Positions 1 to 64,000 of a stretch of DNA of 64,000 bases are shown here, piece after piece. Origin of the DNA: Phaeacidiphilus oryzae TH49. GTDB lineage: Bacteria > Actinomycetota > Actinomycetes > Streptomycetales > Streptomycetaceae. The stretch spans positions 744,001 through 808,000 of the forward strand of contig NZ_JQMQ01000004.1 of NCBI RefSeq assembly GCF_000744815.1, in the 5' to 3' direction. Position numbers and translations under genes: made by a program. Numbering within the stretch: position 1 is the stretch's first letter; the number at the start of each line of letters is the position of its first letter. The notes under the pieces are model-generated. The model was not told the DNA's origin, did no database searches, and worked only from the letters and a program-made list of their open reading frames with translations.

Positions 1-8
1 ATGATCCG

Positions 9-608
9 GTGCCCACCGACTCCTCCCGCGCGCGCTCCATGAACGAGACGCGCGACCGCATCCTCGACGTGGCCCTCGACGTGCTGGGAGAGAACCCCGA
101 CGCCGGTATGGGCGACATCGCCTCCGCGGCGGGCGTCGTCCGTCGCACCGTCTACGGCCACTTCCCCTCGCGCCTCGACCTGGTGCTGCGGCTCACGGAA
201 CGGGCCGTCGCCGAGATGACGGCCGTGCTCACCGAGGTCGACGCCGCCGAGGCCCGAGCGGACGAGACATGGGCCGAATTCGTCGCCCGCCTCTGGCCCG
301 TGACGCACCGGTACCGGGTGCTGCTGGCGCTGCGCCGTGGGGAGTACGGCGAGGCGATCCACGGCCTCCTCGGGCCGCTCGACGAACTCCTCGCCGACCT
401 CGTGCGACGGGGCCAGGAGAGCGGCGTGTTCGCCAGTCACCTGCCGCCGGGCCTGCTGAGCCAGCTCGCCTACGGCGCGGTGTTCGCGATCGCGGACAGC
501 GACCTGCCGGACGTGGCCCTCGGCGCGCGGGCGGCGACGATCACCAGCCTGCTGATGCTGGGAGTCCCCGAGCCACGTGCCGTCGCTCTGGTGGACGACC
601 AGCCCTGA
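9..608 (+). CDS. TetR/AcrR family transcriptional regulator
   Basis: A one-domain DNA-binding repressor of the TetR type, 199 aa from a GTG start. An N-terminal helix-turn-helix lies at about residues 17-60, with the typical segment GVVRRTVYGHFPSR. The rest is an all-helical ligand-binding half. The ATG at position 39 (MNETRDRIL) is an equally plausible start, because so little upstream sequence is in the window that no ribosome site can be judged. The gene ends 6 nt before the convergent DoxX gene. Its target is unknown and may lie left of the window. Confidence 0.85.
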   Translation: MPTDSSRARSMNETRDRILDVALDVLGENPDAGMGDIASAAGVVRRTVYGHFPSRLDLVLRLTERAVAEMTAVLTEVDAAEARADETWAEFVARLWPVTHRYRVLLALRRGEYGEAIHGLLGPLDELLADLVRRGQESGVFASHLPPGLLSQLAYGAVFAIADSDLPDVALGARAATITSLLMLGVPEPRAVALVDDQP

Positions 609-614
609 TCCTGC

Positions 615-980
615 TCATCCCCAGCGGCCGACGGCGACGAAGGCCGCGAGCAGGAGGAGGAACACGTTGGCGGGCACAGGCTGCCGCTCGCCCCGGGCCA
701 GGTGGACCCGGAGGGCCCCGAGCTGCACGACGACCAGGCCGACCGCCGCGATCGGCGTCAGGACGCGGGCGATGCCGGTCGCCCCCGGCAGGATCAGGCC
801 GGCCGCGCCGAGGAGCTCGACCGCGCCGACCGCCTTCACGGCCGCGTCCGAGTGGTCCTTCATCCAATCGAGCCGACCCGATGCCGCGAGCCGCTCGCGC
901 GGCCGGACCACCTTGAGTCCGCCCGCGACGAGATAGACGAATGCGAGCAGCCCCTGCCCGATCCAAAGGATGATGCTCAC
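615..980 (-). CDS. DoxX family membrane protein
   Basis: Small integral membrane protein of about 121 aa with four hydrophobic segments. It carries the family pattern LLAFVYLVAGGLKV near the N-terminus and AVELLGAAGLILP in the middle. I chose the GTG at 980 because GGGGA stands 5 nt upstream; a TTG four codons earlier is also open. DoxX proteins are poorly defined and have been linked to redox or quinone-related membrane complexes. It is divergent from the HxlR regulator and is its likely target. A second DoxX gene lies at 30704-31066. Confidence 0.8.
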   Translation of the reverse strand: MSIILWIGQGLLAFVYLVAGGLKVVRPRERLAASGRLDWMKDHSDAAVKAVGAVELLGAAGLILPGATGIARVLTPIAAVGLVVVQLGALRVHLARGERQPVPANVFLLLLAAFVAVGRWG

Positions 981-1084
981 CGGAATCCCCAATCCTGACG
1001 TCCGTCCGTGGCCATAGCGTGGATGAGCGCGAGGGCGGCGACAAAAGGCACAGCGATGTATGTATCCAGGAAGGCGGCAACGGC

Positions 1085-1098
1085 GTGACGCACGTCAC
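1085..1098. promoter_or_regulatory. Perfect 14-bp palindrome on the HxlR start codon
   Basis: GTGACG CA CGTCAC is perfectly symmetric and its first three bases are the preferred GTG start of the HxlR gene. HxlR proteins bind as dimers to short inverted repeats in divergent intergenic regions, so autoregulation is possible. It may be a chance palindrome in GC-rich DNA. Confidence 0.35.
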
Positions 1099-1459
1099 AG
1101 GTAAGGCGACGGCGCGGATACCCCAGGGCGGCGCGGTCCGGGAGGTGCTCGACCGGGTCGGCGACAAGTGGAGCCTTCTGGTGATCGGCACCCTCCGCGA
1201 GGGGCCCCTGCGGTTCGGTGAGCTGCGGGAGGCGGTGGAGGGCATCTCGCAGCGGATGCTCACGCTGACGCTCAAGCATCTGGTCGAGGACGGCCTGGTC
1301 GTCCGTAGCGCTTATCAGGAGGTACCGCCCCGGGTGGAGTACGAGCTGAGCGGTCTGGGGCGGACTCTGCTACCGCTGGTGATCTCCCTCGCCAAGTGGG
1401 CCATGGCGCACCACGAGGAGATCAACGCCAACCGGACGTCGCGGAATCCGTCGGTCTAG
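1085..1459 (+). CDS. HxlR family winged-helix regulator
   Basis: Winged-helix regulator of the MarR-like HxlR family, 124 aa. The hallmark segment VLDRVGDKWSLLVIGTL is near residue 20, followed by RFGELREAVEGISQRMLT, the recognition-helix region, and RTLLPLVISLAKWA near the C-terminus. A longer reading from 1019 exists, but the GTG at 1085 gives the normal family length and has AGGAAGG about 10 nt upstream. HxlR members often sense electrophiles or redox state through cysteines; I see no conserved cysteine here. The divergent DoxX gene is the likely target. Confidence 0.82.
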   Translation: MTHVTGKATARIPQGGAVREVLDRVGDKWSLLVIGTLREGPLRFGELREAVEGISQRMLTLTLKHLVEDGLVVRSAYQEVPPRVEYELSGLGRTLLPLVISLAKWAMAHHEEINANRTSRNPSV

Positions 1460-1567
1460 CCGGGCGTATCGGTCGGCGTGGCCGCGGGAAATCGGGCTGA
1501 CAGGCGGGTGTCGGTGGGGGAGGATGCCGATGCCGTATCGACGAGTGACAGCGAAAGGGCCGCCTGC

Positions 1568-3619
1568 ATGCCCCCATCCGCAGCCGATTCCGATTCCGAT
1601 TCCGGGCCCGAACCCAGGCCTCCCGGGCCGACCGTCGAACCGGCTCCTTCGGGCCCTCTCGGTGTGCTGACGGCGGAAGTGGTGGCGGACCTGGCGGTGC
1701 CGGCGGAGCCGGTGCTCTCGCCGGACGGGCGTCTGGTCGCCTACCTGGTCGCGGGGAACAGCGAGAGCAAGGAGGGCCCGCGCGCGGCCCTGTGGCTGGC
1801 GGCTGCGGACGGCAGCACAGACCCGCGCCGGCTGACCGACGTCACCGCCCACGCCGCCGCCCCGAAGTGGGCGCAGGACTCGGCCTCCCTCTACTTCACC
1901 TGTGAGACCCAGGAGTCGGGAGGGCCCCAGCTCCAGCGCCTCCCACTGGACGGTGACGCCGCCCCTCTCCCGGTGCAGACCCTCACCCGGTGGCGCGGCG
2001 GCATCGCCGGCCACCACCCCCTGACCGACGGCCGCACCCTCGCACTGCTGGCCGCCGACGAGCCCACCGCCGAGGAGGAGCGCCGAGCGGCGGCGGGGGA
2101 GGACGCGAGGGTGTGGGGCCGTCATCTCCCTCCCACCCGGCTCCGTCTCCTCGACCTGCCCACCGGCCGGATCCGGACCGTCGAGGGCCTGGGGGAGCGC
2201 CACGTGGTCGAGGTGGCCCAGCGCCCGGACGGCGGCCCGCTGGCCGTGCTGAGCTGGTCCACCCCCGAGGTGGACCCGGGTGTGCTGAACGCCCGCCTCC
2301 ACCTGCTCACCCCCGGCACCGGGGCCGTGGAGGACCTGGGCCCCGTCGGCGTGGAGGCCCAGAACCCCACCTGGTGGCGGCACGAGGGGCAGTGGCATCT
2401 GGCCCATCTGGCGGTGACCCCAGGACACCTGATCGGCGCCCTCGCCGTCCTCGACACCGTTCCGCCGCCCGACGGCGCCGCGCCCGCTTCCGCCCCCGTC
2501 CCCGCCTCCGCTCCCTGCAATCTGACCGCGGGCATGGCCGCGACCCCCACCGAGCTGGTGGGGGTCGCCGACGGCCCGCCGCTGGCCCTGTTCGCCGACG
2601 GCCTGGACACCGCCGTCCACCGGCTCGATCCGGGCACGCTGCGCTTCCAGCGGCTCTCCCGCGCCCCCGGCAGCCTCGCCGCGTTGTCCGCGACCTCCTG
2701 CGGCAGGACGCTGGCGGTGCTGGCCGGCAGCGCGCGGGAGCCGAAGAACGTCCACGTCGGTCCGGTCGAGGGGCCCTGGCGCCGTCTCAGCGACGTCAAC
2801 CCCCATCTGCGCGCCATCCCCTGGGGCACCCAGGAGCGCCTCGCCTACCGAGCCCGCGACGGCCTCTCCCTGGACGGCCTGCTCATCCTCCCGGTCGATC
2901 GCACCCGCGACCAGGGCCCCTTCCCGCTGATCACCCTGGCGCACGGCGGCCCCTACTACCGCTCCGCCGACGACTTCGCGCTCACCGTGGTCGACTGCGG
3001 CCAGTGGCTGGCCAGTGCCGGCTACGCCGTCTTCCTGCCCAACCCCCGTGGCGGCTGCGGACACGGCCAAGCCTTCGCCGCCGCGGCGGCCGGCGCCGTG
3101 GGCGGGGAGGAGTGGAGCGACATCCTCACCGGGATCGACCTGCTGATCGGGCAGGGCATCGCCGACCCCGCGCGGCTCGGCATCTCCGGCTGGAGCCACG
3201 GCGGGTTCCTGGCCGCCTGGGCGGCCTGCCGCACCGACCGCTTCCGGGCCGCGATCATGGGCGCCGGCATCAGCGACTGGGGGATGCAGGCCGGCACCGG
3301 CGAGTGGGGCCTGCTCGACGCGGCCCTGGGCGGGAGCACCGGCTGGAACGGCCCCGGCCCCCACCTCCACGACCACCACAGCCCCATCTCCTATGCCTCC
3401 CACTTCCGCACTCCGCTGCTGATCCTCCACGGCGAGGAGGACACCAACGTCCCCCTCAGCCAGGCCCTCCACCTCCACCGCGCCCTGCGCCACCACGGCG
3501 CCGAGCACGAACTCGTGGTCTATCCCCGCGAGGGGCACGGCCTGCGTGAACGCGCCCACCAACTGGACGCCCTCCACCGCACCCGCGCCTGGTTCGACCG
3601 CTGGCTCACGCGGGAGTGA
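1568..3619 (+). CDS. S9 family prolyl oligopeptidase-type peptidase
   Basis: Serine peptidase or acyl-aminoacyl peptidase of clan SC, 683 aa. The N-terminal half is a beta-propeller-like region opening with LSPDGRLVAYLV; the C-terminal half is an alpha/beta hydrolase. The triad is visible: Ser543 in GWSHGG, Asp625 in GEEDTNVP and His657 in REGHG. No signal peptide is evident, so it is probably cytoplasmic. The frame is open from 1478, but the ATG at 1568 has GAAAGGG upstream and precedes the conserved region. A Pro/Ser/Asp-rich linker occupies residues 5-30. A long perfect hairpin follows 48 nt after the stop. Confidence 0.9.
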   Translation: MPPSAADSDSDSGPEPRPPGPTVEPAPSGPLGVLTAEVVADLAVPAEPVLSPDGRLVAYLVAGNSESKEGPRAALWLAAADGSTDPRRLTDVTAHAAAPKWAQDSASLYFTCETQESGGPQLQRLPLDGDAAPLPVQTLTRWRGGIAGHHPLTDGRTLALLAADEPTAEEERRAAAGEDARVWGRHLPPTRLRLLDLPTGRIRTVEGLGERHVVEVAQRPDGGPLAVLSWSTPEVDPGVLNARLHLLTPGTGAVEDLGPVGVEAQNPTWWRHEGQWHLAHLAVTPGHLIGALAVLDTVPPPDGAAPASAPVPASAPCNLTAGMAATPTELVGVADGPPLALFADGLDTAVHRLDPGTLRFQRLSRAPGSLAALSATSCGRTLAVLAGSAREPKNVHVGPVEGPWRRLSDVNPHLRAIPWGTQERLAYRARDGLSLDGLLILPVDRTRDQGPFPLITLAHGGPYYRSADDFALTVVDCGQWLASAGYAVFLPNPRGGCGHGQAFAAAAAGAVGGEEWSDILTGIDLLIGQGIADPARLGISGWSHGGFLAAWAACRTDRFRAAIMGAGISDWGMQAGTGEWGLLDAALGGSTGWNGPGPHLHDHHSPISYASHFRTPLLILHGEEDTNVPLSQALHLHRALRHHGAEHELVVYPREGHGLRERAHQLDALHRTRAWFDRWLTRE

Positions 3620-3667
3620 CCCGCCGGCCGGGCGCTCCACGGCTTGGGCGAGCGCGGCCGGAAACGC

Positions 3668-3717
3668 AAATGCCTCCGCGGAGGCCGGGAAATTCCCCGG
3701 CCTCCGCGGAGGCATTT
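3668..3717. terminator. Long perfect hairpin, probable bidirectional terminator
   Basis: Two 22-bp arms (3668-3689 and 3696-3717) pair perfectly around the 6-nt loop AAATTC. Each arm contains the smaller palindrome CCTCCGCGGAGG. It lies between the S9 peptidase stop and the stop of the convergent small gene at 3749, so it can end transcripts from both sides. The AAAT/ATTT ends give short A/T runs. The length is unusual for a simple terminator. Confidence 0.8.
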
Positions 3718-3748
3718 CACTCTCGTTCTTCCTGTGCTTTCTGCCCGG

Positions 3749-3907
3749 CTACCACCTGTACCATCGTCCGCCGCCGGAGCCGCGGGCGAAAAAGCCCACG
3801 ACCCAGACCACCAGCACGATCAGGGCCACCCACCACAGAAGATGAACGGCGAATCCCACTCCCCCCAGAATCAGAGCCAGCAGGAGTACCAGAAGCAAAG
3901 GTCCCAT
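3749..3907 (-). CDS. Small hydrophobic membrane protein (52 aa)
   Basis: Starts MGPLLLVLLLALILGG and is hydrophobic to about residue 41, then ends with a short basic Gly/Arg/Trp tail (ARGSGGGRWYRW). It most likely forms two closely spaced membrane helices separated by HLLWW. GAGGAGG lies about 10 nt before the ATG. Very short proteins of this composition are common and uncharacterised in Streptomyces. It is convergent with the peptidase gene and divergent from the glutamate-synthase-like gene. Confidence 0.75.
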   Translation of the reverse strand: MGPLLLVLLLALILGGVGFAVHLLWWVALIVLVVWVVGFFARGSGGGRWYRW

Positions 3908-4033
3908 GTCGTCATAACCTCCTCGGCGGTCTGCTGCCCCGAACGTCTGCACGTATGCGCGGCGAATTCCGGCCGGTTCGCCAGGCATGGATGCGGGATC
4001 TCCGGTCAGAATCGTCTCGTGTTGAGATTGTCG

Positions 4034-5614
4034 ATGATCACGCTGACGGCGGTGCTCGCGGCGGCGGGGATCGTGTGCGCGGTGCTGGTGTCCCCGTGGT
4101 GGTGGTTCGGCGCCGGGCCCGCGCTGCTGCTCCTGCTCCTCGTGTGCTGGGACGTGGCCCAGCGGCGGCACTCGGTGCTGCGGAACTACCCCGTACTCGG
4201 GCACCTGCGGTTCCTGCTGGAGGCGATCCGGCCGGAACTTCAGCAGTACTTCATCGAGCGGAACTACGACGGCCGCCCGTTCGACCGCGACACCCGCAGC
4301 ATCGTCTACGAGCGGGCCAAGGGGACCGACGCCGAGGAGCCGTTCGGCACCGAGCGGGACCTGGTGCAGCCGGGCAGCGAGTACCTGGTGCCCTCGATGG
4401 CGCCCCGCCCGGTGCCCGAGGACCCGCCGCGGGTGCGGATCGGCGGCCCGGACTGCACCCGCCCCTACGACATGGCGCTGCTGAACGTCTCGGCGATGAG
4501 CTTCGGCTCGCTCTCGGGCAACGCCGTCCTGGCGCTGAACACCGGGGCGGCCCGCGGCGGCTTCGCGCACGACACCGGCGAGGGGGGCCTGTCCGAGTAC
4601 CACCTGCGTCCCGGTGGAGACCTGGTGTGGGAGATCGGCACCGGGTACTTCGGCTGCCGCACGCCGGACGGCGGTTTCGACGCCGAGGAGTTCGCCCGCA
4701 AGGCCGCCCACGACCAGGTCAAGTGCGTGTCCCTGAAGATCAGTCAGGGCGCGAAGCCGGGTATCGGCGGGGTGCTGCCCGGGACCAAGGTCAACGAAGA
4801 GATCGCGCGGGTGCGCGGCGTGCCGCAGGGGCAGACGGTCGTCTCGCCCCCGTACCACCGCGTCTACTCGAACCCGCGCGAGCTGGTGCGGTTCCTGGCC
4901 CGGATGCGCGAACTGGCCGGCGGCAAGCCGGTCGGCTTCAAGCTGTGCGTGGGCTCGCGGCGCGAGTTCCTGGCGGTGTGCAAGGCGATGCTCGCGGAAG
5001 ACGTGACCCCGGACTTCGTCATCGTGGACGGCGCCGAGGGCGGCACCGGCGCCGCGCCCCTGGAGTTCGCCGACAACCTCGGGCTGCCGCTCACCGAGGG
5101 CCTGATGACGGTCCACAACGCGCTGGTGGGCACCGGCCTGCGGGACCGGATCCGGGTCGGGGCCAGCGGCAAGGTGGCCACCGGCAGCGACCTGGTCAAG
5201 CGGCTGCTGATGGGCGCGGACTACACCAACGCCGCCCGCGCGATGATGTTCGCGGTGGGGTGCATCCAGGCGCAGTCATGCCACACCAACCGCTGCCCGG
5301 TGGGCGTGGCCACCCAGGACCCGCGCCGGGCCGCGGCGCTGGACGTCGCCGACAAGTCCGAGCGCGTCCGGCGCTTCCAGGAGGCGACGGTCAAGAGCGC
5401 CCTCCAGATCATGGCCTCGATGGGGGTGAGCGAGCCCGCCGAGCTGCGGCCGCACATGCTCCTTCACCGGGTGGACCCCCACACCGTGCGCACCTACGAG
5501 GAGCTCCACCCCTGGCTGACGCCCGGTCAACTCCTGAAGGCGGACGAGGACGGAATGCCGTCCGGCTGGGCCGAGGACTGGTCCAGGGCGGACCCGGACC
5601 GCTTCGGCCGCTGA
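4034..5614 (+). CDS. FMN-binding glutamate synthase family protein
   Basis: About 526 aa. An N-terminal hydrophobic stretch (about residues 3-40) should anchor it in the membrane. The rest matches the FMN and 3Fe-4S (alpha/beta-barrel) domain of glutamate synthase: LLNVSAMSFGSLSGNAV, SLKISQGAKPGIGG and GAEGGTGAAPLEFADN. The three cluster cysteines are present as Cys410-x5-Cys416-x4-Cys421. It lacks the amidotransferase domain, so it is not a full GltB. Related stand-alone proteins are annotated as FMN-binding or ferredoxin-dependent enzymes of unknown substrate. No GltD-like partner is adjacent. ATG 4034 is preferred, with GTG 4019 open. Confidence 0.85.
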   Translation: MITLTAVLAAAGIVCAVLVSPWWWFGAGPALLLLLLVCWDVAQRRHSVLRNYPVLGHLRFLLEAIRPELQQYFIERNYDGRPFDRDTRSIVYERAKGTDAEEPFGTERDLVQPGSEYLVPSMAPRPVPEDPPRVRIGGPDCTRPYDMALLNVSAMSFGSLSGNAVLALNTGAARGGFAHDTGEGGLSEYHLRPGGDLVWEIGTGYFGCRTPDGGFDAEEFARKAAHDQVKCVSLKISQGAKPGIGGVLPGTKVNEEIARVRGVPQGQTVVSPPYHRVYSNPRELVRFLARMRELAGGKPVGFKLCVGSRREFLAVCKAMLAEDVTPDFVIVDGAEGGTGAAPLEFADNLGLPLTEGLMTVHNALVGTGLRDRIRVGASGKVATGSDLVKRLLMGADYTNAARAMMFAVGCIQAQSCHTNRCPVGVATQDPRRAAALDVADKSERVRRFQEATVKSALQIMASMGVSEPAELRPHMLLHRVDPHTVRTYEELHPWLTPGQLLKADEDGMPSGWAEDWSRADPDRFGR

Positions 5615-5674
5615 CGGCCCGTCCGCTCCACGGGGGTGGTCACCCGCGGGTGCCCGCCCGCCGCCCGGCCGGGC

Positions 5675-5962
5675 TCAGCCGAGGCCGCGGTGGGCGGACC
5701 ACAGCGCCCCGGCGCGGCCGGCGGCCTCGGCGACCAGGGCGGCCAGTTCGGGCCGGTCGGGAACGGGGAACGAGACGTACGCGCCCCGTCCACCGCCCAC
5801 GGGCCGACCGTAGGCCTTCGCGGCGAGGCGGCCGTCCGGGAGCAGCCTGACGTTGAGTGTGGTCAGCGCGAACTCTTCACCGCGCCGGGTGTCCGTCCAG
5901 CGGAGCGCCTCCGGGATCGTGACGTTGATCGCCAGGGCACTCACCTCCGGATCGCCGCTCAT
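5675..5962 (-). CDS. Conserved hypothetical protein (95 aa)
   Basis: Small soluble protein beginning MSGDPEVSALAINVTIPEAL. Alternating charged and hydrophobic strands (LTTLNVRLLPDGRLAAKAYG) suggest a compact beta fold. No motif I can name and no membrane segment or signal peptide. The frame is open far upstream, but codon pattern and composition become protein-like from the ATG at 5962. It is convergent with the glutamate-synthase-like gene and divergent from the MEDS gene. Confidence 0.55.
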   Translation of the reverse strand: MSGDPEVSALAINVTIPEALRWTDTRRGEEFALTTLNVRLLPDGRLAAKAYGRPVGGGRGAYVSFPVPDRPELAALVAEAAGRAGALWSAHRGLG

Positions 5963-6283
5963 GGACGCATGATGCCATGCGACCTGCCCCGGACGCCCAG
6001 GCGGCTTCTCGCCCGCCTTGTGGTGGGGGAGAGACATCGGATGGGTCCTCAGGCGCATGGGGAGGCCGTTTCCGGGGGAGGCGGCGAAGAGTGGCTCCGT
6101 GACGCGTGGTGACGGCGATTCAGCTCGAACGGGTATCGGAGCGGGGGAGGGCCGACGCCCCGCGCGGGCGTCGGATGACTCCGTTCCGCTCCGCCGGCGA
6201 TGGCCGTCCGCGCGCGTGGGGCGCTGTGTAGAGGCGGCCCCCTGCCCCCGGGCCGCGTGACCGGTGACCGAAGGAGAGAGGCC
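5963..6283. other. Intergenic region with a 9-bp hairpin
   Basis: No convincing gene in these 321 bases between two divergent genes. A perfect hairpin (CCGACGCCC at 6152-6160, GGGCGTCGG at 6166-6174, 5-nt loop) sits about 110 nt before the MEDS gene. A GGGTAT hexamer at 6131-6136 resembles the -10 of SigB-type promoters, but I cannot place a matching -35 with confidence. The start of the MEDS gene is preceded by AAGGAGAGAG. Confidence 0.4.
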
Positions 6284-7249
6284 GTGAGCGCCCCCGCCAC
6301 CTCGAGGACGACGGAACCCGAGTTCGTCCACCCCGGCGTCTTCTACTCGACCACGGAGGACTACCTCGCGGAGGTGGGCGGCTTCGTCCGGGAAGCCGTA
6401 CTGGCCGACGAGCCGGTGATGGTGGCCGTGCCGCCGGGCAACGGCGAGGTGCTGCGCGCGGACCTGGGTGAGCTGGCCGACGAGGTCGAGTGGCATGACA
6501 TGACCCGGGTGGGCCGCAATCCGGGCCGCATCCTCGCCGCGCTCCAGGACTTCGCCGACCGCCGCCCCGAGGGACCGGCCCGCATCGTCGGAGAGCCGAT
6601 CTGGCGCGAGCGCACCTCGGCCGAGCTGCTGGAGGCCACCAAACACGAGGCGCTGATCAACCTCGCCTTCGCCGGGCGCTCCGCGACCATCCTGTGTCCC
6701 TACGACGCCCAGGGCCTGCCGGCTGCGGTACTGGCCGACGCCCGCCGCACTCACCCGACCCTTCGGAGCGGTGGTCGGCTGGAACCGTGCGCGGAGTACG
6801 CCCTGCCCGCGCGGGTGTGTGCCGACTGCGATCTGCCGCTCCCGGAACCGGAGCCGGTACCGTCCTCGGCCGATCTCCTCACCCTGGCCTATCGTTCGGG
6901 CGACCTGGGGCAGGTCCGCGGCCTGACCGAGGCGTTCCTGCGCGGCACCGTCCTCTCCGGGCGGCGACGGGAGGACGTGCTGCTGGCTGTGAACGAGGCC
7001 GCCGCCAACTCCCTGATCCAGCCGGGGGGCCATGGCACCCTCCGACTGTGGGCCACCCCCGACGCCGTGATCGCCGAGACCCGGGACACCAGCCGGCCGG
7101 CCGGTCCCCTCGCCGGACGGCGGCGTCCGCAGCCCGGCAGTGTGTGCGCGAGCCGTGGGCTCTGGCTCATCCACCAGTTGTGCGACCTGGTCGAGACGCG
7201 AGCCTCGGAAACCGGTCTGGTGCTCCGCCTTCACTTCGCCTGCCGGTGA
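6284..7249 (+). CDS. MEDS-domain sensor with anti-sigma-type ATPase domain
   Basis: Regulatory protein of 321 aa. Residues about 10-170 resemble the MEDS/DcmR sensory domain (HPGVFYSTTEDYLAEVGGFVREAV and ARIVGEPIWRERT). The C-terminal part (about 195-320) resembles the RsbW/SpoIIAB-like ATPase fold, with an N-box NEAAANSLIQPGG. The usual Asn-Ala-x-x-His ending of that box is replaced by Asn-Ser-x-x-Gln, so kinase activity is uncertain. Such two-domain proteins are abundant in Streptomyces, probably in sigma-factor partner switching. The GTG start has AAGGAGAG upstream. Confidence 0.75.
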   Translation: MSAPATSRTTEPEFVHPGVFYSTTEDYLAEVGGFVREAVLADEPVMVAVPPGNGEVLRADLGELADEVEWHDMTRVGRNPGRILAALQDFADRRPEGPARIVGEPIWRERTSAELLEATKHEALINLAFAGRSATILCPYDAQGLPAAVLADARRTHPTLRSGGRLEPCAEYALPARVCADCDLPLPEPEPVPSSADLLTLAYRSGDLGQVRGLTEAFLRGTVLSGRRREDVLLAVNEAAANSLIQPGGHGTLRLWATPDAVIAETRDTSRPAGPLAGRRRPQPGSVCASRGLWLIHQLCDLVETRASETGLVLRLHFACR

Positions 7250-7269
7250 GGGGACGCCGGGGTCGTCAG

Positions 7270-7293
7270 CCGGCCGCCGCCGTGGTCGGCCGG
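7270..7293. terminator. Hairpin between convergent genes
   Basis: CCGGCCG (7270-7276) pairs with CGGCCGG (7287-7293) over a 10-nt loop. It lies between the stops of the MEDS gene and the TetR gene, where a shared terminator is expected. The stem is only 7 bp and has no T run. Confidence 0.4.
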
Positions 7294-7300
7294 TCGCAGC

Positions 7301-7900
7301 TCAGGCGCGCAGCCCGGTGAGGAGGGCGTCGATGGCGGCCAGCGCGGCGGTCGTGTCGAGGCCCGCCCGGGAGACCAGGGAGAGGCCCTGGACGGTGAAG
7401 AGGAGCAGTTGGGCCTGGGCCTCGGGGGTGGCGGTCGTGGTGACCTCGCCGCTCTCCTGCGCACGCCGAAGGGCATCGGCGATGATCTCCGTGAAGCGGG
7501 CGTGGGCGTGGGCGACGACCTCGGCGGCGTCGGCGTCCTGCGGGACGAGCTCCGCGGTGGTGTTCCCGATCATGCACCCCTGCGGAATGCCCAGGTCGGA
7601 GGCGTGCTCCTCGGCCCGGGTCGGGGTGGCGAGCACCTCGCGGAGCGCCGGGAGCACCGGCCCGGTCTCCAGCGCGGCCACGAGCCGGCTCTCGTAGGTC
7701 TCCCAGTACAGCCGGACCGCGGCCAGGTAGAAGGCCCGTTTGTCGCCGAAGGCGCCGTAGAGGCTGCCCCGTTCCAGGTGCAGCGACTCGACCAGGTCCT
7801 GGACGGAGGTCGCGCCGTAGCCCCGGGACCAGAAGAGGAGGAGCGCGCGCTCCAGGGCCTGTGCCTTGTCGAATTCGCGGGGGCGCCCGGTACGTGCCAT
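7301..7900 (-). CDS. TetR/AcrR family regulator of adjacent SDR genes
   Basis: 199 aa. N-terminal helix-turn-helix at about residues 12-58 (SVQDLVESLHLERGSLYGAFGDKRAFY), followed by a helical effector domain with the segment IPQGCMIGNTTAEL. That pattern is typical of TetR proteins controlling quinone- or electrophile-responsive reductases. It is divergent from two SDR genes, with 139 nt between the starts containing a perfect 10-bp palindrome. Repression of the SDR pair and of itself is the simplest reading. Confidence 0.87.
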   Translation of the reverse strand: MARTGRPREFDKAQALERALLLFWSRGYGATSVQDLVESLHLERGSLYGAFGDKRAFYLAAVRLYWETYESRLVAALETGPVLPALREVLATPTRAEEHASDLGIPQGCMIGNTTAELVPQDADAAEVVAHAHARFTEIIADALRRAQESGEVTTTATPEAQAQLLLFTVQGLSLVSRAGLDTTAALAAIDALLTGLRA

Positions 7901-7938
7901 GGCGCCACGGTACGACTTTTTGACTGCCCGCACAAAAG

Positions 7939-7948
7939 ACCGTACGGT
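7939..7948. promoter_or_regulatory. Candidate TetR operator
   Basis: ACCGTACGGT is a perfect 10-bp palindrome in the TetR-SDR intergenic region, next to a short A/T-rich stretch (ACTTTTTGAC) that may belong to the tetR promoter. TetR dimers bind symmetric sites in such places. Only one clear copy is seen. Confidence 0.45.
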
Positions 7949-8039
7949 GACGACCGAGGTACTTCTTGAACGCTCGCACAGAAGTGGCGGGCAGGCCCGG
8001 GCGCACGACAGTGCGCCTGCGGAGGAGAGGCAGAACGCT

Positions 8040-8795
8040 ATGGACTTCAAGGGGAAGACCGCGCTGGTCACCGGGTCGGGCGCGAAGGGCGGGCTGGGGC
8101 ATGCGACGGCCAGGCTGCTCGCCGCCGGCGGCGCCGAGGTGATCCTCACCGGCACCGACCCGCACCGCGGCGCCGGGGTCGTGGAGGACGTGCGGAGCGC
8201 GGCCGAGGCGGCGGGCCCGGCGGGCGGCGTGCGCTTCGTCGCCGCCGACCTGGCCGAGGTGCGGGCGGTGGAGCACCTGGCCGAGGAGGCCGGCACGGTG
8301 GACATCCTGGTCAACAACGCGGGCGTGGTTCCGTTCAGTGCGACGGCCGACCAGGGCACGGACGACTACGAAGCGGCCTTCGCGGTCAATGTGCGCGCGC
8401 CGTTCGTCCTCACTGGTCGGCTGGCGCCGAGGATGGCCGCGAACGGTGGCGGCAGCATCGTCAACGTCAGCTCGACCGCCGCCGCACTGGGGATGCCGGC
8501 GATGGCCGTGTACGGCGCGACCAAGGCCGCCGTGGAGTCCCTGACCCGGACCTGGGCGGCCGAGTTCGCCGCGGCGGGGGTGCGGGTCAACGCGGTGGCG
8601 CCCGGCCCGATGACCACGGCCAAGGTGGTTGCGGCCATGGGCCCGGACGTCGGCGGCATGGGCCTGACGACGGCGCTCAAGCGGGCCGGCGACCCGGGAG
8701 AGGTGGCCCGGGTGATCGCCTTCCTCGCCGGCGATGCGGCGAGCTATATGACCGGTGCGGTGGTGGCCGCGGACGGGGGCCGGACCGCGATCTGA
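8040..8795 (+). CDS. SDR family NAD(P)-dependent oxidoreductase
   Basis: Classical short-chain dehydrogenase of 251 aa. Visible are the dinucleotide motif TGSGAKGGLG, NNAG, the catalytic Ser in NVSSTAAAL and the YGATK tyrosine-lysine pair. It ends with the usual ADGG motif. Conserved residues give no substrate. The frame is open far upstream, but ATG 8040 follows GGAGGAGAGG and starts at the fold. It is first of a two-SDR operon, 42 nt before the second, opposite a TetR repressor. Confidence 0.9.
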   Translation: MDFKGKTALVTGSGAKGGLGHATARLLAAGGAEVILTGTDPHRGAGVVEDVRSAAEAAGPAGGVRFVAADLAEVRAVEHLAEEAGTVDILVNNAGVVPFSATADQGTDDYEAAFAVNVRAPFVLTGRLAPRMAANGGGSIVNVSSTAAALGMPAMAVYGATKAAVESLTRTWAAEFAAAGVRVNAVAPGPMTTAKVVAAMGPDVGGMGLTTALKRAGDPGEVARVIAFLAGDAASYMTGAVVAADGGRTAI

Positions 8796-8837
8796 GATCA
8801 GGGCCGGAGAACACGAGGAAAGAGGAGGGCGAGTCCG

Positions 8838-9587
8838 ATGGGACGCCTTGCAGGAAAGCACGCACTGATCACTGGGGGGACGAGCGGGATCGGTTTCCAG
8901 ACCGCCCGCGAGTTCCTCTCCGAGGGAGCCACCGTGGCCATCACCGGGCGCTCGCCGGAGCGGCTGGAGGAGGCCGCCCGCCGTCTCGGCGGCCAGGTGC
9001 TGACCCTCGTCAGCGATGCCGCCGACGTGCCCGCACAGGCCGCACTGGCGGCGCGACTGGAGAAGGAGTGGCCGCGGCTGGACGTCCTGATGACCAATGC
9101 CGCCGACGTCACCCATCTCCCCATCGAGGAATGGACCGAGGAGGCCTTCGACCGGCTGGTCGCCACCAACCTCAAGGCCCCGTTCTTCCTGGTCAAGGCG
9201 CTGCTGGGACTGTTCTCGCAGCAGGCCTCGGTCATCCTCGTCGGCTCGGTCTCGGCCTTCGTGGGGCATCAGAACGCGGCCGTCTACGGAGCGGCGAAGG
9301 CGGGGCTGCTGTCCTTCTCCCGGGGGCTGACCTACGAGCTCAAGGACCGGGGCGTGCGGGTCAACGGGCTGAGCCCGGGCCCGACCCGTACGGACGTCTT
9401 CGCCCCGCTCGGCCCGGAACGGCAGGCCGCCGTCTACGAGGAACTGCGACGGACCGTCCCCCTCCACCGCATCGGCACGCCCACCGAACTGGCCAAGGCG
9501 GCCGTCTACCTCGCCTCCGACGAATCCGCCTACACGGCCGGCACCGTCCTGCGGGTGGACGGCGGCATCGGGGAACTCGCGTACTGA
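8838..9587 (+). CDS. SDR family NAD(P)-dependent oxidoreductase
   Basis: Second short-chain dehydrogenase of the pair, 249 aa. Motifs are TGGTSGIG, TNAAD in place of the canonical NNAG, the Ser region VGSVSAFVG and YGAAK. AGGAAAGAGGAGG lies upstream of the ATG. It is clearly diverged from its neighbour, so the two probably act on different substrates or steps. Both are likely induced by the ligand of the divergent TetR protein. Confidence 0.9.
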   Translation: MGRLAGKHALITGGTSGIGFQTAREFLSEGATVAITGRSPERLEEAARRLGGQVLTLVSDAADVPAQAALAARLEKEWPRLDVLMTNAADVTHLPIEEWTEEAFDRLVATNLKAPFFLVKALLGLFSQQASVILVGSVSAFVGHQNAAVYGAAKAGLLSFSRGLTYELKDRGVRVNGLSPGPTRTDVFAPLGPERQAAVYEELRRTVPLHRIGTPTELAKAAVYLASDESAYTAGTVLRVDGGIGELAY

Positions 9588-9618
9588 CCGCGTGCCGACC
9601 GCGTACCGACCGCGTACG
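9586..9618. repeat. Three 11-bp direct repeats after the SDR stop
   Basis: GACCGCGTGCC, GACCGCGTACC and GACCGCGTACG follow head to tail, beginning inside the stop codon of the second SDR gene. They are nearly identical and look like slippage duplication. No function is apparent. Confidence 0.6.
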
Positions 9619-9649
9619 GACTGCGCACTCGACCGCGATCGAGACCCGC

Positions 9650-9689
9650 CGGCCGGCGACCTGCTCCCCACCGATCGGGTCGCCGGCCG
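9650..9689. terminator. 12-bp hairpin between convergent operons
   Basis: CGGCCGGCGACC (9650-9661) pairs perfectly with GGTCGCCGGCCG (9678-9689) over a 16-nt loop. It lies between the SDR stop and the response regulator stop and can serve both strands. Confidence 0.65.
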
Positions 9690-9723
9690 ACGGAGGCCGG
9701 GACCGCCCGTCGTCGCCACCGAC

Positions 9724-10413
9724 TCACCGGTCGTGGCCGGGCGGGTCCTCCTCGGCGGGGATCCCGTGCCGGTGGGCGTAGACGATGGCCTGCGGGCGGT
9801 CGCGGCTGCCGGTTTTGGCGAAGATCTGGTTGATGTGGGTCTTCACGGTGGAGCGGCTCAGGTAGAGCCTGGCGGCGATCTCGGCGTTGGACAGGCCCTG
9901 CGCGATCAGGCCGAGTACCTGGGCCTCGCGTTCGGTGAGGCCGTCGGGGAGGTGGGCGTCCTTCCCGGAACGGCCCGGATCGTTGCGGCGGCCGGCGTGG
10001 ATCAGGCGGGCGGCGGCGAGCGGGTCGAGCATGGTGTGGCCGGAGACGGCGGCCTCGATGGCGCGGCGGATGTCCGCGGCCGAGGCGTTCTTGGTCAGGT
10101 ATCCGGTGGCGCCGGCCTCGAGCGCGGCGAGGATGGAGTCGTCGTCGGTGTAGGTGGTGAGCACCACGACGGCGGTGGCCGGACGCTCCTCCTTCAGCCG
10201 GCGGGTGGCCTCGACGCCGTCGGTGCCTGGCATGTGAAGGTCCATCAGGACCACGTCCGCCCCATGCTCCACGGCGAGGCCGACGGCCTGCGCGCCGTCC
10301 GCGGCGAGCCCGGCGACCTCCACGGTGTCGACCGCGCTGAGGATGGTGGCCAGGCCCTCGCGGACCACGCGGTGGTCGTCGGCGATGATCACCGAGATCG
10401 GTGTGCGGCTCAT
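9724..10413 (-). CDS. NarL/FixJ-type response regulator
   Basis: 229 aa. An N-terminal receiver domain carries the acidic pair DD (residues 12-13), phospho-acceptor Asp58 in DVVLMDLHMPG and a Lys in YLTKNAS. A LuxR-type helix-turn-helix follows at about 159-217 (LTEREAQVLGLIAQGLSNAEIA). The start overlaps the stop of the upstream histidine kinase gene by 4 nt (ATGA), so the two are translationally coupled and form a cognate pair. Target genes cannot be read from the sequence. Confidence 0.93.
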   Translation of the reverse strand: MSRTPISVIIADDHRVVREGLATILSAVDTVEVAGLAADGAQAVGLAVEHGADVVLMDLHMPGTDGVEATRRLKEERPATAVVVLTTYTDDDSILAALEAGATGYLTKNASAADIRRAIEAAVSGHTMLDPLAAARLIHAGRRNDPGRSGKDAHLPDGLTEREAQVLGLIAQGLSNAEIAARLYLSRSTVKTHINQIFAKTGSRDRPQAIVYAHRHGIPAEEDPPGHDR

Positions 10414-11681
10414 CCGTCGCTCCCGTCGCTCGCGTTGCGCCCGTTGCTCCCCTCGCCGCGGTGGGCGGCCAGCCTGTCGCCTCGGTAAGGGATGCGCGCG
10501 GTGATCTGCCAGCCGCCGTCGAGCCCCGGCCCGGCCCGGAGTTCGCCGCCCGCCTGCTCGATGCGTTCCCGCATGCCCTGGAGCCCGTACCCGCCTCCGC
10601 TCGCACCCGGCGTCTCGGGCGGGTCCGGAACCGGGCTCGGGCTCGGGCTCGATAGCGGACTCGGCCCCCGGGAGGGCCGGGCGTTGTCGACCGTTGCGGT
10701 CACGTCCCCGGCACCGAAGTGGATGCGCACCCCCGTCGGCGCGCCCGGCGCGTGCCTGGCGGCGTTGGTCAGTCCTTCCTGGACGAGGCGGTAGAGCGCG
10801 AGGGCGGAGTCGGCGTCGAGATCCCGCCGGTCGCCGTCCAGGCTGAGTTCTGCCTGATGGAGTGCGCAGAGCCGCTCAAGCCGTGCGGTCAGTGGCCGGT
10901 CCTCGCCGCGCAGGGCCCGGACCGCCTGGCGGGCCTCGTCCAGGCCCGTGCCGACCAGTTCGTGGCCGAGCTCGATCTGGGTGAGGAGCTTCTCGCGTGG
11001 TGCGTCGGTGCGTGCGAGGGTGTCGATCGCGGTGAGCTGGATCGACAGGGCGCCGAGGGTGTGGGCGAGTACGTCGTGGAGTTCGCGGCCGAGGCGGTTC
11101 CGCTCGTCGGCGAGCTCCGCCTCGGCCCGGGCGAGGGCGGTGCGGCGACGTTCGGTGGCGACCAGTGTGCTGTGCCGGGCCCGCTGGTCGATCTCGCGTC
11201 GGCTGGCACCGGCTACCAGTCCGGCGAGGGCGACGGCGGCGGTGGCCAGGAGGCGCCCGGGAAAGGGCCCGTGGGGGACGGCGGCGAGGCAGTAGGCGAC
11301 GGGCCCTGCGGTGGCCAGCACCAGGGCGGCGACGGGTTCGAATGCGACGGCGGCGGTGCTCGCCGCGACCCCGGTGAAGATCAGCCCGTTGGTGTCGGTG
11401 ACGGCGACCACCGCCCCGGCCGCGCACATCGCCGCGACGACCGCGGCCGCGCCCGCCCCTCGGGCCCCGGCGATCAGGGCGAGCCAGGCCAGCGTGGCGA
11501 CGGCCAGAGCGACGGGTGCCGCCAGTCCGGGGTCGGCGGGCAGCGCGGCGACGTTGACCCAGAGCGAGACGCCCAGGCCCAGGAGCATGGCGGCGGCGCG
11601 CGCCCGCGGGTCGGGGATCATGCCGCTGAGGCCGATGCCGGGGTGGTCCGCCGCCGGGCTGAACCGTGTGCTGATGCTCAT
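10410..11681 (-). CDS. DesK/NarX-type sensor histidine kinase
   Basis: 423 aa. Residues about 28-157 form several membrane helices with very short loops, so the stimulus is probably sensed in or at the membrane. The HisKA_3 phospho-acceptor is His202 in ELHDVLAHTLG. The ATPase part shows NAARHAP and the G box GGGYGLQGMRER. A Ser/Pro-rich insertion (about 342-366) sits before the G box and a Ser/Asn/Gly tail ends the protein; both look like simple-repeat expansions. Partner of the overlapping response regulator. Confidence 0.92.
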   Translation of the reverse strand: MSISTRFSPAADHPGIGLSGMIPDPRARAAAMLLGLGVSLWVNVAALPADPGLAAPVALAVATLAWLALIAGARGAGAAAVVAAMCAAGAVVAVTDTNGLIFTGVAASTAAVAFEPVAALVLATAGPVAYCLAAVPHGPFPGRLLATAAVALAGLVAGASRREIDQRARHSTLVATERRRTALARAEAELADERNRLGRELHDVLAHTLGALSIQLTAIDTLARTDAPREKLLTQIELGHELVGTGLDEARQAVRALRGEDRPLTARLERLCALHQAELSLDGDRRDLDADSALALYRLVQEGLTNAARHAPGAPTGVRIHFGAGDVTATVDNARPSRGPSPLSSPSPSPVPDPPETPGASGGGYGLQGMRERIEQAGGELRAGPGLDGGWQITARIPYRGDRLAAHRGEGSNGRNASDGSDG

Positions 11682-11835
11682 CGGCGCCGATTATCCCAGG
11701 ACGGCCGACCCGAAGCGGGCAACCTCGACGCGCGGCCGGCGCGAGGCGCGCGGTCGGCGCGAGCTGCGCGGTCGGGGCGGCCGGCGCGGCCGGCGCGAAT
11801 GGCGCGGGCGATCAGGCCGAGCAGCGTTACCAGGA

Positions 11836-12426
11836 TCACCGTGCCACCCCTGCCGCGCGCTGCACCGCGCCAACGGCCGGCCCGGCCTGCGCCAGACGCG
11901 CCCGGCCGCGCACCCACAGCCCCAGACTGCGGAAGAGGCTCATGGCCACGGAAAGGAAGATGAATCCGTTCGTCAGAGCGGTGCCGCTCAGATGGTGACT
12001 GGTCAGGAACAGGCCCAGGCCCACCGGGAAGACGTGCTGGGCGCCGTAGGCGAAGCCGAGCCGGGCACCGGTCACCAGGATCCATACCGCCGCGTAACCG
12101 GCCCCCGAGCGGCTGACAGCCGCAGGCCTGCCGGCGCCGGCCGAGGTGCGCGGCCAGCGGCGTCGCCAGTCCGGCTGGTAGTCGACGGCCACCAGCAGCG
12201 GGCAGACCGAGAACAGACCGAGGGCCGCCCCGGCCACCGCGCCGGCGCCCTGGAGGAGGAGGTCGTCGCCGCCGGTGGGCAGCGAGGTGAAGAAGAACGG
12301 CACGATCAGGACGACGCCGAGGACCGGCCGCCCCACCCGGAACCAGCCGATCTTGCGGCGGCCCAGGTCCGACTCCAGGACCACGGCCAGGATCGCCAAC
12401 TGCATGATCACGATGTTCGCTGTCAT
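11836..12426 (-). CDS. Hypothetical multi-pass membrane protein
   Basis: 196 aa with about five hydrophobic segments, for example VIMQLAILAVVLESDLG at the N-terminus, GRPVLGVVLIVPFFF and NGFIFLSVAMSLF. No catalytic motif is visible. It ends 154 nt before the histidine kinase start on the same strand, with the gap filled by GC-rich near-repeats, so co-transcription with the two-component pair is possible and it might be an accessory sensor. I do not recognise the family. Confidence 0.6.
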   Translation of the reverse strand: MTANIVIMQLAILAVVLESDLGRRKIGWFRVGRPVLGVVLIVPFFFTSLPTGGDDLLLQGAGAVAGAALGLFSVCPLLVAVDYQPDWRRRWPRTSAGAGRPAAVSRSGAGYAAVWILVTGARLGFAYGAQHVFPVGLGLFLTSHHLSGTALTNGFIFLSVAMSLFRSLGLWVRGRARLAQAGPAVGAVQRAAGVAR

Positions 12427-12497
12427 GCCCCCACCCTCGCCGGGACGCCGAAGCCTGCCATCGGCCCCCGGGCCGGTACCGGGTGGGGATGCGGGGG

Positions 12498-12527
12498 CGG
12501 GGGGTGGAGACGGTTCTCCACCCCCCG
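12498..12527. terminator. 13-bp perfect hairpin terminator
   Basis: CGGGGGGTGGAGA (12498-12510) pairs perfectly with TCTCCACCCCCCG (12515-12527) over a 4-nt loop. It starts 31 nt downstream of the minus-strand hydrolase stop at 12558 and precedes the membrane protein gene, separating the two transcripts. Confidence 0.75.
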
Positions 12528-12557
12528 GCCGCCGTCGAAGCGGTCGCTACGCGAGCG

Positions 12558-13385
12558 TCACCGGGAGAGGAACTCCAGCAGGTCCTTGTTGAACTTCTCC
12601 TTGTCGCCCGGCACCAGGGCGATGCCGTGCGAGCCGCCCTCGTAGACCTTGAGGGTGGCGTCGGGGATGATCTGGGCGGACTTGCGGCCGGTCGCGTCGA
12701 TCGGCACCACCTGGTCGTCGTCGCCGTGCACGATCAGCGTCGGGACGTCGAACTTCTTGAGGTCCTCGGTGAAGTCGGTGGCCGCGAAGGCGTCCACGCA
12801 GGCGACGCCGCCCTGGATGGTCTCCTGCATGGCCATGTACCAGAAGGCGTCCTTGTTGCCCTCGGTGACCTTGCTGCCGTCCCGGTTGGCGCTGAAGAAG
12901 CCGACCGAGGTGTCCTTCCAGAACTGCGAGCGCTCCTTGAGGATCCCCGCCTTGATGTCGTCGAAGACGCTCTGCGGCACCCCCTCGGGGTTGTTCGGGC
13001 CCTGGAGCATCAGCGGCGGGATGGCGGAGAGGAGCACGGCGGAGCGGATCCGCTCGGTCCCGTGCCGGCCGATGTACCGGGAGAGTTCGCCGCCGCCCAT
13101 GGAGTGCGCGACGAGGGTGACCTCGCGCAGGTCGAGGCCGGTGATCAGGTCGTTAAGGTCGTCGGCGAAGGTGTCCCAGTCGTAGCCGTCGTAGACCGGG
13201 GTGGACCGGCCGTGGCCGCGGCGGTCGTGGGCGATGCCGCGGTAGCCGGCGTCGGCGACCGCCTTGAGTTGGTCCTGCCAGGCGTCGCCGTTGAGCGGCC
13301 AGCCGTGGATGAAGACGACCGGGCGGCCCTGGCCCCAGTCCTTGTAGAAGATCTCGACCCCGTCACGCGTGGTGCAGTACGGCAT
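12558..13385 (-). CDS. Alpha/beta hydrolase, non-haem chloroperoxidase-like
   Basis: 275 aa. The fold opens with FIHGWPLNGDAW (oxyanion loop), followed by the nucleophile elbow AHSMGGGE, the acid in HGDDDQVVP and the His in GGSHG. This matches the cofactor-free haloperoxidase/esterase group, whose natural role is usually ester hydrolysis or perhydrolysis. No signal peptide from the ATG at 13385, which has AAGGAGC upstream; the frame extends further without similarity. Single-gene unit with its own terminator. Confidence 0.9.
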   Translation of the reverse strand: MPYCTTRDGVEIFYKDWGQGRPVVFIHGWPLNGDAWQDQLKAVADAGYRGIAHDRRGHGRSTPVYDGYDWDTFADDLNDLITGLDLREVTLVAHSMGGGELSRYIGRHGTERIRSAVLLSAIPPLMLQGPNNPEGVPQSVFDDIKAGILKERSQFWKDTSVGFFSANRDGSKVTEGNKDAFWYMAMQETIQGGVACVDAFAATDFTEDLKKFDVPTLIVHGDDDQVVPIDATGRKSAQIIPDATLKVYEGGSHGIALVPGDKEKFNKDLLEFLSR

Positions 13386-13611
13386 GTCCAAGTGCTCCTT
13401 TGCGAGGGAAAGCGGGGACGGGCATCCGGGAGGGCCTCGGCGCCACGGGGGACTCCCCATACGCTCGCCAGCTAAGGGGGGTGCGGTCGACTCCGCACCC
13501 CGGAGCAGGGCGGCCTGACTCATCGGGTGAATCCGCGCTCGGACGGCTGAGCCGGGCTCTTCGCGGAGTGGAGGAGCCGCCGGTCGTCTGCTACCGGCTG
13601 GGGACGCGGGT

Positions 13612-13630
13612 GGGCCGCATGGCGCGGCCC
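13612..13630. terminator. Hairpin after the EamA permease gene
   Basis: GGGCCGC (13612-13618) pairs with GCGGCCC (13624-13630) over 5 nt, 17 nt downstream of the minus-strand stop at 13647. Short but perfect. The rest of 13386-13646 shows no gene. Confidence 0.45.
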
Positions 13631-13646
13631 GGGCCCGCCGGACGAG

Positions 13647-14507
13647 TCAGAGGCTGATCGCGGCTATGCCGGCGAGGACGATCGCGGCGCCCACGATGCG
13701 GCGCGCCAGGTGGGCTTCGTCGAAGAGCCACCAGGCGAGGAGGGATCCGACGACGATGGACGACTCGCGCAGAGGCGCGACGAGGGCGACGGATGCCGTC
13801 TGCATGGCGGTGAGGACGAGGACGTAGGCCAGCGGGGAGAACACGGCGATGGTCAGGATCGGCCCCGCGTTCGTCCGCGTGACGCTCCGGACGTGATCCC
13901 GCCGATGCAGAGCCCGCGGGGTCAGCATCAGGCTCTGCAGCAGGTATGTGCCGGTGAAGTAGGTCGCCGGGGCCAGGCGCAGTGAGGTGACCGAGTGGCT
14001 GTCCCAGAGGGTGTACGCGGCGATGGTGGCGCCGGTCGCGGCGCCCCAGAGCACGCCGCGAAGGGGGCGGCGCTGACCGTTTCGGAAGGGGTTGCCGGCG
14101 ACGACGACGATGCCGGCGACCACGACCAGGGCGCCGAGGACGGCCGTCCCGGTCGGCCGTTCTCCGGGGAGGAGGACCGCGCACAGCATCGTCACCACCG
14201 GCCCGGTCCCGCGGGCGACGGGGTAGACGACGCCGAGGTCGAAGCGGTCGTAGCCGGTCTGCAAGGTCAGGGAGTACACGATGTGCAGCACGGCTGAGAC
14301 GGCCGAGGCGGCCGCGAGCCGCCAGCCGATCGGCTGGGTGCCGGTCACCACGGGGAGGATGCCGACCGGGAGGCACAGCAGTGTCGCCGCGCATGTGTAG
14401 GCCCACACGAAGACGACGGTGTCGCCCCCTTTGTACTTCGACGCCGTGTTCCAGACCGCGTGGGCGCCCGCGGCGACGAGGACGAGGGCGATCGTGTGCG
14501 GCGGCAT
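13647..14507 (-). CDS. EamA/DMT-superfamily permease
   Basis: 286 aa with ten hydrophobic segments in two similar halves, the layout of drug/metabolite transporters. Typical pieces are YPVARGTGPVVTML at the end of helix 3 and ALVAPLRESSIVVGSLLAWWLFDE in the second half. Direction and substrate are unknown. Its ATG shares one base with the TGA of the upstream RpiR gene (TGATG), so the two are translationally coupled. Probably an exporter or importer for the metabolite sensed by RpiR. Confidence 0.88.
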   Translation of the reverse strand: MPPHTIALVLVAAGAHAVWNTASKYKGGDTVVFVWAYTCAATLLCLPVGILPVVTGTQPIGWRLAAASAVSAVLHIVYSLTLQTGYDRFDLGVVYPVARGTGPVVTMLCAVLLPGERPTGTAVLGALVVVAGIVVVAGNPFRNGQRRPLRGVLWGAATGATIAAYTLWDSHSVTSLRLAPATYFTGTYLLQSLMLTPRALHRRDHVRSVTRTNAGPILTIAVFSPLAYVLVLTAMQTASVALVAPLRESSIVVGSLLAWWLFDEAHLARRIVGAAIVLAGIAAISL

Positions 14508-15400
14508 CAGGAGATGTCGGGGAGGTCGATGCCGGCCTGCTCGGCCCGGCGGCTGCGTTCCGGGTCCCGGAGGGCGAGGGCGGCCGCCAGCGCGTCGATG
14601 ACGACGAGGTGGGCGAGCCGGCTTCCCGCTGCGGCCATCTGCGTCGGCAACGGCGCGCCACCGACGACGAGGGCGATGTCGGCGAGGACCGCGAGCGGCG
14701 TGTCGTACTGATTGGTGATCGCGATCAGCGTCGCGCCGGCCGAGGAGGCGGCGTCGGCGACACCGAGCGTCGACGAGGTGCGTCCGGTCGAGCTGACGGC
14801 GATGACCACATCGCGCGGTCCCAGGAGCCGCATCGCGATCATCGCCGACTCGTGGTCCGGGATCGCGGAAGCTCTGGCGCCCAGGGCGCGGAGGCGGAAC
14901 ACGGCGTCGGCGGCGACCGATGCGGACGTCCCCGCGCCGACGAGGAGCACCTGATCCGCGCTCTGCACCGTACTCACCGCCTCGTCCAGGGCGGCGAGGT
15001 CCAGGGCGCCGCCGAGTGCGGCCAGTGCGTCGATCCCGGTGCGCACGGACGTCTCGAGCACTGCGGCCGTCGGAGCGTTCTCGGTGAGTACTTCGGAGGG
15101 AGCGAAGAACTCGGTGGTCCCCCGGGCCCGGGCGATCTCGAGCTTGAGCTCGGTGAAGCCGTTGAACCCGATCGCCCGGGCGGCGCGGACCACGCTCGGG
15201 GCGGACACCCCGGCGCGTGCGGCTACCTGGGCGGTGGTGCTGGTGCCGACGAACAGGGGATCCGAAAGGAGGAGCTGCACCACCTTCGCCTCGCTCGCCG
15301 CGAGGCCGCCGCTGCGAGCCTGGATGGTCCCGAGCCACCTCGTGAGCGGGCCGTCACCGTCGTCACCGTGCGAAACGGCGTTACCTCTGCCGCGAGTCAT
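14507..15400 (-). CDS. MurR/RpiR family transcriptional regulator
   Basis: 297 aa. N-terminal RpiR helix-turn-helix (TTAQVAARAGVSAPSVVRAARAIG, about residues 55-85) and a C-terminal SIS sugar-isomerase domain (QVLLVGAGTSASVAADAVFRL, then IAVSSTGRTSSTLGVADAAS). SIS domains in this family bind phosphosugars or related acids. The frame is open further upstream, but ATG 15400 is the first that fits. It drives the coupled EamA gene and faces a ketopantoate-reductase-like gene 64 nt away, so it may control both directions. Confidence 0.9.
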   Translation of the reverse strand: MTRGRGNAVSHGDDGDGPLTRWLGTIQARSGGLAASEAKVVQLLLSDPLFVGTSTTAQVAARAGVSAPSVVRAARAIGFNGFTELKLEIARARGTTEFFAPSEVLTENAPTAAVLETSVRTGIDALAALGGALDLAALDEAVSTVQSADQVLLVGAGTSASVAADAVFRLRALGARASAIPDHESAMIAMRLLGPRDVVIAVSSTGRTSSTLGVADAASSAGATLIAITNQYDTPLAVLADIALVVGGAPLPTQMAAAGSRLAHLVVIDALAAALALRDPERSRRAEQAGIDLPDIS

Positions 15401-15415
15401 GAGTAACAGAGTAAC
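15380..15415. promoter_or_regulatory. Candidate RpiR operator
   Basis: GAGTAAC occurs twice in tandem at an 8-bp period (15401-15407 and 15409-15415), and an inverted partner GTTACCTC lies at 15380-15387 just inside the rpiR-type gene. The cluster overlaps the start codon. RpiR proteins bind paired half-sites, so autoregulation is plausible. Confidence 0.35.
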
Positions 15416-15464
15416 GTGTCCTTCGCCTGCAGACCGACTTGTCCGGAGAGGGGATAGAGAGGGG

Positions 15465-16364
15465 ATGACGACGTCCATGAACCCCACCGTCGCAGTCGTG
15501 GGCCCGGGGGCGATCGGCACCACCGTCGCGGCGGCGCTGCATGAGGCCGGCCGCACCCCGTTGCTGTGCGGCCGCACGCCTCGCGAGCGCCTGGAGTTGC
15601 GCGATGCCGACGGCCTGGTCGTGGTGCCGGGACCGGTGCGGACCGATCCGGGCCGGATCGGAGAAGGGGCGGTCGACCTCGTCTTCCTCGCCGTCAAGTC
15701 CACCCAACTGGACGCGGCGGCACTCTGGTTGACGGCGTTGTGCCACCCGGGGACCGTCGTCTGCGTGCTGCAGAACGGCGTCGAACAGGAGGCGACCGTC
15801 GCGCCCCACGTCCCCGGCTGCCCCGTGCTGCCCTCCGTCGTGTGGTTCCCGGCGCAGGTGCAGCCCGGAGGCTCCGTGTGGCTGCGCGAGAAGGCCCGAC
15901 TGACGCTGCCCGACGTGCCCGCGGCCCAGGTGGTGCACGGGGCGCTGCGCGACACCCGGTGCTCGGTCGAGTTGGCCGCGGACTTCGCGACCTTGGCGTG
16001 GCGGAAGCTGCTGCGGAACGCGGTGGCCGGGTTGATGGTCCTCAGCGGCCGTCGAGCCGGGATGTTCGGCCGCGCCGACATCGGCCGGTTGTCCCAGGCC
16101 TACCTGCGGGAGTGCCTCGCGGTCGCCCGAGCCGAAGGAGCGGAGCTGGGCGACGAGGTGCCGCAGGAGATCCTGGACGACTTCCGCGCCTACCCGGCCG
16201 ACATGGGCACCTCCATCCTCGCCGACCGGGAGGCCGGCCGGCCGCTCGAATGGGACATCCGCAACGGAGTCGTCGCACGACGCGGCCGGGCCCACGGCAT
16301 CCCGACCCCCATCAGCGACGTGGTGGTGCCCCTGCTGGCGGCCGCCGGCGACGGGCCCGGGTGA
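15465..16364 (+). CDS. Ketopantoate reductase (PanE/ApbA) family oxidoreductase
   Basis: 299 aa. N-terminal Rossmann motif VVGPGAIGTTVAAALHEAG, AVKSTQLDAA, and the conserved QNGVEQE segment. The C-terminal helical domain has the catalytic-lysine region AWRKLLRNAVAG. Members reduce 2-oxo acids with NADPH; outside pantothenate genes the substrate is often different, and here it stands alone opposite an RpiR regulator and a permease. GATAGAGAGGGG precedes the ATG. A second, more distant family member lies at 46080-47123, again near an RpiR gene. Confidence 0.87.
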   Translation: MTTSMNPTVAVVGPGAIGTTVAAALHEAGRTPLLCGRTPRERLELRDADGLVVVPGPVRTDPGRIGEGAVDLVFLAVKSTQLDAAALWLTALCHPGTVVCVLQNGVEQEATVAPHVPGCPVLPSVVWFPAQVQPGGSVWLREKARLTLPDVPAAQVVHGALRDTRCSVELAADFATLAWRKLLRNAVAGLMVLSGRRAGMFGRADIGRLSQAYLRECLAVARAEGAELGDEVPQEILDDFRAYPADMGTSILADREAGRPLEWDIRNGVVARRGRAHGIPTPISDVVVPLLAAAGDGPG

Positions 16365-16407
16365 GGGGTTCCGCCGACGCCCTGCCGCGAGCTAGGGGGA
16401 TCGGCGC

Positions 16408-17190
16408 TTAGCGCGCTCCGGGGCCGGGCGGCTGCTGCTGCTCTGCCTGCTCCGTTTGCTCGGGTTGCTCGGGCCGCTCGGGCTGCTTCGGCCGGGTGGG
16501 CAGTGAGTTGAGTCCGACGTCGATGAGTCGGGCGGCACGTCGGACGTCGGCCCTGACCGCGTCGCGCAGCTCCTCGAAGGTCCGGGTGAGGTTCACATGC
16601 TTGCTCAGCGCCCGGAACTGGATGGGCCATAGTGCGAGCAGGGAGGTCGCGGCGATCTGCACTTCCGGGTCGTCCGGGCTCAACCCGGTGCGCTGGGCCA
16701 GGACTTCGGCGGCTGCGGCGACTTGCCTGTCGGCCGTGTCGTGGTGATACGCCCGTAGGGACGGGGTGGATCGGATCAGCCTGCCGAAGCGCAGCAGCAT
16801 GGCCTTGGCCTCGGCAGGGTCGTTCTGAGAGCTCAGCCATGACGTGAGGTTGTCCAGCTCGCTGGAGAGGATCCTCAACGCGGCGTCGACGGGGGACAGG
16901 TCCGGGTCGGCCAGGGTGGTGCGCAGGGAGTCCACCGTGGCCTCGCCCAGATCGAGGATGAGCGACTCCTTGGTCGGGAAGTAGTTGAACACCGTCTTCT
17001 CCGACACCCCGCAGGCCTCCGCGATCTCGGCGACCCGTACGGCGTCGAAGCCCCGTTCCATGAACATCTCGGTGGCCGTGTCGGACAGCCGGCGCCGAAG
17101 GAGCCGCTTCTTGCGCTCCCGCAGCCCTTCGGCGGCGGGTTCCTCGTCGCGCGGCCGCAGGGCCGTCCAATCCACGGTGCGGATGGTCAT
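16408..17190 (-). CDS. TetR family regulator with Gln/Pro/Glu-rich tail
   Basis: 260 aa. N-terminal basic arm and helix-turn-helix (RVAEIAEACGVSEKTVFNYFPTKESL, about residues 50-80), then a helical ligand domain. The last about 27 residues are a low-complexity tail built from PEQ/TEQ/AEQ units, matching short tandem repeats in the DNA. It is divergent from the SRPBCC gene, with a 32-bp symmetric AT-rich element between them. Confidence 0.88.
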   Translation of the reverse strand: MTIRTVDWTALRPRDEEPAAEGLRERKKRLLRRRLSDTATEMFMERGFDAVRVAEIAEACGVSEKTVFNYFPTKESLILDLGEATVDSLRTTLADPDLSPVDAALRILSSELDNLTSWLSSQNDPAEAKAMLLRFGRLIRSTPSLRAYHHDTADRQVAAAAEVLAQRTGLSPDDPEVQIAATSLLALWPIQFRALSKHVNLTRTFEELRDAVRADVRRAARLIDVGLNSLPTRPKQPERPEQPEQTEQAEQQQPPGPGAR

Positions 17191-17219
17191 CACCGAAGCA
17201 TAGGACAGCTCGCCGATAA

Positions 17220-17251
17220 TTTCTGCTACTATAAATTTACAGTCGCAGAAA
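17220..17251. promoter_or_regulatory. 32-bp symmetric AT-rich operator of the TetR/SRPBCC pair
   Basis: Arms TTTCTGCTACT (17220-17230) and AGTCGCAGAAA (17241-17251) are inverted copies with one mismatch, and the centre contains the perfect TAAATTTA. Overall only two base pairs of the 32-bp dyad break symmetry. Such an AT-rich stretch is exceptional in this DNA and almost certainly spans the promoter region too. It is 29 nt upstream of the TetR start and 44 nt upstream of the SRPBCC start, so one dimer pair could control both. Confidence 0.75.
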
Positions 17252-17295
17252 ATCCGGGCAGGCCTCGATGCCTGCGCAGGCGAAGGGAGCCTTCC

Positions 17296-17760
17296 ATGAG
17301 CGCCATCCACATCGTCCGCGACTATCCGCATCCCCCGCAGAAGGTCTGGCGAGCGGTCACCGATCCGGAGCTGATCCCGCTGTGGACCGCCACCGGTGCC
17401 GGCGCCCGGCCGGAGGGCTTCGCCACCACGGTCGGAACCACCTTCAAGTTCATCGCGAAACCCAAGCCCGGCTGGAGCGGCGTCGTGCTGTGCGAGGTGT
17501 TGGAGGTATCCGAGCCCGCACTGCTGCGCTACTCGTGGCAGGACGAAAGCGGTGGCGAGGTGACCGAGGTCGCCTACCGACTCGCGGCGCACGGGAGCGG
17601 AACGCGCTTCACCTACGACCACACCGGCTTCACCGGGGCCGGCGGCTACTTCATGGCCAGGTTCCTCGGGGCCGTCCGCGCCAAGATGCTCACCAAGGGC
17701 CTGCCCGCAGTGCTGAACGACCTCGACGACCAGGGCGACCTGCGCCGGAACACCCCCTAG
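17296..17760 (+). CDS. SRPBCC (START/AHSA1-type) domain protein
   Basis: 154 aa. Begins with the family signature IVRDYPHPPQKVWRAVTDPELIPLWT and continues as a hydrophobic-pocket START-like fold (VLEVSEPALLRYSWQ, GTRFTYDHTGFTG). Members bind lipophilic ligands; many small TetR/ArsR-linked copies have no known role. GCGAAGGGAGCC precedes the ATG. Presumed target of the divergent TetR protein. Confidence 0.85.
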   Translation: MSAIHIVRDYPHPPQKVWRAVTDPELIPLWTATGAGARPEGFATTVGTTFKFIAKPKPGWSGVVLCEVLEVSEPALLRYSWQDESGGEVTEVAYRLAAHGSGTRFTYDHTGFTGAGGYFMARFLGAVRAKMLTKGLPAVLNDLDDQGDLRRNTP

Positions 17761-17848
17761 ACCACAACTGGTCCGAGAGGTATGTGGCGTCAGCGTTGCT
17801 CGCCCGGTGCCTCGGTCGTCCACGGCTCGGCGCCCACGGCTCCGGAGC

Positions 17849-18499
17849 TCAGCTCCTGACGTACTCGGCTGCGTGCCCCGAGAGGAGCAGGGCGAGCACG
17901 GCTCCGGCCGCCAGGACCGAGAGCAGCGCATAGCGCCGGGCGGAGGTTCCCAGGACGCGGCTTCCCCGCCTGGCCAGCAGGTCCGCGGCCGCCAGCCGTA
18001 CGGCCTCCAGATAGTGCGGCACCACATGGAGCAGCAGCGCGGCCAGCCAGAGGTAGAAGGACGCCTTGTGCGTCAGCAGTGCCGCCCCCGCCACGGCGGG
18101 CGGGCCGAGGAAGGCCAGCAGGCCGCTGATGAGCAGCAGTGCCGTCAGGGCGGTGAGCACCGGGCCGAGGATCCGGTAGTACATCCGCGGTGCGCCGCGT
18201 TCCCGGTAGGCGCGGTCCCCCCGGTAGTACTTGACGGCGCGCCAGCCGGTGCTGCCCATCTTCAGGGCCACGACCGGGGTGAGGAGGAGGCCGATCACCA
18301 CATGCGCGGTGAGCACCTGCGTGACCCCGAGCACCACGGTGACCAGTTGGGCGCCGAAGAGCAGGAGGAGTGCCAGTCCGCCGACGGCCGTCAACCGGGC
18401 GTTTCCGGCGACCCCCGAATGGGCGTGCCCGCTCCGGAGACGGTCGGGGCGGCTGCGGCCTCCGGCTGTCGGCGGTGCCTCGGATTCTCCGCATCGCAT
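17849..18499 (-). CDS. Cytochrome b561-like membrane protein
   Basis: 216 aa with about five membrane helices: LTAVGGLALLLLFGAQLV, LTAHVVIGLLLTP, YRILGPVLTALTALLLISGL, THKASFYLWLAALLLHVVPHYLEA and a C-terminal helix. Histidines inside helices 2 and 4 (AHVVIG, LLHVVPH) look like haem b ligands, as in cytochrome b561 or thiosulfate-reductase-like subunits. Family assignment is by pattern only. Divergent from the OmpR-type response regulator, whose upstream region carries an operator-like motif. Confidence 0.6.
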   Translation of the reverse strand: MRCGESEAPPTAGGRSRPDRLRSGHAHSGVAGNARLTAVGGLALLLLFGAQLVTVVLGVTQVLTAHVVIGLLLTPVVALKMGSTGWRAVKYYRGDRAYRERGAPRMYYRILGPVLTALTALLLISGLLAFLGPPAVAGAALLTHKASFYLWLAALLLHVVPHYLEAVRLAAADLLARRGSRVLGTSARRYALLSVLAAGAVLALLLSGHAAEYVRS

Positions 18500-18632
18500 G
18501 GCTCTACCCCTTGATCGACGACTTTCCGCCTCAGGACCGCAGCCTGCGGGTCGGTTCCTTACGCCGCGCTTTCGGCCGCGGGTGAAAGCCGGCCGTAAGC
18601 CGGGGGCCGCTACCATCGAGGACGGCAGCGGA

Positions 18633-18647
18633 TGCCATAGCAAATAG
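18633..18647. promoter_or_regulatory. TGCYATAGC motif before the response regulator
   Basis: TGCCATAGCAAATAG lies 15 nt before the response regulator start. The same 15-mer pattern, TGC(C/T)ATAGC followed by two purines, AT, A/T and G, occurs at 21590-21604 (minus strand) and 21700-21714. The core TGCCATAGCA is a one-mismatch palindrome, as expected for a dimeric repressor site. Possible GntR regulator binding site outside its own cluster. Confidence 0.45.
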
Positions 18648-18661
18648 AGGATGCTTGAGTC

Positions 18662-19348
18662 ATGCGCGTGTTGGTGGTGGAGGACGAAGAGGCCATGGTC
18701 GCCGCGCTGACCTGGGGCCTGGAAGCCGAGGGTTACGTCGTGGACGTGGCCCGGGACGGAGCGGAGGGCTTCTGGAAGGCGAGGGAGCTCGAGTACGACG
18801 TGATCGTTCTGGACGTGATGCTGCCCGGCCTCGACGGCTACCAGGTGTGCCGGCGGCTGCGTGAACAGCTGGTCTGGACGCCGATCCTGATGCTGACCGC
18901 GATGGACGAGGACCTCGACCACGCCGAGGGGCTGGACGTCGGCGCCGACGACTATCTGACGAAGCCGTTCTCCTACCCGGTCCTCCTCGCCCACCTCCGG
19001 GCGCTCACCCGGCGCGGACTGGGGGAGCGGCCGGCCGCGCTGACGGCCGGCGGGCTGCGCCTGGATCCTGCTGCCCGCACCGTCCTCCGGGAGGGCGCGG
19101 TACTGGACCTGACCAGCCGTGAGATCGCCGTCCTGGAGTATCTGATGCGCCGCAAGGGGCGGGTGGTGTCCAAGGCCGAGCTGCTCGACCACTGCTGGGA
19201 TCCGGCCTACGAGGGGGGATACACGGTGGTCGAGGTGAGCATCCACCGGCTCCGCCGCAAGATCGACCGAGCCGGTGGGCCGTCTGTCATCGCCACCGTC
19301 CGGGGCGCCGGCTACCTGATCGAGGATTCCGGGGAGGCAGCCCCGTGA
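18662..19348 (+). CDS. OmpR/PhoB-type response regulator
   Basis: 228 aa. Receiver domain with acidic residues EDE (7-9), phospho-acceptor Asp51 in VIVLDVMLPG and Lys101 in YLTKPF. A C-terminal winged helix (about 130-222) has the family ending VVEVSIHRLRRKID and VRGAGYLIE. The following kinase gene starts within its stop codon (GTGA), so they are a coupled pair. This type usually controls membrane, metal or stress genes; the divergent cytochrome-like gene is a possible target. Confidence 0.94.
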   Translation: MRVLVVEDEEAMVAALTWGLEAEGYVVDVARDGAEGFWKARELEYDVIVLDVMLPGLDGYQVCRRLREQLVWTPILMLTAMDEDLDHAEGLDVGADDYLTKPFSYPVLLAHLRALTRRGLGERPAALTAGGLRLDPAARTVLREGAVLDLTSREIAVLEYLMRRKGRVVSKAELLDHCWDPAYEGGYTVVEVSIHRLRRKIDRAGGPSVIATVRGAGYLIEDSGEAAP

Positions 19349-20832
19349 CCGCCGTCGAACCGCGCCGATCCGAGGCGCCGACTCGCCCTCGCGGTCGCCT
19401 CCGCCCCCGCCTCCGCCCCCGCTTCGGCCGGCGCCCGCGCACCCTGCGTACCCGGGTCACCGTGCTGGCGAGCCTGGCCCTGACGGCGGCCGTGGTCCTC
19501 GGGGTCCTGCTGCTGTACCAGCTGCAGATGACCGGGGTGAAGCGGACGCTCGACGGCGAACTGCGCACCTACGCGGTCCAGATCGCGCAGGCCGCGGGCG
19601 CGGGGAACGGCACCTGGTCCGGCCCGCTGCCGCAGTCGAGTCTCGATCCCAACGCCGAGGCCCAGGTGCTCGGCGCGGACGGCGAGGTGCTCGCCGCCAC
19701 CCGTACGCTGACCGGCCTGCCCGCCGTCTACGTTCTGCCCCCGGGTGCGGAGGTCCCGGTCCGGCAGCCGGCGGCCGACCGCGCGATCCCCCGCGATGTG
19801 CGGGTGGTGGCGGAGCGGACCGTCGTGGGCGGCCGGAAGGTCACCATCGTCGCCGGCACTCCGACCGGCCTCCTGCACGAGGTCGACGAGGAGTTCGCCC
19901 ACTACCTGCTGATCGGGCTGCCGCTGATCCTCGCGCTGGCGGCCGGGACGGTGTGGCTGGTGGTCGGGCGCGCCCTGCGGCCGGTCGAGGAGATCCGGCA
20001 GGCGGTCACCGACATCACCTCGGCGGACCTCTCCCAGCGGGTGCCGGAGCCCGGGACCGCCGACGAGGTCGGGCACCTCGCCCAGACCATGAACGGAATG
20101 CTCGCCCGCCTGGACGAATCGGCCCGCCGGCAGCGCCGCTTCGTCGCCGACGCCTCGCACGAGCTGCGCAGCCCGCTGGCCGCGGTCCGCACCACGCTGG
20201 AGGTCGGGCTGGCCCATCCGGAGCGGGCCCCGTGGCCGGACCTGGCGGGCAGCGCGGTACGGCAGTCGGCCCGGCTGGAGGAGCTGATCCGGGATCTGCT
20301 GCTGCTGGCGAAGGCCGACGAGCGGCTGCTCGCCGAGCGGCGGCACCCGGTGAGCCTGGCCGAGGTGATCGACGAAATCCTGGCCGGCGCTCCGGCCGCG
20401 CGGTGCGAGGTCCGGGTGGACGTCCCGGCGGAGGCGGTCGTGCCGGGGAACGGCGATCACCTGGAACGGCTGTTCCGCAACCTCGTCGACAACGCGCTGC
20501 GCCACGCCCGGCACCGCGTGGCGGTGGGCGCCGCGGTTCTGGAGCGGACCGTCCGGGTGGAGGTCGACGACGACGGCGCCGGGATCCCGGTCGCCGAGCG
20601 GGAGCGGGTCTTCGACCGGTTCGTGCGCCTGGAGGGCAGCCGGGAGCGGGGCAGCGGAACCACCGGCCTGGGCCTGGCGATCGCTCGCGAGATCGCGATC
20701 GCCCACCACGGTCGGATCGCGATCACCACCAGCCCCGCCGGCGGAGCCCGGGTGGTGGTGGTCCTGCCCCGCGCGGGTGTCGACGGCGGGACCCCCGGGG
20801 CCGGGCCCGGGGCGCCGCGTCGGGGTCCGTGA
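19345..20832 (+). CDS. HAMP-type sensor histidine kinase
   Basis: 495 aa. An arginine-rich N-terminus is followed by helix 1 (about 39-59), an extracytoplasmic sensor loop, helix 2 (about 196-218), a HAMP segment, the HisKA box with His272 in DASHELRSPL, and the ATPase domain (NLVDNALRHA, DDDGAGIP, GTTGLGLAI). The N-terminal arginine run (RLRPRLRPRFGRRPR) mirrors short direct repeats in the DNA. The C-terminus ends in a Gly/Pro tail. Cognate to the overlapping regulator. Confidence 0.93.
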   Translation: MTAVEPRRSEAPTRPRGRLRPRLRPRFGRRPRTLRTRVTVLASLALTAAVVLGVLLLYQLQMTGVKRTLDGELRTYAVQIAQAAGAGNGTWSGPLPQSSLDPNAEAQVLGADGEVLAATRTLTGLPAVYVLPPGAEVPVRQPAADRAIPRDVRVVAERTVVGGRKVTIVAGTPTGLLHEVDEEFAHYLLIGLPLILALAAGTVWLVVGRALRPVEEIRQAVTDITSADLSQRVPEPGTADEVGHLAQTMNGMLARLDESARRQRRFVADASHELRSPLAAVRTTLEVGLAHPERAPWPDLAGSAVRQSARLEELIRDLLLLAKADERLLAERRHPVSLAEVIDEILAGAPAARCEVRVDVPAEAVVPGNGDHLERLFRNLVDNALRHARHRVAVGAAVLERTVRVEVDDDGAGIPVAERERVFDRFVRLEGSRERGSGTTGLGLAIAREIAIAHHGRIAITTSPAGGARVVVVLPRAGVDGGTPGAGPGAPRRGP

Positions 20833-20853
20833 CTCGGCTACGGCCGAACCGGA

Positions 20854-21525
20854 TCAGTCGAGTTCGCCGAGGACCAGGTCGACGCCTGCCGTGGCGTGCC
20901 GACGGAACACCTCCTCGACCAGATCGGGGTCGCGACTGCGGAGAGCCACCAGGATGGCGCGGTGGCCCTGCAGGCGGCGCCGGGCGAGGTCCGGGTGCTG
21001 CCGCATGGTCTCCACCGATCGGGTCCGCCGCTCGGTGCCGATGATCGCGAGGGTCTGGACGAGGTTGCGAAGGGTGCGGTTGTCGGCGGCCTGTTCGATC
21101 TCGGCGTCGAACTCGCGGGCGATACGGAGCTGCTCCGTGCTGTCGTCGCGCTCGTCGCCGAGCCGGTCGACCAGCGCTTCCATCCGGTCCAGCGCCGCGT
21201 CGCTGATCTTCTCGGTGGCGAACCTGGCCTCCAGCGCGCGGAGCGCCGCGCCGGTCAGCATGAGTTCGCGGAGTGTCTCGGGGGAGTGGTCGACGACCCG
21301 GAGCGTGCGGATGGAGACCCGTTCGATCAGGCTCTCCTGCTCGAGCCGCCGGAGGGCCTCGCGGACGGGGGTCGGGCTCACGTCCAGCCGGGCCGCCAGA
21401 TCCCGCTCGGTGACCCGCTGGCCGGGCTTGAACTTGCCGGTCGCGATGCCCTCCCGGATGGTCCGGTAGGCCTGTTCGGCGAGTGATCGCGAGCGCTGGG
21501 CCGGCGTCAGATCCGGTGCGGTCAT
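20854..21525 (-). CDS. GntR family (FCD-domain) regulator
   Basis: 223 aa. Winged helix at about residues 12-80 (RVTERDLAARLDVSPTPVREALRRLEQ) and an all-helical FCD ligand domain (FDAEIEQAADNRTL, GHRAILVALRSRDPDLVEEVFRRH). FCD members sense organic acids and usually repress adjacent catabolic operons. It is divergent from the AtuA/Hyu operon, 254 nt apart, and that gap holds two copies of the TGCYATAGC motif. Convergent with the histidine kinase gene, only 21 nt apart. Confidence 0.92.
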   Translation of the reverse strand: MTAPDLTPAQRSRSLAEQAYRTIREGIATGKFKPGQRVTERDLAARLDVSPTPVREALRRLEQESLIERVSIRTLRVVDHSPETLRELMLTGAALRALEARFATEKISDAALDRMEALVDRLGDERDDSTEQLRIAREFDAEIEQAADNRTLRNLVQTLAIIGTERRTRSVETMRQHPDLARRRLQGHRAILVALRSRDPDLVEEVFRRHATAGVDLVLGELD

Positions 21526-21589
21526 CGGGGTCGGACTCCTCGGTGGGCGTGCGGTGGGGCGGAAGGCGGCGTCTGGGGAGCATCGGATG

Positions 21590-21604
21590 CAATCCGCTAT
21601 GGCA
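21590..21604 (-). promoter_or_regulatory. GntR operator candidate, gntR side
   Basis: On the minus strand this reads TGCCATAGCGGATTG, 65 nt upstream of the GntR regulator start. It matches the copies at 21700-21714 and 18633-18647. Likely the autoregulatory site. Confidence 0.5.
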
Positions 21605-21699
21605 TGTTACATCGGGCCGTTCGATCTGGACCGTCCATGACCAACAGACCCCGAAGTCGCGGCCTGAAGAGAGCACTGCCCAGATGCCTTGACCAGTTT

Positions 21700-21714
21700 T
21701 GCTATAGCGAATAG
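21700..21714 (+). promoter_or_regulatory. GntR operator candidate within the operon promoter
   Basis: TGCTATAGCGAATAG sits between a good -35 (TTGACC, 21689-21694) and a TAGCCT -10 (21712-21717) with 17-bp spacing. A repressor bound here would block RNA polymerase directly. The core GCTATAGC is perfectly palindromic. The operon's first ATG is 63 nt beyond the -10. Confidence 0.6.
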
Positions 21715-21779
21715 CCTGCGGGAAACCGGAGGGTGCGCCGCGCGCACCAATCCGAGTTGCGCACGAGCTAGGAGAGTTC

Positions 21780-23186
21780 ATGCCCGACACAGCCGACACA
21801 GCCGACACAGTAGATCCGGCCGCCGGAGTCGGGGTCCTGGTGCCCAGTGGGATGCTGGGCGCCGGATTCCCGCCCGAGACCATCGCCCGCGGCATCGCGC
21901 TCGGCGCCGATGTGATCGCCGTCGACGGGGGGTCGACCGACTCCGGGCCCCACTACCTCGGCACGGGGACCGCCAAGACCTCGGCGCGCGCTGTCCGCAG
22001 GGACCTGCGGATCCTGTTGGCGGCGGCCGCGGAGGCCGGTATCCCGCTGATCATCGGCTCCTGCGGGACGAGCGGCAGCGACTCCGGGGTGCGGTGGGTA
22101 GCGGACCTCGTCGAGTCGGTCTGCGCCGAGGACGGCCTGCGGCTGACCGTGGCGAAGATCTTCAGTGAACAGCGGGCGGAGCGACTGCTGCCGGCGCTGG
22201 CGGCCGGCCGCATCCGCCCGCTGCCGCCCAGTGGTGCGCTGGATCCGGCGACGCTCACCGACTGCGCCCGCATTGTGGGGATGATGGGCCACGAGCCCAT
22301 CGAGCAGGCCCTGCGGGCAGGTGCGCAGGTGGTGCTGGCCGGCCGGGCCACCGACACCGCGGCCTCCGCGGTGGTCCCGCTGATGAAGGGCATGCCGCCG
22401 GGGCCCGTCTGGCACGCCGCGAAGATCGTCGAGTGCGGTGGGCAGTGCACCACCGATCCGCGCTCCGGCGGGGTGTTCGCGCGCATCGACGCGACCGGGT
22501 TCACCATCGAGCCGCTGGACCCCGATACGGCCTGCACACCGACCTCGGTGGCTGCGCACATGCTGTACGAGACCGCGGACCCCTACCTGATGCGGGAGCC
22601 CGCCGGGACCATCGCGGTGGCGGACGCGCACTACACCGCCCTCGACGGCCGGGCCGTACGGGTGGAGGGCTCGCGCTTCGAACCCGCAAACCAGTACACG
22701 GTCAAGTTGGAGGGCGCGGCGGTCGCCGGCTATCAGACCCTCTCCTTCGTCGGCATCCGCGACCCCCGCATCCTGGCCTCCATCGACGAGTGGGCCCAGT
22801 GCCTGGAGAAGACCCTGGCCGACCGGGTCGAGAGCGTGCTGGAGCCGGCCCCGGGCTCGTGGGCCATGGATCTGCGGCTGTACGGCCACAACGCGGTCCT
22901 CGGCGACCTGGAACCGAGCTCCGGGCCCCCCACCGAAGTCGGCGCGATGCTCCTGGTCAACGCCTTCGACCAGGAGACCGCCACGGCGATCTCCCAGCTC
23001 GCCAACCCGCTTCTGCTGCATCTCCCGCTGCCGGGGATGGGCTACCTGCCGAGTTTCGCCTTCGCCACCTCGCCCGCCCATGTGGACCGCGGCGCCGTGT
23101 ACGAGTTCGTCCTCAACCATGTCGTCGAGACGGACTCACCGACCGCACTGTTCCGAATCGAGATCGAGGAGCCGAGCCGTGGCTGA
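21780..23186 (+). CDS. AtuA-like protein (DUF1446, acyclic terpene utilization family)
   Basis: 468 aa, soluble. Opens with a Thr/Ala/Asp repeat (DTADTADT), then VLVPSGMLGAGFPPETIARGIALGADVIAVDGGSTDSGPHYLG in overlapping blocks that match the family, with IIGSCGTSGSD near residue 95 and a C-terminal region ending GMGYLPSFAFATSPAHV. AtuA itself is needed for citronellol/geraniol use in Pseudomonas, but its reaction is not established; relatives occur with DUF4387 and hydantoinase-like genes in many catabolic operons. First gene of the GntR-controlled operon; CTAGGAGAG precedes the ATG. Confidence 0.87.
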   Translation: MPDTADTADTVDPAAGVGVLVPSGMLGAGFPPETIARGIALGADVIAVDGGSTDSGPHYLGTGTAKTSARAVRRDLRILLAAAAEAGIPLIIGSCGTSGSDSGVRWVADLVESVCAEDGLRLTVAKIFSEQRAERLLPALAAGRIRPLPPSGALDPATLTDCARIVGMMGHEPIEQALRAGAQVVLAGRATDTAASAVVPLMKGMPPGPVWHAAKIVECGGQCTTDPRSGGVFARIDATGFTIEPLDPDTACTPTSVAAHMLYETADPYLMREPAGTIAVADAHYTALDGRAVRVEGSRFEPANQYTVKLEGAAVAGYQTLSFVGIRDPRILASIDEWAQCLEKTLADRVESVLEPAPGSWAMDLRLYGHNAVLGDLEPSSGPPTEVGAMLLVNAFDQETATAISQLANPLLLHLPLPGMGYLPSFAFATSPAHVDRGAVYEFVLNHVVETDSPTALFRIEIEEPSRG

Positions 23187-23538
23187 GACCACTGGGGCCG
23201 CTGAGACCACGCAGACGGCGAAGCCGACGCTGGACGAGCTGGCGCTGGAGGTGCGCTCGAAGAACGCCGGCCCCTTCTGGATGACCGTGGAGGCGTTCTT
23301 GCCCGACGCCGAGGCCTACCGGGCCGCCGACCGGCTGATCGACGAGGACCTGATCGCCGGGCTCTACCGGGTGCCGCGGGAGTCGGTCCGGGTGTTCCGC
23401 ATCCCGGAGCTACGGGTGGTGAAGGTGTCCTTCCCGCGCAGACTGGCCCAGGGCAGCCTCCACGACCGGGACATCCACGCCGGCCAGCACCATGTGCCGC
23501 TCGCCGGAATGCCCGTGCCGCCCGTGGGACGGGCCTGA
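23179..23538 (+). CDS. DUF4387 domain protein
   Basis: 119 aa from a GTG that overlaps the end of the AtuA-like gene by 8 nt, which indicates coupling. After a Thr/Glu-rich leader (ETTGAAETTQTAKPT) comes LDELALEVRSKNAGPFWMTVEAFLPD, the conserved DUF4387 opening, and later RIPELRVVKVSFPRR. It ends with RDIHAGQHHVPLA. Proteins of this family almost always sit next to AtuA-like genes, or are fused to them, and probably form a subunit or small partner of the same unknown enzyme. Confidence 0.85.
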   Translation: MAETTGAAETTQTAKPTLDELALEVRSKNAGPFWMTVEAFLPDAEAYRAADRLIDEDLIAGLYRVPRESVRVFRIPELRVVKVSFPRRLAQGSLHDRDIHAGQHHVPLAGMPVPPVGRA

Positions 23539-23583
23539 GGCCCACCCCGAGGCACACCGCCCGCGAACGAACGGGAACGATCA

Positions 23584-25326
23584 ATGACGACCGATCCGAC
23601 CGAACCGACGGAACAGACCGAACAGACCGACCAGGCCGAACAGACCGGCGCGATGGACCCCATCAGGTTGGAGATCTGGTGGAGCCGCCTCGCCGCGATC
23701 GCCGACGAGGCCGCGACCACGCTTCTGCGCACCGCCTTCTCCACCATCATCCGGGAGTCCAACGACTACACGGTGGTGGTGATGAACGCCTCCGGCGAGA
23801 CGATCGCCGAATGCCGCGCCGGCATCCCCGCGTTCGCGGCACTGATGGGCACCCTCACCCGGCGGCTGCTCGAACGCTTCCCGGCCGACACCTGGCGGGA
23901 GGGGGACCGGGTGATCACCAACGACCCCTGGCTGGCCACCGGCCATCTGCCCGATGTCGCGATGGTGTCTCCGGTCTTCCACCGGAACCGGCTGGTCGGC
24001 TTCACCGGAACCGCCGCCCACCTGCCCGACATCGGCGGCAGCCACACCATGGGCGCCACCGATCTGATGGCCGAGGGCCTGCTGATCCCACCGCTCCACC
24101 TGTTCCGCGCGGGCGTCCGCAATGAGGAGGTCGTGCGGCTGCTGCTGGGCAACGTACGGCTGGCCGGCCAGGTGTGGGGCGATCTGGAGGCGCAGATCGC
24201 GGCCAACGAGGTCTGCCGGCGGCGCACCGTCGAGTTCCTCCGGGACACCGGGCAGGACGACCTGTCGGCGCTGTCGCGAGCCGTCCACCGGCGGGCCGAG
24301 GTGGCCATGCGGCGGGCCGTGGCGGCGGTTCCCGACGGCGTCTACCGGTCGAGGGTGGAGGCGGACGGGGTGCCGGGCCGGCCGACGCGCATCGAGTGCG
24401 CCGTCACCGTCCGAGGCGAGGAGATCACCGTGGACTACGGCGGCAGCTCTCCGCAGGTCCGACATGCCGTCAACTCCACGCTGAACTACACCACCGCCTA
24501 CACCGTCCATCCGCTGAAGATCGTCCTGGACCCCTTCACCCGAAGCAACTCCGGCTCGTACCGGTGCGTCCGGGTGACCGCTCCCGAGGGGTCGATCCTC
24601 AACCCGGTCTTCCCCGCTCCCGTACTCGCCCGCCATCTGACGGGCCATCTGCTCTGCTGTGCCGTCTACCAGGCGCTCGCCGGAGTGCTGCCGGAGCGGG
24701 TGATCGCGGACAGCGGGGGCGCGCCCGCTCTGCGCGTCCAGCTCTCCGGCCGCGACGAACGCGGCGAGGAGTTCGGGCTTGTGCTGTTCGCCAGCGCCGG
24801 AATGGGGGCCTCGGCGCACGCGGACGGCCTGTCCGCGACCGCCTTCCCCACCAACTCCGGCGGTGGCGGCATCGAGGCGCTGGAGGCTGGCTCGCCGCTG
24901 CTCTTCACACGGAAGGAGTACCGCCCGGACTCCGGGGGCGCGGGCACCATGCGCGGAGGGCTGGGCCAGGTCATCGAGGTCCACAACCCGACATCCTGGC
25001 CCGTACGCGCGGTGCTGCTGGGGGATCGGGAAGAACATCCCGCCCAGGGCATGCGGGGCGGACGCCCGGGTCTGCCGGCAGCCGTCGAGATCCGCCCGGG
25101 CGCGGGAGGCGAGGGGAGCGCCGCCGTCCCCCTCAAGTCCGCCACCGTGCTGCCGCCCGGCGGCACGATGGTCATCCGCTTCGCCGGAGGCGGCGGATAC
25201 GGCCCCCCGGCAGGACGCGAACCGGCGGCCATCGCCGCCGACCTCCGCGCCGGCCTCGTGTCCCGCTCCGCCGCCGTCGAGGACTACGGGGCGGAGACCG
25301 TCACGCGGGTAAGGGCCGGTGCCTGA
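23584..25326 (+). CDS. HyuB family hydantoinase B/oxoprolinase subunit
   Basis: 580 aa. After a Thr/Glu/Gln-rich leader the core starts at MDPIRLEIWWSRL, which may be the functional start. Family landmarks are ITNDPWLATGHLPDVAMVSPVF, HTMGATDL, the NSTLNYTTAY region and NSGGGGIEALE. With HyuA this forms an ATP-dependent enzyme of the 5-oxoprolinase, N-methylhydantoinase, caprolactamase or acetophenone-carboxylase group; the two subunits' substrate differs widely. The order B then A here, with AtuA-like and DUF4387 upstream, differs from the simple hydantoinase operons. Confidence 0.88.
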   Translation: MTTDPTEPTEQTEQTDQAEQTGAMDPIRLEIWWSRLAAIADEAATTLLRTAFSTIIRESNDYTVVVMNASGETIAECRAGIPAFAALMGTLTRRLLERFPADTWREGDRVITNDPWLATGHLPDVAMVSPVFHRNRLVGFTGTAAHLPDIGGSHTMGATDLMAEGLLIPPLHLFRAGVRNEEVVRLLLGNVRLAGQVWGDLEAQIAANEVCRRRTVEFLRDTGQDDLSALSRAVHRRAEVAMRRAVAAVPDGVYRSRVEADGVPGRPTRIECAVTVRGEEITVDYGGSSPQVRHAVNSTLNYTTAYTVHPLKIVLDPFTRSNSGSYRCVRVTAPEGSILNPVFPAPVLARHLTGHLLCCAVYQALAGVLPERVIADSGGAPALRVQLSGRDERGEEFGLVLFASAGMGASAHADGLSATAFPTNSGGGGIEALEAGSPLLFTRKEYRPDSGGAGTMRGGLGQVIEVHNPTSWPVRAVLLGDREEHPAQGMRGGRPGLPAAVEIRPGAGGEGSAAVPLKSATVLPPGGTMVIRFAGGGGYGPPAGREPAAIAADLRAGLVSRSAAVEDYGAETVTRVRAGA

Positions 25327-25329
25327 GAG

Positions 25330-27456
25330 ATGGAAGACATGATGGAGACGGCCGAGACGGCCAAGCCGACCAGGGTCGGCGTGGACATCGGCGGTACGTT
25401 CACCGACCTCGTCCTCCACGACGAGACCCGGGCGCTGACCTGGACGGGCAAGCGGCTCACCACCCCCGAGCAGCCGAGCCGGGCCGTCATCGAGGGCCTG
25501 CGGCGCATCCTGGAGGAGACCGGCACCCCGATCGGCCGGGTCGGCTCCCTCGTACACGGGACCACGTTGATCACCAACACCCTGCTGGAGCGCACCGGCG
25601 CCAGGGTCGGACTGCTCACCACCGAGGGGTTCCGGGACACCCTGGAGATGGGCCGCGAGATCCGCTACGACGTCGAGGACCTCCACGCGCGGCCCGCCCC
25701 CGTGCTGGTGCCCCGGCATCTGCGGTACGGCGTGGGCGGGCGGATGACCGCGGACGGGACCGAGCACGCGCCCCTGGACGAGGAGGCCGTCGTCAAGGCC
25801 GCCCGGGCGCTGGTGCTGGACCACGGCATCGAGTCGCTCGCCATCGCCTTCCTCCACTCCTACGCCGACCCCGCGCACGAGCTGCGGGCGCGGGAGTTGG
25901 TCCAGGAGGCGTTCCCCGAGCTGCTCATCACCCTGTCCTGCGAGGTCGCGCCGGAGATCCGGGAGTACCAGCGCACCAGCACCGCCTGCGCCAACGCCTA
26001 TGTCCAGCCCGGCGTGTACGCGTACCTCGACGGTCTGGAGGGTGAACTGGCCGGCATCGGCTTCACCGGGCGGCTCTCCGTCATCCTCTCCGGCGGCGGG
26101 GTCACCACGGTGGACGAGGCGAAGGCCTTCCCGGTCCGGCTGCTGGAATCCGGTCCTGCCGCGGGCGCCATCGCCGCGGGCTTTCTGGCCCGCGCCGCCG
26201 GCGAGCCGAAGGTGATCTCCTTCGACATGGGCGGCACCACGGCCAAGATGTGCCTGATCGAGGACGGCCGCCCGGATGTCAAGCGCGAGTTCGAGGCCGG
26301 CCGGCTGGACAGGTTCAAGCCGGGGTCCGGGCTCCCGCTCAAGCTGACCGTGGTCGACATGATCGAGATCGGTTCGGGCGGCGGGTCGATCGCCGCCGTC
26401 GACGACCTCGGCCTGCTCCGGGTCGGCCCGCGCAGTGCCGGTTCGGTGCCTGGGCCGGTGGCCTACGGCCGAGGCGGCCGGCAGCCCACCGTCACCGACT
26501 CCGACCTCCTCCTCGGCTACCTGAACCCGGACTACTTCCTCGGCGGTGAGCTCGAACTCTCGCTGCCCGCTGTGCGGCGGGCCGTGGGGGAACTCGCGGA
26601 GGCCCTCGGCGTCGACTCCCACACGGCGGCGCTCGGCATCCAGGAACTGGTGGCCGAGAACATGGCGGCGGCGACCCGGATGCACCTCGCGGAGAAGGGT
26701 CAGGACCCGCGCGGATACGCCCTGATGGCCTTCGGCGGCGCCGGGCCGGTGCACGCCTACGCGCTGGCGCGGCTGCTCAAAGTGAACCGGGTCATCGTGC
26801 CGATGGGCGCCGGAGTGATCTCGGCCTTCGGATTCTTGGTGGCCGCCCCGACCGTCGACGAGGTGCGGGGGTATCCGACCTCCCTGGACCGGGCCGACTG
26901 GGGGCGGGTGGCCGCGCTGTACGCGGAGATGGAGGCTCGGGCCCGCAGGCTGCTGGGGCGCGAGGGCCAAGAGGCGGAGTGCGGGCACGGGATCGTCTTC
27001 TCCAGGTCGGCCGACATGCGGTACGCGGGGCAGGGCTTCGAGATCGAGGTGCCGCTGTCCGCAGGGGTGTGGGGAGCGGGAACCGATCGGGCCGACCGCA
27101 CGGCCGAGGCCTTCGGCGACGTCTACCGGCGGACGTTCGGCCGAACCGTGCGCGATGCGGTGCCCGAGGTCGTCAACTGGCGGCTGTCCGCCCGGCTGCC
27201 CGGGGCGGCCCCGCGGCTCGCCCACCGGCCGCCGGCCGCGGAGCCCCGACGCCGTTGGCGGAGCATCCACTGCCCCGGGCATGGCGAGGTCCGGGCGGAG
27301 GTCTACGACCGCTATGCGCTCACCCCGGGGACGGTGCTCCGCGGCCCGGCCGTCTTCGAGGAGCGCGACTCGGCCTGCAACGTCGGGCCGGACTGCACCG
27401 TCACCGTCGACGACCACCTCAACCTGGTGGTCGACATCGATCGGGGGCCCGCATGA
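25330..27456 (+). CDS. HyuA family hydantoinase A/oxoprolinase subunit
   Basis: 708 aa, starting 3 nt after HyuB. The ASKHA nucleotide-binding motif GVDIGGTFTDLVL is near residue 16, with VHGTTLITNTLLERTGA, the second phosphate-binding segment ISFDMGGTTAKMCLIEDG and MIEIGSGGGSIAAVD. A C-terminal region of about 170 aa matches the family's beta-rich domain. It should phosphorylate a lactam, imide or ketone oxygen using ATP. The leader METAETAKPT again resembles the neighbouring protein starts. Confidence 0.9.
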   Translation: MEDMMETAETAKPTRVGVDIGGTFTDLVLHDETRALTWTGKRLTTPEQPSRAVIEGLRRILEETGTPIGRVGSLVHGTTLITNTLLERTGARVGLLTTEGFRDTLEMGREIRYDVEDLHARPAPVLVPRHLRYGVGGRMTADGTEHAPLDEEAVVKAARALVLDHGIESLAIAFLHSYADPAHELRARELVQEAFPELLITLSCEVAPEIREYQRTSTACANAYVQPGVYAYLDGLEGELAGIGFTGRLSVILSGGGVTTVDEAKAFPVRLLESGPAAGAIAAGFLARAAGEPKVISFDMGGTTAKMCLIEDGRPDVKREFEAGRLDRFKPGSGLPLKLTVVDMIEIGSGGGSIAAVDDLGLLRVGPRSAGSVPGPVAYGRGGRQPTVTDSDLLLGYLNPDYFLGGELELSLPAVRRAVGELAEALGVDSHTAALGIQELVAENMAAATRMHLAEKGQDPRGYALMAFGGAGPVHAYALARLLKVNRVIVPMGAGVISAFGFLVAAPTVDEVRGYPTSLDRADWGRVAALYAEMEARARRLLGREGQEAECGHGIVFSRSADMRYAGQGFEIEVPLSAGVWGAGTDRADRTAEAFGDVYRRTFGRTVRDAVPEVVNWRLSARLPGAAPRLAHRPPAAEPRRRWRSIHCPGHGEVRAEVYDRYALTPGTVLRGPAVFEERDSACNVGPDCTVTVDDHLNLVVDIDRGPA

Positions 27457-28244
27457 CCCCGAGCCCGGAAGGACCAGAGGGACCGGAAGGACCGGAAGTA
27501 TCGGAACCATCGGAGGGAGACGTCACCGTGACGAGTGTGAGCACCGACCGGATCGGGGCACTGGCCGCCTGGGACACCCCGGCGCTCAGCAACGCCCTGG
27601 ACAGCCTGCGCCTGCGCGACCCCGGCACCGGACACACCGATGGCTCGATACACCGGATCACCGGGCCCGGGGGCCCGTCGGCCCCGGCGCCCGGTGCGGC
27701 TGCGGCGCCCCCGATGGTGGGCCGGGTGGTCACGGCCCGGATGGCGGCCAGGGAGGCGGGGGAGGACGGCGTGCCGGTCTCCCGGCTGCACCGGGCGATC
27801 ACGGAGAGCGAGGGGCCGGTGGTCGTGGTCCTGCAGGACTGCGACGAGCCGCCGGGCGCCGGGGCGTTCCTGGGCGAGGTCAACGGCAGTCTGCTGGCGG
27901 CGCTGGGGGTCGGCGGAGTGGTCACCGACGGCCGGGTCCGCGACATCGGCGAACTGCGCGGCCTGCCCTATCCGGTGTACGCCCGGGGGCTGTGTGTGGC
28001 CCGCGCCCATATGCGCCTCATCGAGGTGGGAGGCGAGGCCACGGTGGCGGGGCTCACCGTCCGGCCGGGCGACCTCGTCCACGGCGACGAGCACGGGGTC
28101 CTCCACATCCCCGATGCGGCCTTGCCCGGCATCCTCGACAAGGCCGAGCTGATCCGCGCGGACGAGGAGGAACTCGTCGCCTGGTCGCGCTCGGCCGAGT
28201 TCAGTGTCGACGCACTGCTCGCGCTGCGCCGCGTCCGGCACTGA
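27453..28244 (+). CDS. RraA family protein (aldolase/demethylmenaquinone-methyltransferase-like)
   Basis: 263 aa, ATGA overlap with HyuA. A repetitive acidic leader (PEGPEGPEGPE) precedes the RraA fold: LAAWDTPALSNALDSL, GEVNGSLLAALGVGGVVTDGRVRDIGEL and GDLVHGDEHGVLHIPD. These contain the metal- and oxoacid-binding residues of 4-hydroxy-4-methyl-2-oxoglutarate/oxaloacetate aldolases (Gly-x-x-Arg-Asp pattern). The GTG codons near 27527 could be the ancestral start. In this operon it may cleave or decarboxylate the ring-opened product. Confidence 0.85.
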   Translation: MTPSPEGPEGPEGPEVSEPSEGDVTVTSVSTDRIGALAAWDTPALSNALDSLRLRDPGTGHTDGSIHRITGPGGPSAPAPGAAAAPPMVGRVVTARMAAREAGEDGVPVSRLHRAITESEGPVVVVLQDCDEPPGAGAFLGEVNGSLLAALGVGGVVTDGRVRDIGELRGLPYPVYARGLCVARAHMRLIEVGGEATVAGLTVRPGDLVHGDEHGVLHIPDAALPGILDKAELIRADEEELVAWSRSAEFSVDALLALRRVRH

Positions 28245-28316
28245 CCGGGCTCTGACCTGGCACTGACCGGGCCTCGGCCCGGCCCCGACCGGGCACTGAC
28301 CGGGCCCCGACCGACC
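28238..28316. repeat. Imperfect CACTGACCGGGC repeats after the RraA gene
   Basis: Units such as GCACTGACCGGGC, CTGACCTGGCA and CCCCGACCGGGCA recur about six times between the RraA stop and the MFS start. The array fills most of the 97-nt gap. It resembles the codon-like simple repeats at neighbouring gene ends and has no obvious regulatory role. Confidence 0.55.
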
Positions 28317-28341
28317 CGCAACCGCACAGGAAGGCCACGAG

Positions 28342-29799
28342 GTGGCTCGCGTGACCGAGGAAGCTTCCGCAGCCCTGCCCGCACCGGGTTCCGGGCCGAT
28401 CCCGTCCGCCGCGGTGCGGCTGGTGTCCCTCCGACTGGACGCCCTTCCGGTGGGGCGCTGGCACCGCCGCGTCATCGGGGTGGTCGGGCTGGCATCCTTC
28501 TTCAACTTCTTCGAGGTGGCGCTGGGCACGGTGCTGATGCCGCTGCTGCCGGCGCCCTGGACGGCCACCACCCTGGACAAGTCGCTGATCATCGGCGCGC
28601 CCTTCGCCGGAGAGATGCTCGGCGCCCTGCTGCTGTCCCGCTACGCGGACCGGTTCGGCAGGCGCTGGATGTTCCGGGTCAACCTGATCGGCTACGCCGT
28701 ACCGGCCCTGGCCTGCGCGGCGGCGCCGTCCGCCACGGCGTTGATCGTGCTACGGCTCCTGGTCGGGGCCGGCCTGGGGGCCGAACTCACCTTGGTGGAC
28801 ACCTATCTGGCCGAACTCATGCCGGCCGCCCGGCGCGGCCGGCTGATGGTGCGCAGCTACGCCCTCGGCATGCTGGCGGTGCCGATCGCTGGCGTCCTGG
28901 CCGCGCTCCTGCCGCACAGCCTCGCGGGCCTGTCCAGCTGGCGGTGGATCACGCTGCTGAACGCGTTGGGCGCGGTTCTCGTCTGGAGGCTCTGCCGCCG
29001 GCTCCCGGAGTCCCCACGCTGGCTCGCCGAACGCGGCCGAACCGCCGAGGCGTTGGACGGGGTGGCGCGGATCGAGGAGCAGTACGCGATCCAGGCCGGA
29101 GAACGGCCGGCGCCCGCGAGCGCCGAGGCGGCGGCGGCCCGTCCGGGCTCGGGGGACCACCCCGGCGGACGGCAGTCCGCAGAGCAGCCCACAGAGCGGC
29201 CCGAGATCCCGCGTCTGCTGTCCCCGCCGCTGATCCGCCGGACCCTGCTCCTCTTCATCATGCAGCTGCTCGACCCGATCGGGTTCTACGGATTCGCGTC
29301 CATCGCCCCACTCGTGCTCATGGCCAAGGGGTTCGGTGTGGTCCACTCCCTCGGCTACACGGCGCTGACCGCCCTCGGCTACCCGCTGGGCACCCTGCTG
29401 CTCCTTCCGCTGAGCGAGCTCATCCAGCGCCGCACCCTGACCATCCTCTCCACCCTGCTGACGGCCGCGGCCGGCTGCGCCTTCGGGATGGCCACGGCGA
29501 CGCCACTGGTCCTCGCCGCGGGCGGGCTGATGTCGGTGTTCAGTGTGCTGCACTCCACGGTGTCCCGGGCCTACGAGGCGGAACTGTTCCCGACCGCCGT
29601 GCGCAACACGGCCCTGGGCAACGGCTACGCCGTCTCCCGCCTGGTCTCCGCCGTCCTGCCGTTCGCGGCGCTCAGCCTCCTCGGTGCGCTCGGTGCCACC
29701 GCGCTCTATGCCACCTGCGCTGCACTGCTGGTGGTCCTGGCGATCGCTGTCGCGGCCCTCGGCCCGCGGACGAACTCGCGCCGCCTGGAAGACATCTGA
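28342..29799 (+). CDS. MFS transporter (sugar/organic acid porter type)
   Basis: 485 aa with twelve membrane helices in two halves and a long hydrophilic central loop (about residues 225-290). The signature between helices 2 and 3 is visible (SRYADRFGRRWMF), as is LLVGAGLGAELTLVDTYLAELMPAARRGR after helix 4. It belongs to the metabolite:H+ symporter side of the superfamily, so import of the operon's substrate is likely. GTG start with GGAAGG upstream. Last gene of the operon; a 15-bp hairpin follows. Confidence 0.88.
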   Translation: MARVTEEASAALPAPGSGPIPSAAVRLVSLRLDALPVGRWHRRVIGVVGLASFFNFFEVALGTVLMPLLPAPWTATTLDKSLIIGAPFAGEMLGALLLSRYADRFGRRWMFRVNLIGYAVPALACAAAPSATALIVLRLLVGAGLGAELTLVDTYLAELMPAARRGRLMVRSYALGMLAVPIAGVLAALLPHSLAGLSSWRWITLLNALGAVLVWRLCRRLPESPRWLAERGRTAEALDGVARIEEQYAIQAGERPAPASAEAAAARPGSGDHPGGRQSAEQPTERPEIPRLLSPPLIRRTLLLFIMQLLDPIGFYGFASIAPLVLMAKGFGVVHSLGYTALTALGYPLGTLLLLPLSELIQRRTLTILSTLLTAAAGCAFGMATATPLVLAAGGLMSVFSVLHSTVSRAYEAELFPTAVRNTALGNGYAVSRLVSAVLPFAALSLLGALGATALYATCAALLVVLAIAVAALGPRTNSRRLEDI

Positions 29800-29835
29800 C
29801 GGGCAGGCGGCCACAGAGCGCTGAAAGTACCTGGT

Positions 29836-29871
29836 AAGTCGGGTCCCGGCATCCTGGCCGGGACCCGACTT
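29836..29871. terminator. 15-bp perfect hairpin closing the AtuA/Hyu operon
   Basis: AAGTCGGGTCCCGGC (29836-29850) pairs perfectly with GCCGGGACCCGACTT (29857-29871) over a 6-nt loop. It begins 37 nt after the MFS stop. The right arm ends 3 nt before the GAAGGAGG ribosome site of the next gene, so that gene likely needs transcription from within or beyond the hairpin. Confidence 0.8.
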
Positions 29872-29884
29872 CGAAGGAGGCCGA

Positions 29885-31108
29885 ATGGCTCTGCCCGTAC
29901 GTGAGCGGACCGCGTATCCACCGATCGCGGCCAAGGTTCCGGAGATCACCGCCCTGTTCTGGGTGCTCAAGCTCGTCACGACCTTCATGGGCGAGGTGAC
30001 CTCGGACTACCTGCTGACCGGAGTCGACATGGCCCTCGGAGCGGTGGTCGAGGTGCTCCTGATCCTCGCCGCCCTGGCCGTCCAGTTCCGCGCCCGCCGC
30101 TATGTGGCCGCGGCCTACTGGTTTCTGGCCATGGCGATCGCGGTATTCGGCACCGGCGCCGCCGACGCGCTGCACGTCCTGCTCGGGATCCCGTACACCG
30201 GGACGGTCGCACTGTGGGCGGCCGTGCTCGCGCTGGTCCTGTGGCGATGGCAGCGCAGCGAGGGAACGCTGTCGATCCACAGCATCACCACCCGGCGTCG
30301 TGAGCGGTACTACTGGGGGACCGTCTTCGCGACCTTCGCCCTGGGCACCGCGCTGGGCGACTTCATGCCCGCGGTGCTGCATCTGGGATACCTGCCCTCG
30401 GGCGTCCTCTTCGGCGTCCTCATCCTGATCCCCGCGGTCGCCTGGCGGTACCTCGGGCTGAACGCGATCACCGGGTTCTGGTCCGCCTATATCGTCACCC
30501 GCCCCCTCGGGGCCACCTTCGCCGACTATCTCAGCAGGTCGCACGCGAACGGCGGACTGGGCTTCGGGACCGCCGCGACCAGCGCCGCTTCGGCGCTGCT
30601 GCTCGTGCTGCTGGTCACCTACGTGTCCGCCTCCCGCCGGGACGCCCAAGCGGCCGAAGCCGCTCTGCCCGCCCTCGCGGACGGGTCCGGGCGCGGTGCC
30701 CGCTCACGGCCAAGGGGTGGCCGGCCAGACGAGGAGGGCGGCAGCGGCCAGCAGCCCGAGGTTGAGTGCGATCCGGCGGTCCGCGCCGGTGAGGTGCACG
30801 GCGATCGCGCCGACCTGCAGCAGCAGGAGCCCGATCGCCGCGGCCGTGGCGAGGCGGGGGACGATGCCGGTCAGGGGCGGCAGGACGAGTCCGGCCGCGC
30901 CGAGCATCTCGACCGCGCCCAGCGCTCTGACGGCGGGCAGCGGTACCCGGTCGACCCAGGCCATCATCGGGCGGAGCCGGTCTCGGCTGCGGACCGCCTT
31001 CATCGCGCCCGCGTAGAGGTAGAAGAGGGCGAGCAGTGCGGCGATGGTCCCGTAGGCGAGGCTCATGACTCCGCTGCTTTCGGCGATCCCGCGGGCTCGG
31101 TCGCGTAG
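29885..31108 (+). CDS. COG4705-like membrane protein with long antisense-overlapping tail
   Basis: 407 aa as read. Residues about 15-265 hold eight hydrophobic helices and look like the uncharacterised membrane-anchored COG4705 family (KVPEITALFWVLKLVTTFMGE, TTRRRERYYWGTVFATFALGTALGD, GFWSAYIVTRPLGA). After about residue 272 it turns hydrophilic and Gly/Arg/Glu-rich, and this part is simply antisense to the DoxX gene and the end of the cupin gene. A lost stop or small frameshift near 30700 is likely. GAAGGAGG precedes the ATG. Confidence 0.6.
   Translation: MALPVRERTAYPPIAAKVPEITALFWVLKLVTTFMGEVTSDYLLTGVDMALGAVVEVLLILAALAVQFRARRYVAAAYWFLAMAIAVFGTGAADALHVLLGIPYTGTVALWAAVLALVLWRWQRSEGTLSIHSITTRRRERYYWGTVFATFALGTALGDFMPAVLHLGYLPSGVLFGVLILIPAVAWRYLGLNAITGFWSAYIVTRPLGATFADYLSRSHANGGLGFGTAATSAASALLLVLLVTYVSASRRDAQAAEAALPALADGSGRGARSRPRGGRPDEEGGSGQQPEVECDPAVRAGEVHGDRADLQQQEPDRRGRGEAGDDAGQGRQDESGRAEHLDRAQRSDGGQRYPVDPGHHRAEPVSAADRLHRARVEVEEGEQCGDGPVGEAHDSAAFGDPAGSVA
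30704..31066 (-). CDS. DoxX family membrane protein
   Basis: 120 aa with four hydrophobic segments and the family pattern LFYLYAGAMKAVRSRDRLR plus AVEMLGAAGLVLP. It starts inside the stop codon of the cupin gene (ATGA) and is its operon partner. Its whole length is overlapped on the other strand by the COG4705-like reading frame; codon pattern and family match show this strand is the real one here. Confidence 0.82.
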   Translation of the reverse strand: MSLAYGTIAALLALFYLYAGAMKAVRSRDRLRPMMAWVDRVPLPAVRALGAVEMLGAAGLVLPPLTGIVPRLATAAAIGLLLLQVGAIAVHLTGADRRIALNLGLLAAAALLVWPATPWP

Positions 31109-31584
31109 CGCCTCATCACCGCGAGGCTCTGCTCAGGCGTCGGCGGCCGGCCGTCGGCCATCACGTCCCGCAGGTCTCGGAAGTACTGGACGTACAGGTC
31201 CGGGGTGAAGGTACTGAGCATCACGGCGGGCCGGTCGGTCCGGTTGGCGAAGGTGTGCGGGACGCCGGGCGGAACCATCACGAGGGTGCCGGGGGTGGCG
31301 TCGTAGTCCGCTTCCCCGACGGTGAACCGCACCGTTCCGGAGACGATGTAGAAGCCCTCGTCGTGCCGGGCGTGGCGGTGCTGCGGCGGTCCCGGGGTGT
31401 GCGGGGCCAGGACGGACTCGGCCATGCCGATGCGGTGCCCGGTACGGGTCCCGTCTTCCAGGATGCGCATCCGGGTGCTGCCCAGGACGATCGACTCGCC
31501 GCCGTCGGGACCGACCACCGATACGGCGGGGTCGGCCTGCGGTGCGTCGCTGTTCGGTTCATCGGGGTTCGGTTCGTCGGTCAT
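31063..31584 (-). CDS. Cupin domain protein
   Basis: 173 aa. The conserved cupin motifs are visible: PQHRHARHDEGFYIVSGTVRF (metal-binding His, His, Glu) and PGTLVMVPPGVPHTFAN (second His). An N-terminal Asp/Pro/Asn leader (PNPDEPNSDAP) is a simple repeat. Small cupins may be dioxygenases, isomerases or ligand sensors; the sequence does not decide. Divergent from the LysR gene across a perfect 17-bp dyad. Confidence 0.85.
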   Translation of the reverse strand: MTDEPNPDEPNSDAPQADPAVSVVGPDGGESIVLGSTRMRILEDGTRTGHRIGMAESVLAPHTPGPPQHRHARHDEGFYIVSGTVRFTVGEADYDATPGTLVMVPPGVPHTFANRTDRPAVMLSTFTPDLYVQYFRDLRDVMADGRPPTPEQSLAVMRRYATEPAGSPKAAES

Positions 31585-31639
31585 GCCCCAAGTGCACCGC
31601 CAGGGGCCGGCGAGTGTCCAAGACTCTTTCCGCGAGTTC

Positions 31640-31656
31640 GATACCCAGTGGGTATC
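31640..31656. promoter_or_regulatory. Perfect LysR-type dyad
   Basis: GATACCC AGT GGGTATC is a perfect inverted repeat with 7-bp arms, 9 nt before the LysR start and 55 nt before the cupin start. LysR proteins bind such dyads of the T-N11-A type; here T (31642) and A (31654) are 11 bp apart. Likely controls the cupin-DoxX pair and the regulator itself. Confidence 0.65.
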
Positions 31657-31664
31657 CTTGCAGA

Positions 31665-32534
31665 GTGGAGCCTGAATTGCGCACCCTGCGCTACTTCGTG
31701 GCGGTGGCCGAGGAACTCCACTTCGGCCGGGCCGCCACCCGGCTGCATATCAGCCAGCCGCCGCTGAGCCGGGCGATCAAGCGGCTGGAGGCCGAGGTCG
31801 GCGCCCTGCTCTTCGTCCGCTCGTCGGTCGGCGTCACGCTCACCCCGGTGGGCGCGGTGCTTCTCGAGGAGGCGAGGGCCCTCCTCGGCCGGGCGGACCG
31901 GCTCCGTGCGCGGGTGTCCGCGGCGGCCGGGGCCGCGGGGCTCACGGTCGGCGTCCTGGGGGACAGCGGCGACGCGGGGGCGAGCAGGCTGGCCGCCGCC
32001 TATCGCCGCCGGCATCCCGGCATCGAGATCCGGGTCCGCGACACGGATCTGACCGACCCGACCTGCGGGCTGCGCGCCGGCGAGGTCGACGTCGCGCTCA
32101 CTCGGGCGCCCTTCGACGAGACCGCCCTGACGGTGCGTGAGCTGCGGACCGATCCGGTGGGCGTGATCCTGCGCGGCGACGATCCGCTCGCTGGTCGCGA
32201 CCGGCTGCGGCTGGCAGACCTGGCCGACCGCCGCTGGTTCCAGTTCCCGCGCGGGACCGACCCGATCTGGCAGGCGTACTGGAACGGCGGCGAGCCGCGC
32301 GAGGGGCCGATGGTGCGCGTCGTCCAGGAATGCCTCCAGGCCGTGCTGTGGAACGGCACGGTCGGGCTGGCCCCGCTCGGACATGAGCTGCCCGCGTGGT
32401 TGCCCGCGCAACTGGTCGCGGTGCCGCTGACCGACATGCCCCCGAGCCGGGTGGTGGCCGCCTGGAACGAGGGCGACGACAACCCGTTGATCCGCTCGTT
32501 CGTAGATATCGCAACGACTGCGTATCGCCGCTGA
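31665..32534 (+). CDS. LysR family regulator
   Basis: 289 aa from a GTG. Starts at the helix-turn-helix (LRTLRYFVAVAEELHFGRAATRLHISQPPLSRAIKRLE, spanning residues 4-41) and continues with a periplasmic-binding-like effector domain. GCAGA is a weak ribosome site, and a longer frame upstream adds unrelated residues. Divergent from the cupin-DoxX operon. Confidence 0.9.
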   Translation: MEPELRTLRYFVAVAEELHFGRAATRLHISQPPLSRAIKRLEAEVGALLFVRSSVGVTLTPVGAVLLEEARALLGRADRLRARVSAAAGAAGLTVGVLGDSGDAGASRLAAAYRRRHPGIEIRVRDTDLTDPTCGLRAGEVDVALTRAPFDETALTVRELRTDPVGVILRGDDPLAGRDRLRLADLADRRWFQFPRGTDPIWQAYWNGGEPREGPMVRVVQECLQAVLWNGTVGLAPLGHELPAWLPAQLVAVPLTDMPPSRVVAAWNEGDDNPLIRSFVDIATTAYRR

Positions 32535-32606
32535 GCAGATGAGCAGCTGAGGGGCTGAGCAGGGGGCCACCGGTACCGCAGCGGAGCGAGCGCAGCCGCC
32601 CGTGGT

Positions 32607-33095
32607 TCAACCCTGCGGGTCCTCGATGCGGGCGAGCACCTTGTCGGAGATCCGGTGCAGCGTCCGCAGTTCGTCCGGGGTGAGGACGTCGACGAACACC
32701 TCGCGCACCCGGGCCACATGTCCTGGTGCCGCGCCCGCCAGGTAGGCGTAGCCGGCTTCGGTCAGGATGGCTTGCGTATAGCGCCCGTTGTGCGGGTCGG
32801 GCTCGCGGCGCAGGAACCCGCGCTTCTCCAGCCGGCCGACCATGTGGGACAGGCGGGACAGCTCCGTGTTGGCCAGGACCGCGAGTTCGCTCATTCTCAT
32901 GCGGCGCCCGGGCTGGTCGGACAGGTGCGCCAGCACGTGGTACTCGATGAAGCTGAGCTTCGCGTCCTGCTGGAGCTGCGATTCCAGCGCCGCCGGCAGC
33001 TGTTGGAGGAGTCTCATGAACCCGCGCCAGGCCGCCAGCTGGTCGCCGTCGAGCCAGCGCGGCTCGCGCACCTCGGACTTTCCGGCGGCAGACAT
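32607..33095 (-). CDS. MarR family regulator
   Basis: 162 aa. The winged helix is recognisable in FIEYHVLAHLSDQPGRRMRMSELA followed by LSRLSHMVGRLEKRGFLRREPDPHNGR, the wing with its Asp-x-Arg tip. It shares a 117-nt intergenic region with a flavin reductase gene. Two symmetric 16-18 bp boxes there are its probable operators. This MarR group usually responds to phenolic compounds or oxidants. Confidence 0.9.
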   Translation of the reverse strand: MSAAGKSEVREPRWLDGDQLAAWRGFMRLLQQLPAALESQLQQDAKLSFIEYHVLAHLSDQPGRRMRMSELAVLANTELSRLSHMVGRLEKRGFLRREPDPHNGRYTQAILTEAGYAYLAGAAPGHVARVREVFVDVLTPDELRTLHRISDKVLARIEDPQG

Positions 33096-33119
33096 GCGGG
33101 AAGTCTACCCGTCCATCAT

Positions 33120-33170
33120 CACTTGAACTTTCATGTGAAGCCGACTACGTTCGGACTTGAAGATTCAAGT
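33120..33170. promoter_or_regulatory. Two MarR operator boxes
   Basis: Box 1 (33120-33137) is CACTTGAA CT TTCATGTG, symmetric with one mismatch. Box 2 (33155-33170) is ACTTGAA GA TTCAAGT, perfect. Their centres are 34 bp apart, about three helical turns, so both dimers sit on the same face. They are the only such sequences I noticed and lie between the divergent MarR and flavin reductase genes. Confidence 0.75.
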
Positions 33171-33212
33171 GAGGATTCGAGCGAGGCTCCGTCCCGATCG
33201 GAAGGACCGTCC

Positions 33213-33776
33213 ATGAGCAGCCTGAAGATAGCCGTCATCCTCGGCAGCACCCGCCCCGGGCGTAACGGCGAAGCGGTGGCGAACTGGGTGCTGACCAGGG
33301 CCAAGGAGCGCGCCGACGCCGAGTACGAGCTGGTCGACCTGCTCGACCACCCGCTGCCGCATCTGGACGAGGCCGTGCCGGCGAGCCGGGGCGCCTACGA
33401 GGGCGAGCACACGAGGGCCTGGTCCGCCCGGATCAAGGAGTTCGACGGGTACATCTTCGTCACCCCGGAGTACAACCACTCGACCTCGGGGGTGCTGAAG
33501 AACGCCATCGACTACCTCTACTCGGAGTGGAACAACAAGGCCGCCGCCTTCGTGTCGTACGGCTCGCTCGGCGGTACGCGGGCGATCGAGCACCTGCGGG
33601 CGATCTCGAGCGAGCTGCAACTGGCCCACGTCCGCCAGCAGCTCTCCTTCTCCTTGCTCACCGACTTCGAGGACTTCTCGGTGTTCAGGCCCTCCCCGGT
33701 CTACGAGGACCAGGCTTCCGTCCTGTTCGGCCAGCTGGAGTCCTGGGCCGGCGCGCTCAAGTCCGTCCGGAGCTGA
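33213..33776 (+). CDS. NAD(P)H-dependent FMN reductase-like flavoprotein
   Basis: 187 aa flavodoxin-like protein. FMN phosphate loop VILGSTRPGRNGEAVA at the N-terminus, VTPEYNHSTSGVLKNAIDYL over the isoalloxazine site, and SYGSLGGTRAIEHLR. Members reduce FMN or quinones with NAD(P)H. Likely a MarR-controlled quinone or flavin reductase. It is followed 6 nt later by a decayed aromatic-degradation gene, so it may once have fed electrons to an aromatic hydroxylase. Confidence 0.88.
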   Translation: MSSLKIAVILGSTRPGRNGEAVANWVLTRAKERADAEYELVDLLDHPLPHLDEAVPASRGAYEGEHTRAWSARIKEFDGYIFVTPEYNHSTSGVLKNAIDYLYSEWNNKAAAFVSYGSLGGTRAIEHLRAISSELQLAHVRQQLSFSLLTDFEDFSVFRPSPVYEDQASVLFGQLESWAGALKSVRS

Positions 33777-33782
33777 GCCCTG

Positions 33783-34392
33783 ATGCGGCTCTACGGGCTC
33801 GAAGAGCACTTCGTCACCGCCGACGTGATCGCCGCGTGGAGGCGGCACGACCCCCGGCTCGCCGAGCCGATGACGAAATGGGCCGTCGCCAGTGAGATCA
33901 CGCCGGCACTGCTGGACCTCGACAGCGAACGCACAGCCGCGATGGACGACGCCGGGATCGACGTGTCCGTGCTGTCCCTCACTCACCACGCCGGGGCTGC
34001 AGAACCTGGACACAGCGGAGGCGGTCGCCCTGCAGGGGCCCACGAACGACGCGATCGCCGCCGCCGTGCGCCGCCACCCCGACCGCTTCCAGGGGTTCGC
34101 GGCGCCCGCTGGCCACGCTGACCCGGCGCTCCGGCTGCAAGGCCTGCGCCCGCTGCACATCCACGCCATCGTCTCCGCCGACGGGTGCCTGCCCCTGACC
34201 ACCCAGATCTACTTCGACGGCGACCCGCTGGTCACCAGCACCATCGAAGGCCCCGTCCCGGCCGGCGCGGTCAAGGCGGCCACCCGTCACGACGACCACC
34301 ACGCCCGCGGCCTCGACCGGCCCTACCGCACCCTCACCTCCGACTTCGTCCTGCGTCCCGCCGCCGGACCCGCCGCTTCCCCCGCACCGTGA
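33783..34392 (+). pseudogene. Composite relic: amidohydrolase N-terminus joined to intradiol dioxygenase C-terminus
   Basis: The first part (MRLYGLEEHFVTADVIAAWR onward) matches the start of amidohydrolase-2 enzymes of the hydroxybenzoate (gamma-resorcylate) decarboxylase type. One extra base near 33984 shifts the frame: before it the text reads VSVLSL, after it the family continues as TPGLQNLDTAEAVALQ in the next frame up to about 34110. Then, without a stop, the frame switches to the last about 80 residues of a catechol/hydroxyquinol 1,2-dioxygenase (LRPLHIHAIVSADG, LTTQIYFDGDP), including the His-x-His iron ligands. Both enzymes are truncated, so this is a deletion fusion, not a gene. Confidence 0.78.
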
Positions 34393-34457
34393 ACGCTTCG
34401 CCCACGCCTCCTCGGCACCGAAGTCCACCTCCCCGAACCCCGTATCGAGGTCCCGTA

Positions 34458-35330
34458 ATGAATGCTGCTGCCGATTCCGCGGCCGTCTACCACCGGTTCA
34501 TGAGCGAGGAGGCTCCCGCCAGTCGCGATCAGCGTCGTTGGACGCCGGCCGATGGCCCGATGCCCGCCCTCTACCTCAGCCATGGCTCCCCGGCGCTGTT
34601 CGAGGACGCGCTATGGATGAGCGAGCTGATCGGCTGGTCGCTGGCGCTGCCCAAGCCGACGGCGATCCTGATCGTCAGCGCCCACTGGGAATCCGCTCCG
34701 CTCACCCTGTCGGCGTCGGGTCCGAGGACGCCATTGGTCTACGACTTCGGGGGCTTCGCCGAGCGGTACTTCCGGATGACCTACGAGACGCCGGACGCCG
34801 GCGCGCTGGCCGCCCGGGTCGCGGCCCTGATGCCGGACGGCGAACCGGTCCACCAGCACACCAGCCGCGGCCTGGACCACGGCGCCTGGGTGCCGTTGAA
34901 GACCATGTACCCCTACGGCGACGTACCGGTCCTGCAGATGTCCTCGCCCACCCACGACCCGGCCCGGCTGATGGACATCGGCCGTCGCCTGCGGCCCCTG
35001 CGCGAGGAAGGCGTGCTCGTGATCGGGTCGGGTTATATGACCCACGGGGTTCCCTTCCTCACTCGGGACCAGTTCGTGCACAACGTCGTGCCGTCCTGGT
35101 CGGCCGAGTTCGACGCCTGGGCGGCCGGCGCCCTCGCCCGAGGCGACATCGACACCCTGGCCGACTACCGCGCTCTCGCCCCCGCAGTGCACTTCGCCCA
35201 TCCCACCGTTGAGCACTACACCCCGATGTTCGTCACCCTCGGGGCCGCGACCGACGCCGAGGCACCCGTACGGACTCGGATCGAGGGCTACCGGTTCGGA
35301 CTCTCCAAGCGTTCCTTCCAAGTCGCCTGA
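34458..35330 (+). CDS. LigB/DODA-type extradiol ring-cleavage dioxygenase
   Basis: 290 aa. Class III extradiol dioxygenase of the 4,5-DOPA dioxygenase group: LYLSHGSPALFEDA (first metal His), ILIVSAHWES, the SRGLDHGAWVPLKTMYP segment (metal and catalytic His) and SGYMTHG. It should bind non-haem Fe(II) or Zn(II) and cleave catechols. GAGG lies 8 nt before ATG 34458; MSEEAP at 34500 is an alternative. Intact, unlike its intradiol neighbour, from which it is 66 nt away. It is convergent with the CocE-type gene. Confidence 0.88.
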   Translation: MNAAADSAAVYHRFMSEEAPASRDQRRWTPADGPMPALYLSHGSPALFEDALWMSELIGWSLALPKPTAILIVSAHWESAPLTLSASGPRTPLVYDFGGFAERYFRMTYETPDAGALAARVAALMPDGEPVHQHTSRGLDHGAWVPLKTMYPYGDVPVLQMSSPTHDPARLMDIGRRLRPLREEGVLVIGSGYMTHGVPFLTRDQFVHNVVPSWSAEFDAWAAGALARGDIDTLADYRALAPAVHFAHPTVEHYTPMFVTLGAATDAEAPVRTRIEGYRFGLSKRSFQVA

Positions 35331-35350
35331 TCCGCGCCGGTCTGCGCGGG

Positions 35351-37126
35351 TCAGGCGGGGATGACCGGGAGGATCACGTGGGAGGGGCACTCCGGTCCGG
35401 TGTGGAGGGTGACGGTGCCGGCGTAGATCTCCTCGGGCCTGTCGGCCGGGTCGTTGTGGAGGAAGGGGCCGGAGCCGGTGAACGCCGCCCGCGGGCCGGG
35501 GTGTTCCCGGGCCTGTGCGAGGGCGGAGGGAGAGACGTAGTCATGCGCCTGCACGTCGAGGGTGAGCCGGTAGCCGGCCGGCAGGTTCAGGCTGGTCGGC
35601 AGGATCTCGACGTCCACCTCGTACACCGCGCCCGGTTCCAGTGGTTCGACCCGGTCGTGCGGGTGCACAGGCAGGAACGGCCGCGACTGCTCCGGGTCGA
35701 GCACGCGGTGCGAGGCACGCAGCCACCCCTGGCTGATCGGCACGTGCGGGTCGTTGGCACCGGCGTACGTGATCTCGGTGCCGTCCGGCCTGAACGCCCG
35801 CAGTACGAGGAACAGGTCGGTGTCGGTGGTGGAGGGCTCGACGAACAGCTTCGCCCCCACTGGTCCGGCGAGCTCGATGTCGTGGGGGAGCACATAGCTG
35901 AATCCTGTGCGGCCCTCAGTACCGGTGTAGGAGACGTGGGAGCTGCTTGAGGCAGGGGTGGTGGCCATCGTGCCGTCGGCGGCGTCGAGGTGGAGCCGGG
36001 TCCAGCGCGTCTCGGGCAGTGGCCAGCCGCTCGACGTGCGCTCGCCGACCTGCCCGTCGGCGTGACGGGTCCGCAGGTGCACGCGGGGCTGCTCTTCCCA
36101 GCCGTTGTCCTCGCCCTTGAGGAAGTGACCGAGGAAGCGCTTCTGCAGCTCCACGCCGTAGTCGGCGTAGAAGAGCGAGAAATGCGTCTCGTCGTGCATC
36201 GTGAGCCACTTCTCCTCGGACCCGGCGAGCTCGAAGCCGCGCGTGTTGCCGCGCAGGTGGAGGCCGAGGCCTCCCCAGTTGCCCGCGGAGAGCAGCGGCA
36301 CGCGGATCTGCGACAGATCGGCGGTGCGTCCACGGTGGTGGTCGTCGATCAGGGGATGGCTCCTGTCCACGGCCGGCAGATCCACCCGGTTCGCGGCGAG
36401 CTCTCGCGCGTCGAGGGTCTCGTCACCGCAGACCGGCCGTCCGGTCCAGGGGTCGCGCCCCGCCCGCTCGCCCAGGCCGTGCTGTGCGCCCCCGCTGATC
36501 GCGCCGTACCAGGAGTTCTCGAATACCGAATGGATGCCGCCGTGGTGGGTGACGTCGCGGTACCAGTCGGCGGCGCCCTCCCAGACGACGACCGCGGCCA
36601 GGTGCGGCGGTCGGAGGGCGGCGACCCGCCAGGCGTTCATCGAGAAGTACGAGATGCCGTTGAGGCCCACCTTGCCGTTGCTCCACGGCTGGTCGCCCGC
36701 CCATTCGATGCAGTCGTACAGGTCGCGGATCTCGCGCTCGGAGAGCGGGTCGAGCAGGCCGGGCGAGCGGCCCGCGCCCCGGGAGTCGACGCGGACCAGG
36801 GCGTAGCCGTCGGGCACCCACTTGCCTGGATCGACGAGTTCGAACACCTGGTACTCGCCGTCCGTGCCCTCGGTGATCTCCGGATGCATGGCGACCATCG
36901 CCCGGTACGACTCGGCCTGGTACTCCCGGAACGGCCTGCCTTTCCCGTAGGGGCCGTAGGTGAGCACGACGGGGTGGTTCCCGGGCTCGGTGGGGCGGAA
37001 GACATCGGCGCGCAGCACGTTTCCGTCGTCAGCCGTGATTCCCAGGTCCCACTCGATGGTGATGTCTCCGACCACGTCCACACGGAACGGGCCGTCCGTG
37101 CTCGTGGCGGTCGCCGGTTCTGTCAT
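35351..37126 (-). CDS. CocE/NonD family hydrolase
   Basis: 591 aa. X-Pro dipeptidyl-peptidase/cocaine-esterase family: opening YGPYGKGRPF, DSRGAGRSPG, the serine nucleophile in GLNGISYFSMNAW, HDETHFSLFY later, and a C-terminal jelly-roll domain (from about residue 370). Acts on esters or on amides/peptides. No signal peptide is evident. A GTG nine bases upstream with GAGAGG closer by is an alternative start. It follows the epimerase-like gene on the same strand with an 81-nt gap and so may be under the same TetR protein. Confidence 0.88.
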   Translation of the reverse strand: MTEPATATSTDGPFRVDVVGDITIEWDLGITADDGNVLRADVFRPTEPGNHPVVLTYGPYGKGRPFREYQAESYRAMVAMHPEITEGTDGEYQVFELVDPGKWVPDGYALVRVDSRGAGRSPGLLDPLSEREIRDLYDCIEWAGDQPWSNGKVGLNGISYFSMNAWRVAALRPPHLAAVVVWEGAADWYRDVTHHGGIHSVFENSWYGAISGGAQHGLGERAGRDPWTGRPVCGDETLDARELAANRVDLPAVDRSHPLIDDHHRGRTADLSQIRVPLLSAGNWGGLGLHLRGNTRGFELAGSEEKWLTMHDETHFSLFYADYGVELQKRFLGHFLKGEDNGWEEQPRVHLRTRHADGQVGERTSSGWPLPETRWTRLHLDAADGTMATTPASSSSHVSYTGTEGRTGFSYVLPHDIELAGPVGAKLFVEPSTTDTDLFLVLRAFRPDGTEITYAGANDPHVPISQGWLRASHRVLDPEQSRPFLPVHPHDRVEPLEPGAVYEVDVEILPTSLNLPAGYRLTLDVQAHDYVSPSALAQAREHPGPRAAFTGSGPFLHNDPADRPEEIYAGTVTLHTGPECPSHVILPVIPA

Positions 37127-37207
37127 TCGGTGCACGCTTCCTCTCGGTTTCGCCTGTCGAGGCTCCTGGCGGCGGGGTGGCGTGGGCCGCAGGCCGCCGA
37201 TCGCGGT

Positions 37208-38173
37208 TCAGCGCTCGGTGAAGTACTCGGGCCGGTCCAGGTCGGTGAGCAGGTCGGGGCCGGCCGGGCGCCAGCCCAGTTCCTTGCGTGTCAGCTCGCT
37301 CGAGACGTGGTTGTCCCGGGCCGCGAAGGCCGCGAGCCAGCCGAAGTGGCCGGCCGATTCCTCCTTCGTCAGCGACCGGGTCGGCACGTTCAGGCGCTTG
37401 GCGATGACCTCCGCGATCGAGCGCATCGGCACGCCCTCCTCCGCCACCGCGTGATACCTCGACCCGGCCGCGCCCTCCTCCAGCGCCAGCCGGAACAGTC
37501 GCGCCACGTCCTCCTTGTGCGCGGCGGGCCAGCGGTTCGCACCCTGGCCCACATAGCCGGCCACGTTCTTCTTGCGGGCCGCGGTGATCAGCCGCGGAAC
37601 CATGGCCTTGTCCCCGTCGCCGTGCACCGTCGGCGGAATCCGCACGACCGACGCCCGCACTCCCCGCGCGGCCAGGGCCAGTGCCGCCGTCTCCGAGCCG
37701 ATGCGGGCCGCGCCGGGTGAGGTCGGGTCCGGCGCCTCGCGCTCGGTGACGAGGGAGCCGGCGGCGAGGGTCAACGTCGGGAACGCCACGACCAGGGGTC
37801 CGCCGGTGGCCGCGAGGACGGATCCGAAGGTGTCGATCGCCTTGCGGTCCGCCCCCGCCCCCGCTGCGCCGAACCGGCCGGTGATCCCGCGCGGGCTGCC
37901 GCCCAGCAGGATCCCCAGCCTGGTGCCGAACGGCATGTTCCCCATGCTGTGGAGATAGGCCAGGTGGATCACGCCGTCTGCCTGGGCCGCGCCCTTCCGC
38001 AGGCTGTCGGGGTCCGCCAGGCTGCCGCGGTGCACCGCGGCGCCCGCCGCCGCCAGCTTCGCGGCGCCCTCGTCCGTATGAGCCATGCCGAGTACCTCGT
38101 GCCCGTTGGCCAACAGGTCCTGCACGAGGGGGGTACCGATGAATCCGGTCGCGCCGGTCACGAAAACACGCAT
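37208..38173 (-). CDS. NAD(P)-dependent epimerase/dehydratase-like (extended SDR)
   Basis: 321 aa. Starts MRVFVTGATGFIGTPLVQDLL, the extended/atypical SDR dinucleotide motif, and continues GVIHLAYLHSMGN and VVRIPPTVHGDGDKAMV. The Tyr-x-x-x-Lys active site is not evident, as in many atypical SDRs, so it may act as a reductase of unusual type or a binding protein. Divergent from the TetR gene at 38493; two TGACA/TGTCA boxes lie just upstream of its start. Confidence 0.85.
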   Translation of the reverse strand: MRVFVTGATGFIGTPLVQDLLANGHEVLGMAHTDEGAAKLAAAGAAVHRGSLADPDSLRKGAAQADGVIHLAYLHSMGNMPFGTRLGILLGGSPRGITGRFGAAGAGADRKAIDTFGSVLAATGGPLVVAFPTLTLAAGSLVTEREAPDPTSPGAARIGSETAALALAARGVRASVVRIPPTVHGDGDKAMVPRLITAARKKNVAGYVGQGANRWPAAHKEDVARLFRLALEEGAAGSRYHAVAEEGVPMRSIAEVIAKRLNVPTRSLTKEESAGHFGWLAAFAARDNHVSSELTRKELGWRPAGPDLLTDLDRPEYFTER

Positions 38174-38255
38174 GGGGAGACTCCCTTTCCGACTGACTGG
38201 CAGGCCATGGCCGTACCGAGTCCGTGGGCAGCCGCAGGCACCGGCGAGCCGGTGC

Positions 38256-38431
38256 GACGACATCTGATGTCATCACTCTAGCCGCGATGACACTTGATGT
38301 CATCTCATCCGCGAGAAAGCCGCCTGAACGCTGAGGTGTCGGGCGACCAGCCTCCTCGCCGGCCTCGCCGGGCCGGCCACCGGTTAGGGAAAAGGTCCGG
38401 CCGCCCCTAGAATGTGACATCGAGTGTCGTA
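38256..38431. promoter_or_regulatory. Three copies of a TGACA-N5-TGTCA operator
   Basis: Box 1 (38256-38274) is GACGACATC T GATGTCATC; box 2 (38286-38304) is GATGACACT T GATGTCATC; box 3 (38413-38431) is TGTGACATC G AGTGTCGTA. All share a 19-bp symmetric frame. Boxes 1 and 2, 30 bp apart, face the epimerase-like gene; box 3 faces the TetR gene. This is a textbook autoregulated divergent arrangement. Confidence 0.75.
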
Positions 38432-38492
38432 GCGGCGTCGGCGCACCCTGAGGGATGGGGCGGCGGACGGCGGCGGAGGTGAGGAGTCGCAG

Positions 38493-39059
38493 ATGGGACG
38501 TTGGGAGCCGGACACCCGCGGTCGGCTGGAGCGGGCCGCCATCGAGCTCTACCTTGAGCAGGGGTTCGACCAGACCACCGTGGCGCAGATCACCCGGCAT
38601 GCCGGCCTGACCACCCGCACCTTCTTCCGCCACTTCCTGGACAAGCGCGATGTGCTGTTCGTCGGCATGGACGAGCTCAAGGAACGCGTCGCGAAGGCCG
38701 TCACGGCGGCCCCGGCCGCCTGGCCCCCGGCCAAGGCCGCCGCCTCGGGGATGAACATCGCGGCTGCCGCCCTGCAGATGCGCCGGGAGGAGGCACAGGA
38801 TCGACGGAGACTGTTCAACGCCACCCCTGAGCTGCGCGAGCGTGAACTGATGGCGTTCGCCTCGGTCGCCGAGACCGTCGCCGGCGCGCTGAGCGCACGC
38901 GGGACCGAGGAACGCGTCGCGCGCGTCACCGCGGAGGCGATGCTCGCCGCGTTCAGGGTCGCGTTCGAGTACTGGGGCGAGTGCCCGGACCGGGAACTGC
39001 CCCAGCTCGTCGACGAGGCCGTAGACGAGCTGAAGGGCGTACTCGGCGCCGACGCCTAG
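38493..39059 (+). CDS. TetR family regulator
   Basis: 188 aa. Helix-turn-helix TTVAQITRHAGLTTRTFFRHFLDKRDVLF at about residues 28-57 and a helical C-terminal domain with DELPQLVDEAVDEL-like helices at the end. GGCGGAGGTGAGGAG precedes the ATG. It very probably binds the three 19-bp boxes in the upstream gap and regulates the epimerase-like and CocE genes as well as itself. Confidence 0.9.
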   Translation: MGRWEPDTRGRLERAAIELYLEQGFDQTTVAQITRHAGLTTRTFFRHFLDKRDVLFVGMDELKERVAKAVTAAPAAWPPAKAAASGMNIAAAALQMRREEAQDRRRLFNATPELRERELMAFASVAETVAGALSARGTEERVARVTAEAMLAAFRVAFEYWGECPDRELPQLVDEAVDELKGVLGADA

Positions 39060-39134
39060 GGGCGGGAGAGGGGAGCTGACGTTCCCTCGGCCTGGTGATC
39101 GCTCGTTGGTGTGACGCCGCTCCGCTGCTGGACG

Positions 39135-40100
39135 TCAGCCGGCGGTCAGGAGCCGCCGGACCCAGGCGGCCCGGGTCTCCGACGCGATCCGCGAAAGCGA
39201 CGCCTGGGGCGCCATGCCGTCGAAACCGTGGAAGCCCCCCGGCCAGACGTGCAACTCGGTCTGCACGCCGGCCTGCAGCAGCCGAGCGGCGTAGTCGATG
39301 TCCTCGTCGCGGAAGGTCTCGACCGAGCCGACGTCGACGAAGGCGGGGGGCAGGCCGCTCAGGTCGGTCGCCCTCGCGGGCGCCGCGTAGACGCTGACGT
39401 CACTGCCGCCTCTCCGCTCGCCCAGCAGCGCGTTCCAGCCGGTCATGTTGCTGGTGGCGTCCCAGATGCCCTCGCCGTCGAGTTCCCGGCTGCTGGGCGT
39501 GATCAGTCGGTCGTCGAGCATCGGGCACATGAGCACCTGGCCCAGGAGCGGGGGGCCGCCGCGGTCGCGGGCGAGGAGCGCCACGCCGGCCGCGAGCCCG
39601 CCGCCGGCACTCGTCCCGGTGACGATGATGCGGTCCGGGTCGCCGCCGATCTCCGCGGCGAGTCTGTGGGTCCACAGCAGACCCTCGTAGCAGTCCTCGA
39701 TCGGCGCCGGGTCGGGGTGCTCGGGCGCCAGGCGGTACTCCACCGACACCACGATGGCGCCGTTGTCGACGGCCCAGTCCAGCACGCTGCCGACGCCGCG
39801 GCTGTTGCCGATGATCATGCCGCCGCCGTGGATGTGGTAGAAGACGGGGGCGCCCACCGCCAGGCCCACCGGCCTGAGAACGAGCAGCGAGATCTCCGGG
39901 GCACCCGAGGGGCCGGGGGCGGACAGGTTCTCCAGCTGGACGGTCCCGTCGCGCGTCAGGGCCTCGTCCGGGACCGCGAACACGGGATTCGCCCGCAGCC
40001 CCTCGATGTCCTCGGCGGTGATGGTCGGAGGCAGATGTTGGTGGACGACCGTCAGCACCTCGGCGAGTTCGGGGTCGATCGGTGGGTGGGTCCTGGGCAT
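39135..40100 (-). CDS. HSL-family alpha/beta hydrolase (esterase)
   Basis: 321 aa. Hormone-sensitive-lipase family: oxyanion motif HIHGGGMIIG, EYRLAPEHPDPAPIED, the nucleophile in TGTSAGGG, acid and His in the C-terminal part (VGSVETFRDEDIDYA, WPGGFHGFD). Likely a carboxylesterase. ATG 40100 with GAGGAACC upstream. It follows another hydrolase gene on the same strand with a 125-nt gap and may be co-regulated. Confidence 0.9.
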   Translation of the reverse strand: MPRTHPPIDPELAEVLTVVHQHLPPTITAEDIEGLRANPVFAVPDEALTRDGTVQLENLSAPGPSGAPEISLLVLRPVGLAVGAPVFYHIHGGGMIIGNSRGVGSVLDWAVDNGAIVVSVEYRLAPEHPDPAPIEDCYEGLLWTHRLAAEIGGDPDRIIVTGTSAGGGLAAGVALLARDRGGPPLLGQVLMCPMLDDRLITPSSRELDGEGIWDATSNMTGWNALLGERRGGSDVSVYAAPARATDLSGLPPAFVDVGSVETFRDEDIDYAARLLQAGVQTELHVWPGGFHGFDGMAPQASLSRIASETRAAWVRRLLTAG

Positions 40101-40225
40101 CGGTGGTTCCTCGGTTCGGACGACGGCGGTGGACTTGGCGGAGAGGGGGCGGTGAAGGAGCGGGCAATCCGAGGAGCGGGCAATCCGGCGTGCGCCCCCG
40201 GCCGGGTAGGGCGCACTGGGTCCGC

Positions 40226-41158
40226 TCACTTCGAGTCGATGCGTGCCAGCGGGTCGGCGGAAGCGGCCAGAGCCCGGCGGGTCGCAGGCCACGCGTCCTC
40301 GTCGATGCCGAGGGCGGTGCGGAGGTAGGCCAGGGTGGCCTGCTGGACGGCCGCCACTCGCTCGGGGCTTTCGTCGGTGGTGCGGGTGTCGTTGGCTCCC
40401 TGGATGCCGCCGAGCCCGTGTTCCGCGCCGAAGAGGGTGAGGAGATCGGTGGCACCGGGGCTGAGGCGGTAGCCGTCGGTGAACCAGTCCGGACCCCGCA
40501 CCGTCAGCGGAGACTGGTCATGGTCGCCGGCGACCATGAGGCTGGGCGTCTTCAGTTCGGTGAAGTCGGGGCTCATGAACGGGAAGTACTGGGCGGCGAG
40601 CGGGCTCAGGTCCGCGCCACCGGTACCGGGCAGGCAGAGCAGTACCGCCGCCTTCACCCGGGAGTCGGTCATGGTCTCACCGGGCGTGCCGTCAGTGTCG
40701 ACCACTCGGGCGCCCGCGAGAGTGCTGGCGGTCTGTGCGCCCCAGGAATGGCCGGCGACCGCGATGCGGTCGTGGTCGACGCGACCGGCCAGCCCGGGAA
40801 CGCCGGCCTCGACGGTGTCGAGCTGGTCCAGGATGCCGGTCAGGTCGTCGGTGCGGATACGCCAGACGAGAGGGGTGCGCGGGTCGTCGGGGGGCAGGCC
40901 CAGCGAGTCGAGATGGGTGGGCTGGACGACGACGAACCCGTGGGCGGCCCAGTGGTCGACCAGCGGCGCGTAGTCGTCCATGGTCAGGGTCATGCCGTGG
41001 GAGAAGAGGACGACGGGCAGGTCCTGGCCGGTCGTCGGCGCGGTGACCCGTACCTGCAGGTCCTGGCTGCGGTCGGGGGCTGCCAGGGTGACCGGCCTGA
41101 CGGAGACGACCGGGGTGGGGGAGTCGTTGCCGCCGGCGGCGGACGTGAAGTCGCTCAT
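40226..41158 (-). CDS. Alpha/beta hydrolase (PAF-acetylhydrolase/dienelactone-like)
   Basis: 310 aa. Segments LPVVLFSHGMTLTMDDYAPL (oxyanion loop), AVAGHSWGAQTAS (serine elbow), VAGDHDQSP (acid) and GAEHGLGG (His) give a complete catalytic triad. Family placement between PAF-acetylhydrolase and chlorophyllase/dienelactone types is approximate. Divergent from the TetR gene at 41286, with two operator boxes in between. The frame extends upstream, but ATG 41158 fits best. Confidence 0.85.
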   Translation of the reverse strand: MSDFTSAAGGNDSPTPVVSVRPVTLAAPDRSQDLQVRVTAPTTGQDLPVVLFSHGMTLTMDDYAPLVDHWAAHGFVVVQPTHLDSLGLPPDDPRTPLVWRIRTDDLTGILDQLDTVEAGVPGLAGRVDHDRIAVAGHSWGAQTASTLAGARVVDTDGTPGETMTDSRVKAAVLLCLPGTGGADLSPLAAQYFPFMSPDFTELKTPSLMVAGDHDQSPLTVRGPDWFTDGYRLSPGATDLLTLFGAEHGLGGIQGANDTRTTDESPERVAAVQQATLAYLRTALGIDEDAWPATRRALAASADPLARIDSK

Positions 41159-41224
41159 GAGTGGGTGCCTTTCTCTCGCAGGCCCAGTGGGCCGTGCCGT
41201 GCGGTGTCTGGCATCATCGGAATA

Positions 41225-41264
41225 CGGAGCACCGCTCCGATTCACGATACGGAACCGTGCTCCG
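41225..41264. promoter_or_regulatory. Two TetR operator boxes (CGGAGC-N3-GCTCCG)
   Basis: Box 1 (41225-41239) is CGGAGC ACC GCTCCG, perfect. Box 2 (41250-41264) is CGGAAC CGT GCTCCG with one mismatch. Each is embedded in a longer 25-nt direct repeat. They lie between divergent hydrolase and TetR genes, 25 bp apart centre to centre. Confidence 0.7.
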
Positions 41265-41285
41265 ATTTACAAGCGGGAGGTGCCC

Positions 41286-41924
41286 ATGGTGTCCACGGCC
41301 GACACGCCGCCGGCTGCCGCGGCCCGCAAGCGATCCGACGTCCGCCGAAACGAGCGCAGGCTTCTGGACGCGGCCGCGGCCGTGTTCGTCCGTAGCGGGG
41401 TCGACGCTCCGGTGCGGGAGATCGCCGCCGAAGCGGGCCTCGGCATGGGCACCGTCTACCGTCACTTCCCCACCCGGGCGGACCTGGTGGTCGCGGTCTT
41501 CCGGCACCAGGTCGACGAGCTCGCCGCCGCCGACGAACCCGCGGGGGTCGACACGCCCTACGAGGTCCTGCGGCGGTGGGTGCACCGGTTCGCCGACTTC
41601 CTGGTCACCAAGCACGGCCTCGCCGAGGCGCTCCACTCGGACCACGCCGGATTCGAGGCCCTGCACAACGAGTTCGTCGCACGCCTCCTTCCGGTGCTCG
41701 ACCGGCTCCTCGAAGACTCCGCCTCCGCCGGATGCACACGCTCCGGCGTACGGGCCTACGACTTCATCCTCGCCATCGGCAACCTGTGCATCGGAGTGGA
41801 GACCTTCCCCGACTACCGGGCGCGCCAGATGATCGACCTGCTGCTCGCCGGCCTCGCCCAGAACGCGCCGGCGCCGTCCCGGTGGCCGGTATCTGGAATC
41901 AACCCTTCCCCGACTGCAAGATGA
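41286..41924 (+). CDS. TetR family regulator
   Basis: 212 aa. Helix-turn-helix APVREIAAEAGLGMGTVYRHFPTRADLV at about residues 42-69; the family's typical AVFVRSGVDAP precedes it. GGGAGG lies before ATG 41286. The C-terminal domain is helical with LLAGLAQ near the end. It presumably binds the CGGAGC-N3-GCTCCG boxes and controls the divergent hydrolases. Confidence 0.9.
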   Translation: MVSTADTPPAAAARKRSDVRRNERRLLDAAAAVFVRSGVDAPVREIAAEAGLGMGTVYRHFPTRADLVVAVFRHQVDELAAADEPAGVDTPYEVLRRWVHRFADFLVTKHGLAEALHSDHAGFEALHNEFVARLLPVLDRLLEDSASAGCTRSGVRAYDFILAIGNLCIGVETFPDYRARQMIDLLLAGLAQNAPAPSRWPVSGINPSPTAR

Positions 41925-41951
41925 CTTGTAGTGTGACCGCATTCGGAAGCG

Positions 41952-41969
41952 ATCTTTCACATCTTTCGG
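41952..41969. repeat. Tandem 9-bp repeat before the RpiR gene
   Basis: ATCTTTCAC and ATCTTTCGG follow directly on each other, ending 8 nt before the RpiR start. They are A/T-richer than the surroundings. Could be a regulator half-site pair; compare the GAGTAAC tandem at the other RpiR gene. Confidence 0.4.
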
Positions 41970-41977
41970 GAGTGGCC

Positions 41978-42802
41978 ATGCTCGCTGAGCGCGTGGAGGC
42001 GTGCGGGTCCGAGCTGTCCAGGACCGATCGGCTCATCGCCAACTACCTGCTCGACTGCCTGGAGGAGGTGCCGTTCCTGCGGGCCGCGGAGATCGCCGGG
42101 CGGCTGGGGGTCAGTGCGGCGAGCGTGACCCGCTTCGCCCAGCGGCTCGGCTTCGACGGCTACCCGCGCCTGCAGGACGCCGTCCGCGCCGACCTGCGCG
42201 CGGTGCTGGCTCCGCCGGCGGGCGCCGCCGGCGCCGGCGCTCAGGGCGGCGGCCGGTACGCCCGGGTGTGGGACCGTGAGCTGCGCAACCTGGAGAAGCT
42301 GCGGGAGCTGCCGGACGACGTGCTGGACGCGGCCGCCCGGATGATCGCGGAGGCGGGGACGGTGTGGCTGCTCGGCGGCCTGGCCTCCGAGCCGGTGGCC
42401 GCGCACATGGCGTACTCGCTGGCGCGGGCGCGGCCGGGCGTGCGGAGGCTGACCTCCACGGTGCTCCACGACTACCAGCCGCTGCTCGACCTGAGCCCGA
42501 ACGACCTGCTGGTGGCGCTGACCTTCCGCCGCTACACCCGCAGCACGGGTGAGATCGGCCGGATGGTGGCCGCCCGCGGGGTGCCGATCCTTCTGATCAC
42601 CGACGACGGGACGCCCTCCCTCGCCAAGGACGCGGAGCTGGTGCTCAGGATCCCCGGGACTGCTCCCGGCGGCCTGCCCTCCACCACCGCGGCCTGCAGT
42701 CTGGGCCTGGCGCTCACCCTGGGCGTCATCGGGCATCTGGGGTCCGACCGGCTGGAGTCCGGCGAGCGACTCGTGGGGGAGATGGAGATCTGCGAGGGGT
42801 GA
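41978..42802 (+). CDS. MurR/RpiR family transcriptional regulator
   Basis: 274 aa. N-terminal RpiR helix-turn-helix (RAAEIAGRLGVSAASVTRFAQRLGFDGYPRLQDAV, spanning about 35-70) followed by an SIS domain (VWLLGGLASEPVAAHMAYSLA, LLVALTFRRYTRSTGEIGRMV). An Ala/Gly linker separates them. ATG 41978 has GGGAG upstream, with GTG 41972 also open. It stands 64 nt before the NodB-like gene on the same strand and probably leads and controls the operon 42867-48361. Confidence 0.9.
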   Translation: MLAERVEACGSELSRTDRLIANYLLDCLEEVPFLRAAEIAGRLGVSAASVTRFAQRLGFDGYPRLQDAVRADLRAVLAPPAGAAGAGAQGGGRYARVWDRELRNLEKLRELPDDVLDAAARMIAEAGTVWLLGGLASEPVAAHMAYSLARARPGVRRLTSTVLHDYQPLLDLSPNDLLVALTFRRYTRSTGEIGRMVAARGVPILLITDDGTPSLAKDAELVLRIPGTAPGGLPSTTAACSLGLALTLGVIGHLGSDRLESGERLVGEMEICEG

Positions 42803-42866
42803 CTCCAGACCGATCCCGCGTCCCCTCGCCACAGCGGAAGAACAGCAGAGGAAGGGAAGAGCACTG

Positions 42867-43820
42867 ATGGCAGACGAGAACGGCGAAGAACCCTGGCAGT
42901 GGAGCGAAGCCACCTGGCGGGGCCAGGTGGAACGGGTCCGCGCCGGCCGCCCACTGCGGCCTTCGAGCTGGCCGGGCGGGGCACGGGTCGCGGTCGCCCT
43001 GTCCTTCGACTCCGACCACGAGACCCCCGCGCTGCGGGACGGTGAGACCCGCCCGGGCAAGCTCTCGCAGGGCGAGTACGGCTCCCGGGTCGCCGCGCCC
43101 AAGATCGTGCGGCTGCTGCGCCGGTTCGGCGTCCCGGCCAGTTTCTACATGCCGGCGGTGTCGGCACTGCTGCACCCGGAAGAGGCCCGCGGCTACGTGG
43201 AGGAGGGCCACGAGGTGGGCATCCACGGCTGGATCCACGAGCGGAACATGCTGCTCGGCCCGGCCGACGAACGCGAGTTGCAGCTGCGCAGCGCGGACAC
43301 CCTGGAGCGGGTCACCGGCGTCCGGCCGGTCGGCATCCGCACCCCCTCCTGGGACTTCTCCGACCACACGCTGGCCATCTCGGCCGAGATGGGCCTCCTC
43401 TACGACTCGTCGCTGATGGCCGACGACGACCCCTACGAACTCCTCGCCGACGGCCGTCCCACCGGCCTGGTGGAGATCCCGGTGGAGTGGATCCGGGACG
43501 ACGCGCCCTACTTCATGATGGAGCGCTACGCCGGCCTCCGCCCCTACACCCCGCCCCGTGCCGTACTGGACATCTGGCGCGACGAGTTCGACCAGGCGTA
43601 TCGCGAGGGCGGCGTCTTCCAGCTGACCATGCATCCGCACATCATCGGCCACCGCTCCCGGCTGGTGGTCCTGGAGGAACTGCTCTCCCACATCGCCGGG
43701 CACTCCGACGTCTGGTACGCCACCCACGCGCAACTGGCCGCGTACGTGGCCGAGGAGGCTCGGCTCGGCACGGCGGCGGCCTCCGAGGCGGCCCGCACAG
43801 CGGAAGGAAGAGACCGATGA
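42867..43820 (+). CDS. NodB-fold amidohydrolase (polysaccharide deacetylase family, PuuE/HpPgdA-like)
   Basis: 317 aa, no signal peptide, so it acts in the cytoplasm and not on the cell wall. NodB landmarks: SFDSDHETPALRDG (Asp-x-Asp region), FYMPAVSALLHPEE, VGIHGWIHE (metal His), GIRTPSWDFSDHT and LTMHPHIIGHR. This subgroup contains PuuE allantoinase and cyclic imide hydrolases, which open rings rather than deacetylate sugars. Combined with the M20 peptidase downstream, cleavage of an amide or imide ring is the best inference. Substrate unknown. Confidence 0.82.
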   Translation: MADENGEEPWQWSEATWRGQVERVRAGRPLRPSSWPGGARVAVALSFDSDHETPALRDGETRPGKLSQGEYGSRVAAPKIVRLLRRFGVPASFYMPAVSALLHPEEARGYVEEGHEVGIHGWIHERNMLLGPADERELQLRSADTLERVTGVRPVGIRTPSWDFSDHTLAISAEMGLLYDSSLMADDDPYELLADGRPTGLVEIPVEWIRDDAPYFMMERYAGLRPYTPPRAVLDIWRDEFDQAYREGGVFQLTMHPHIIGHRSRLVVLEELLSHIAGHSDVWYATHAQLAAYVAEEARLGTAAASEAARTAEGRDR

Positions 43821-45226
43821 GACAGCGCCCGGCCGAGTCCGGCCCCCCGCGACCGGCGTCCGTACCCGGTGCCGCCGACCCCGCGGGCGCCACGGCAGAA
43901 ACGGCAAGCGTGGAAGGCAGGGCAGGGGCGGAAGGCGCGCAAGGCACCGCAGGCACCGCGCGGACCGACGCCGCGGTCCGCCGCCGGGCGATCTGGGCCG
44001 GGGCTGTCGGCAACACCGTGGAGTGGGTGGACTGGGCGGTGTACTCCACCTTCGCCTCGGTCTTCGGCGGACAGTTCTTCCCCTCCCACGCCCCCGAGGC
44101 GGCCCTGCTGTCCACCCTCGCGGTCTTCGCCGTCGGCTTCGTGATGCGACCGGTCGGCGGAGCCGTGCTCGGCGTCTACGGCGACCGGCACGGCCGCAAG
44201 AAGGGGATGACGCTGACCATCTCGCTGATGGCCGGCGCCGCCCTGGTGATCGCGGTCTGCCCCGGCTACTCCACCATCGGGGTCGCGGCCCCGATCGTGC
44301 TGGTACTGGCCCGGCTGGTGCAGGGCTTCTCGGCGGGCGGCGAGTTCGGCACCTCCTCGGCCTTCCTGGTGGAGTCCGCGGCCCCGGCCCGGCGCGCCCT
44401 GGCCGGCTCCTGGCAGCAGGTCTCGGTCGGCGCGGGCACCCTGATCGCCTCTGTGACCGGCACCATCCTCACCAGCACCCTCGACGACCACGCTCTGCAG
44501 ACCTGGGGCTGGCGGCTGGCCTTCGCCCTGGCCGGGCTGCTCGGTCTGATCGGCCTGTGGCTGCGGACCTCGGTGGAGGAGACCGAGTCCTTCCAGCGGG
44601 CCGGCGGCGGACGGCCCGAACGGCCCCACCCGCTGCGCACGATGCTCGTCGAGCACCCCCGGGCGGCCCTGCGGGTGGCCGGAGTGACGGTGGCGGGCAC
44701 CCTGATCTACTACCTGTGGGTCAGCTACATGCCCAACTACGTCCACGTCACCACGGGGATGCCACTGAGCCGGGCACTGCTGGCCAACAGCATCTCGCTG
44801 GTGGTCTTCCTGGTGCTGCTCCCCTTCGGCGGGATGCTCTCCGACCGGATCGGCCGCAAGCCGACCATGCTCGCCTTCGCCGGCGGGTTCCTGGTCCTCG
44901 CCTGGCCGCTGTTCCACCTGGTCCAGGGCGGCTTCTGGTCGCTGCTCGCGGTGGAGCTGATCGGCGTGGTGCTGCTGGTCGGCTACTCGGCCAACTGCGC
45001 GGTGATCATGGCCGAGCAGTTCCCCCCGGAGGTGCGCACCACCGGCATCGCCCTGCCCTACGCACTGGCGGTGGCCGTGTTCGGCGGCACCGCCCCGTAC
45101 ATCACCACCTGGATGAGCGCCCACGGCGCCCGCGGACTGGTCTGGATCTACCTCTCCGCCGCGGCCCTGGTCGGCGTCCTCGTCTACGCCACCATGCCCG
45201 AGACCAAAGGCAAGGAGATCGAGTGA
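43817..45226 (+). CDS. MFS transporter, metabolite:H+ symporter type
   Basis: 469 aa, ATGA overlap with the NodB-like gene. A 50-residue Ala/Gly/Glu/Thr-rich leader precedes twelve helices. Typical features of the ProP/KgtP/ShiA group are GNTVEWVDWAVYSTFASVFGGQFFP at helix 1, GDRHGRKKGMTLTISLM, and VQGFSAGGEFGTSSAFLVESA. These carriers import small carboxylates, betaines or aromatic acids with protons. Most likely brings in the operon's substrate. Confidence 0.9.
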   Translation: MRQRPAESGPPRPASVPGAADPAGATAETASVEGRAGAEGAQGTAGTARTDAAVRRRAIWAGAVGNTVEWVDWAVYSTFASVFGGQFFPSHAPEAALLSTLAVFAVGFVMRPVGGAVLGVYGDRHGRKKGMTLTISLMAGAALVIAVCPGYSTIGVAAPIVLVLARLVQGFSAGGEFGTSSAFLVESAAPARRALAGSWQQVSVGAGTLIASVTGTILTSTLDDHALQTWGWRLAFALAGLLGLIGLWLRTSVEETESFQRAGGGRPERPHPLRTMLVEHPRAALRVAGVTVAGTLIYYLWVSYMPNYVHVTTGMPLSRALLANSISLVVFLVLLPFGGMLSDRIGRKPTMLAFAGGFLVLAWPLFHLVQGGFWSLLAVELIGVVLLVGYSANCAVIMAEQFPPEVRTTGIALPYALAVAVFGGTAPYITTWMSAHGARGLVWIYLSAAALVGVLVYATMPETKGKEIE

Positions 45227-46083
45227 GCACGACCAGCAGGACCGAACCACTGGGGAGGCCGCGGCACGTCCTGGTCACCGGAGCGGCCGGCGGGATCGGC
45301 GCCGCGATCTGCGCGGCCTTCGCCGCCGAGGGCTGCACGATCACCGCGGCCGACCTCCGCGAGGAGGAACTCGGCGCCCTGGCCGAGGAGTTGCGGCAAC
45401 GGCACGGCGTACCGGTCGGACCGCTGGCCGCCGACCTGTCGGACGCCGAGGCGGCGGCCGGGCTGGTGGCGCGCGCGGCCGAGTCGGCCGGCGAGCCCGA
45501 TGTGCTGGTCAATGCGGCGGGCATCTACCCGGCCACCCCGCTGCCGGAGATGACCGCGGCGCTGTGGGACCGGGTGATGGACATCAACGTCCGGGCCGCC
45601 ATGCTGACCAGTACCGCCTTCGCGGATCTGCGGATCGCCGCGGGCCGCCCGGGCGCCGTGGTCAACATCAGCTCGGGTGCCGCACTGCGGGCCCGGCCGG
45701 GTGCCGCGCACTACTGCGCGTCCAAGGCGGCGCTGGAGATGCTCACCCGTGGCTGCGCGATCGAGTACGGCCCGTACGGAATCCGGGTGAACGCGGTCTC
45801 ACCGGGGTTCGTCACCGTCGACAGCGCGGTCAACCCGATCTCCCCGGAGTACGCCGCCGCCGTCTCGGTCAACCCGCTGGGGCGGGCGGGGGAGCCGGGC
45901 GAGATCGCCGCCGCGGTGCGCTGGCTGGCGGGACCCGAGTCGCTGTGGACCACCGGTGCGGTGCTGCGGGTGGACGGCGGGTCCTCGGCGGGCACCACCG
46001 CACTGCCCACCCATTGGCGCGGCCCCTCCGAGATCCAGGCGGGCCGGACGACCGAACAGAGCGAGGGGACAGCGGCGCGATGA
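45223..46083 (+). CDS. SDR family oxidoreductase
   Basis: 286 aa from GTG, 4-nt overlap (GTGA) with the MFS gene. Classical SDR: VTGAAGGIGAAICAAFA, VNAAGIYP, NISSGAALRARPGAAHYCASKAALEML (Ser-Tyr-Lys triad) and VDGGSSAG near the end. A 24-residue C-terminal extension follows the fold. NAD(P)-dependent alcohol/keto conversion of an intermediate is expected. Confidence 0.9.
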   Translation: MSTTSRTEPLGRPRHVLVTGAAGGIGAAICAAFAAEGCTITAADLREEELGALAEELRQRHGVPVGPLAADLSDAEAAAGLVARAAESAGEPDVLVNAAGIYPATPLPEMTAALWDRVMDINVRAAMLTSTAFADLRIAAGRPGAVVNISSGAALRARPGAAHYCASKAALEMLTRGCAIEYGPYGIRVNAVSPGFVTVDSAVNPISPEYAAAVSVNPLGRAGEPGEIAAAVRWLAGPESLWTTGAVLRVDGGSSAGTTALPTHWRGPSEIQAGRTTEQSEGTAAR

Positions 46084-47123
46084 GTGACCACGGCACCGAG
46101 GAATCGACCTACACCGTCGTCGGCGGCGGGGCGATCGGCGGAACCCTCGCCTACCACCTGGCCGCGGCCGGTATTCCGGTCCGGATCGTGGACGCCGACG
46201 CCGAGCATGTGACGGCGCTTCGCGAGCACGGCCTGACCCTGATCACCCCGGACGGCGAGCACACCGCCCGGATAGCGGCCTTCACCCCACCGGAGGCGCC
46301 CGGCCCCCTGCACCGCGTTCTGCTCTGCGTCAAGGCGCAGGCCACCGGCGGAGCGCTGGACTGGATCGCGCCCCGGCTGGCTGAGGACGGCTTCGTCGTC
46401 TCCGTGCAGAACGGCCTCAACGAACCGCTCATCGCCGAACGCATCGGTGCCCACCGCACGGTTGCGGCCTTCGTCGACCTGTTCGCGGACGTCGAACGGC
46501 CCGGCGTGGTCCGGGACGGCGGCAGCGGCGCGCTCGTCCTGGGTGAGCTGGACCGCCGGCCCAGCGACCGGGTCGGCAGGCTGGTCGCGGACCTCCAGGC
46601 CTGGGGCCCGGCCCGGCAGAGCGAGAACGTCGAGGGTTTCCTCTGGGCCAAGCTGGCCTTCGGCGCGATGCTCACCGCCACCGCGCTGGCGGACGCCCCG
46701 ATGGCCGAACTCATCGACGGCCACCGGCCGTTGATGCATGCGCTGGCTGCCGAGGTGCAGCAGGTGGCGCTGGCACTCGGCATCCGGCTGGAACCCTTCG
46801 ACGCCTACGAGCCCTCCGCCTACCTGCCCGCCGCAGACCCCCGGCGCCGCGAGGCCGCCACCGACGCGCTGGTCGACTGGCTGCGCGGGCAGTCCAAGGA
46901 CCGCAGCGGCATCTGGCGGGACATCGCCGTCCGCCACCGCCCGGTCGAGGTCCACCACCACTACCGGCCCGTCCTCGCAGAGGCTGCCGCCCGGGGGGTG
47001 CCCGTGGTGCTGCTGCCCGCACTGCTGGCCCGGCTCGCCGAGGTGGAGGACGGCAGCCGGACGATGAGCCCGGACAACCTGGCCGAGCTGACCGCCCTCG
47101 TCCCGTCCGGAGAGGACCGATGA
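46080..47123 (+). CDS. Ketopantoate reductase (PanE/ApbA) family oxidoreductase
   Basis: 347 aa, ATGA overlap with the SDR gene. Rossmann motif VVGGGAIGGTLAYHLAAAG, LLCVKAQATGGALDWI, SVQNGLNEP, and the C-terminal-domain lysine in GFLWAKLAFGAMLTATALADA. HHHYRPVLAEAAARGVPV is atypical but near the usual substrate-site region. Its length exceeds usual PanE (about 300 aa). In a catabolic operon it likely interconverts an alpha-hydroxy and alpha-keto acid. Confidence 0.87.
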   Translation: MSDHGTEESTYTVVGGGAIGGTLAYHLAAAGIPVRIVDADAEHVTALREHGLTLITPDGEHTARIAAFTPPEAPGPLHRVLLCVKAQATGGALDWIAPRLAEDGFVVSVQNGLNEPLIAERIGAHRTVAAFVDLFADVERPGVVRDGGSGALVLGELDRRPSDRVGRLVADLQAWGPARQSENVEGFLWAKLAFGAMLTATALADAPMAELIDGHRPLMHALAAEVQQVALALGIRLEPFDAYEPSAYLPAADPRRREAATDALVDWLRGQSKDRSGIWRDIAVRHRPVEVHHHYRPVLAEAAARGVPVVLLPALLARLAEVEDGSRTMSPDNLAELTALVPSGEDR

Positions 47124-47167
47124 ACGCCCGGAGAGGACCGATGAACGCCCGGAGAGGACCGATGAAC
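47107..47167. repeat. Triplicated 21-bp ribosome-site/start unit
   Basis: The unit CCGGAGAGGACCGATGAACG (plus C) occurs at 47107-47127, 47128-47148 and 47149-47167 (last copy ends ATGAACAT). Each copy has GGAGAGG eight bases or so before an in-frame ATG, at 47120, 47141 and 47162. The first ATG overlaps the stop of the previous gene. Confidence 0.9.
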
Positions 47168-48361
47168 ATCCGCCCCGAGACCCCCGCCACCGCGGCGGAC
47201 CGCCGCGCCCAGCTCTCCCGGCTGCGCGACTGGGTGGCCCTTCAGCGCACGGCCATGCTCGCCGACCTGCGGCGGTACGTGAACCTGGAGACCCCCAGCG
47301 ACGACCGCGGATGCCTCCAGGCCGCCCTGCCGCTCATCGAGCGTTGGCTGGTCGACTCCCTCGGCACCCCCGAACGCCGCCGGCGGGTGGACGGCGGCGA
47401 CTACGGTGACACCCTGGTGCTGGACTGGTCCGGCACCGGCGACGCACCGGTCGTCCTGCTGTGCCACTACGACACCGTCTGGAGCCGCGGGACGGTCGAG
47501 CGGCGTTCGTTCGCGCTCGACGGGGACCGGGCCACCGGGCCGGGCATCTTCGACATGAAGGCCGGACTGGTGCAGGCGGTGTGGGCGCTGCGCGCCCTGG
47601 ACGCGGCGGGCCTGCCCCGCCCGGCGGTCCGCCTCGTCCTCAACGGCGACGAGGAGGTCGGCAGCCTCTCCTCGCGTCCGGTCATCGAGGCCGAGGCGGC
47701 CGGGGCGCCGGCCGTGCTGGTCTTCGAGGCCTCCGCCGACAGCGCGGTGAAGACCGCCCGCAAGGGCGTCGGCCTCTTCCGCCTGACCGCGACCGGCCGG
47801 GAGGCGCACGCCGGACTCGATCCCACCAAGGGGGTCAGCGCCGTCGACGAGATCGCCCGCGCGATCCTGGCCGTCCACGGCCTGTCCCGCCCGGAGGCGG
47901 GCACCACGGTCAACGTCGGCACCGTGCACGGCGGCACCCGCAGCAACGTCACCGCCGGCCGGGCCGTCGCCGACCTGGACGTCCGGGTCGCCGACCGGAG
48001 CGAGGCCGAGCGCATCGACCGCGGGCTGGCCGCCCTGCGGCCCCACCACCCCGAGGCCTCGATCGAGGTCGGCGGTGAGTGGAACCGCCCGGTCATGGAA
48101 CGCACCCCCGGCGGCGCCCGGTTGTACGACCTGGCCCGCCGGGTGGCCTCGGACCTGGGCTTCGCACTGCGGGAGTGCTCGGTCGGCGGGGCCAGCGACG
48201 GCAACTTCGCGGCCGCCCTGGGCCTGCCGGTCCTGGACGGTCTGGGCGCGGTCGGCGACGGCGCGCACGCCCGCAGCGAGCACATCAGCGTCAGCGGGAT
48301 GACCGAGCGCTGCGCGCTGGCCGCCGGCGTCCTGCTGGAGCTGGGCACCCCGGTGGCCTGA
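47120..48361 (+). CDS. M20 family metallopeptidase (carboxypeptidase G2-like)
   Basis: 413 aa from the first ATG; two further in-frame ATGs (47141, 47162), each with its own ribosome site, would shorten it by 7 or 14 residues. M20 motifs: LLCHYDTVWSRGT (zinc His/Asp), GPGIFDMKAGLVQAV, LNGDEEVGSLSSR (Glu pair), DSAVKTARKGVG and GREAHAGLDPTKGVSA (dimerisation domain). Should hydrolyse an acyl- or carbamoyl-amino acid, for example the ring-opened product from the NodB-like enzyme. Last gene of the operon; a hairpin follows. Confidence 0.9.
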   Translation: MNARRGPMNARRGPMNIRPETPATAADRRAQLSRLRDWVALQRTAMLADLRRYVNLETPSDDRGCLQAALPLIERWLVDSLGTPERRRRVDGGDYGDTLVLDWSGTGDAPVVLLCHYDTVWSRGTVERRSFALDGDRATGPGIFDMKAGLVQAVWALRALDAAGLPRPAVRLVLNGDEEVGSLSSRPVIEAEAAGAPAVLVFEASADSAVKTARKGVGLFRLTATGREAHAGLDPTKGVSAVDEIARAILAVHGLSRPEAGTTVNVGTVHGGTRSNVTAGRAVADLDVRVADRSEAERIDRGLAALRPHHPEASIEVGGEWNRPVMERTPGGARLYDLARRVASDLGFALRECSVGGASDGNFAAALGLPVLDGLGAVGDGAHARSEHISVSGMTERCALAAGVLLELGTPVA

Positions 48362-48378
48362 GCGCGCGCCACGCCGGG

Positions 48379-48427
48379 GCGGTGCCCGGCCCCGACGGCC
48401 TCCTCCGTCGGCGGGGCCGGGCACCGC
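48379..48427. terminator. 16-bp hairpin between convergent operons
   Basis: GCGGTGCCCGGCCCCG (48379-48394) pairs perfectly with CGGGGCCGGGCACCGC (48412-48427); an inner ACGG/CCGT extends the stem with a small bulge. It lies between the stops of the M20 gene and ssuD and should end both transcripts. Confidence 0.8.
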
Positions 48428-48436
48428 AGGCCGTGT

Positions 48437-49579
48437 TCACGAGCCGAACGGCACCAGACCCTCCGGAGCAGTCGCCGACCCGGCCGGGTGCCGCCAGAGT
48501 CCCTCCTGGGCGAGCCGCGGCAGCACCCCCTCACCGAACCAGTACGCCTCCTCCAGATGCGGGTAGCCGGACAGGACGAACTCCTCGATGCCCAGGGCCG
48601 CGTACTCCTTGATCCGCTCGGCCACCTCCTGGTGGGAGCCGACCAGGGCCGTGCCCGCGCCGCCACGGACGAGCCCGATCCCCGCCCACAGGTTGGGGTG
48701 GATCTCCAGTGCGTCCCGCCGGCCCGCATGCAGTGCCAGCATGCGCCGCTGTCCCTCGGACTCGCTGCGCGCGAGTCCCTCCTGGACGGCCTTGACCGTC
48801 TGCGGATCGAACCCGGCGAGGAGTCGCCGTGCCTCGGCCCACGCCTCCTCGGCGGTGTCCCGGGTGATGACGTGCAGCCGGATCCCGAAGCGCAGGGTGC
48901 GCCCGGACGCGGCCGCCAGGCCCCTGATCCACGCGATCTTCTCCGCGACCTGGGCGGGCGGTTCGCCCCAGGTGAGATACACGTCGGCCTGCCGGGCCGC
49001 GACCTCGCCGGCGATCGGCGAGGAGCCGCCGAAGTACACCTCGGGCACGGGATCCGGCAGCCGGGCCAGCTTGGCGGCCTCGACCTGGAGGTGCTCACCG
49101 CGGAGATCGACGGTCTTGCCCTCCCACAACGCCCGCACGATCTCCAGGAACTCACCGGTGCGGCGGTAGCGGGCGTCCTTGTCGAGAAAGTCTCCGTAGC
49201 CGCGCTGCTCGTGGCTCTCGCCACCCGTCACCACGTTGAGCAGCAGCCGTCCGCCGCTCTGCCGCTGGAACGTGGAGGCCATCTGCGCGGCGAGCGTGGG
49301 CGACACGAAGCCGGGCCGGAAGGCCACCAGGAACTTCAGCCGCTCGGTGTGCCGGCTGACCATCGCGGTCGTCAGCCAGGCGTCCTCGCACCAGGAGCCG
49401 GTGGGGGTGAGCGCCCCCACGAAGCCCAGATCCTCGGCGGCCCTGGCGATCTGGCTCAGGTAGGCGACCGTGGGCGGCCGGTCCCGGCCCAGGGCCGTGG
49501 CAGGGGTGCCGTGGCCGCCGCCGACGACATGGCGGCTGTCGCCGTTGGTGGGCAGGAACCAGTGGAAGGTGAGGGGCAC
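48437..49579 (-). CDS. ssuD: FMNH2-dependent alkanesulfonate monooxygenase
   Basis: 380 aa, bacterial-luciferase-like barrel. Closely follows the SsuD pattern: FHWFLPTNGDSRHV at the start, GALTPTGSWCEDAWLTTA, RLKFLVAFRPGFVSPT, NVVTGGESHEQ, YFGGSSPIAGEVAA, YLTWGEPPAQV and GVGLVRGGAGTALVG-like IGLVRGGAGTALVGSH. It releases sulfite from alkanesulfonates using FMNH2 and O2. The reductase is provided by the ssuE gene upstream. Last gene of the sulfur operon, 30 nt after the SfnB-type gene. Confidence 0.9.
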   Translation of the reverse strand: MPLTFHWFLPTNGDSRHVVGGGHGTPATALGRDRPPTVAYLSQIARAAEDLGFVGALTPTGSWCEDAWLTTAMVSRHTERLKFLVAFRPGFVSPTLAAQMASTFQRQSGGRLLLNVVTGGESHEQRGYGDFLDKDARYRRTGEFLEIVRALWEGKTVDLRGEHLQVEAAKLARLPDPVPEVYFGGSSPIAGEVAARQADVYLTWGEPPAQVAEKIAWIRGLAAASGRTLRFGIRLHVITRDTAEEAWAEARRLLAGFDPQTVKAVQEGLARSESEGQRRMLALHAGRRDALEIHPNLWAGIGLVRGGAGTALVGSHQEVAERIKEYAALGIEEFVLSGYPHLEEAYWFGEGVLPRLAQEGLWRHPAGSATAPEGLVPFGS

Positions 49580-49609
49580 AGGGGTTCTCCGATCGCGAGG
49601 GCCGGGCCG

Positions 49610-50794
49610 TCACAGGAGGCCGTGACGGGGCGGCAGAGTGCCGTTGAGCACGTACCGGCCGATGTGCTGGATCTTCCAGCGGGTCGGGTCGTGGAGGGTG
49701 TGGGTGCGGGCGTCCCGCCAGTGCCGGTGGAGGTTCAGGGAAGCCAGCGCCGACCGGGTGCCGGAGACCTCGAACAGCGCGTCGGCGACGGACACGGCGG
49801 CCTCCGCCGCCCGCACCTTCGCCGCGGCCACCGCGATGGACGCCTCGGCGGCCGACTCGTCGGTGAGATGATCACGAGCCGCGTCGACCGCCCGCGCGGC
49901 CTCGCGCAGCAGCGCCACCGCGGAGCGCTCCCGCAGGGCGAGGTCGCCGAATCGCTGGATCAGCAGCGGGTCCTCGGCGGCGGTGTCGAACCCGCTCTCG
50001 AACCAGGGCCGGCTCCTGGTCCGCACGAAGTCCGCCGCCTCCGCCAGGGCGCCCCCGGCGATGCCCGCGTCGATGGCCGCGTGCAGCAACTGCGCCACCG
50101 CGCCGTGGAGTTGAGGCCCTTGGAAGGTCAGATGGTGGGGCAGGACCCGGTCGGCGGGGACGGCGACGCCGTCCAGGCGCACGGTGCCGCTCGCGGTCGT
50201 CCGCTGGCCCATTCCGTCCCAGTCGTCGGTCACCGTGAGACCGCCGGCGTCCCGGGGGACGAAGGCGACATGGGGGCGGTCCTCCTCGGCCAGGGCGAGG
50301 ACGGGGACCCAGTGGGCGAACAGCGCGCCGGTGGAGTAGTGCTTGACGCCGGTGAGGAGATAGGAGCCGTCGGGCTGGGGGGTGAGGCGGGTGCGGATGT
50401 CCTGCACGTGCCGGGTGCCGGCCTCGGACTGGGCGTTGCCGAAGCGGCGCCCGGCGAGCAGCTCGGCGAAGAAGAACCTCTGCTGCTCCTCGTCCCCCTG
50501 CCGGCGGATGACGTTGGCGTACACGAAGTGGCTCTGCGGGATCTGCGCGAGGCTGCTGTCGGCCGATCCGAGCAGCCGGAAGATCTCCGCGAGCGTCAGC
50601 GCGCTGACGTCGGCGCCGCCGTGTCGGGCGGGGACGGTCACCCCGAGGAGGCCGGATGCCGACAGCCGGTCCAGCTCGGCGGTGGGGAGTCTGCGTGCCG
50701 CATCCCGTTCGGCGGCCCCCTTGCGGAACTCGTCGGCGAGGGCAGCGGCGATGGCGAGGGCTTCGGCGTCGTCGGTGACGACGTGGGCGGGCAT
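49610..50794 (-). CDS. SfnB-type acyl-CoA dehydrogenase-like flavoprotein
   Basis: 394 aa. Acyl-CoA-dehydrogenase fold with ASGLLGVTVPARHGGADVSALTLAEIFRLLG, FFFAELLAGRRFGNAQSE, the flavin-site strand GVKHYSTGALFAHW and the C-terminal signature HRHWRDARTHTLHDPTRWK, which is characteristic of SfnB/DszC-type monooxygenases rather than true dehydrogenases. Implied in organosulfur use. Its first 52 codons are overlapped in another frame by the ssuE reading frame. ATG 50794; no close ribosome site is obvious, consistent with coupling. Confidence 0.87.
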   Translation of the reverse strand: MPAHVVTDDAEALAIAAALADEFRKGAAERDAARRLPTAELDRLSASGLLGVTVPARHGGADVSALTLAEIFRLLGSADSSLAQIPQSHFVYANVIRRQGDEEQQRFFFAELLAGRRFGNAQSEAGTRHVQDIRTRLTPQPDGSYLLTGVKHYSTGALFAHWVPVLALAEEDRPHVAFVPRDAGGLTVTDDWDGMGQRTTASGTVRLDGVAVPADRVLPHHLTFQGPQLHGAVAQLLHAAIDAGIAGGALAEAADFVRTRSRPWFESGFDTAAEDPLLIQRFGDLALRERSAVALLREAARAVDAARDHLTDESAAEASIAVAAAKVRAAEAAVSVADALFEVSGTRSALASLNLHRHWRDARTHTLHDPTRWKIQHIGRYVLNGTLPPRHGLL

Positions 50795-51354
50795 CGGGGG
50801 CAGCCCGCCGCGGCCAGGACGGGCCGATGTCCGAGCGCGGCCGAGAACCGGCCGAGGATCGGACGCAGCGCCTCGGCGACGGCCGGTGCGAGGACGAGCG
50901 TGCCGTCCTCGCCCACCGAGATGTCCTTGTCGAGGGTGAACCAGCCCTGCACGATGTGGGCGGCGCCCATCGAGGACAGGACCGGGCGGAGCGCGTAGTC
51001 GATGGCCAGCACGTGGGCGACCGAGCCGCCGGTGGCGAGCGGCAGGACGGTCTTGCCGGCGAGCGCGTACTGCGGGAGCAGGTCGAGCAGCGCCTTGAGG
51101 ACGCCGGAGTACGAGGCCTTGTAGACGGGGGTGGCGACGAGGAGGCCGTCGGCGCGGGCGAACAGTTCGCCGGCCTCCACGATCGCGGGGTGCCGCGGGT
51201 CCGCGCCCACCAGTGCCTCGGCGGGGATGGTGCGGACGTCGAGGGGGATGACCTCGTGTCCCTGGTCGGTCAGCTGCCGGTCCAGATGGCGCAGGAGGCG
51301 GCCGGTGCGGGAGGCGGCGGAGGGGCTGCCGGAGACGGAGAGGACGGTGGCCAT
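50638..51354 (-). CDS. ssuE: NAD(P)H-dependent FMN reductase, over-extended frame
   Basis: 238 aa as read. The first about 180 residues match SsuE/MsuE: VLSVSGSPSAASRTGRLLRHL (FMN loop), GLLVATPVYKASYSGVLKALLDLLPQ and VLPLATGGSVAHVLAIDYALRPVLSSM. It supplies FMNH2 to the sulfonate and sulfone monooxygenases. From about residue 185 the frame runs on for about 50 Cys/Pro/Ser-rich residues inside the SfnB-type gene; these are not SsuE-like, so the natural stop was probably lost. AGAAGGAG precedes the ATG. Confidence 0.8.
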   Translation of the reverse strand: MATVLSVSGSPSAASRTGRLLRHLDRQLTDQGHEVIPLDVRTIPAEALVGADPRHPAIVEAGELFARADGLLVATPVYKASYSGVLKALLDLLPQYALAGKTVLPLATGGSVAHVLAIDYALRPVLSSMGAAHIVQGWFTLDKDISVGEDGTLVLAPAVAEALRPILGRFSAALGHRPVLAAAGCPRCPPTSSPTTPKPSPSPLPSPTSSARGPPNGMRHADSPPPSWTGCRHPASSG

Positions 51355-51415
51355 GAGGCTGACTCCTTCTGGGAGCCCGGGCACCCGCGCGAGACGGGCG
51401 CCCGGAAGGGAACGG

Positions 51416-52633
51416 TCAGGAGTACCAGGTGGGTTCGGGCAGCTCGCCCTCCAGGACCCAGCGACCGACCTCGCGGCGCTTGTAGGCGACGGGGTCGTGG
51501 AGGGTGTGGGTCCGCACGTTGCGCCAGAAGCGGTCCAGGCCCTCGGCGGTGGCGGTGGAGCGGGCACCGGTGACCTCGAAGATCCGGTTGCCGATCTCCA
51601 GGGCGACGTCGGTGGCGCGGGCCTTGATCGCGGCGACCCGGACCTCGAACGCGCCGCGGGCCTCGGGGGTGACGGCGTCCGGGTCGTCGTGCAGCCGCTG
51701 CCCCTCGGCGGCGACCGCGTCCGCGAGGGCCTCCGCCGCCCACAGCTTGGCGGTCAGGTCTCCGTAGACGTCGATGACATACGGCTCGTCGGTCGCGCGG
51801 TCGTACCCGCCGTGCAGCCAGGAGCGGGACTTGGTGCGGGTGTAGGTGGCTGCGGTCTCCAGGGCGCCGGCCGCGATGCCCAGGTAGAAGTTGACGAACA
51901 CGAGCTGGATGGTGGGGACGTTGAGGGTGTTGTAGACGCGGGGCTGGAACTTCCCGTCGACGTATCCGGCCGCCGAGGACCACGGGGTGCGGACGCCGTC
52001 GAGGGTGACGCCGCCGCTCTCGGTGAGCCGCTGGCCGATGTTGTCCCAGTCGTCGTGGAAGGTCAGGCCCGCGCTGTCGGACGGGACGATCGCGAAGACG
52101 TGCTGGTCGGTGCCTGCGAAGACGCCCTCGAGCACGGTGACGTCGGAGACCTTGCTGCCGGTGGAGAAGGTCTTGCGGCCGGTGAAGACCAGGTCCTCGC
52201 CGTCCTCGGTGACGACTACGTCCTGGTCGCGCGGGTTGACGGCGCCGCCGAAGAACCACTGGTTGCGGGCGGCCTCGGCCTCGACGTGCTCCCACTGCTC
52301 GCGGGTGCCGAAGAGCCGGGCGGCCCAGTTCCACAGGTAGTGGTAGCCGAGGAGCTGGCCGATGGAGCCGTCGGCCTTGGCGACCTCGCGTACCACCCGG
52401 TAGGCCGTGGTCCAGTCCTGACCGGCGCCGCCGTGCTCCACCGGTCCCAGCAGGGTGACCAGGCCGGAGTCCTTGAGGAGCTGGATCTCCGCGTGGGGAG
52501 TGGCGCCGGCCCGGTCGCGAGCGGCGGCGTCGGTCGCGAGGACGGCGGAGACCTCGGCGGCGCGGGCGATCCACTCCTCGGCGGTCGCGGGGGCGGGGCG
52601 GGTGTGCCAGTCGGTGGGCGTGGCGGTGCTCAT
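51416..52633 (-). CDS. DszC-like acyl-CoA dehydrogenase-fold monooxygenase
   Basis: 405 aa. Similar fold and ending (RFWRNVRTHTLHDPVAYKRREVGRWVLEG) to DszC/SfnB-type flavin-dependent monooxygenases. Other landmarks: LLGYHYLWNWAARLFGT, FTGRKTFSTGSKVSDVTVLEG and DNIGQRLTESGGVTLDGVRTPW. Likely oxidises sulfur compounds (sulfide, sulfoxide, sulfone or sulfinate) using reduced flavin from SsuE. ATG 52633 has AAGAGGT upstream. Diverged from the SfnB-type gene, so not a recent duplicate. Confidence 0.85.
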   Translation of the reverse strand: MSTATPTDWHTRPAPATAEEWIARAAEVSAVLATDAAARDRAGATPHAEIQLLKDSGLVTLLGPVEHGGAGQDWTTAYRVVREVAKADGSIGQLLGYHYLWNWAARLFGTREQWEHVEAEAARNQWFFGGAVNPRDQDVVVTEDGEDLVFTGRKTFSTGSKVSDVTVLEGVFAGTDQHVFAIVPSDSAGLTFHDDWDNIGQRLTESGGVTLDGVRTPWSSAAGYVDGKFQPRVYNTLNVPTIQLVFVNFYLGIAAGALETAATYTRTKSRSWLHGGYDRATDEPYVIDVYGDLTAKLWAAEALADAVAAEGQRLHDDPDAVTPEARGAFEVRVAAIKARATDVALEIGNRIFEVTGARSTATAEGLDRFWRNVRTHTLHDPVAYKRREVGRWVLEGELPEPTWYS

Positions 52634-52682
52634 GGCGATACCTCTTTCGCGGGGCGGGGCGGTGTGGCGGGTTGCGGCGGGA

Positions 52683-52735
52683 TGCAGTGCGGCGCTGTGC
52701 AGTGCGGTGCAGTGCAGTGCAGTGCTGTGCTGTGC
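52683..52735. repeat. GTGCA/GTGCT short tandem repeats between sulfur genes
   Basis: Between the sfnG stop (52737) and the next gene start the DNA is a run of about ten GTGCA, GTGCG and GTGCT units. It fills half of the 103-nt gap and starts right at the sfnG stop. It is unlike the surrounding sequence and looks like recent slippage. No hairpin terminator is visible, so read-through into the downstream genes is expected. Confidence 0.7.
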
Positions 52736-52736
52736 G

Positions 52737-53852
52737 TCAGGCGAGGGCGGACTCGGCGTGCTGCTCCGGGAGCCCGGCCTCCAGCTCGCGCACGAGAGGG
52801 AGTACACGCTTGCCGAAGTACTCGACCTCCTCGTGGTACTGGAGGAACCCGAGCAGGAGGAGGTCCACGCCGAGCCGCTTGTAGGCGACGATGCGTTCCG
52901 CGATCTGCTCGGGGGTGCCGATCAGCCCGGTGCGGAAGCCGTCGTTGTACTGCACCAGGTCCTCGAATCCGGAGTCCTGCCACATCCCCTTGCCGTCGGA
53001 GGTGGAACGGCCGGCCTGTTTCACGGCGGCGCCGAAGCCCTCGACGGCCGCCGTGTCGGCCTTGGCGACGATCTCGCGGAGGGTCTCGCGGGCCTCGGCC
53101 TCGGTGTCGCGGGCGATGAGGAAGCCGTTGAGGCCGAACTTCGGCGGCGTACGGCCGACCTCGTGGGCGGACCTGCGGACGTCGTCGATCTGCTCGGCCA
53201 CCCCGGCGTAGTCCTTGCCGTTGGAGAAGTACCAGTCGGAGACGCGGCCGGCCATGGCGCGGGCGGCCGTGGAGTTGCCGCCCTGGAAGATCTCCGGGTG
53301 CGGCCGCCCGGGGCTGCTGAGCGGCTTGGGCTTGAGGGAGAAGTCACGCAACCGGTAGAAGTCGCCGGCGAGTTCGGTGTGGTCCTCGGTCCAGATCCGG
53401 CGCAGGGCACGGATGAACTCCTCGGAGCGGCGGTAGCGTTCGTCGTGCTCCAGCCAGGGTTCGCCGAGGGCGGTGAACTCGGCCTTGAACCAGCCGGAGA
53501 CCACGTTCACCGCGAAGCGGCCGTTCGACAGGTGGTCGGCGGTGGCGCCGAGCTTGGCGAGGACCCCGGGGTGCCACAGGCCCGGGTGGACGGCGGCGAT
53601 GACCTTCAGGCGCTCGGTGGCGAGCAGCAGAGCGAGGCTGAAGCTGGTCGACTCATGCCGGAACTCGGCGCCGTAGCTGGCCATGTAGCGCACTTGGCTG
53701 AGCGCGTACTCGAAGCCGTTGTTCTCGGCGAGTACGGCGAGCTCGCGGTTGTACTCGTACCCCCAGTCGGTGCGTTGTTCGATCGTGCTGGTGACGAGTC
53801 CACCACTGACGTTCGGAACCCAGTAGGCGAATTTCACGGGCGCTGCGGACAT
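52737..53852 (-). CDS. sfnG: Dimethylsulfone monooxygenase
   Basis: 371 aa. Very close to SfnG: VKFAYWVPNVSGGLVTSTI, RTDWGYEYNRELAVLAENNG, ALSQVRYMASYGAEFRHEST, KVIAAVHPGLWHPGVLAKLG and RFAVNVVSGWFKAEFTALGE. It is an FMNH2-dependent luciferase-fold enzyme that converts dimethyl sulfone to methanesulfinate and formaldehyde, letting the cell use it as a sulfur source. AGGAG lies 7 nt before the ATG. First enzyme gene of the operon, downstream of a cysteine leader peptide. Confidence 0.93.
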   Translation of the reverse strand: MSAAPVKFAYWVPNVSGGLVTSTIEQRTDWGYEYNRELAVLAENNGFEYALSQVRYMASYGAEFRHESTSFSLALLLATERLKVIAAVHPGLWHPGVLAKLGATADHLSNGRFAVNVVSGWFKAEFTALGEPWLEHDERYRRSEEFIRALRRIWTEDHTELAGDFYRLRDFSLKPKPLSSPGRPHPEIFQGGNSTAARAMAGRVSDWYFSNGKDYAGVAEQIDDVRRSAHEVGRTPPKFGLNGFLIARDTEAEARETLREIVAKADTAAVEGFGAAVKQAGRSTSDGKGMWQDSGFEDLVQYNDGFRTGLIGTPEQIAERIVAYKRLGVDLLLLGFLQYHEEVEYFGKRVLPLVRELEAGLPEQHAESALA

Positions 53853-54020
53853 CGCGGAACTCCTGGTGCGGAATTGTTTTCTGGCACGCCGAGATCGACG
53901 GCCGTGCAGGCGGGAATGAATGAGCCGTGAACGGGCGCGGCAGCGCTGCGAAAGGCGCGCCGAAGGCCGCGCGGGCAGGCCTGGTTCAGGCGGTGAAGGG
54001 CGTGGTCTGCGGCCGAGTGG

Positions 54021-54104
54021 TCAGGCCGCGGCGCAACAGGAGGCGCTGGAGACACGTGCGAGGTCGACATGGCGTCGCCGCGTGAGGTCCAGTCGCTGCT
54101 TCAT
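54021..54104 (-). CDS. Cysteine leader peptide (27 aa), probable attenuator of the sulfur operon
   Basis: Starts MKQRLDLTRRRHVDL, with a middle ARVSS, and ends ASCCAAA with two adjacent Cys codons. This fits a peptide class seen before sulfur-metabolism genes in actinomycetes, with a basic Arg-Arg-His core and cysteines near the end. A TTGACA -35 (minus strand, 54141-54136), 18-bp spacer and GACCAT -10 would put the first transcript base at or next to the ATG, and no ribosome site is present; leaderless translation is likely. Ribosome stalling at Cys-Cys when Cys-tRNA is scarce would expose or hide a hairpin before sfnG, 168 nt further on. Function is inferred. Confidence 0.8.
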   Translation of the reverse strand: MKQRLDLTRRRHVDLARVSSASCCAAA

Positions 54105-54240
54105 GCCGTTGATGGTCGCAGCAGCCGTCTCGTACTGTCAAGGAAAACCCGACCGTTCCCGTATCGCAGACCATTGAATTTCACGAAGGTGTGACAGGGA
54201 AAGCCTTGAACGCCCTTGGGATCCGACGCATTCTTCCGGC

Positions 54241-55206
54241 ATGCGTACGGAGCAGCTGGAATACATCACGGCCGTCACCCGACTCGGCTCGTTGCGCCGG
54301 GCGGCCGACGAACTACGCCTGTCGCAGCCCGCGCTGAGCGAGACGGTGCGGAACCTGGAGCGGGAACTGGGCGTCGACCTCCTGGAGCGCAGGCGCACCG
54401 GGGCGACGATGAGCACGGCGGGGCAGGAGCTGATGCCGCACATCGTCAGCGTGCTCGAGGCGGTGGACCGGCTGCGGATGGCGGCGGGGGAGCAGCACCG
54501 CCTGAGCCGGATGGTGCGCGTCGGCACGGTCAACGCCGCGACCGTCCCGCTGCTCATCCCCGTACTGCGGGAGTTCCGGGCAGCGCACCCGCTCACCCAG
54601 GTCGAAGTGGTCGGCGCGCGGCAGACGGAGATCCAGCGCGGTCTCGCCGAGGGCGGCTTCGACCTGGGCCTGGTCAACCACCTCGACGGCGACGACCTGC
54701 CCGCCGGCTTCGAGTCCACCGAACTCCTGCGCGGTCGGCCGGTGGTGTGCGTACGGCCGGACAGCCCGCTGGCGGCCCTCGACGAGGTGGCCGTCGACGA
54801 CCTCCTCGCCGAACCGCTGATCGCGATGCGCACCGGCTATGTGATGCATCGCTATGTGCATCGGCTGCTGGTGGGCCGCACTCCGGCGTTCTCGTACTCG
54901 ACGGACGGCGCGGAGATGGGCAAGTTGATGGTCGCGGAAGGGCTCGGTGCGACGGTGCTCCCCGACTTCAGCGTGCTCGGCGACCCACTCGAACGCAGCG
55001 GCCGGATCGTCTGCCGCCCCTTGGCCGACGACTCCGCCCGGGTGCTGCTGATGCTGCAGCGCCGGCGCGCGGAGGCCGTGTCACAGGCGGCCGGCGAACT
55101 CCACGAGACGTTCGTGCGTCGAGCGCGGGAGCTCAGGGACGGCCGAGACGAAGGTGCCACTGGTCGTCTCCGGTACTCCAGTCCTGAGGAAGAGGACCCG
55201 GGCTGA
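54241..55206 (+). CDS. LysR family regulator, probable control of sulfur operon
   Basis: 321 aa. HTH at residues 5-60 (LEYITAVTRLGSLRRAADELRLSQPALSETVRNLE) and a two-lobed effector domain. Divergent from the sfnG operon leader with 136 nt between starts. CysB/Cbl-type regulators of sulfur use are also LysR proteins, but the sequence does not show this one senses a sulfur compound. The last about 25 residues are Arg/Glu-rich. The start codon has no strong ribosome site. Confidence 0.88.
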   Translation: MRTEQLEYITAVTRLGSLRRAADELRLSQPALSETVRNLERELGVDLLERRRTGATMSTAGQELMPHIVSVLEAVDRLRMAAGEQHRLSRMVRVGTVNAATVPLLIPVLREFRAAHPLTQVEVVGARQTEIQRGLAEGGFDLGLVNHLDGDDLPAGFESTELLRGRPVVCVRPDSPLAALDEVAVDDLLAEPLIAMRTGYVMHRYVHRLLVGRTPAFSYSTDGAEMGKLMVAEGLGATVLPDFSVLGDPLERSGRIVCRPLADDSARVLLMLQRRRAEAVSQAAGELHETFVRRARELRDGRDEGATGRLRYSSPEEEDPG

Positions 55207-55405
55207 CCGGCGCGCCGGGACGCGCCGAACTGCGGCGGGCCCGCCCGGATGCCGTGGAGGAGGTCGGCCCGATCCCGTGCCGGTACAGAATTTTACCCGG
55301 AAGCGTACGACGCGGGGCTTGTCCCGCCGGGTGGGGGAGTGGTTGGGTCGTGCCGCCAGTCGATCCGTATCGACGCTGCCGGGACCGGCGGACAACGGAG
55401 GGGCG

Positions 55406-56470
55406 GTGTACGTGTTCACCAGTAGGGATGTCGCCCGGCTCGCGGGCGTCTCGCAGAGCACTGTCTCGTATGTGCTGTCCGGAAAGCGCACCATCTCTCC
55501 GCGCACCCGCGAGCGCGTGCAGGCCGCCATCGAGCAGTTGACCTACCAGCCCAACGCGGGTGCACGGGCGTTGGCGAGCCGGCGGACCCGGGTGATCGCC
55601 ATCGTGGTCGCCTTCGGCGGCACCGCGGACGGGGCGGGCCTGCTGCCCTTCCTGGAGACCATCACCCAGTGCGCCCGGGAGCGCGACCACGATGTGCTGC
55701 TGGTCGCCGCCCAGGAGGGCGCGGACGCGCTGACCCGCCTGGACGGGCGCTCGCAGTGCGATGCCGTGGTGCTGATGGAGATCGAGGCCGAGGACGAGCG
55801 GATCGCCGCGATCAGCGGGCTGCGCATCCCGGTGATCCTGATCGGCGTTCCGAATGCCAGCGATCGACTGCACTGCGTGGACGTGGACTTCGAGGAGGCA
55901 GGCCGGCTCGCGGTGCGCGAGGTGGCGGAGACCGGGCGGCGGCGGGTCGCCGTGATCGGCTACCCGCCGGAGGCGGTGCGACGCGACCTCAACTACGTGG
56001 CCCGGTTCCAGCGCGGGGTGGACCAGGCCGTCGCCGAGGCCCGCCTGGACTGCGAGCTGATCGCGCCGGTCCCGGCCACCCGGGCGGGCGCCAGGGACGC
56101 GGTGGCCCGGGTGGTCTCCGCCGGGGAACGGGCGCTTCGGGAGACCGGCCTGATCGTCCCGAACACCGCGGCCATCCAGGAGGTGCTGCGGGGTCTGCGC
56201 GCGCACGGGCTCGCGCCCGGCCGGGACGTCCCGGTGGTGGGGGTGTGCACGGACGCCGCCGCGGAGGCCATGGAACCCGCGGTCAGCAATGTCTCGCTGG
56301 AGCCGCGGGACGTCTCCCGCCGGGCGATGCGCACCCTGTTCGCGCTACTGGAGAACGAGCAGGGCACGCATGCCGGGGATCGTCCACGCGCCCGGGTGCA
56401 GCTCGTCACCCCCCGGCTGACCCGACGGGAGACCACCGCGGAGGCGCTGGACGCCCCGGCGGTCCAATGA
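55406..56470 (+). CDS. LacI family regulator
   Basis: 354 aa from GTG, with GGAGG just upstream. N-terminal LacI helix-turn-helix and hinge (SRDVARLAGVSQSTVSYVLSGKRTISPRTRERV, then YQPNAGARALAS), followed by a sugar-binding domain (VLLVAAQEG, VVLMEIEAEDERI, VPNTAAIQEVLRGL). The invariant hinge leucine of LacI (usually ALAxxLR) is changed to ALASRR. It precedes the ABC sugar operon by 90 nt and should repress it. A 200-nt gap before it holds no gene. Confidence 0.92.
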   Translation: MYVFTSRDVARLAGVSQSTVSYVLSGKRTISPRTRERVQAAIEQLTYQPNAGARALASRRTRVIAIVVAFGGTADGAGLLPFLETITQCARERDHDVLLVAAQEGADALTRLDGRSQCDAVVLMEIEAEDERIAAISGLRIPVILIGVPNASDRLHCVDVDFEEAGRLAVREVAETGRRRVAVIGYPPEAVRRDLNYVARFQRGVDQAVAEARLDCELIAPVPATRAGARDAVARVVSAGERALRETGLIVPNTAAIQEVLRGLRAHGLAPGRDVPVVGVCTDAAAEAMEPAVSNVSLEPRDVSRRAMRTLFALLENEQGTHAGDRPRARVQLVTPRLTRRETTAEALDAPAVQ

Positions 56471-56560
56471 CCTGACGAGCCGGCACCCCGCTGACCTGAG
56501 GCCCCGCTGACCCGACGACCCGATGCCCGGACGACCCAACGACCAAGCGGAGGAAGCGAT

Positions 56561-57804
56561 ATGGCACCACAGCGAAGAGCAGTGCACCGCCGCCGCACCG
56601 CGGCACTCGCGGCGGCCGCGGCCCTGGCCGCCCCGCTCGCCCTCACCGCCTGCGGCACGGGAGCGGGCGGCCACTCCACGGGAAAGGTCACCAGCCTCTC
56701 TGTCGAGGACTACTACAACAACGAGCCGGACAACACCTTCTACCAGCAGGCCGTCACCGCCTGCGGAAAGCAGCAGGGCGTCACCGTCAAGCGCACCGCC
56801 GTGCCGGGTGCGAACCTCATCGCCAAGGTGCTGCAGCAGGCCTCCTCCCACACGCTGCCGGACGTGCTGATGCTCGACAACCCCGACCTGCAGCAGATCG
56901 CGGACACCGGGGCACTGACCCCGCTGAGCGGCTACGGCATCACCGGCGCCGGCTACGCGAAGGGCGTCCTGGACGCCTCCACCTACCACGGCAAGCTGTA
57001 CGGGCTGCAGCCGGTCACCAACACCATCGCGCTCTACTACAACAAGGACATGCTGGCCGCCGCCGGCCTCAAACCGCCGACGACCTGGGCCGAACTCAAG
57101 ACGGACGCCGCGAAGCTGACCAAGGGCGACCGGTACGGACTGGCCTTCTCGGGGATCAACACCTACGAGGGCACCTGGCAGTTCCTCCCCTTCATGTGGT
57201 CCAACGGCGGGGACGAGAAGGACATCGCCACCCCGCAGACCGCCCAGGCACTGCAGCTGTGGGTGGACCTGGTGAAGTCCGGCTCCTCGTCCAAGTCGGT
57301 GGTCACCTGGGCGCAGGCGGACGTCAACGACCAGTTCAAGGCGGGCAAGGCGGCCATGATGATCAACGGCCCCTGGCAGAACCCCATCCTGGACGCGACC
57401 CGCGGACTGCACTACGGCATCGCCCGCTGCCCGCGCCCGCCCCCGGCGGCCGGGTCGTCTCGCCGCTCGGCGGGGAGACCTGGACCGTGCCGCAGACCGG
57501 CGACACCGCCCGCGAGGCCGCCGCCGCCAAGCTGGTGCAGTGCCTCAACTCGCCCGCCGAGCAGCTGAAGATGGCCGAGGAGCGGGACACCGTCCCCACC
57601 AGGACCGACGTCGCCGCGCAGTTCGCCCGGCAGACCCCGGCCATGCGGACCTTCGTGGAGATGCTGCCCTCCTTGCGGGCGCGCACCGGGGAGCTCGGCC
57701 CCAAGTGGCCGGCCACCGCCACCCAGATCTACAACGCCATCCAGACCGCGCTGACCGGAGGCGGCACTCCGATGGAGGCCCTCAAGCAGGCGAAGCATGG
57801 CTGA
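56561..57804 (+). pseudogene. Sugar ABC transporter solute-binding lipoprotein, frameshifted
   Basis: Would be about 414 aa. Type II signal peptide with lipobox LTAC, Cys31. Family 1 extracellular binding protein features: LYGLQPVTNTIALYYNKDMLAAAGL, TTWAELKTDAAKLTKG and MMINGPWQNP. At about 57423-57425 one C is missing from a C run: the frame goes LHYGIA then RCPRPPPAA, whereas the next frame continues PAPAPGGRVVSPLGGETWTVP and runs to 57804. Either a true mutation that disables uptake or a sequencing error. The first permease gene starts 8 nt before its end. Confidence 0.85.
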
Positions 57805-58750
57805 GGCCGGGACCTCCCCCGGCATCCTCGGGGGGACGACCAGCAGGCGCGCCGGAGCCTGGAGCCCGCGGGCGCGCATCAGGTACCTGGAGACCGGTTT
57901 CCTGTTGCCCGCAGTGCTGTACCTGCTGCTGTTCTTCGGGTACCCGGTGGTCAAGAACGTGCTCACCGGCTTCCAGCGGTACACCACCAAGACCTTCTAC
58001 ACCGGCCAGGCGCCCTGGACGGGGGTGGCGAACTACTCGGCGGTGCTGGGCTCTTCGGTGTTCGGCCGGGTGCTGCTGAACACCCTGCTGTTCACGGCGG
58101 GCTCGCTGGCCGGGCAGTTCCTGCTCGGCCTGGCGCTGGCGGTGTTCTTCCGGCGGCGGTTCCCGCTCAGCGGGCTGCTGCGCTCGCTGCTCCTGCTGCC
58201 CTGGCTGATCCCGCTGATCGCCTCCTCGGCGGTGTGGCGGTGGATCCTGGACGAGGACAACGGCGCCCTCAACCGGGCCCTTGCCGGACTACACCTGAGC
58301 GCCGCCCACCCGGGCTGGCTGACCAGCCCGTCGCTGGCACTGGTCGCGGTGGTCGGGGTGAACATCTGGATCGGCATCCCGTTCAACACCACCATCCTCT
58401 ACGGCGGCCTCCAGGAGATCCCCGAGGAGTTGTACGAGGCGGCGGCGCTGGACGGCGCGACCGGCTGGCGCGCCTTCCGGCACGTCACCTGGCCGCTGCT
58501 GCGCCCGGTGGTCACCGTGGTGCTGGTGCTCGGCAGCGTCTACACCCTCAAGGTGCTCGACATCATCCTGGGCCTCACCCACGGCGGCCCCGCCAACGCC
58601 ACGCAGACCTTGGCCACCCAGGCCTACAACCTGAGCTTCCAGCAGTTCGACTTCGGGCAGGGAGCCGCACTCGGCAACCTCCTGCTCCTCCTCTCGCTGC
58701 TGTTCGCGATCCTCTACCTGCGCGCCAGCCGGCGTGCGGCGAGCGAGTGA
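57797..58750 (+). CDS. Sugar ABC transporter permease (MalF/UgpA type)
   Basis: 317 aa with six membrane helices. Carries the inner-membrane EAA loop EELYEAAALDGATGWRAFRHVTWPLLRP, which contacts the ATPase. N-terminal hydrophobic segment LPAVLYLLLFFGYPVVKNVL is typical for this type. No ATP-binding gene is in the operon, as usual in Streptomyces where a shared MsiK serves many sugar transporters. Overlaps the binding-protein gene by 8 nt. Confidence 0.92.
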   Translation: MAEAGTSPGILGGTTSRRAGAWSPRARIRYLETGFLLPAVLYLLLFFGYPVVKNVLTGFQRYTTKTFYTGQAPWTGVANYSAVLGSSVFGRVLLNTLLFTAGSLAGQFLLGLALAVFFRRRFPLSGLLRSLLLLPWLIPLIASSAVWRWILDEDNGALNRALAGLHLSAAHPGWLTSPSLALVAVVGVNIWIGIPFNTTILYGGLQEIPEELYEAAALDGATGWRAFRHVTWPLLRPVVTVVLVLGSVYTLKVLDIILGLTHGGPANATQTLATQAYNLSFQQFDFGQGAALGNLLLLLSLLFAILYLRASRRAASE

Positions 58751-58760
58751 GGTGCCCGCC

Positions 58761-59615
58761 ATGACCATCAGCGCCACGCCGATCAGCGCCACCACCGCGC
58801 GCCGCCCCGCCGTCCGGCGCGGCTGGCGGTACACCGCACTGGGGATCGTGCTGCTCGCGGTACTGCTCTTCCCGCTGTACTGGATGCTCAACGTCTCGCT
58901 GCAGCCCAGCGGTTCGGCCGTCGGCACGCCGTGGATCCCGCTGCACCCGAGCTTCGGCGGCTACGCCAGGGCGCTGAGTCAGCAGGGCGGGCACCTGCTG
59001 ATCAGCCTGGTGATCGCGCTGGGCAGCGTACTGCTGAGCCTGGCGGTGGCCGCGCCCGCGGCGTACGCGCTGGCTCAGTTCCGGTTCCGCTGGGCATCGG
59101 CGGTGCTCTTCGGCATCCTGATCAGCCAGATGGTCCCGGGCATCGTGGTGGCCAACGCCCTGTACAGCGCATACAACGACCTGCGGCTGCTCAACTCGGT
59201 GATCGGACTGATCCTGGCCGACTCGGGGCTCGGCATCCCCTTCGCGATCCTGGTGATGCGGGCCTTCATGGGACGCCTGCCGGCCTCGGTGGTGGAGGCC
59301 GCCCAGGTGGACGGAGCCGGGCCGATCCGGGCCTTCTGCTCGGTGGTGCTGCCGATGAGCCGCAATGCGCTGATCACGGCGGGTCTCTTCACCTTCCTCT
59401 TCGCCTGGGGGGACTTCCTGTTCGCCCTGACCCTGACCACGACCGACGCCGTGCGTCCGGTGACGCTCGGCATCTACCAGTACATCGGCTCGTATGTGAA
59501 CGACTGGAGCACGGTGATGGCGACGGCGGTGCTGGCCTCGATACCGGCCGTGCTGCTGCTGGTGATCGCGCAGCGCTATGTCGCCGCGGGGATCTCCGGA
59601 GGGGCCGTCAAGTAG
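58761..59615 (+). CDS. Sugar ABC transporter permease (MalG/UgpE type)
   Basis: 284 aa with six helices; [12 protein letters not shown] after helix 1 and the EAA loop [29 protein letters not shown] 58761 is preferred over the upstream GTG at 58734, which would overlap the previous gene; GAGG is found 9 nt before it. Pairs with the MalF-type permease. Confidence 0.92.
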
Positions 59616-59662
59616 CCCGGGGACACGTCGAGAAGACCCACGAGGAAAGGCAGGCAACCCCT

Positions 59663-60484
59663 GTGAGCGAGTTCGCCAGTGAGCGCGCACAGCGTCCCAT
59701 CCGGGTCACCGTATGGGGGGAGAACCGGCACGAGCAGCTCGAGGAGAAGGTCGCGAAGATCTACCCGCACGGGATGCACGCCGCCGTCGCGGAGGGCATC
59801 ACCGAGAACCTCGGCCGGGGTGCGCGGGTGCGCACCGCCACCCTGGACGACCCCGAACACGGCCTCACCGAGGAGGTGCTGGCCGAAACCGACGTGCTCA
59901 CCTGGTGGGGGCATGCCGCGCACGCCGAGGTCGCGGATGAGGTGGTGGAGCGGGTGCACCGGCACGTACTGGAGGGGCTGGGCCTGGTCGTGCTGCACTC
60001 CGGGCACTGGTCGAAGCTGTTCATGAAGCTGATGGGCACCACCTGCACGCTCCGCTGGCGCAGCGAGCACGACCGCGAGCTGGTGTGGACGGTCGACCCC
60101 ACCCACCCCATCGCGCGCGGCATCCCGCATCCGATGATCATCGAGGAGGACGAGATGTACGGGGAGTTCTTCGACATCCCCGCCCCCGACGAGCTGGTCT
60201 TCCTGTCCACCTTCTCTGGCGGCGAGGTCTTCCGCAGTGGCTGCTGCTTCCGGCGCGGGCACGGGAAGATCTTCTACTTCCGCCCCGGCGACCAGGACTA
60301 CCCGACCTACCACCACGAGGGCGTCCGCAGGGTCATCGCCAACGCGGTGGAGTGGGCCAAGACCGATCGCCCGGAGCGCACCCTGCCGACCCTGCTCCGC
60401 TACGAGACCGGGGACTTCTACCGCGGGCGCGGCTACACCGGGCCGATGGACAACCAGGCCGCGGCGCAGGGACCGCAGGCGTGA
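59663..60484 (+). CDS. ThuA-like (trehalose utilization) domain protein
   Basis: 273 aa from GTG. Matches the ThuA family, a glutamine-amidotransferase-like flavodoxin fold: [64 protein letters not shown] and [25 protein letters not shown]. In rhizobia ThuA with ThuB works on keto-sugars from trehalose and related disaccharides. Followed directly by a Gfo/Idh/MocA dehydrogenase, the same pairing as ThuA-ThuB. AGGAAAGG lies upstream. Confidence 0.88.
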
Positions 60485-61704
60485 GCGGGGCCCCGACGGA
60501 GGCCGCGACAGAGGCTCCGAGGAAGGCCCCGGTCGTGGCCCCGGTGCGGGTGCTCTGCGTGGGCGCCGGGGCGATGGGGCGGGCGTGGCTCAGGGTGCTC
60601 CAGGACTCAGCGGAGGCCGAACTCGTCGGCGTGGTGGACCTGGACCCGGCGGTCGCACGCGAAGCGGTCGTCGGGCTCGGCAGGCCCGGACTCCCGTTCG
60701 GGACCGACCTGCTGGCGCTCGCCGCGGACACCGGCGCCGAGGCGGTGGTGGATGTGACCGTTCCGGCCGCCCACCACCCGGTGACCACCGCGGCGCTCTT
60801 CGCGGGCCTGCCCGTGCTCGGCGAGAAGCCGGCCGCGCAGACCCTGGCCCAGGCGCTGTCGCTGGCCGCCACCGCCGAGGTGACCGGCGAGCTGTTCATG
60901 GTCAGCCAGTCGCGGCGCTGGAACCCCCAGGTCTTCGCGCTCCGGGCGATGGCCCGTGAGCTGGGAACGATCGGCACGATGAGCCACGAGTTCTTCCGCG
61001 CGCCGAGGTTCGGCGGCTTCCGCGACCGGATGGCGCACCCGCTGCTGGTGGATATGGCCATCCACCCCTTCGACACCGCCCGCTTCCTGCTGGACGCGGA
61101 GCCGGTCGCCGTCAACTGCCAGGAGTGGAACCCCTCCTGGAGCTGGTACGCGGGGGCCGCCTCGGCCTCGGCGCTGTTCGAGATGGAGGGCGGCGCCCGG
61201 TTCGCCTACAACGGCAGCTGGTGCGCGCCCGGCGCCGAGACCTCGTGGAACGGCGAGTGGAGGATCAGTGGCGAGCGGGGCAGCGCCCGCTGGGACGGTG
61301 AGCGGGAGCCCGAACTGCGGGCGGAGCCGGCCGAGCCGGCGTCCGGCCACTCGCCGTACCCGGTCGCCGCGGGAGGCCTCGCCGGGGCCCTTGAGGCGTT
61401 CTGCGGGGCACTGCGGGCAGGCGGGGGCGCGGGCGGCGGCGGGCGGCAGGTCGGCATCCGCCCCATGGGCGAGGTGCACGAGAACGCCATGAGCCTCGCC
61501 ATGGTCGAGGCCGCGGTGGAGTCTGCGGCGAACGGCGGCCGAAGGGTGCTGCTGGACGCCGTGCTCGAGCACGCACACGCCTCCGCCCTGAGCGCCGAGT
61601 CCCACCCCGCCGTGCGCGAGGCGCTCAAGTCCTGGCCCACCACCCTCGCAGCGCTGGCGCCCCGGGCCGGCGCGCCGCGCGGCGGTGTCGGCGGTAGCCC
61701 CTAG
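60481..61704 (+). CDS. Gfo/Idh/MocA family oxidoreductase
   Basis: 407 aa from GTG, 4-nt overlap (GTGA) with the ThuA-like gene. Rossmann motif [17 protein letters not shown], the catalytic lysine motif LGEKPAAQT, and [13 protein letters not shown] with the usual His. An Ala/Thr/Pro leader ([13 protein letters not shown]) and a Gly/Ala-rich linker (GAGGGG) are simple repeats. Probably an NAD-dependent sugar dehydrogenase acting at carbon 3, as in ThuB. Last gene of the operon. Confidence 0.9.
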
Positions 61705-61827
61705 ACGTCGACGATCCAGCTGACCGGCCTCCTGCGTTGCCGCAGGCCTCGCCGGGTGCCGCGGCAGGGCCATCGGCTGCTGAAACCCTCCCATGGGTGC
61801 TGACCAGATGTTTCGTTACAGGCGCGT

Positions 61828-61900
61828 GATTACTCCCGGGTCCTGGCGGGCGCGGGCGGTCGGCGAGGCCGACTCGGAGGAGTAATCCAACAGGTGTTGG
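61828..61900. other. Nested inverted repeats in the 61705-61960 gap
   Basis: An outer stem GATTACTCC (61828-61836)/GGAGTAATC (61879-61887) encloses an inner hairpin GTCGGC (61859-61864)/GCCGAC (61868-61873). Immediately after, CCAACA GG TGTTGG (61887-61900) is a perfect palindrome. Together they could be a terminator, a structured RNA or an operator. It does not fold as a tRNA. The rest of the 256-nt gap shows nothing else. Confidence 0.45.
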
Positions 61901-61960
61901 GTATCTCGTCACCGGCTCCGGCCGACTGATGCCGGGTGTCCAGTCAGGCCGCAACCGCTT

Positions 61961-62992
61961 CTACAAACCCCCTGAGCGGATCTCGTCTCCCCTGACGCGA
62001 CAGCCTCCGGGTCGGGCTGGGGAGCCTTCCGGGGCGGTGGCGTGGCTGGTTGCCTTCCGGAGGGCGGGGATGAGGTCTGCGATCTGTTCGAGTTGGTCGC
62101 GTTGGGAGGGGAGGTCCAGGGCGCCGAGTCGGGCGACGACGTGTTGGACGCCGGCAGCGGCGTACCGTTCCAGACGGTGGAGCACGTGGTCGGCGTTGCC
62201 GGTGGCCACGGCCTGGATCCTCTCCAGCTCCTCCAGGGGCATGCCGTAGGTGGCGCGGGCGTAGGCGTCCAGTGCCCGGCGCCCACTCTCGGGCCGGTCG
62301 TCGATCCGGACCGTGATGAACAGCGCGGGGGTGATGTCCTGGGCCGCGCGCCCGGCGTCGGCCGCGGCCTGGCGGACCTGGCGGAGGCCGGATGCGTAGT
62401 CCGCGGGGTCGGGCGGGTAGGGCAGCCATCCGTCGTACTTGCGGCCGGTGCGGGCCAGCGCTGCCGGGGTCGCGCCGGCGAGCCAGAGGGGCGGGCCGCC
62501 GGCCTGGAAGGGCCTGGTCGTGGGCGGGATGTCATCGAAGTGGAGGATCTCGCCGTGGAAGGATGCGGCGCCGTTCCACAGGGCCCGCCACAGCGCGACG
62601 GTCTCGTCCAGGCGGGCGAAGCGCCTCTCCCACGGCAGCTCGGACAGCGTGTAGAGGGGCCGCCCGAAGCGGCCGGGGAAGCCGGCGCCGACGGCCACGG
62701 TGAGTCGGCCACCGGACAGCACGTCGATCGACCCGAGCGACTGCGCGGTCTGGACCGGCCGACGCAGGAACGGCATCAGCGCCGCCGTACCCAGTGTCAC
62801 GGTCTGCGTCGTCGGGGCGAGCGCGGCCAGCATGGTGAGCGCTTCGATGCGCGGGCTGATCAGGGAGTCGTTGACGAAGAGCGAGGAGAAGCCCAGGTGT
62901 TCGGCCCGGCGGGCGAAGGCGACCAGCTCGCGGGGGTCGTCGGCCGGGCCCTGCTGGGCGGTTGCGGTCGGAAGCAGTACACCGATGTCCAT
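61961..62992 (-). CDS. LLM-class flavin-dependent oxidoreductase
   Basis: 343 aa luciferase-fold enzyme. Opens MDIGVLLPTATAQQGP, continues ELVAFARRAEHLGFSSLFVNDSL, VTLGTAALMPFLRRPVQTAQSLGSIDVLSGGRLTVAVG (spanning the barrel strands) and later PLWLAGATPAALARTG. Uses FMNH2 or F420; which cannot be told from sequence. A Gly/Arg-rich C-terminal tail of about 25 residues is atypical. Divergent from an MmyB-type regulator that probably controls it. ATG 62992. Confidence 0.87.
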   Translation of the reverse strand: MDIGVLLPTATAQQGPADDPRELVAFARRAEHLGFSSLFVNDSLISPRIEALTMLAALAPTTQTVTLGTAALMPFLRRPVQTAQSLGSIDVLSGGRLTVAVGAGFPGRFGRPLYTLSELPWERRFARLDETVALWRALWNGAASFHGEILHFDDIPPTTRPFQAGGPPLWLAGATPAALARTGRKYDGWLPYPPDPADYASGLRQVRQAAADAGRAAQDITPALFITVRIDDRPESGRRALDAYARATYGMPLEELERIQAVATGNADHVLHRLERYAAAGVQHVVARLGALDLPSQRDQLEQIADLIPALRKATSHATAPEGSPARPGGCRVRGDEIRSGGL

Positions 62993-63027
62993 GGCGGCGA
63001 TGTTCGTGACACGAGCGGGTGGCGGCA

Positions 63028-63043
63028 ATTCCCTGCGGGGAAT
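63028..63043. promoter_or_regulatory. Inverted repeat in the LLM/MmyB gap
   Basis: ATTCCC TGCG GGGAAT has perfect 6-bp arms, located 36 nt from each divergent start codon. Regulators of the MmyB type often bind the shared promoter region of their divergent oxidoreductase gene. Candidate operator. Confidence 0.45.
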
Positions 63044-63078
63044 GGCCCGCGGCCCTCCGCCGCGGCTACAACACTCCT

Positions 63079-63861
63079 GTGGACTTTCCTCGGGCGCTTC
63101 GCGAACGGCGTACCCGCCGGCATCTCAGCCAGCTCGACCTCGCGCTTCGGGCGGGCACCACGCAGCGCCATGTCAGCTTCATCGAATCGGGGAGGTCCGT
63201 CCCCGGCCGGAACATGGTCGTGCGCCTGGCCGAGTCCCTGGAACTGCCCTTGCGGGAGCGCAACGACCTGCTGCTGGCCGCGGGGTACGCACCCGCCTAC
63301 CCCGAGCACGCCCTGGAGGACCCGGTGCTGGCTCCCGTGCGCACGGCGATCGGCCATATCCTCCACGGCCATCTCCCGTACCCGGCGCTGGTGGTGGACC
63401 GCGGCGGTGACCTGATCGCCGCGAACTCCGCATTCGACCTGATCACCGAGGGGGCGGCCGCCGAGCTGGTCGGCCCGGGCACGAACGTCTACCGCCTTGC
63501 GCTGCATCCCGACGGCCTGGCTCCCCGCATCCGCAACCTCGCCGAATGGGCCCGCCACGTCCTGGCCCGGCTGGGCGACCTGGAAGAGCTGCGTACCGAG
63601 CTCGCCGGGTACGTTCCGCAGCTGGAGCCGTCCGCGGGGCTCCTGGGTTTCGCTGTGCCTCTGCGCCTGCTCACCTCCTATGGTGAGCTGCGTCTGATGA
63701 CGACCGTGACCACCTTTGCCACCGCCGTCGATGTCACCCTTGCCGAGCTGAAGCTGGAGGCCTTCCTGCCGGCGGACCCGGCGACGGCCGCGGCCCTGAC
63801 GGCGGCCGCCGGGGCGAGGGGCGCCTGTGCTGCTGCGGATCGGGCCCCGGAGAGCCTGTGA
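63079..63861 (+). CDS. XRE-type regulator with MmyB-like ligand domain
   Basis: 260 aa from GTG 63079. N-terminal helix-turn-helix (RRHLSQLDLALRAGTTQRHVSFIESGRSVPGRNMVVRL, spanning about 15-52) followed by an MmyB-type PAS-like domain (ALVVDRGGDLIAANSAFDLI, ELRTELAGYVPQL, RLMTTVTTFATAVDVTLAELKLEAFLPAD near the C-terminus). That ending is highly typical. These regulators pair with divergent oxidoreductase genes and may bind fatty acids or flavins. An upstream GTG at 63019 would lengthen it by 20 residues. Confidence 0.88.
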   Translation: MDFPRALRERRTRRHLSQLDLALRAGTTQRHVSFIESGRSVPGRNMVVRLAESLELPLRERNDLLLAAGYAPAYPEHALEDPVLAPVRTAIGHILHGHLPYPALVVDRGGDLIAANSAFDLITEGAAAELVGPGTNVYRLALHPDGLAPRIRNLAEWARHVLARLGDLEELRTELAGYVPQLEPSAGLLGFAVPLRLLTSYGELRLMTTVTTFATAVDVTLAELKLEAFLPADPATAAALTAAAGARGACAAADRAPESL

Positions 63862-64000
63862 TCCGCCGCGAGTCGGCCACCCGCAGCAGGGGCTTGGTCC
63901 ACCGGCTTCCGCGCGCGACGTGGTACGTGGGTGCCAGGGCACCGGCCGACAGTCGCTCCACGTGGGATTCCCGGCGGAACGGGTGTTGAACATCGAGGCC
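63862..64000. other. Right-edge sequence without an identifiable gene
   Basis: The final 139 bases after the MmyB-type gene show no complete gene or strong hairpin. Minus-strand frames are open but continue antisense through the MmyB-type gene and look like GC-rich artefacts. The start or end of a neighbouring gene may lie beyond the window. Confidence 0.4.

Follow-up and report, generated by a model that had tools for sequence, protein, structure and literature searches.

A palindrome predicted to be the operator of an FCD-type GntR regulator at an AtuA operon and a two-component gene pair of Phaeacidiphilus oryzae

In a 64,000-nucleotide stretch of the Phaeacidiphilus oryzae TH49 genome, referred to as the window in the following, three copies of a palindrome are probably operators of a GntR/FCD regulator (20854..21525, minus strand), which would repress its own gene, an AtuA/hydantoinase-like operon and a two-component pair. 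A previous, sequence-only reading had proposed that a motif shared by these genes is the GntR operator and that the two-component pair is thereby tied to the same signal; on the sequence level, this proposal gains support from the rarity of an extended form of the motif and from its co-occurrence with gntR. Computation established where the sites lie, how rare they are, that they are conserved along with the regulator, and that a promoter repeat is conserved as well; GntR binding, the direction of the control (repression) and the inducer we infer.

The gntR locus and its three palindromes

Both domains of the presumed owner of the operator are recognized above cut-off, the N-terminal winged helix (PF00392, E 8.9e-18) as well as the C-terminal FCD domain (PF07729, E 3.7e-12), and at E<=1e-20 the protein has a single match in its own genome, itself. 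The divergent operon on the plus strand begins with an AtuA-family protein (21780..23186, PF07287) and continues with a DUF4387 protein (23179..23538; PF14330, found on the longer frame 23080-23538), a hydantoinase B/oxoprolinase-like protein (HydB; 23584..25326, PF02538), a hydantoinase A/oxoprolinase-like protein (HydA; 25330..27456; PF01968, PF05378), an RraA-like aldolase family protein (27528..28244; PF03737, found on 27453-28244) and an MFS transporter (28351..29799; PF07690, PF00083), which we take to be its last gene. The nearest NCBIfam models of HydA and HydB are caprolactamase alpha and beta, respectively, but with 482.6 and 242.6 bits both stay below the cut-off of 1000 and do not qualify as equivalogs. 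By these best matches, the operon resembles caprolactamase/hydantoinase-type operons, from which it differs by the addition of AtuA and DUF4387; a literature search for the latter found nothing. On the other side of gntR, the plus strand encodes an OmpR/PhoB-type response regulator with receiver and winged-helix domains (18662..19348; PF00072, PF00486) and, adjoining it, a sensor histidine kinase with HAMP, HisKA and HATPase domains (19345..20832; PF00672, PF00512, PF02518). A search of the window for tRNA genes found none.

The window contains three copies of the motif's core, TGCYATAGC, against 0.19 expected, and 0 of 100 shuffles reach at least three. All copies lie where the sequence-only reading had placed them: TGCCATAGC at 18633-18641 (plus), again TGCCATAGC at 21604-21596 (minus) and TGCTATAGC at 21700-21708 (plus). 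That reading had described a 15-bp palindromic motif; a palindrome is indeed present, but the 15-mer is out of register and not itself palindromic, as it consists of the core and one arm of an 18-bp palindrome with the consensus TATTTGCTATAGCAAATA, centred on a TA step. In this register, the three predicted operators are site 1 (CGGATGCCATAGCAAATA; 18629..18646, plus) within what is predicted to be the 5' leader of the response-regulator gene, site 2 (AACATGCCATAGCGGATT; 21591..21608, minus), with its centre about 74 bp before the gntR ATG, and site 3 (GTTTTGCTATAGCGAATA; 21696..21713, plus) before the AtuA operon. A 5-5-5 form of the palindrome, GCNATANNNNATNGC, was dropped once the relatives revealed the true centre; allowing at most one mismatch, a genome scan finds it 183 times and its reversed control 201 times.

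Site 3 falls into a predicted promoter of the AtuA operon (21689..21717, plus), which consists of TTGACC (21689-21694), a 17-bp spacer and TAGCCT (21712-21717). It had been suggested that this copy sits exactly between the -35 and the -10; its core does lie within the spacer, but the 15-mer enters the -10 by 3 bp. Two relatives, G105 and G304, align with the same -35/operator/-10 layout (TTGACA-17-TACGTT and TTGACA-17-TAGCGT). A consensus promoter scan of 18500-22000 called no promoter, this one included.

The outcome of a genome scan, which had been named as a check on random placement of the motif, depends on how the motif is written. The bare 9-mer has 10 matches in the 7.8-Mb genome (20 for the reversed control), seven of them scattered beyond the three sites, but the extended motif TGCYATAGCRNAT has three, only at the three sites, and its reversed control has none. 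Three further matches of the extended motif lie outside the clusters in the roughly 77 Mb of 10 genomes scanned, which by our own arithmetic amounts to about 1e-4 per 3-kb stretch. We also scored the DNA with a matrix trained on 35 sites from relatives, the window sites being excluded. As these sites were picked by the core TGCYATAGC, only the flanks are independent evidence; the training set omits weaker variants (e.g. TGCTACAGCA) as well as some sites with the core, among them those preceding MMPL genes, and the 270-kb background set includes overlapping stretches. Site 3 ranks best in the window with 25.8, site 1 second with 22.9, and site 2, the weakest of the three matches, reaches 16.5, the level of the weakest training site, against 5.0 for the best non-site. 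That site 1 is a mere chance match, as one might argue from the seven other 9-mer copies and from the fact that site 1 was taken into account when the extended motif was defined, is exceedingly improbable given the frequency of about 1e-4 and given that, with a matrix built without site 1, nothing in 8 Mb of simulated DNA scored at or above it.

Conservation of the palindrome with gntR

The relatives identify the palindrome as the predicted operator of the FCD-type GntR. When no motif was supplied, GCTATAGCAA emerged as the intergenic 10-mer most widely shared near gntR, being carried by 23 of 30 relatives, where 'intergenic' is approximate because the relatives' genes come from a simple GC-position gene caller that missed gntR in G643, G713 and G1135 as well as the window's own response regulator. 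The exact core is present at 28 of 31 gntR loci, and in relatives the motif precedes both gntR and the transport/AtuA operon. In a scan of 18 of these 31 loci, mostly training loci too and scored with slightly different pseudocounts, every locus has a site scoring at least 13 within about 75 bp 5' of gntR, the nearest one 11-72 bp before the gene, and the transporter gene has its nearest site 19-33 bp before its start in 15 of the 18. Second, more distant sites also occur. On the protein side, TPVREA, which presumably lies in the GntR recognition helix, is identical in 11 of 11 aligned sequences. Among a named genome collection, the GntR query additionally found 15 loci of 29-42% identity in distant groups (Priestia, Rhizobium, Hymenobacter and others), three of which appeared in a first tblastn and which were otherwise not used.

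Response regulator-kinase genes are found near gntR at 16 of the 31 loci. One copy of the motif stands at the response-regulator gene of the window, so that the response regulator, or yet another regulator, might be thought to bind it in place of GntR. We consider this highly improbable, since the motif is present at gntR loci where the stretch gave no response-regulator or kinase hit (e.g. G713, G065, G278, G403 and G885), and since homologous response-regulator operons from genomes with no detected gntR do not have it but share another conserved repeat. In ten such genomes, no operator core was found before the two-component operon and no matrix match above 8 in the stretches scanned. Here, 'no detected gntR' refers to a search at E 1e-30, supplemented in nine of the ten by profile searches at E 1e-50 that scored a limited number of candidates; for the tenth, G191, it refers to the E 1e-30 search alone, which elsewhere missed the gntR of G029, G077, G039, G084, G269 and G285, later recovered by profile or position.

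The operator at the two-component genes

The promoter of the two-component pair has a conserved element of its own, an 11-bp-spaced [AT]AAG direct repeat (18583..18601, plus) with AAAG at 18585-18588 and TAAG at 18596-18599. This pattern, chosen after inspecting the promoters, occurs in every one of the 17 promoters compared from homologous operons and in 19 of 5100 shuffles; the 64-kb window holds three matches on both strands, two of them besides the one at the response regulator. The comparison covers 17 operons, without the group-2 two-component promoters and without G041, whose contig breaks off 65 bp upstream of the gene. The spaced-repeat pattern replaces a literal 36-letter consensus, which was badly registered and beat the shuffle maximum in 8 of the 17 promoters, the window's not among them. 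A predicted -10, TACCAT (18611..18616, plus), follows 11 bp after the repeat, and by eye we counted TAC or TAG at this distance in 14 of the 17 promoters. Site 1 adjoins this predicted promoter, lying downstream of both the repeat and the -10; 24 bp separate its centre from the ATG of the response regulator (18662). The sequence-only reading had placed its first copy directly before the OmpR-type response regulator; this copy ends 14 bp before the ATG.

The intergenic region is shared with a divergent membrane-protein gene (17849 to about 18499, minus strand; start assumed), and site 1 might control this gene and not the two-component pair. Its centre, however, lies about 138 bp from the assumed start, compared with 24 bp from the response regulator and with the short distances of the nearest sites from gntR and the transporter gene in the relatives, which makes this explanation very unlikely.

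The sequence-only reading had also named conservation of the sites in relatives as a check. They are kept before gntR and the transport/AtuA operon, but a site directly before the response regulator was seen in this genome only. Among the eight group-1 loci that we saw, only the window's has an operator between promoter and response-regulator gene. Five of the seven others (G164, G029, G077, G990 and G020) have operators in the region shared by the transporter and MMPL operons, the nearest one centred 135-199 bp before the MMPL start, beside the divergent transporter gene; G105 and G304 have none there and none at the two-component promoter. As the window contains no ABC genes in front of AtuA and gave no MMPL hit, sites 2 and 3 could be working operators and site 1 a relic of transporter/MMPL intergenic DNA from an older gene order, which would have ceased to control the two-component genes. 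We regard this as unlikely, because the operator lies upstream of the 11-bp repeat in the five relatives and downstream of repeat and -10 in the window, so that site 1 is not in an inherited position, and because it still agrees with the consensus at 13 of 18 positions and scores higher than site 2.

Proposed regulation and comparison with known systems

In the mechanism that we favour, in which GntR controls all three targets, ligand-free GntR dimers would bind within the promoter that drives the AtuA-DUF4387-HydB-HydA-RraA-MFS operon (site 3), upstream of gntR (site 2) and immediately downstream of the response-regulator/kinase promoter (site 1), blocking RNA polymerase at each of these places. 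GntR would be freed by a ligand, probably the substrate of the pathway or an intermediate. Because the response-regulator promoter retains its own direct-repeat box, the pair would need both inputs, namely the release of GntR and the activating effect of the pair's phosphorylated response regulator; we infer this two-input logic and the assignment of the repeat to the response regulator. The arrangement suggests that the sensor is on only together with the nutrient pathway.

In several respects, this resembles what is described for local repressors of the FadR subfamily of GntR (FCD) proteins, which have autoregulated, divergent operons: a winged helix joined to an FCD domain, an AT-rich palindromic operator and sites between the regulator and a divergent operon (PMC4494728). 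The subfamily consensus consists of TKGT/ACMA boxes, with exceptions including BioR and NanR (PMC4494728), whereas the operator here has TTGC/GCAA around TATA. A further difference is that the predicted targets include a two-component pair. Literature matches to the string TGCTATAGCA concern, by their titles, other subjects, and in titles and abstract starts we found no description of this GntR regulon. An uncharacterised regulator group gains a precise, testable predicted operator, with which regulon members could be collected from further actinomycetes and the ligand sought in reporter assays.

The two-component genes themselves resemble the MMPL-response regulator-kinase operons of other genomes in its family, with which they share the 11-bp promoter repeat and a response regulator that is 62-74% identical in the group-1 operons examined; they differ from them by the absence of an MMPL gene from the window and by the predicted GntR operator between promoter and response-regulator gene. 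The predicted operator links a catabolic cluster without an assigned substrate to a sensor kinase and often to an MMPL transporter. Beside the same GntR regulator, different genomes carry two distantly related MMPL-response regulator-kinase cassettes, the second of which has a response regulator about 40% identical to that of the window. The presence of two such cassettes leads us to the tentative idea, which we hold to be possible rather than probable, of an undescribed pathway with a two-sensor arrangement, in which the GntR/AtuA system often works with a second, membrane-bound sensor, so that an intracellular ligand gate is combined with an extracellular or envelope sensor; in P. oryzae, the gate would have moved onto the sensor genes.

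A rare motif upstream of three transcription units

The source genome (7.8 Mb in six contigs) was the sole one searched for its genus. In the window, genes for an OmpR/PhoB response regulator (18662-19348, +) and a histidine kinase (19345-20832, +) are followed by gntR, encoding a GntR/FCD regulator (20854-21525, -), all three assigned with Pfam. Beyond it lie genes for AtuA, DUF4387, hydantoinase-B-like, hydantoinase-A-like and RraA-like proteins and an MFS transporter, in this order (21780-29799, +), which we take as one operon. On the other side, a small membrane protein is encoded at 17849 to ~18499 (-; start assumed); it has no Pfam match and resembles, by eye, one in the same neighbourhood of the relative G304 (L034 5638-6279, -).

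The sequence-only reading had reported a motif shared by these transcription units, and with small corrections this is confirmed. Its core, TGCYATAGC, occurs three times in the window against 0.19 copies expected, a number reached in 0 of 100 shuffles. The copies belong to predicted GntR operators before the response-regulator gene (site 1, 18629-18646, +), upstream of gntR (site 2, 21591-21608, -) and in the predicted AtuA operon promoter (site 3, 21696-21713, +). The proposed genome scan bears this out in part: the bare 9-mer has 10 copies genome-wide, three of them inside 3.1 kb, against 20 for the reversed control, and a simple gene caller puts two of the other seven between genes and five inside predicted genes or at their margins, whereas the extended motif TGCYATAGCRNAT matches only at sites 1-3 (reversed pattern, none). 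Across ten genomes, TGCYATAGCRNAT gave 19 matches, where one palindromic place may count as two; 16 lie at the gntR cluster and three outside it, of which G164 has one and G065 two. The reversed control gave one match, and G267 and G643 have none for TGCYATAGCRNAT. One intergenic 9-mer copy outside the cluster (L004 ~996-1013; G000:C5:2325631), with a matrix score of 10.6, precedes a gene whose product resembles a PucR-type regulator, and is possibly a weak extra operator site.

Operator identity from relatives

We traced gntR in 30 relatives and counted k-mers in intergenic DNA up to 5 kb from it, without giving any motif in advance. Most widely shared among the relatives was the 10-mer GCTATAGCAA (23/30), then TGCTATAGCA (18/30); the sister form TGCTACAGCA occurs in 14/30. 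The exact core is present at 28 of 31 gntR loci, the window counted, and G643, G1091 and G1021 have variants in its place.

Thirty-five sites from beyond the window give the 18-bp palindrome TATTTGCTATAGCAAATA as their consensus. The matrix built from them scores site 3 at 25.8, site 1 at 22.9 and site 2 at 16.5; these training sites were chosen by the core, and the independent parts of the test are the flanks and the k-mer count. The 64-kb window holds no further match above 5.0, no score in 8 Mb of simulated sequence reached that of site 1, and the top score in 270 kb of other, partly overlapping genomic stretches was 14.5. Conservation in related genomes, which the earlier reading had suggested checking, was found: all 18 scanned loci have, within ~75 bp 5' of gntR, a site scoring at least 13. 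The lowest such score, 14.0, is that of G1021, and the gntR position of G643 was taken from the k-mer analysis. At 15 of these loci, the closest site is also 19-33 bp before a transporter gene, counted as such by position in G1010 and G420; this distance is 70 bp in G643 and 38 bp in G1021, and G1091 has no transporter gene within the stretch scanned.

The core of site 3 lies inside the 17-bp spacer of TTGACC/TAGCCT, and two relatives whose GntR is 70% identical have TTGACA-17-TACGTT (core TGCCATAGCA) and TTGACA-17-TAGCGT (variant TGCGGTAGCA). A consensus promoter scan did not report the window's promoter here, and its -10 is poor. The centre-to-centre distance between sites 2 and 3 is 105 bp, arithmetically about ten helical turns; this spacing is not constant among relatives. 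The transporter itself is replaced in an otherwise similar operon: the window has an MFS gene at the end (28351-29799), whereas in the two nearest relatives, G105 and G304, the operon opens with genes for an ABC binding protein, permease and ATPase (L030 8932-12810; L034 8909-12793).

The two-component genes and site 1

Response-regulator and kinase matches occur around gntR at 16 of 31 loci, 12 of them with MMPL too; the loci are non-independent and the stretches unequal in length, hence we give these counts without a probability. Seven loci carry a window-type pair (this genome, G105, G304, G164, G029, G077, G990) and nine a second type (G267, G429, G442, G039, G1091, G285, G1010, G420 and, with a weaker pair, G889), whose regulators are mostly ~40% identical to the window's. 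The count leaves out G269, whose pair has weak similarity and lies at the stretch edge. At a seventeenth locus, G020, a kinase fragment comes after MMPL without a response-regulator gene in between (L037 11547-14293), and the operon looks internally deleted. In other genomes this GntR is accompanied by a second, distant MMPL-response regulator-kinase cassette (L134, L135, L136, L137, L138, L141 and L143); in L134, L135 and L138, the divergent MMPL-gntR region holds an operator site.

An [AT]AAG direct repeat with 11-bp spacing, which would suit an OmpR-type box, is present in 17/17 promoters of homologous operons, with or without MMPL, and in 19/5100 shuffled sequences. By eye, 14 of the 17 have TAC or TAG 11 bp past the repeat; G105, G050 and G038 differ. 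With the window's repeat predicted at 18585-18599 (+) and the -10, TACCAT, at 18611-18616 (+), site 1 would lie just past the transcription start, touching the ribosome-binding region. MMPL has no match in the window, and the letters preceding the response-regulator start, GAGGATGCTTGAGTC, resemble the MMPL-end/response-regulator-start junction of relatives, which suggests that MMPL was deleted in this genome.

The response regulator is found at E<=1e-65 in 169 of 297 family genomes, and gntR at E<=1e-30 in 7 of them, an undercount, because later profile searches found it in further genomes of the same sample. In ten genomes, a close response regulator (63-74%) is encoded but gntR was not detected (G194, G170, G041, G018, G095, G191, G050, G096, G038, G204); these have no core before the two-component operon (65 bp checked in G041) and no matrix match above 8 in the fetched stretches; G096 has one core match, inside MMPL. 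Among relatives with gntR and grouped with the window-type pairs, five (G164, G029, G077, G990, G020) carry one or two operators in the DNA that separates the transporter operon from MMPL; these operators, being nearer the transporter, may serve it only. In G105 and G304, the two-component promoter lacks an operator. An operator directly behind the response-regulator promoter was found in this genome only, and the layout is therefore particular to it among the loci seen.

Proposed control and substrate

The earlier proposal that the motif is the GntR operator and ties the two-component pair to the same signal is supported by this comparative evidence, with the three sites as predicted operators and the pair as a putative GntR target. 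The predicted system is a local GntR regulon in which the operator is unusual, as is the inclusion of the pair among the targets. GntR would keep its own gene, the AtuA operon and the pair off, until a pathway compound frees the DNA of it; the pair would probably also require its own activated regulator, because the direct repeat is retained.

Caprolactamase is closest to the window's HydA and HydB, yet scores far below the cut-off. The cluster of G304 encodes a 2-hydroxyacid dehydrogenase and the GntR/AtuA-related cluster of G278 a tartrate dehydrogenase above the NCBIfam cut-off (L040 52-1161). From these likenesses, we guess that the substrate may be a lactam or else a small hydroxy or oxo acid; the tartrate dehydrogenase is a hint at the substrate class.

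Follow-up and report, generated by a model that had tools for sequence, protein, structure and literature searches.

What substrate is handled by an operon that joins AtuA and DUF4387 genes to genes for HyuB, HyuA, an RraA-like protein and an MFS transporter? This question is raised by the window, a stretch of 64,000 nt of DNA from the soil actinomycete Phaeacidiphilus oryzae TH49, in which these six genes lie co-directionally at 21780-29799 beside a divergent gene for an FCD-type GntR regulator. AtuA/DUF4387 genes are widespread, and their annotations still read terpene utilisation or unknown function. A literature search found no publication on the combined AtuA/DUF4387/Hyu cluster, and no paper was found on DUF4387 or on hydantoinase with AtuA, acyclic terpene utilisation or tripartite transporters.

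Gene layout and regulatory sites

A profile search recovered all seven genes where the initial annotation had placed them, and each passed its Pfam curated cut-off. The features of the locus are as follows.

20854..21525, minus strand: divergent FCD-type GntR regulator, presumed repressor (PF00392, E 8.9e-18; PF07729, E 3.7e-12)
21596..21603, strand not applicable: a second site like the operator, GCTATGGC, close to where gntR starts, function presumed (L073 and L084 carry this variant by their gntR starts too)
21689..21717, plus strand: operon promoter with -35 TTGACC, a 17-nt spacer and a weak, putative -10 TAGCCT
21699..21710, strand not applicable: putative operator TTGCTATAGCGA within the -35/-10 spacer (conserved across loci)
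21780..23186, plus strand: AtuA-family protein, CmlA-like lyase subunit A (PF07287; 9erq_A; AlphaFold/Foldseek match 9evf_A)
23179..23538, plus strand: DUF4387 protein, CmlB-like lyase subunit B, GTG start (PF14330; 9erq_B)
23584..25326, plus strand: HyuB, metal-site subunit of the ATP-dependent hydantoinase/oxoprolinase type (PF02538, E 1.5e-140; metal ligands)
25330..27456, plus strand: HyuA, ATP-binding subunit (PF05378/PF01968/PF19278, Hydantoinase_A N/core/C; DxGGT and GxxPGP motifs)
27453..28244, plus strand: RraA-like aldolase/decarboxylase (PF03737, E 1.6e-23), with a likelier start downstream
28342..29799, plus strand: MFS/sugar transporter, presumed substrate importer (PF00083/PF07690; relatives in L054 and L078)
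29836..29871, plus strand: stem-loop with a 15-bp stem, possible terminator (RNA/DNA folding)

From AtuA to the MFS gene, neighbouring genes were separated by an 8-nt overlap, 45 nt, 3 nt, a 4-nt overlap and 97 nt. The tight spacing reported earlier was thus reproduced except at RraA, where the start at 27453 encodes a repetitive tail absent from homologues; the GTG at 27529, with GGAGGGA upstream, appears to be the better start and would leave a gap of 72 nt to HyuA.

The single promoter claimed by the initial annotation escaped a generic sigma-70 scan and was located by comparing the intergenic regions of two orthologous loci, L073 and L084, whose clusters are headed by GntR orthologues of 70% identity. 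The site at 21689-21717 was the sole match in the window to a pattern built from L073, L084 and this site itself, and shuffled sequences gave 0 matches. An operator core, GCTATAGC, flanked the GntR gene in 41 of 61 loci (1.01 vs 0.007 per kb), and a consensus, TTGCTATAGCAA, was drawn from 57 sites. In the 7.8-Mb genome, TGCTATAGC occurred once. TTGCTATAGCAA is likely to be the GntR operator, judging from its conservation at the operon promoter, and it offers a handle on co-regulated genes and inducers. Since a conserved operator lies in the promoter spacer and has a single occurrence in the genome, the view that the AtuA/DUF4387/Hyu/RraA/MFS set forms one regulated catabolic operon is supported. 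The hairpin previously called a terminator does have a 15-bp stem; however, no U-tract follows it, the next gene begins 14 nt further on, and a generic terminator scan returned nothing, this hairpin included. It is thus at most a candidate terminator.

AtuA/DUF4387 and citramalate lyase

The claim that AtuA and DUF4387 proteins have no settled reaction proved out of date, since both matched the A and B subunits of citramalate lyase in 9erq/9evf, a label that is the depositors' own. AtuA aligned over residues 19-463 with PDB 9erq_A (E 4.5e-80), and DUF4387 aligned with 9erq_B over nearly its full length (E 7.8e-12). The AlphaFold model of AtuA (pLDDT 87.8) had 9evf_A as its sole PDB match at E<=0.001 in Foldseek (E 3.1e-47, TM 0.87), and the 9evf structure contains ADP and pyruvate. 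Identity between AtuA and CmlA was ca. 31-37%. In the alignment, 71 fixed positions were common to the CmlA clade and the clade of the window AtuA, many of them polar, including D49, D54, R189, D192, H212, K215, E218, H260, E264, K309, E311, E386, H414 and H447. A further ca. 30 positions were fixed in each group yet differed between the two, including K66, T191, R272 and E273. In an AtuA tree from a rapid search, in which some branches were long, the window AtuA fell outside the CmlA clade, in a well-supported subfamily of its own (101 rows, SH-aLRT 99), and CmlA grouped with copies from enterobacterial glutamate operons.

In the glutamate-mutase operons of enterobacteria, the missing citramalate-lyase step is filled by AtuA/DUF4387 homologues; a previous study left this step unassigned and noted a DUF1446 gene there (PMC4682846). 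These observations suggest that AtuA/DUF4387 probably acts as a lyase on a hydroxy-acid resembling citramalate, and, because its subfamily is separate from CmlA, the substrate may differ from citramalate. CmlAB and the present pair share near full-length homology of both subunits, gene order with the overlap, fold and polar core. Their neighbours differ: glutamate mutase, methylaspartate ammonia-lyase and mesaconase accompany CmlAB, whereas HyuAB, RraA, MFS and GntR genes are found here. A Pfam search and neighbour comparison found no mesaconate/citramalate-route genes in the operon or in orthologous clusters. The terpene-catabolism AtuA, also a PF07287 member, has been proposed to release acetate from a 3-hydroxy acid as a lyase (PMC4847356); it is reported as 615 aa as compared to 468 aa here, where DUF4387 is a separate subunit. 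Terpene catabolism was rejected for this operon, which lacks geranyl-CoA carboxylase and the remaining atu genes. The link of this subfamily to citramalate lyase provides a testable reaction class for many clusters.

HyuAB and RraA among the AtuA clusters

DUF4387 adjoined AtuA in all 80 loci compared. In 299 family genomes, each HyuA that reached 60% identity adjoined an AtuA/DUF4387 pair. Given this adjacency on both counts, the gene association is beyond chance. Both Hyu genes were present in only 14 of the 80 AtuA clusters, with remnants alone in 5 further loci, where most of Hyu was lost in place; Hyu has thus been lost repeatedly while the rest of the cluster stayed. The presence of Hyu, mapped as a label on the AtuA tree, required at least four changes. 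AtuA-linked HyuA proteins formed a single clade (18 of 18 sampled, from actinomycetes, Cupriavidus and Variovorax; SH-aLRT 99) that occurred with AtuA only. Because this one HyuA clade is tied to AtuA, yet few AtuA clusters carry Hyu, Hyu appears to be a dedicated but dispensable add-on. The co-occurrence foreseen by the initial annotation therefore holds from the side of Hyu, within this HyuA clade, and mostly fails from that of AtuA, and the idea that the two pairs jointly activate and open the substrate gave way to two separable modules. Hyu as the cluster core was rejected, as it is missing from many relatives. With its dedicated HyuA/HyuB clade, the set offers a clear-cut case for assigning an ATP-dependent, hydantoinase-type enzyme by the genes that accompany it.

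As annotated, HyuA and HyuB appear to be ATP-dependent enzymes. A motif search found DxGGT at 19 and 299 and GxxPGP at 371 in HyuA, and D61, H121, D124 and H146 of HyuB matched the Asp-His-Asp-His metal ligands of HyuB-type subunits (PMC8453981). No ORF for a carboxylase gamma or extra subunit was present in the operon, and this two-gene organisation is the hydrolase pattern (PMC5214803). An assignment of both subunits to the hydantoinase type, with the ATP and metal motifs intact, is thus supported. Two subunits, a double DxGGT, GxxPGP and Asp-His-Asp-His are shared with CapAB (6yra), 5-oxoprolinase and N-methylhydantoinase (7hk5), and the B-then-A gene order with capBA; HyuA here, unlike these, lies in its own clade tied to AtuA clusters. 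Acetone or acetophenone carboxylase was rejected on the basis of the missing gamma/extra subunits and low profile scores. The module contains no nitrogen-handling enzymes (carbamoylase, amidase or aminotransferase), which would be odd if HyuAB opened a lactam or hydantoin.

The RraA-type aldolase motif is D-X20-R-D. RraA here reads E-X20-R-D, and the other AtuA-linked RraA proteins likewise have Glu for Asp at the position 21 residues ahead of RD. The 4-hydroxy-4-methyl-2-oxoglutarate/4-carboxy-4-hydroxy-2-oxoadipate aldolase 3noj belongs to the same fold family and has the RD pair as well; it differs in having Asp at the first position, and the RraA score fell far below every curated aldolase cut-off. 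Among clusters, RraA accompanied AtuA rather than Hyu, and within the AtuA clade its association with Hyu was not significant (p 0.065). RraA excluded TtuC (0/7 vs 63/94, Fisher p 0.0007, with relatedness and near-duplicate loci ignored), suggesting that RraA and tartrate dehydrogenase replace each other among clusters. Searches of the rest of the TH49 genome gave best matches of 46% for tartrate dehydrogenase and 43% for D-2-hydroxyacid dehydrogenase, neither of them close. An MFS relative of 64% directly followed AtuA-DUF4387 in L054, and one of 51% followed RraA in L078.

Proposed pathway and alternatives

Among the genes of sister clusters were one for tartrate dehydrogenase that scored above its equivalog cut-off, one for a D-2-hydroxyacid dehydrogenase, and those of tripartite tricarboxylate transporters; these neighbours point to a hydroxy-di- or tricarboxylate as the substrate class. 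We lean, with some reservation, towards a GntR-repressed operon that would catabolise a hydroxylated C4-C6 di- or tricarboxylate, either as such or in masked form; malate, citramalate, tartrate and citrate exemplify the type. The substrate would be imported by the MFS carrier. In some genomes, including this one, its form would need prior opening by HyuA/HyuB: HyuA would use ATP to phosphorylate a carbonyl, and ring opening or hydrolysis would be completed at the HyuB metal site, the enzyme type being read from the motifs and the substrate presumed. AtuA and DUF4387 would then act as a CmlAB-type lyase, releasing acetate, or acetyl in an activated form, from a 3-hydroxy-carboxylate and leaving a 2-oxo-acid; this step follows from homology, and its operation on the substrate of this operon is an extrapolation. 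The ADP and pyruvate in the CmlAB structure raise the possibility that this step involves a bound nucleotide. RraA would decarboxylate or aldol-cleave the oxo-acid, a slot that, from the mutual exclusion, tartrate dehydrogenase may fill in sister clusters, often together with D-2-hydroxyacid dehydrogenase. GntR bound to TTGCTATAGCAA between -35 and -10 would block transcription until an intermediate appears; here the site comes from conservation and repression is presumed.

Several observations sit uneasily with this pathway. The low AtuA-CmlA identity and the separate subfamily mean that the substrate, and even the reaction, could differ, and the sub-threshold RraA with Glu for Asp and the nitrogen-free surroundings of HyuAB also count against it.

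The full-length homology, the conserved polar core and the same pair in glutamate/mesaconate operons would fit a plain citramalate pathway, with AtuA/DUF4387 as true CmlAB and the other genes making citramalate from a precursor. We regard this as improbable: the window AtuA lies outside the CmlA clade with the ca. 30 fixed differences, mesaconase, glutamate mutase and methylaspartate ammonia-lyase are missing from the module, and RraA would be superfluous for pyruvate and acetate. Still less probable is a lactam or hydantoin pathway defined by HyuAB, in which AtuA/DUF4387 helps to activate the ring. The HyuAB motifs are those of ATP-dependent lactamases and hydantoinases, with no gamma subunit (PMC5214803, PMC8453981), but most AtuA/DUF4387 clusters do without Hyu, at five loci only remnants of it are left in place, AtuA/DUF4387 has lyase homology of its own, and no nitrogen enzyme lies downstream.

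HyuAB may instead be no hydrolase but an ATP-dependent carboxylase, or use ATP for some other C-C chemistry, with an oxo-acid or ketone as its substrate and a place either upstream or downstream of the lyase. In favour of this, sequence consensus could not separate hydantoinases from ketone carboxylases, which have their fold and motifs in common (PMC5214803), Cupriavidus and Variovorax have a 2-hydroxyacid dehydrogenase gene beside HyuAB, and nitrogen enzymes are absent. We rate it the least unlikely of the three alternatives, though still doubtful. Against it stand the two-gene hydrolase pattern (PMC5214803) and the closest NCBIfam model of both subunits, caprolactamase, albeit with scores (242.6 and 482.6) below the equivalog cut-off of 1000 bits. 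Returning to the hydroxy-carboxylate pathway, a bolder version of it, which we consider speculative, is that the HyuAB clade uses ATP to transform a hydroxy- or oxo-acid that lacks nitrogen, or its lactone, a chemistry undescribed for the family, and feeds a nucleotide-binding CmlAB-type lyase. The operon would then represent an undescribed hydroxy-dicarboxylate pathway common to actinomycetes and betaproteobacteria.

Gene layout of the operon

All six co-directional genes described in the initial annotation were present, as was the divergent regulator, each above its Pfam cut-off.

18662-19348 (+), OmpR-type response regulator
19345-20832 (+), histidine kinase
20854-21525 (-), FCD-type GntR regulator
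21780-29799 (+), AtuA, DUF4387, HyuB, HyuA, RraA and MFS genes
21784-21810, 23588-23647, 25345-25362, 27465-27506 and 28237-28313, short tandem repeats at gene 5' ends
29836-29871, hairpin
29885-31584, DUF347 membrane protein, DoxX-like protein (-) and cupin (-)

The overlaps and gaps were as first described except at RraA, whose start is probably later, at GTG 27529, because residues 1-25 form a repeat tail that homologues lack. Five of the six operon genes have these tandem repeats (9 or 11 nt) at or shortly before their 5' ends, and the result is a low-complexity N-terminal tail, which is absent from AtuA and RraA homologues. The hairpin proposed as a terminator folds well but has no U-tract, and the DUF347, DoxX-like and cupin genes downstream showed no tie to the operon.

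AtuA/DUF4387 and citramalate lyase

AtuA and DUF4387 had been regarded as having no settled reaction, a view revised here since both match citramalate lyase subunits. The single significant match of AtuA among PDB chains (residues 19-463, E 4.5e-80) was 9erq_A, entitled 'Acyclic terpene utilization AtuA family protein' and 'Citramalate lyase, subunit A (cmlA)', and that of DUF4387 was 9erq_B ('DUF4387', 'Citramalate lyase, subunit B'; E 7.8e-12). The AlphaFold model of AtuA (mean pLDDT 87.8) matched the fold of a single PDB chain at E<=0.001, namely 9evf_A, with a TM of 0.87 and the title 'Citramalate lyase - ADP - pyruvate complex'; the activity label of 9erq and 9evf is that of the PDB deposition. 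In one record each of E. coli, Salmonella and Prevotella, glmS-glmL-glmE-mal is followed by the AtuA-DUF4387 pair and then by a gene for a class I fumarase or fumarate hydratase. This gene set is the route from glutamate via methylaspartate and mesaconate to citramalate, and the context thus supports the citramalate lyase identification independently. Kronen and Berg left the fate of citramalate in that route open and noted the DUF1446 gene there as unknown (PMC4682846). In the AtuA tree, CmlA fell among the enterobacterial glutamate-operon copies and the window AtuA in a separate subfamily, with 71 positions fixed alike and 30 fixed differently between the two groups. Judged from homology, AtuA/DUF4387 is a CmlAB-type lyase, and its substrate need not be citramalate.

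Gene neighbours and HyuAB

AtuA and DUF4387 were adjacent in all 80 named actinomycete AtuA loci, which also carried a D-2-hydroxyacid dehydrogenase (63/80), a second MFS family (61/80), a TtuC-type dehydrogenase (49/80) or RraA (4/80). A TtuC representative scored above the tartrate dehydrogenase equivalog cut-off (552.4 vs 470.4 bits). Among 101 clade members, RraA and TtuC were mutually exclusive, TtuC being found in none of the 7 with RraA versus 63 of the 94 without (Fisher p 0.0007, ignoring kinship and with near-duplicate loci among the rows). Own-genome searches found no close TtuC or D-2-hydroxyacid dehydrogenase copy elsewhere in the window's genome. L078 of Solihabitans fulvus, the cluster most closely related to that of the window, is AtuA-DUF4387-RraA-MFS without Hyu, and the loci L073 and L084 read GntR-ABC transporter-AtuA-DUF4387-HyuB-HyuA-RraA. 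These layouts suggest that the transporter and RraA go with AtuA, and that Hyu can be inserted or lost.

Other arrangements of the pair were also seen. A class II aldolase directly follows DUF4387 in some clusters (L064, L070, L008), the two reading as a single 374-aa open frame in L064. Several Streptomyces (L057, L058, L068, L065) have two AtuA-DUF4387 pairs of different subfamilies on opposite strands, ca. 20 kb apart at most. The conjugative Klebsiella pneumoniae plasmid NZ_MK104259.1 (L161) carries AtuA-DUF4387 in one operon with aldehyde dehydrogenases and a fumarate hydratase, only a few kb away from blaCTX-M-24 and fosA3; other Klebsiella plasmids gave similar AtuA matches.

By the motif criteria of PMC8453981 and PMC5214803, HyuA retains its ATP motifs (DxGGT at 19 and 299, GxxPGP at 371) and HyuB its metal motif (D61, H121, D124, H146). 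As initially noted, there is no carboxylase gamma subunit, which is the hydrolase pattern of PMC5214803, where hydrolases and carboxylases are not separable by sequence consensus. Across 299 genomes of the family, at least 60% identity was reached by just four HyuA proteins, all beside AtuA/DUF4387, and the next level was at most 46%. A HyuA search of plasmids gave its best three matches (62-66%) in Cupriavidus oxalaticus and two Variovorax, each with AtuA/DUF4387 next to HyuA or no more than 10 kb away; matches of 51-52% in Shinella and Antarctobacter had a different gene context. The 18 AtuA-linked rows of the HyuA tree formed one clade (SH-aLRT 99), but these were mostly gathered via AtuA, and the unbiased support is that of the 299-genome and plasmid searches. 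HyuB was reduced to remnants in five clusters (L063, L086, L100, L121, L144), three of which also held HyuA remnants. The tie to AtuA and these remnants suggest that HyuAB is a dedicated but dispensable enzyme. The co-occurrence of Hyu with AtuA, a check proposed at the outset, thus held from the side of this HyuA clade, but HyuA and HyuB were both present in just 14 of the 80 AtuA loci. The next HyuAB branch (51-52%; L200, L201) belongs to another conserved cluster, where its companions are a thiamine-diphosphate enzyme, an SDR and a branched-chain aminotransferase.

The module has no carbamoylase, amidase or aminotransferase, leaving room for a nitrogen-free substrate. In the proposed pathway, the MFS carrier would import the substrate, HyuAB would optionally open it at the expense of ATP, and AtuA/DUF4387 would split a 3-hydroxy-carboxylate, giving a 2-oxo-acid together with acetate or activated acetyl. 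RraA may then act by decarboxylation or aldol cleavage, at the step where relatives have tartrate dehydrogenase and 2-hydroxyacid dehydrogenase. The analysis shows gene content, homology, motifs, a conserved operator and co-inheritance; the substrate class, the step order and repression we infer. Every enzyme family of the operon is already known and one AtuA/DUF4387 complex has been solved; a search of the open-access literature found no publication on the AtuA/DUF4387 and HyuAB combination or on the operator, and an earlier description elsewhere is possible.

Probable operator and neighbouring regulator genes

TTGACC-AGTTTTGCTATAGCGAATA (21689-21713) was common to the window intergenic region and its orthologous counterparts in L073 and L084. 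The density of GCTATAGC was 1.01 per kb at <=350 bp from GntR genes versus 0.007 per kb in the rest of these loci (44 vs 9 sites; near GntR in 41 of 61 loci), and several of the sites in the latter group directly preceded the first transporter gene. The sites aligned to the consensus TTGAC-N5-TTGCTATAGCAA-N4-TA, and the operator thus fills the -35/-10 spacer. Since TGCTATAGC occurred once in the 7.8-Mb genome, at the operon promoter (reversed control pattern, 6 occurrences), the operon looks like the sole target of the GntR regulator in this genome, judged from a genome-wide count of TGCTATAGC; site variants also occur, such as GCTATGGC at 21596. The response regulator and histidine kinase genes adjoin gntR, and their orthologues (67-74% and 55-62%, respectively) also adjoin AtuA clusters in L073, L078, L102 and L128; this pair is possibly a second regulator for the substrate.
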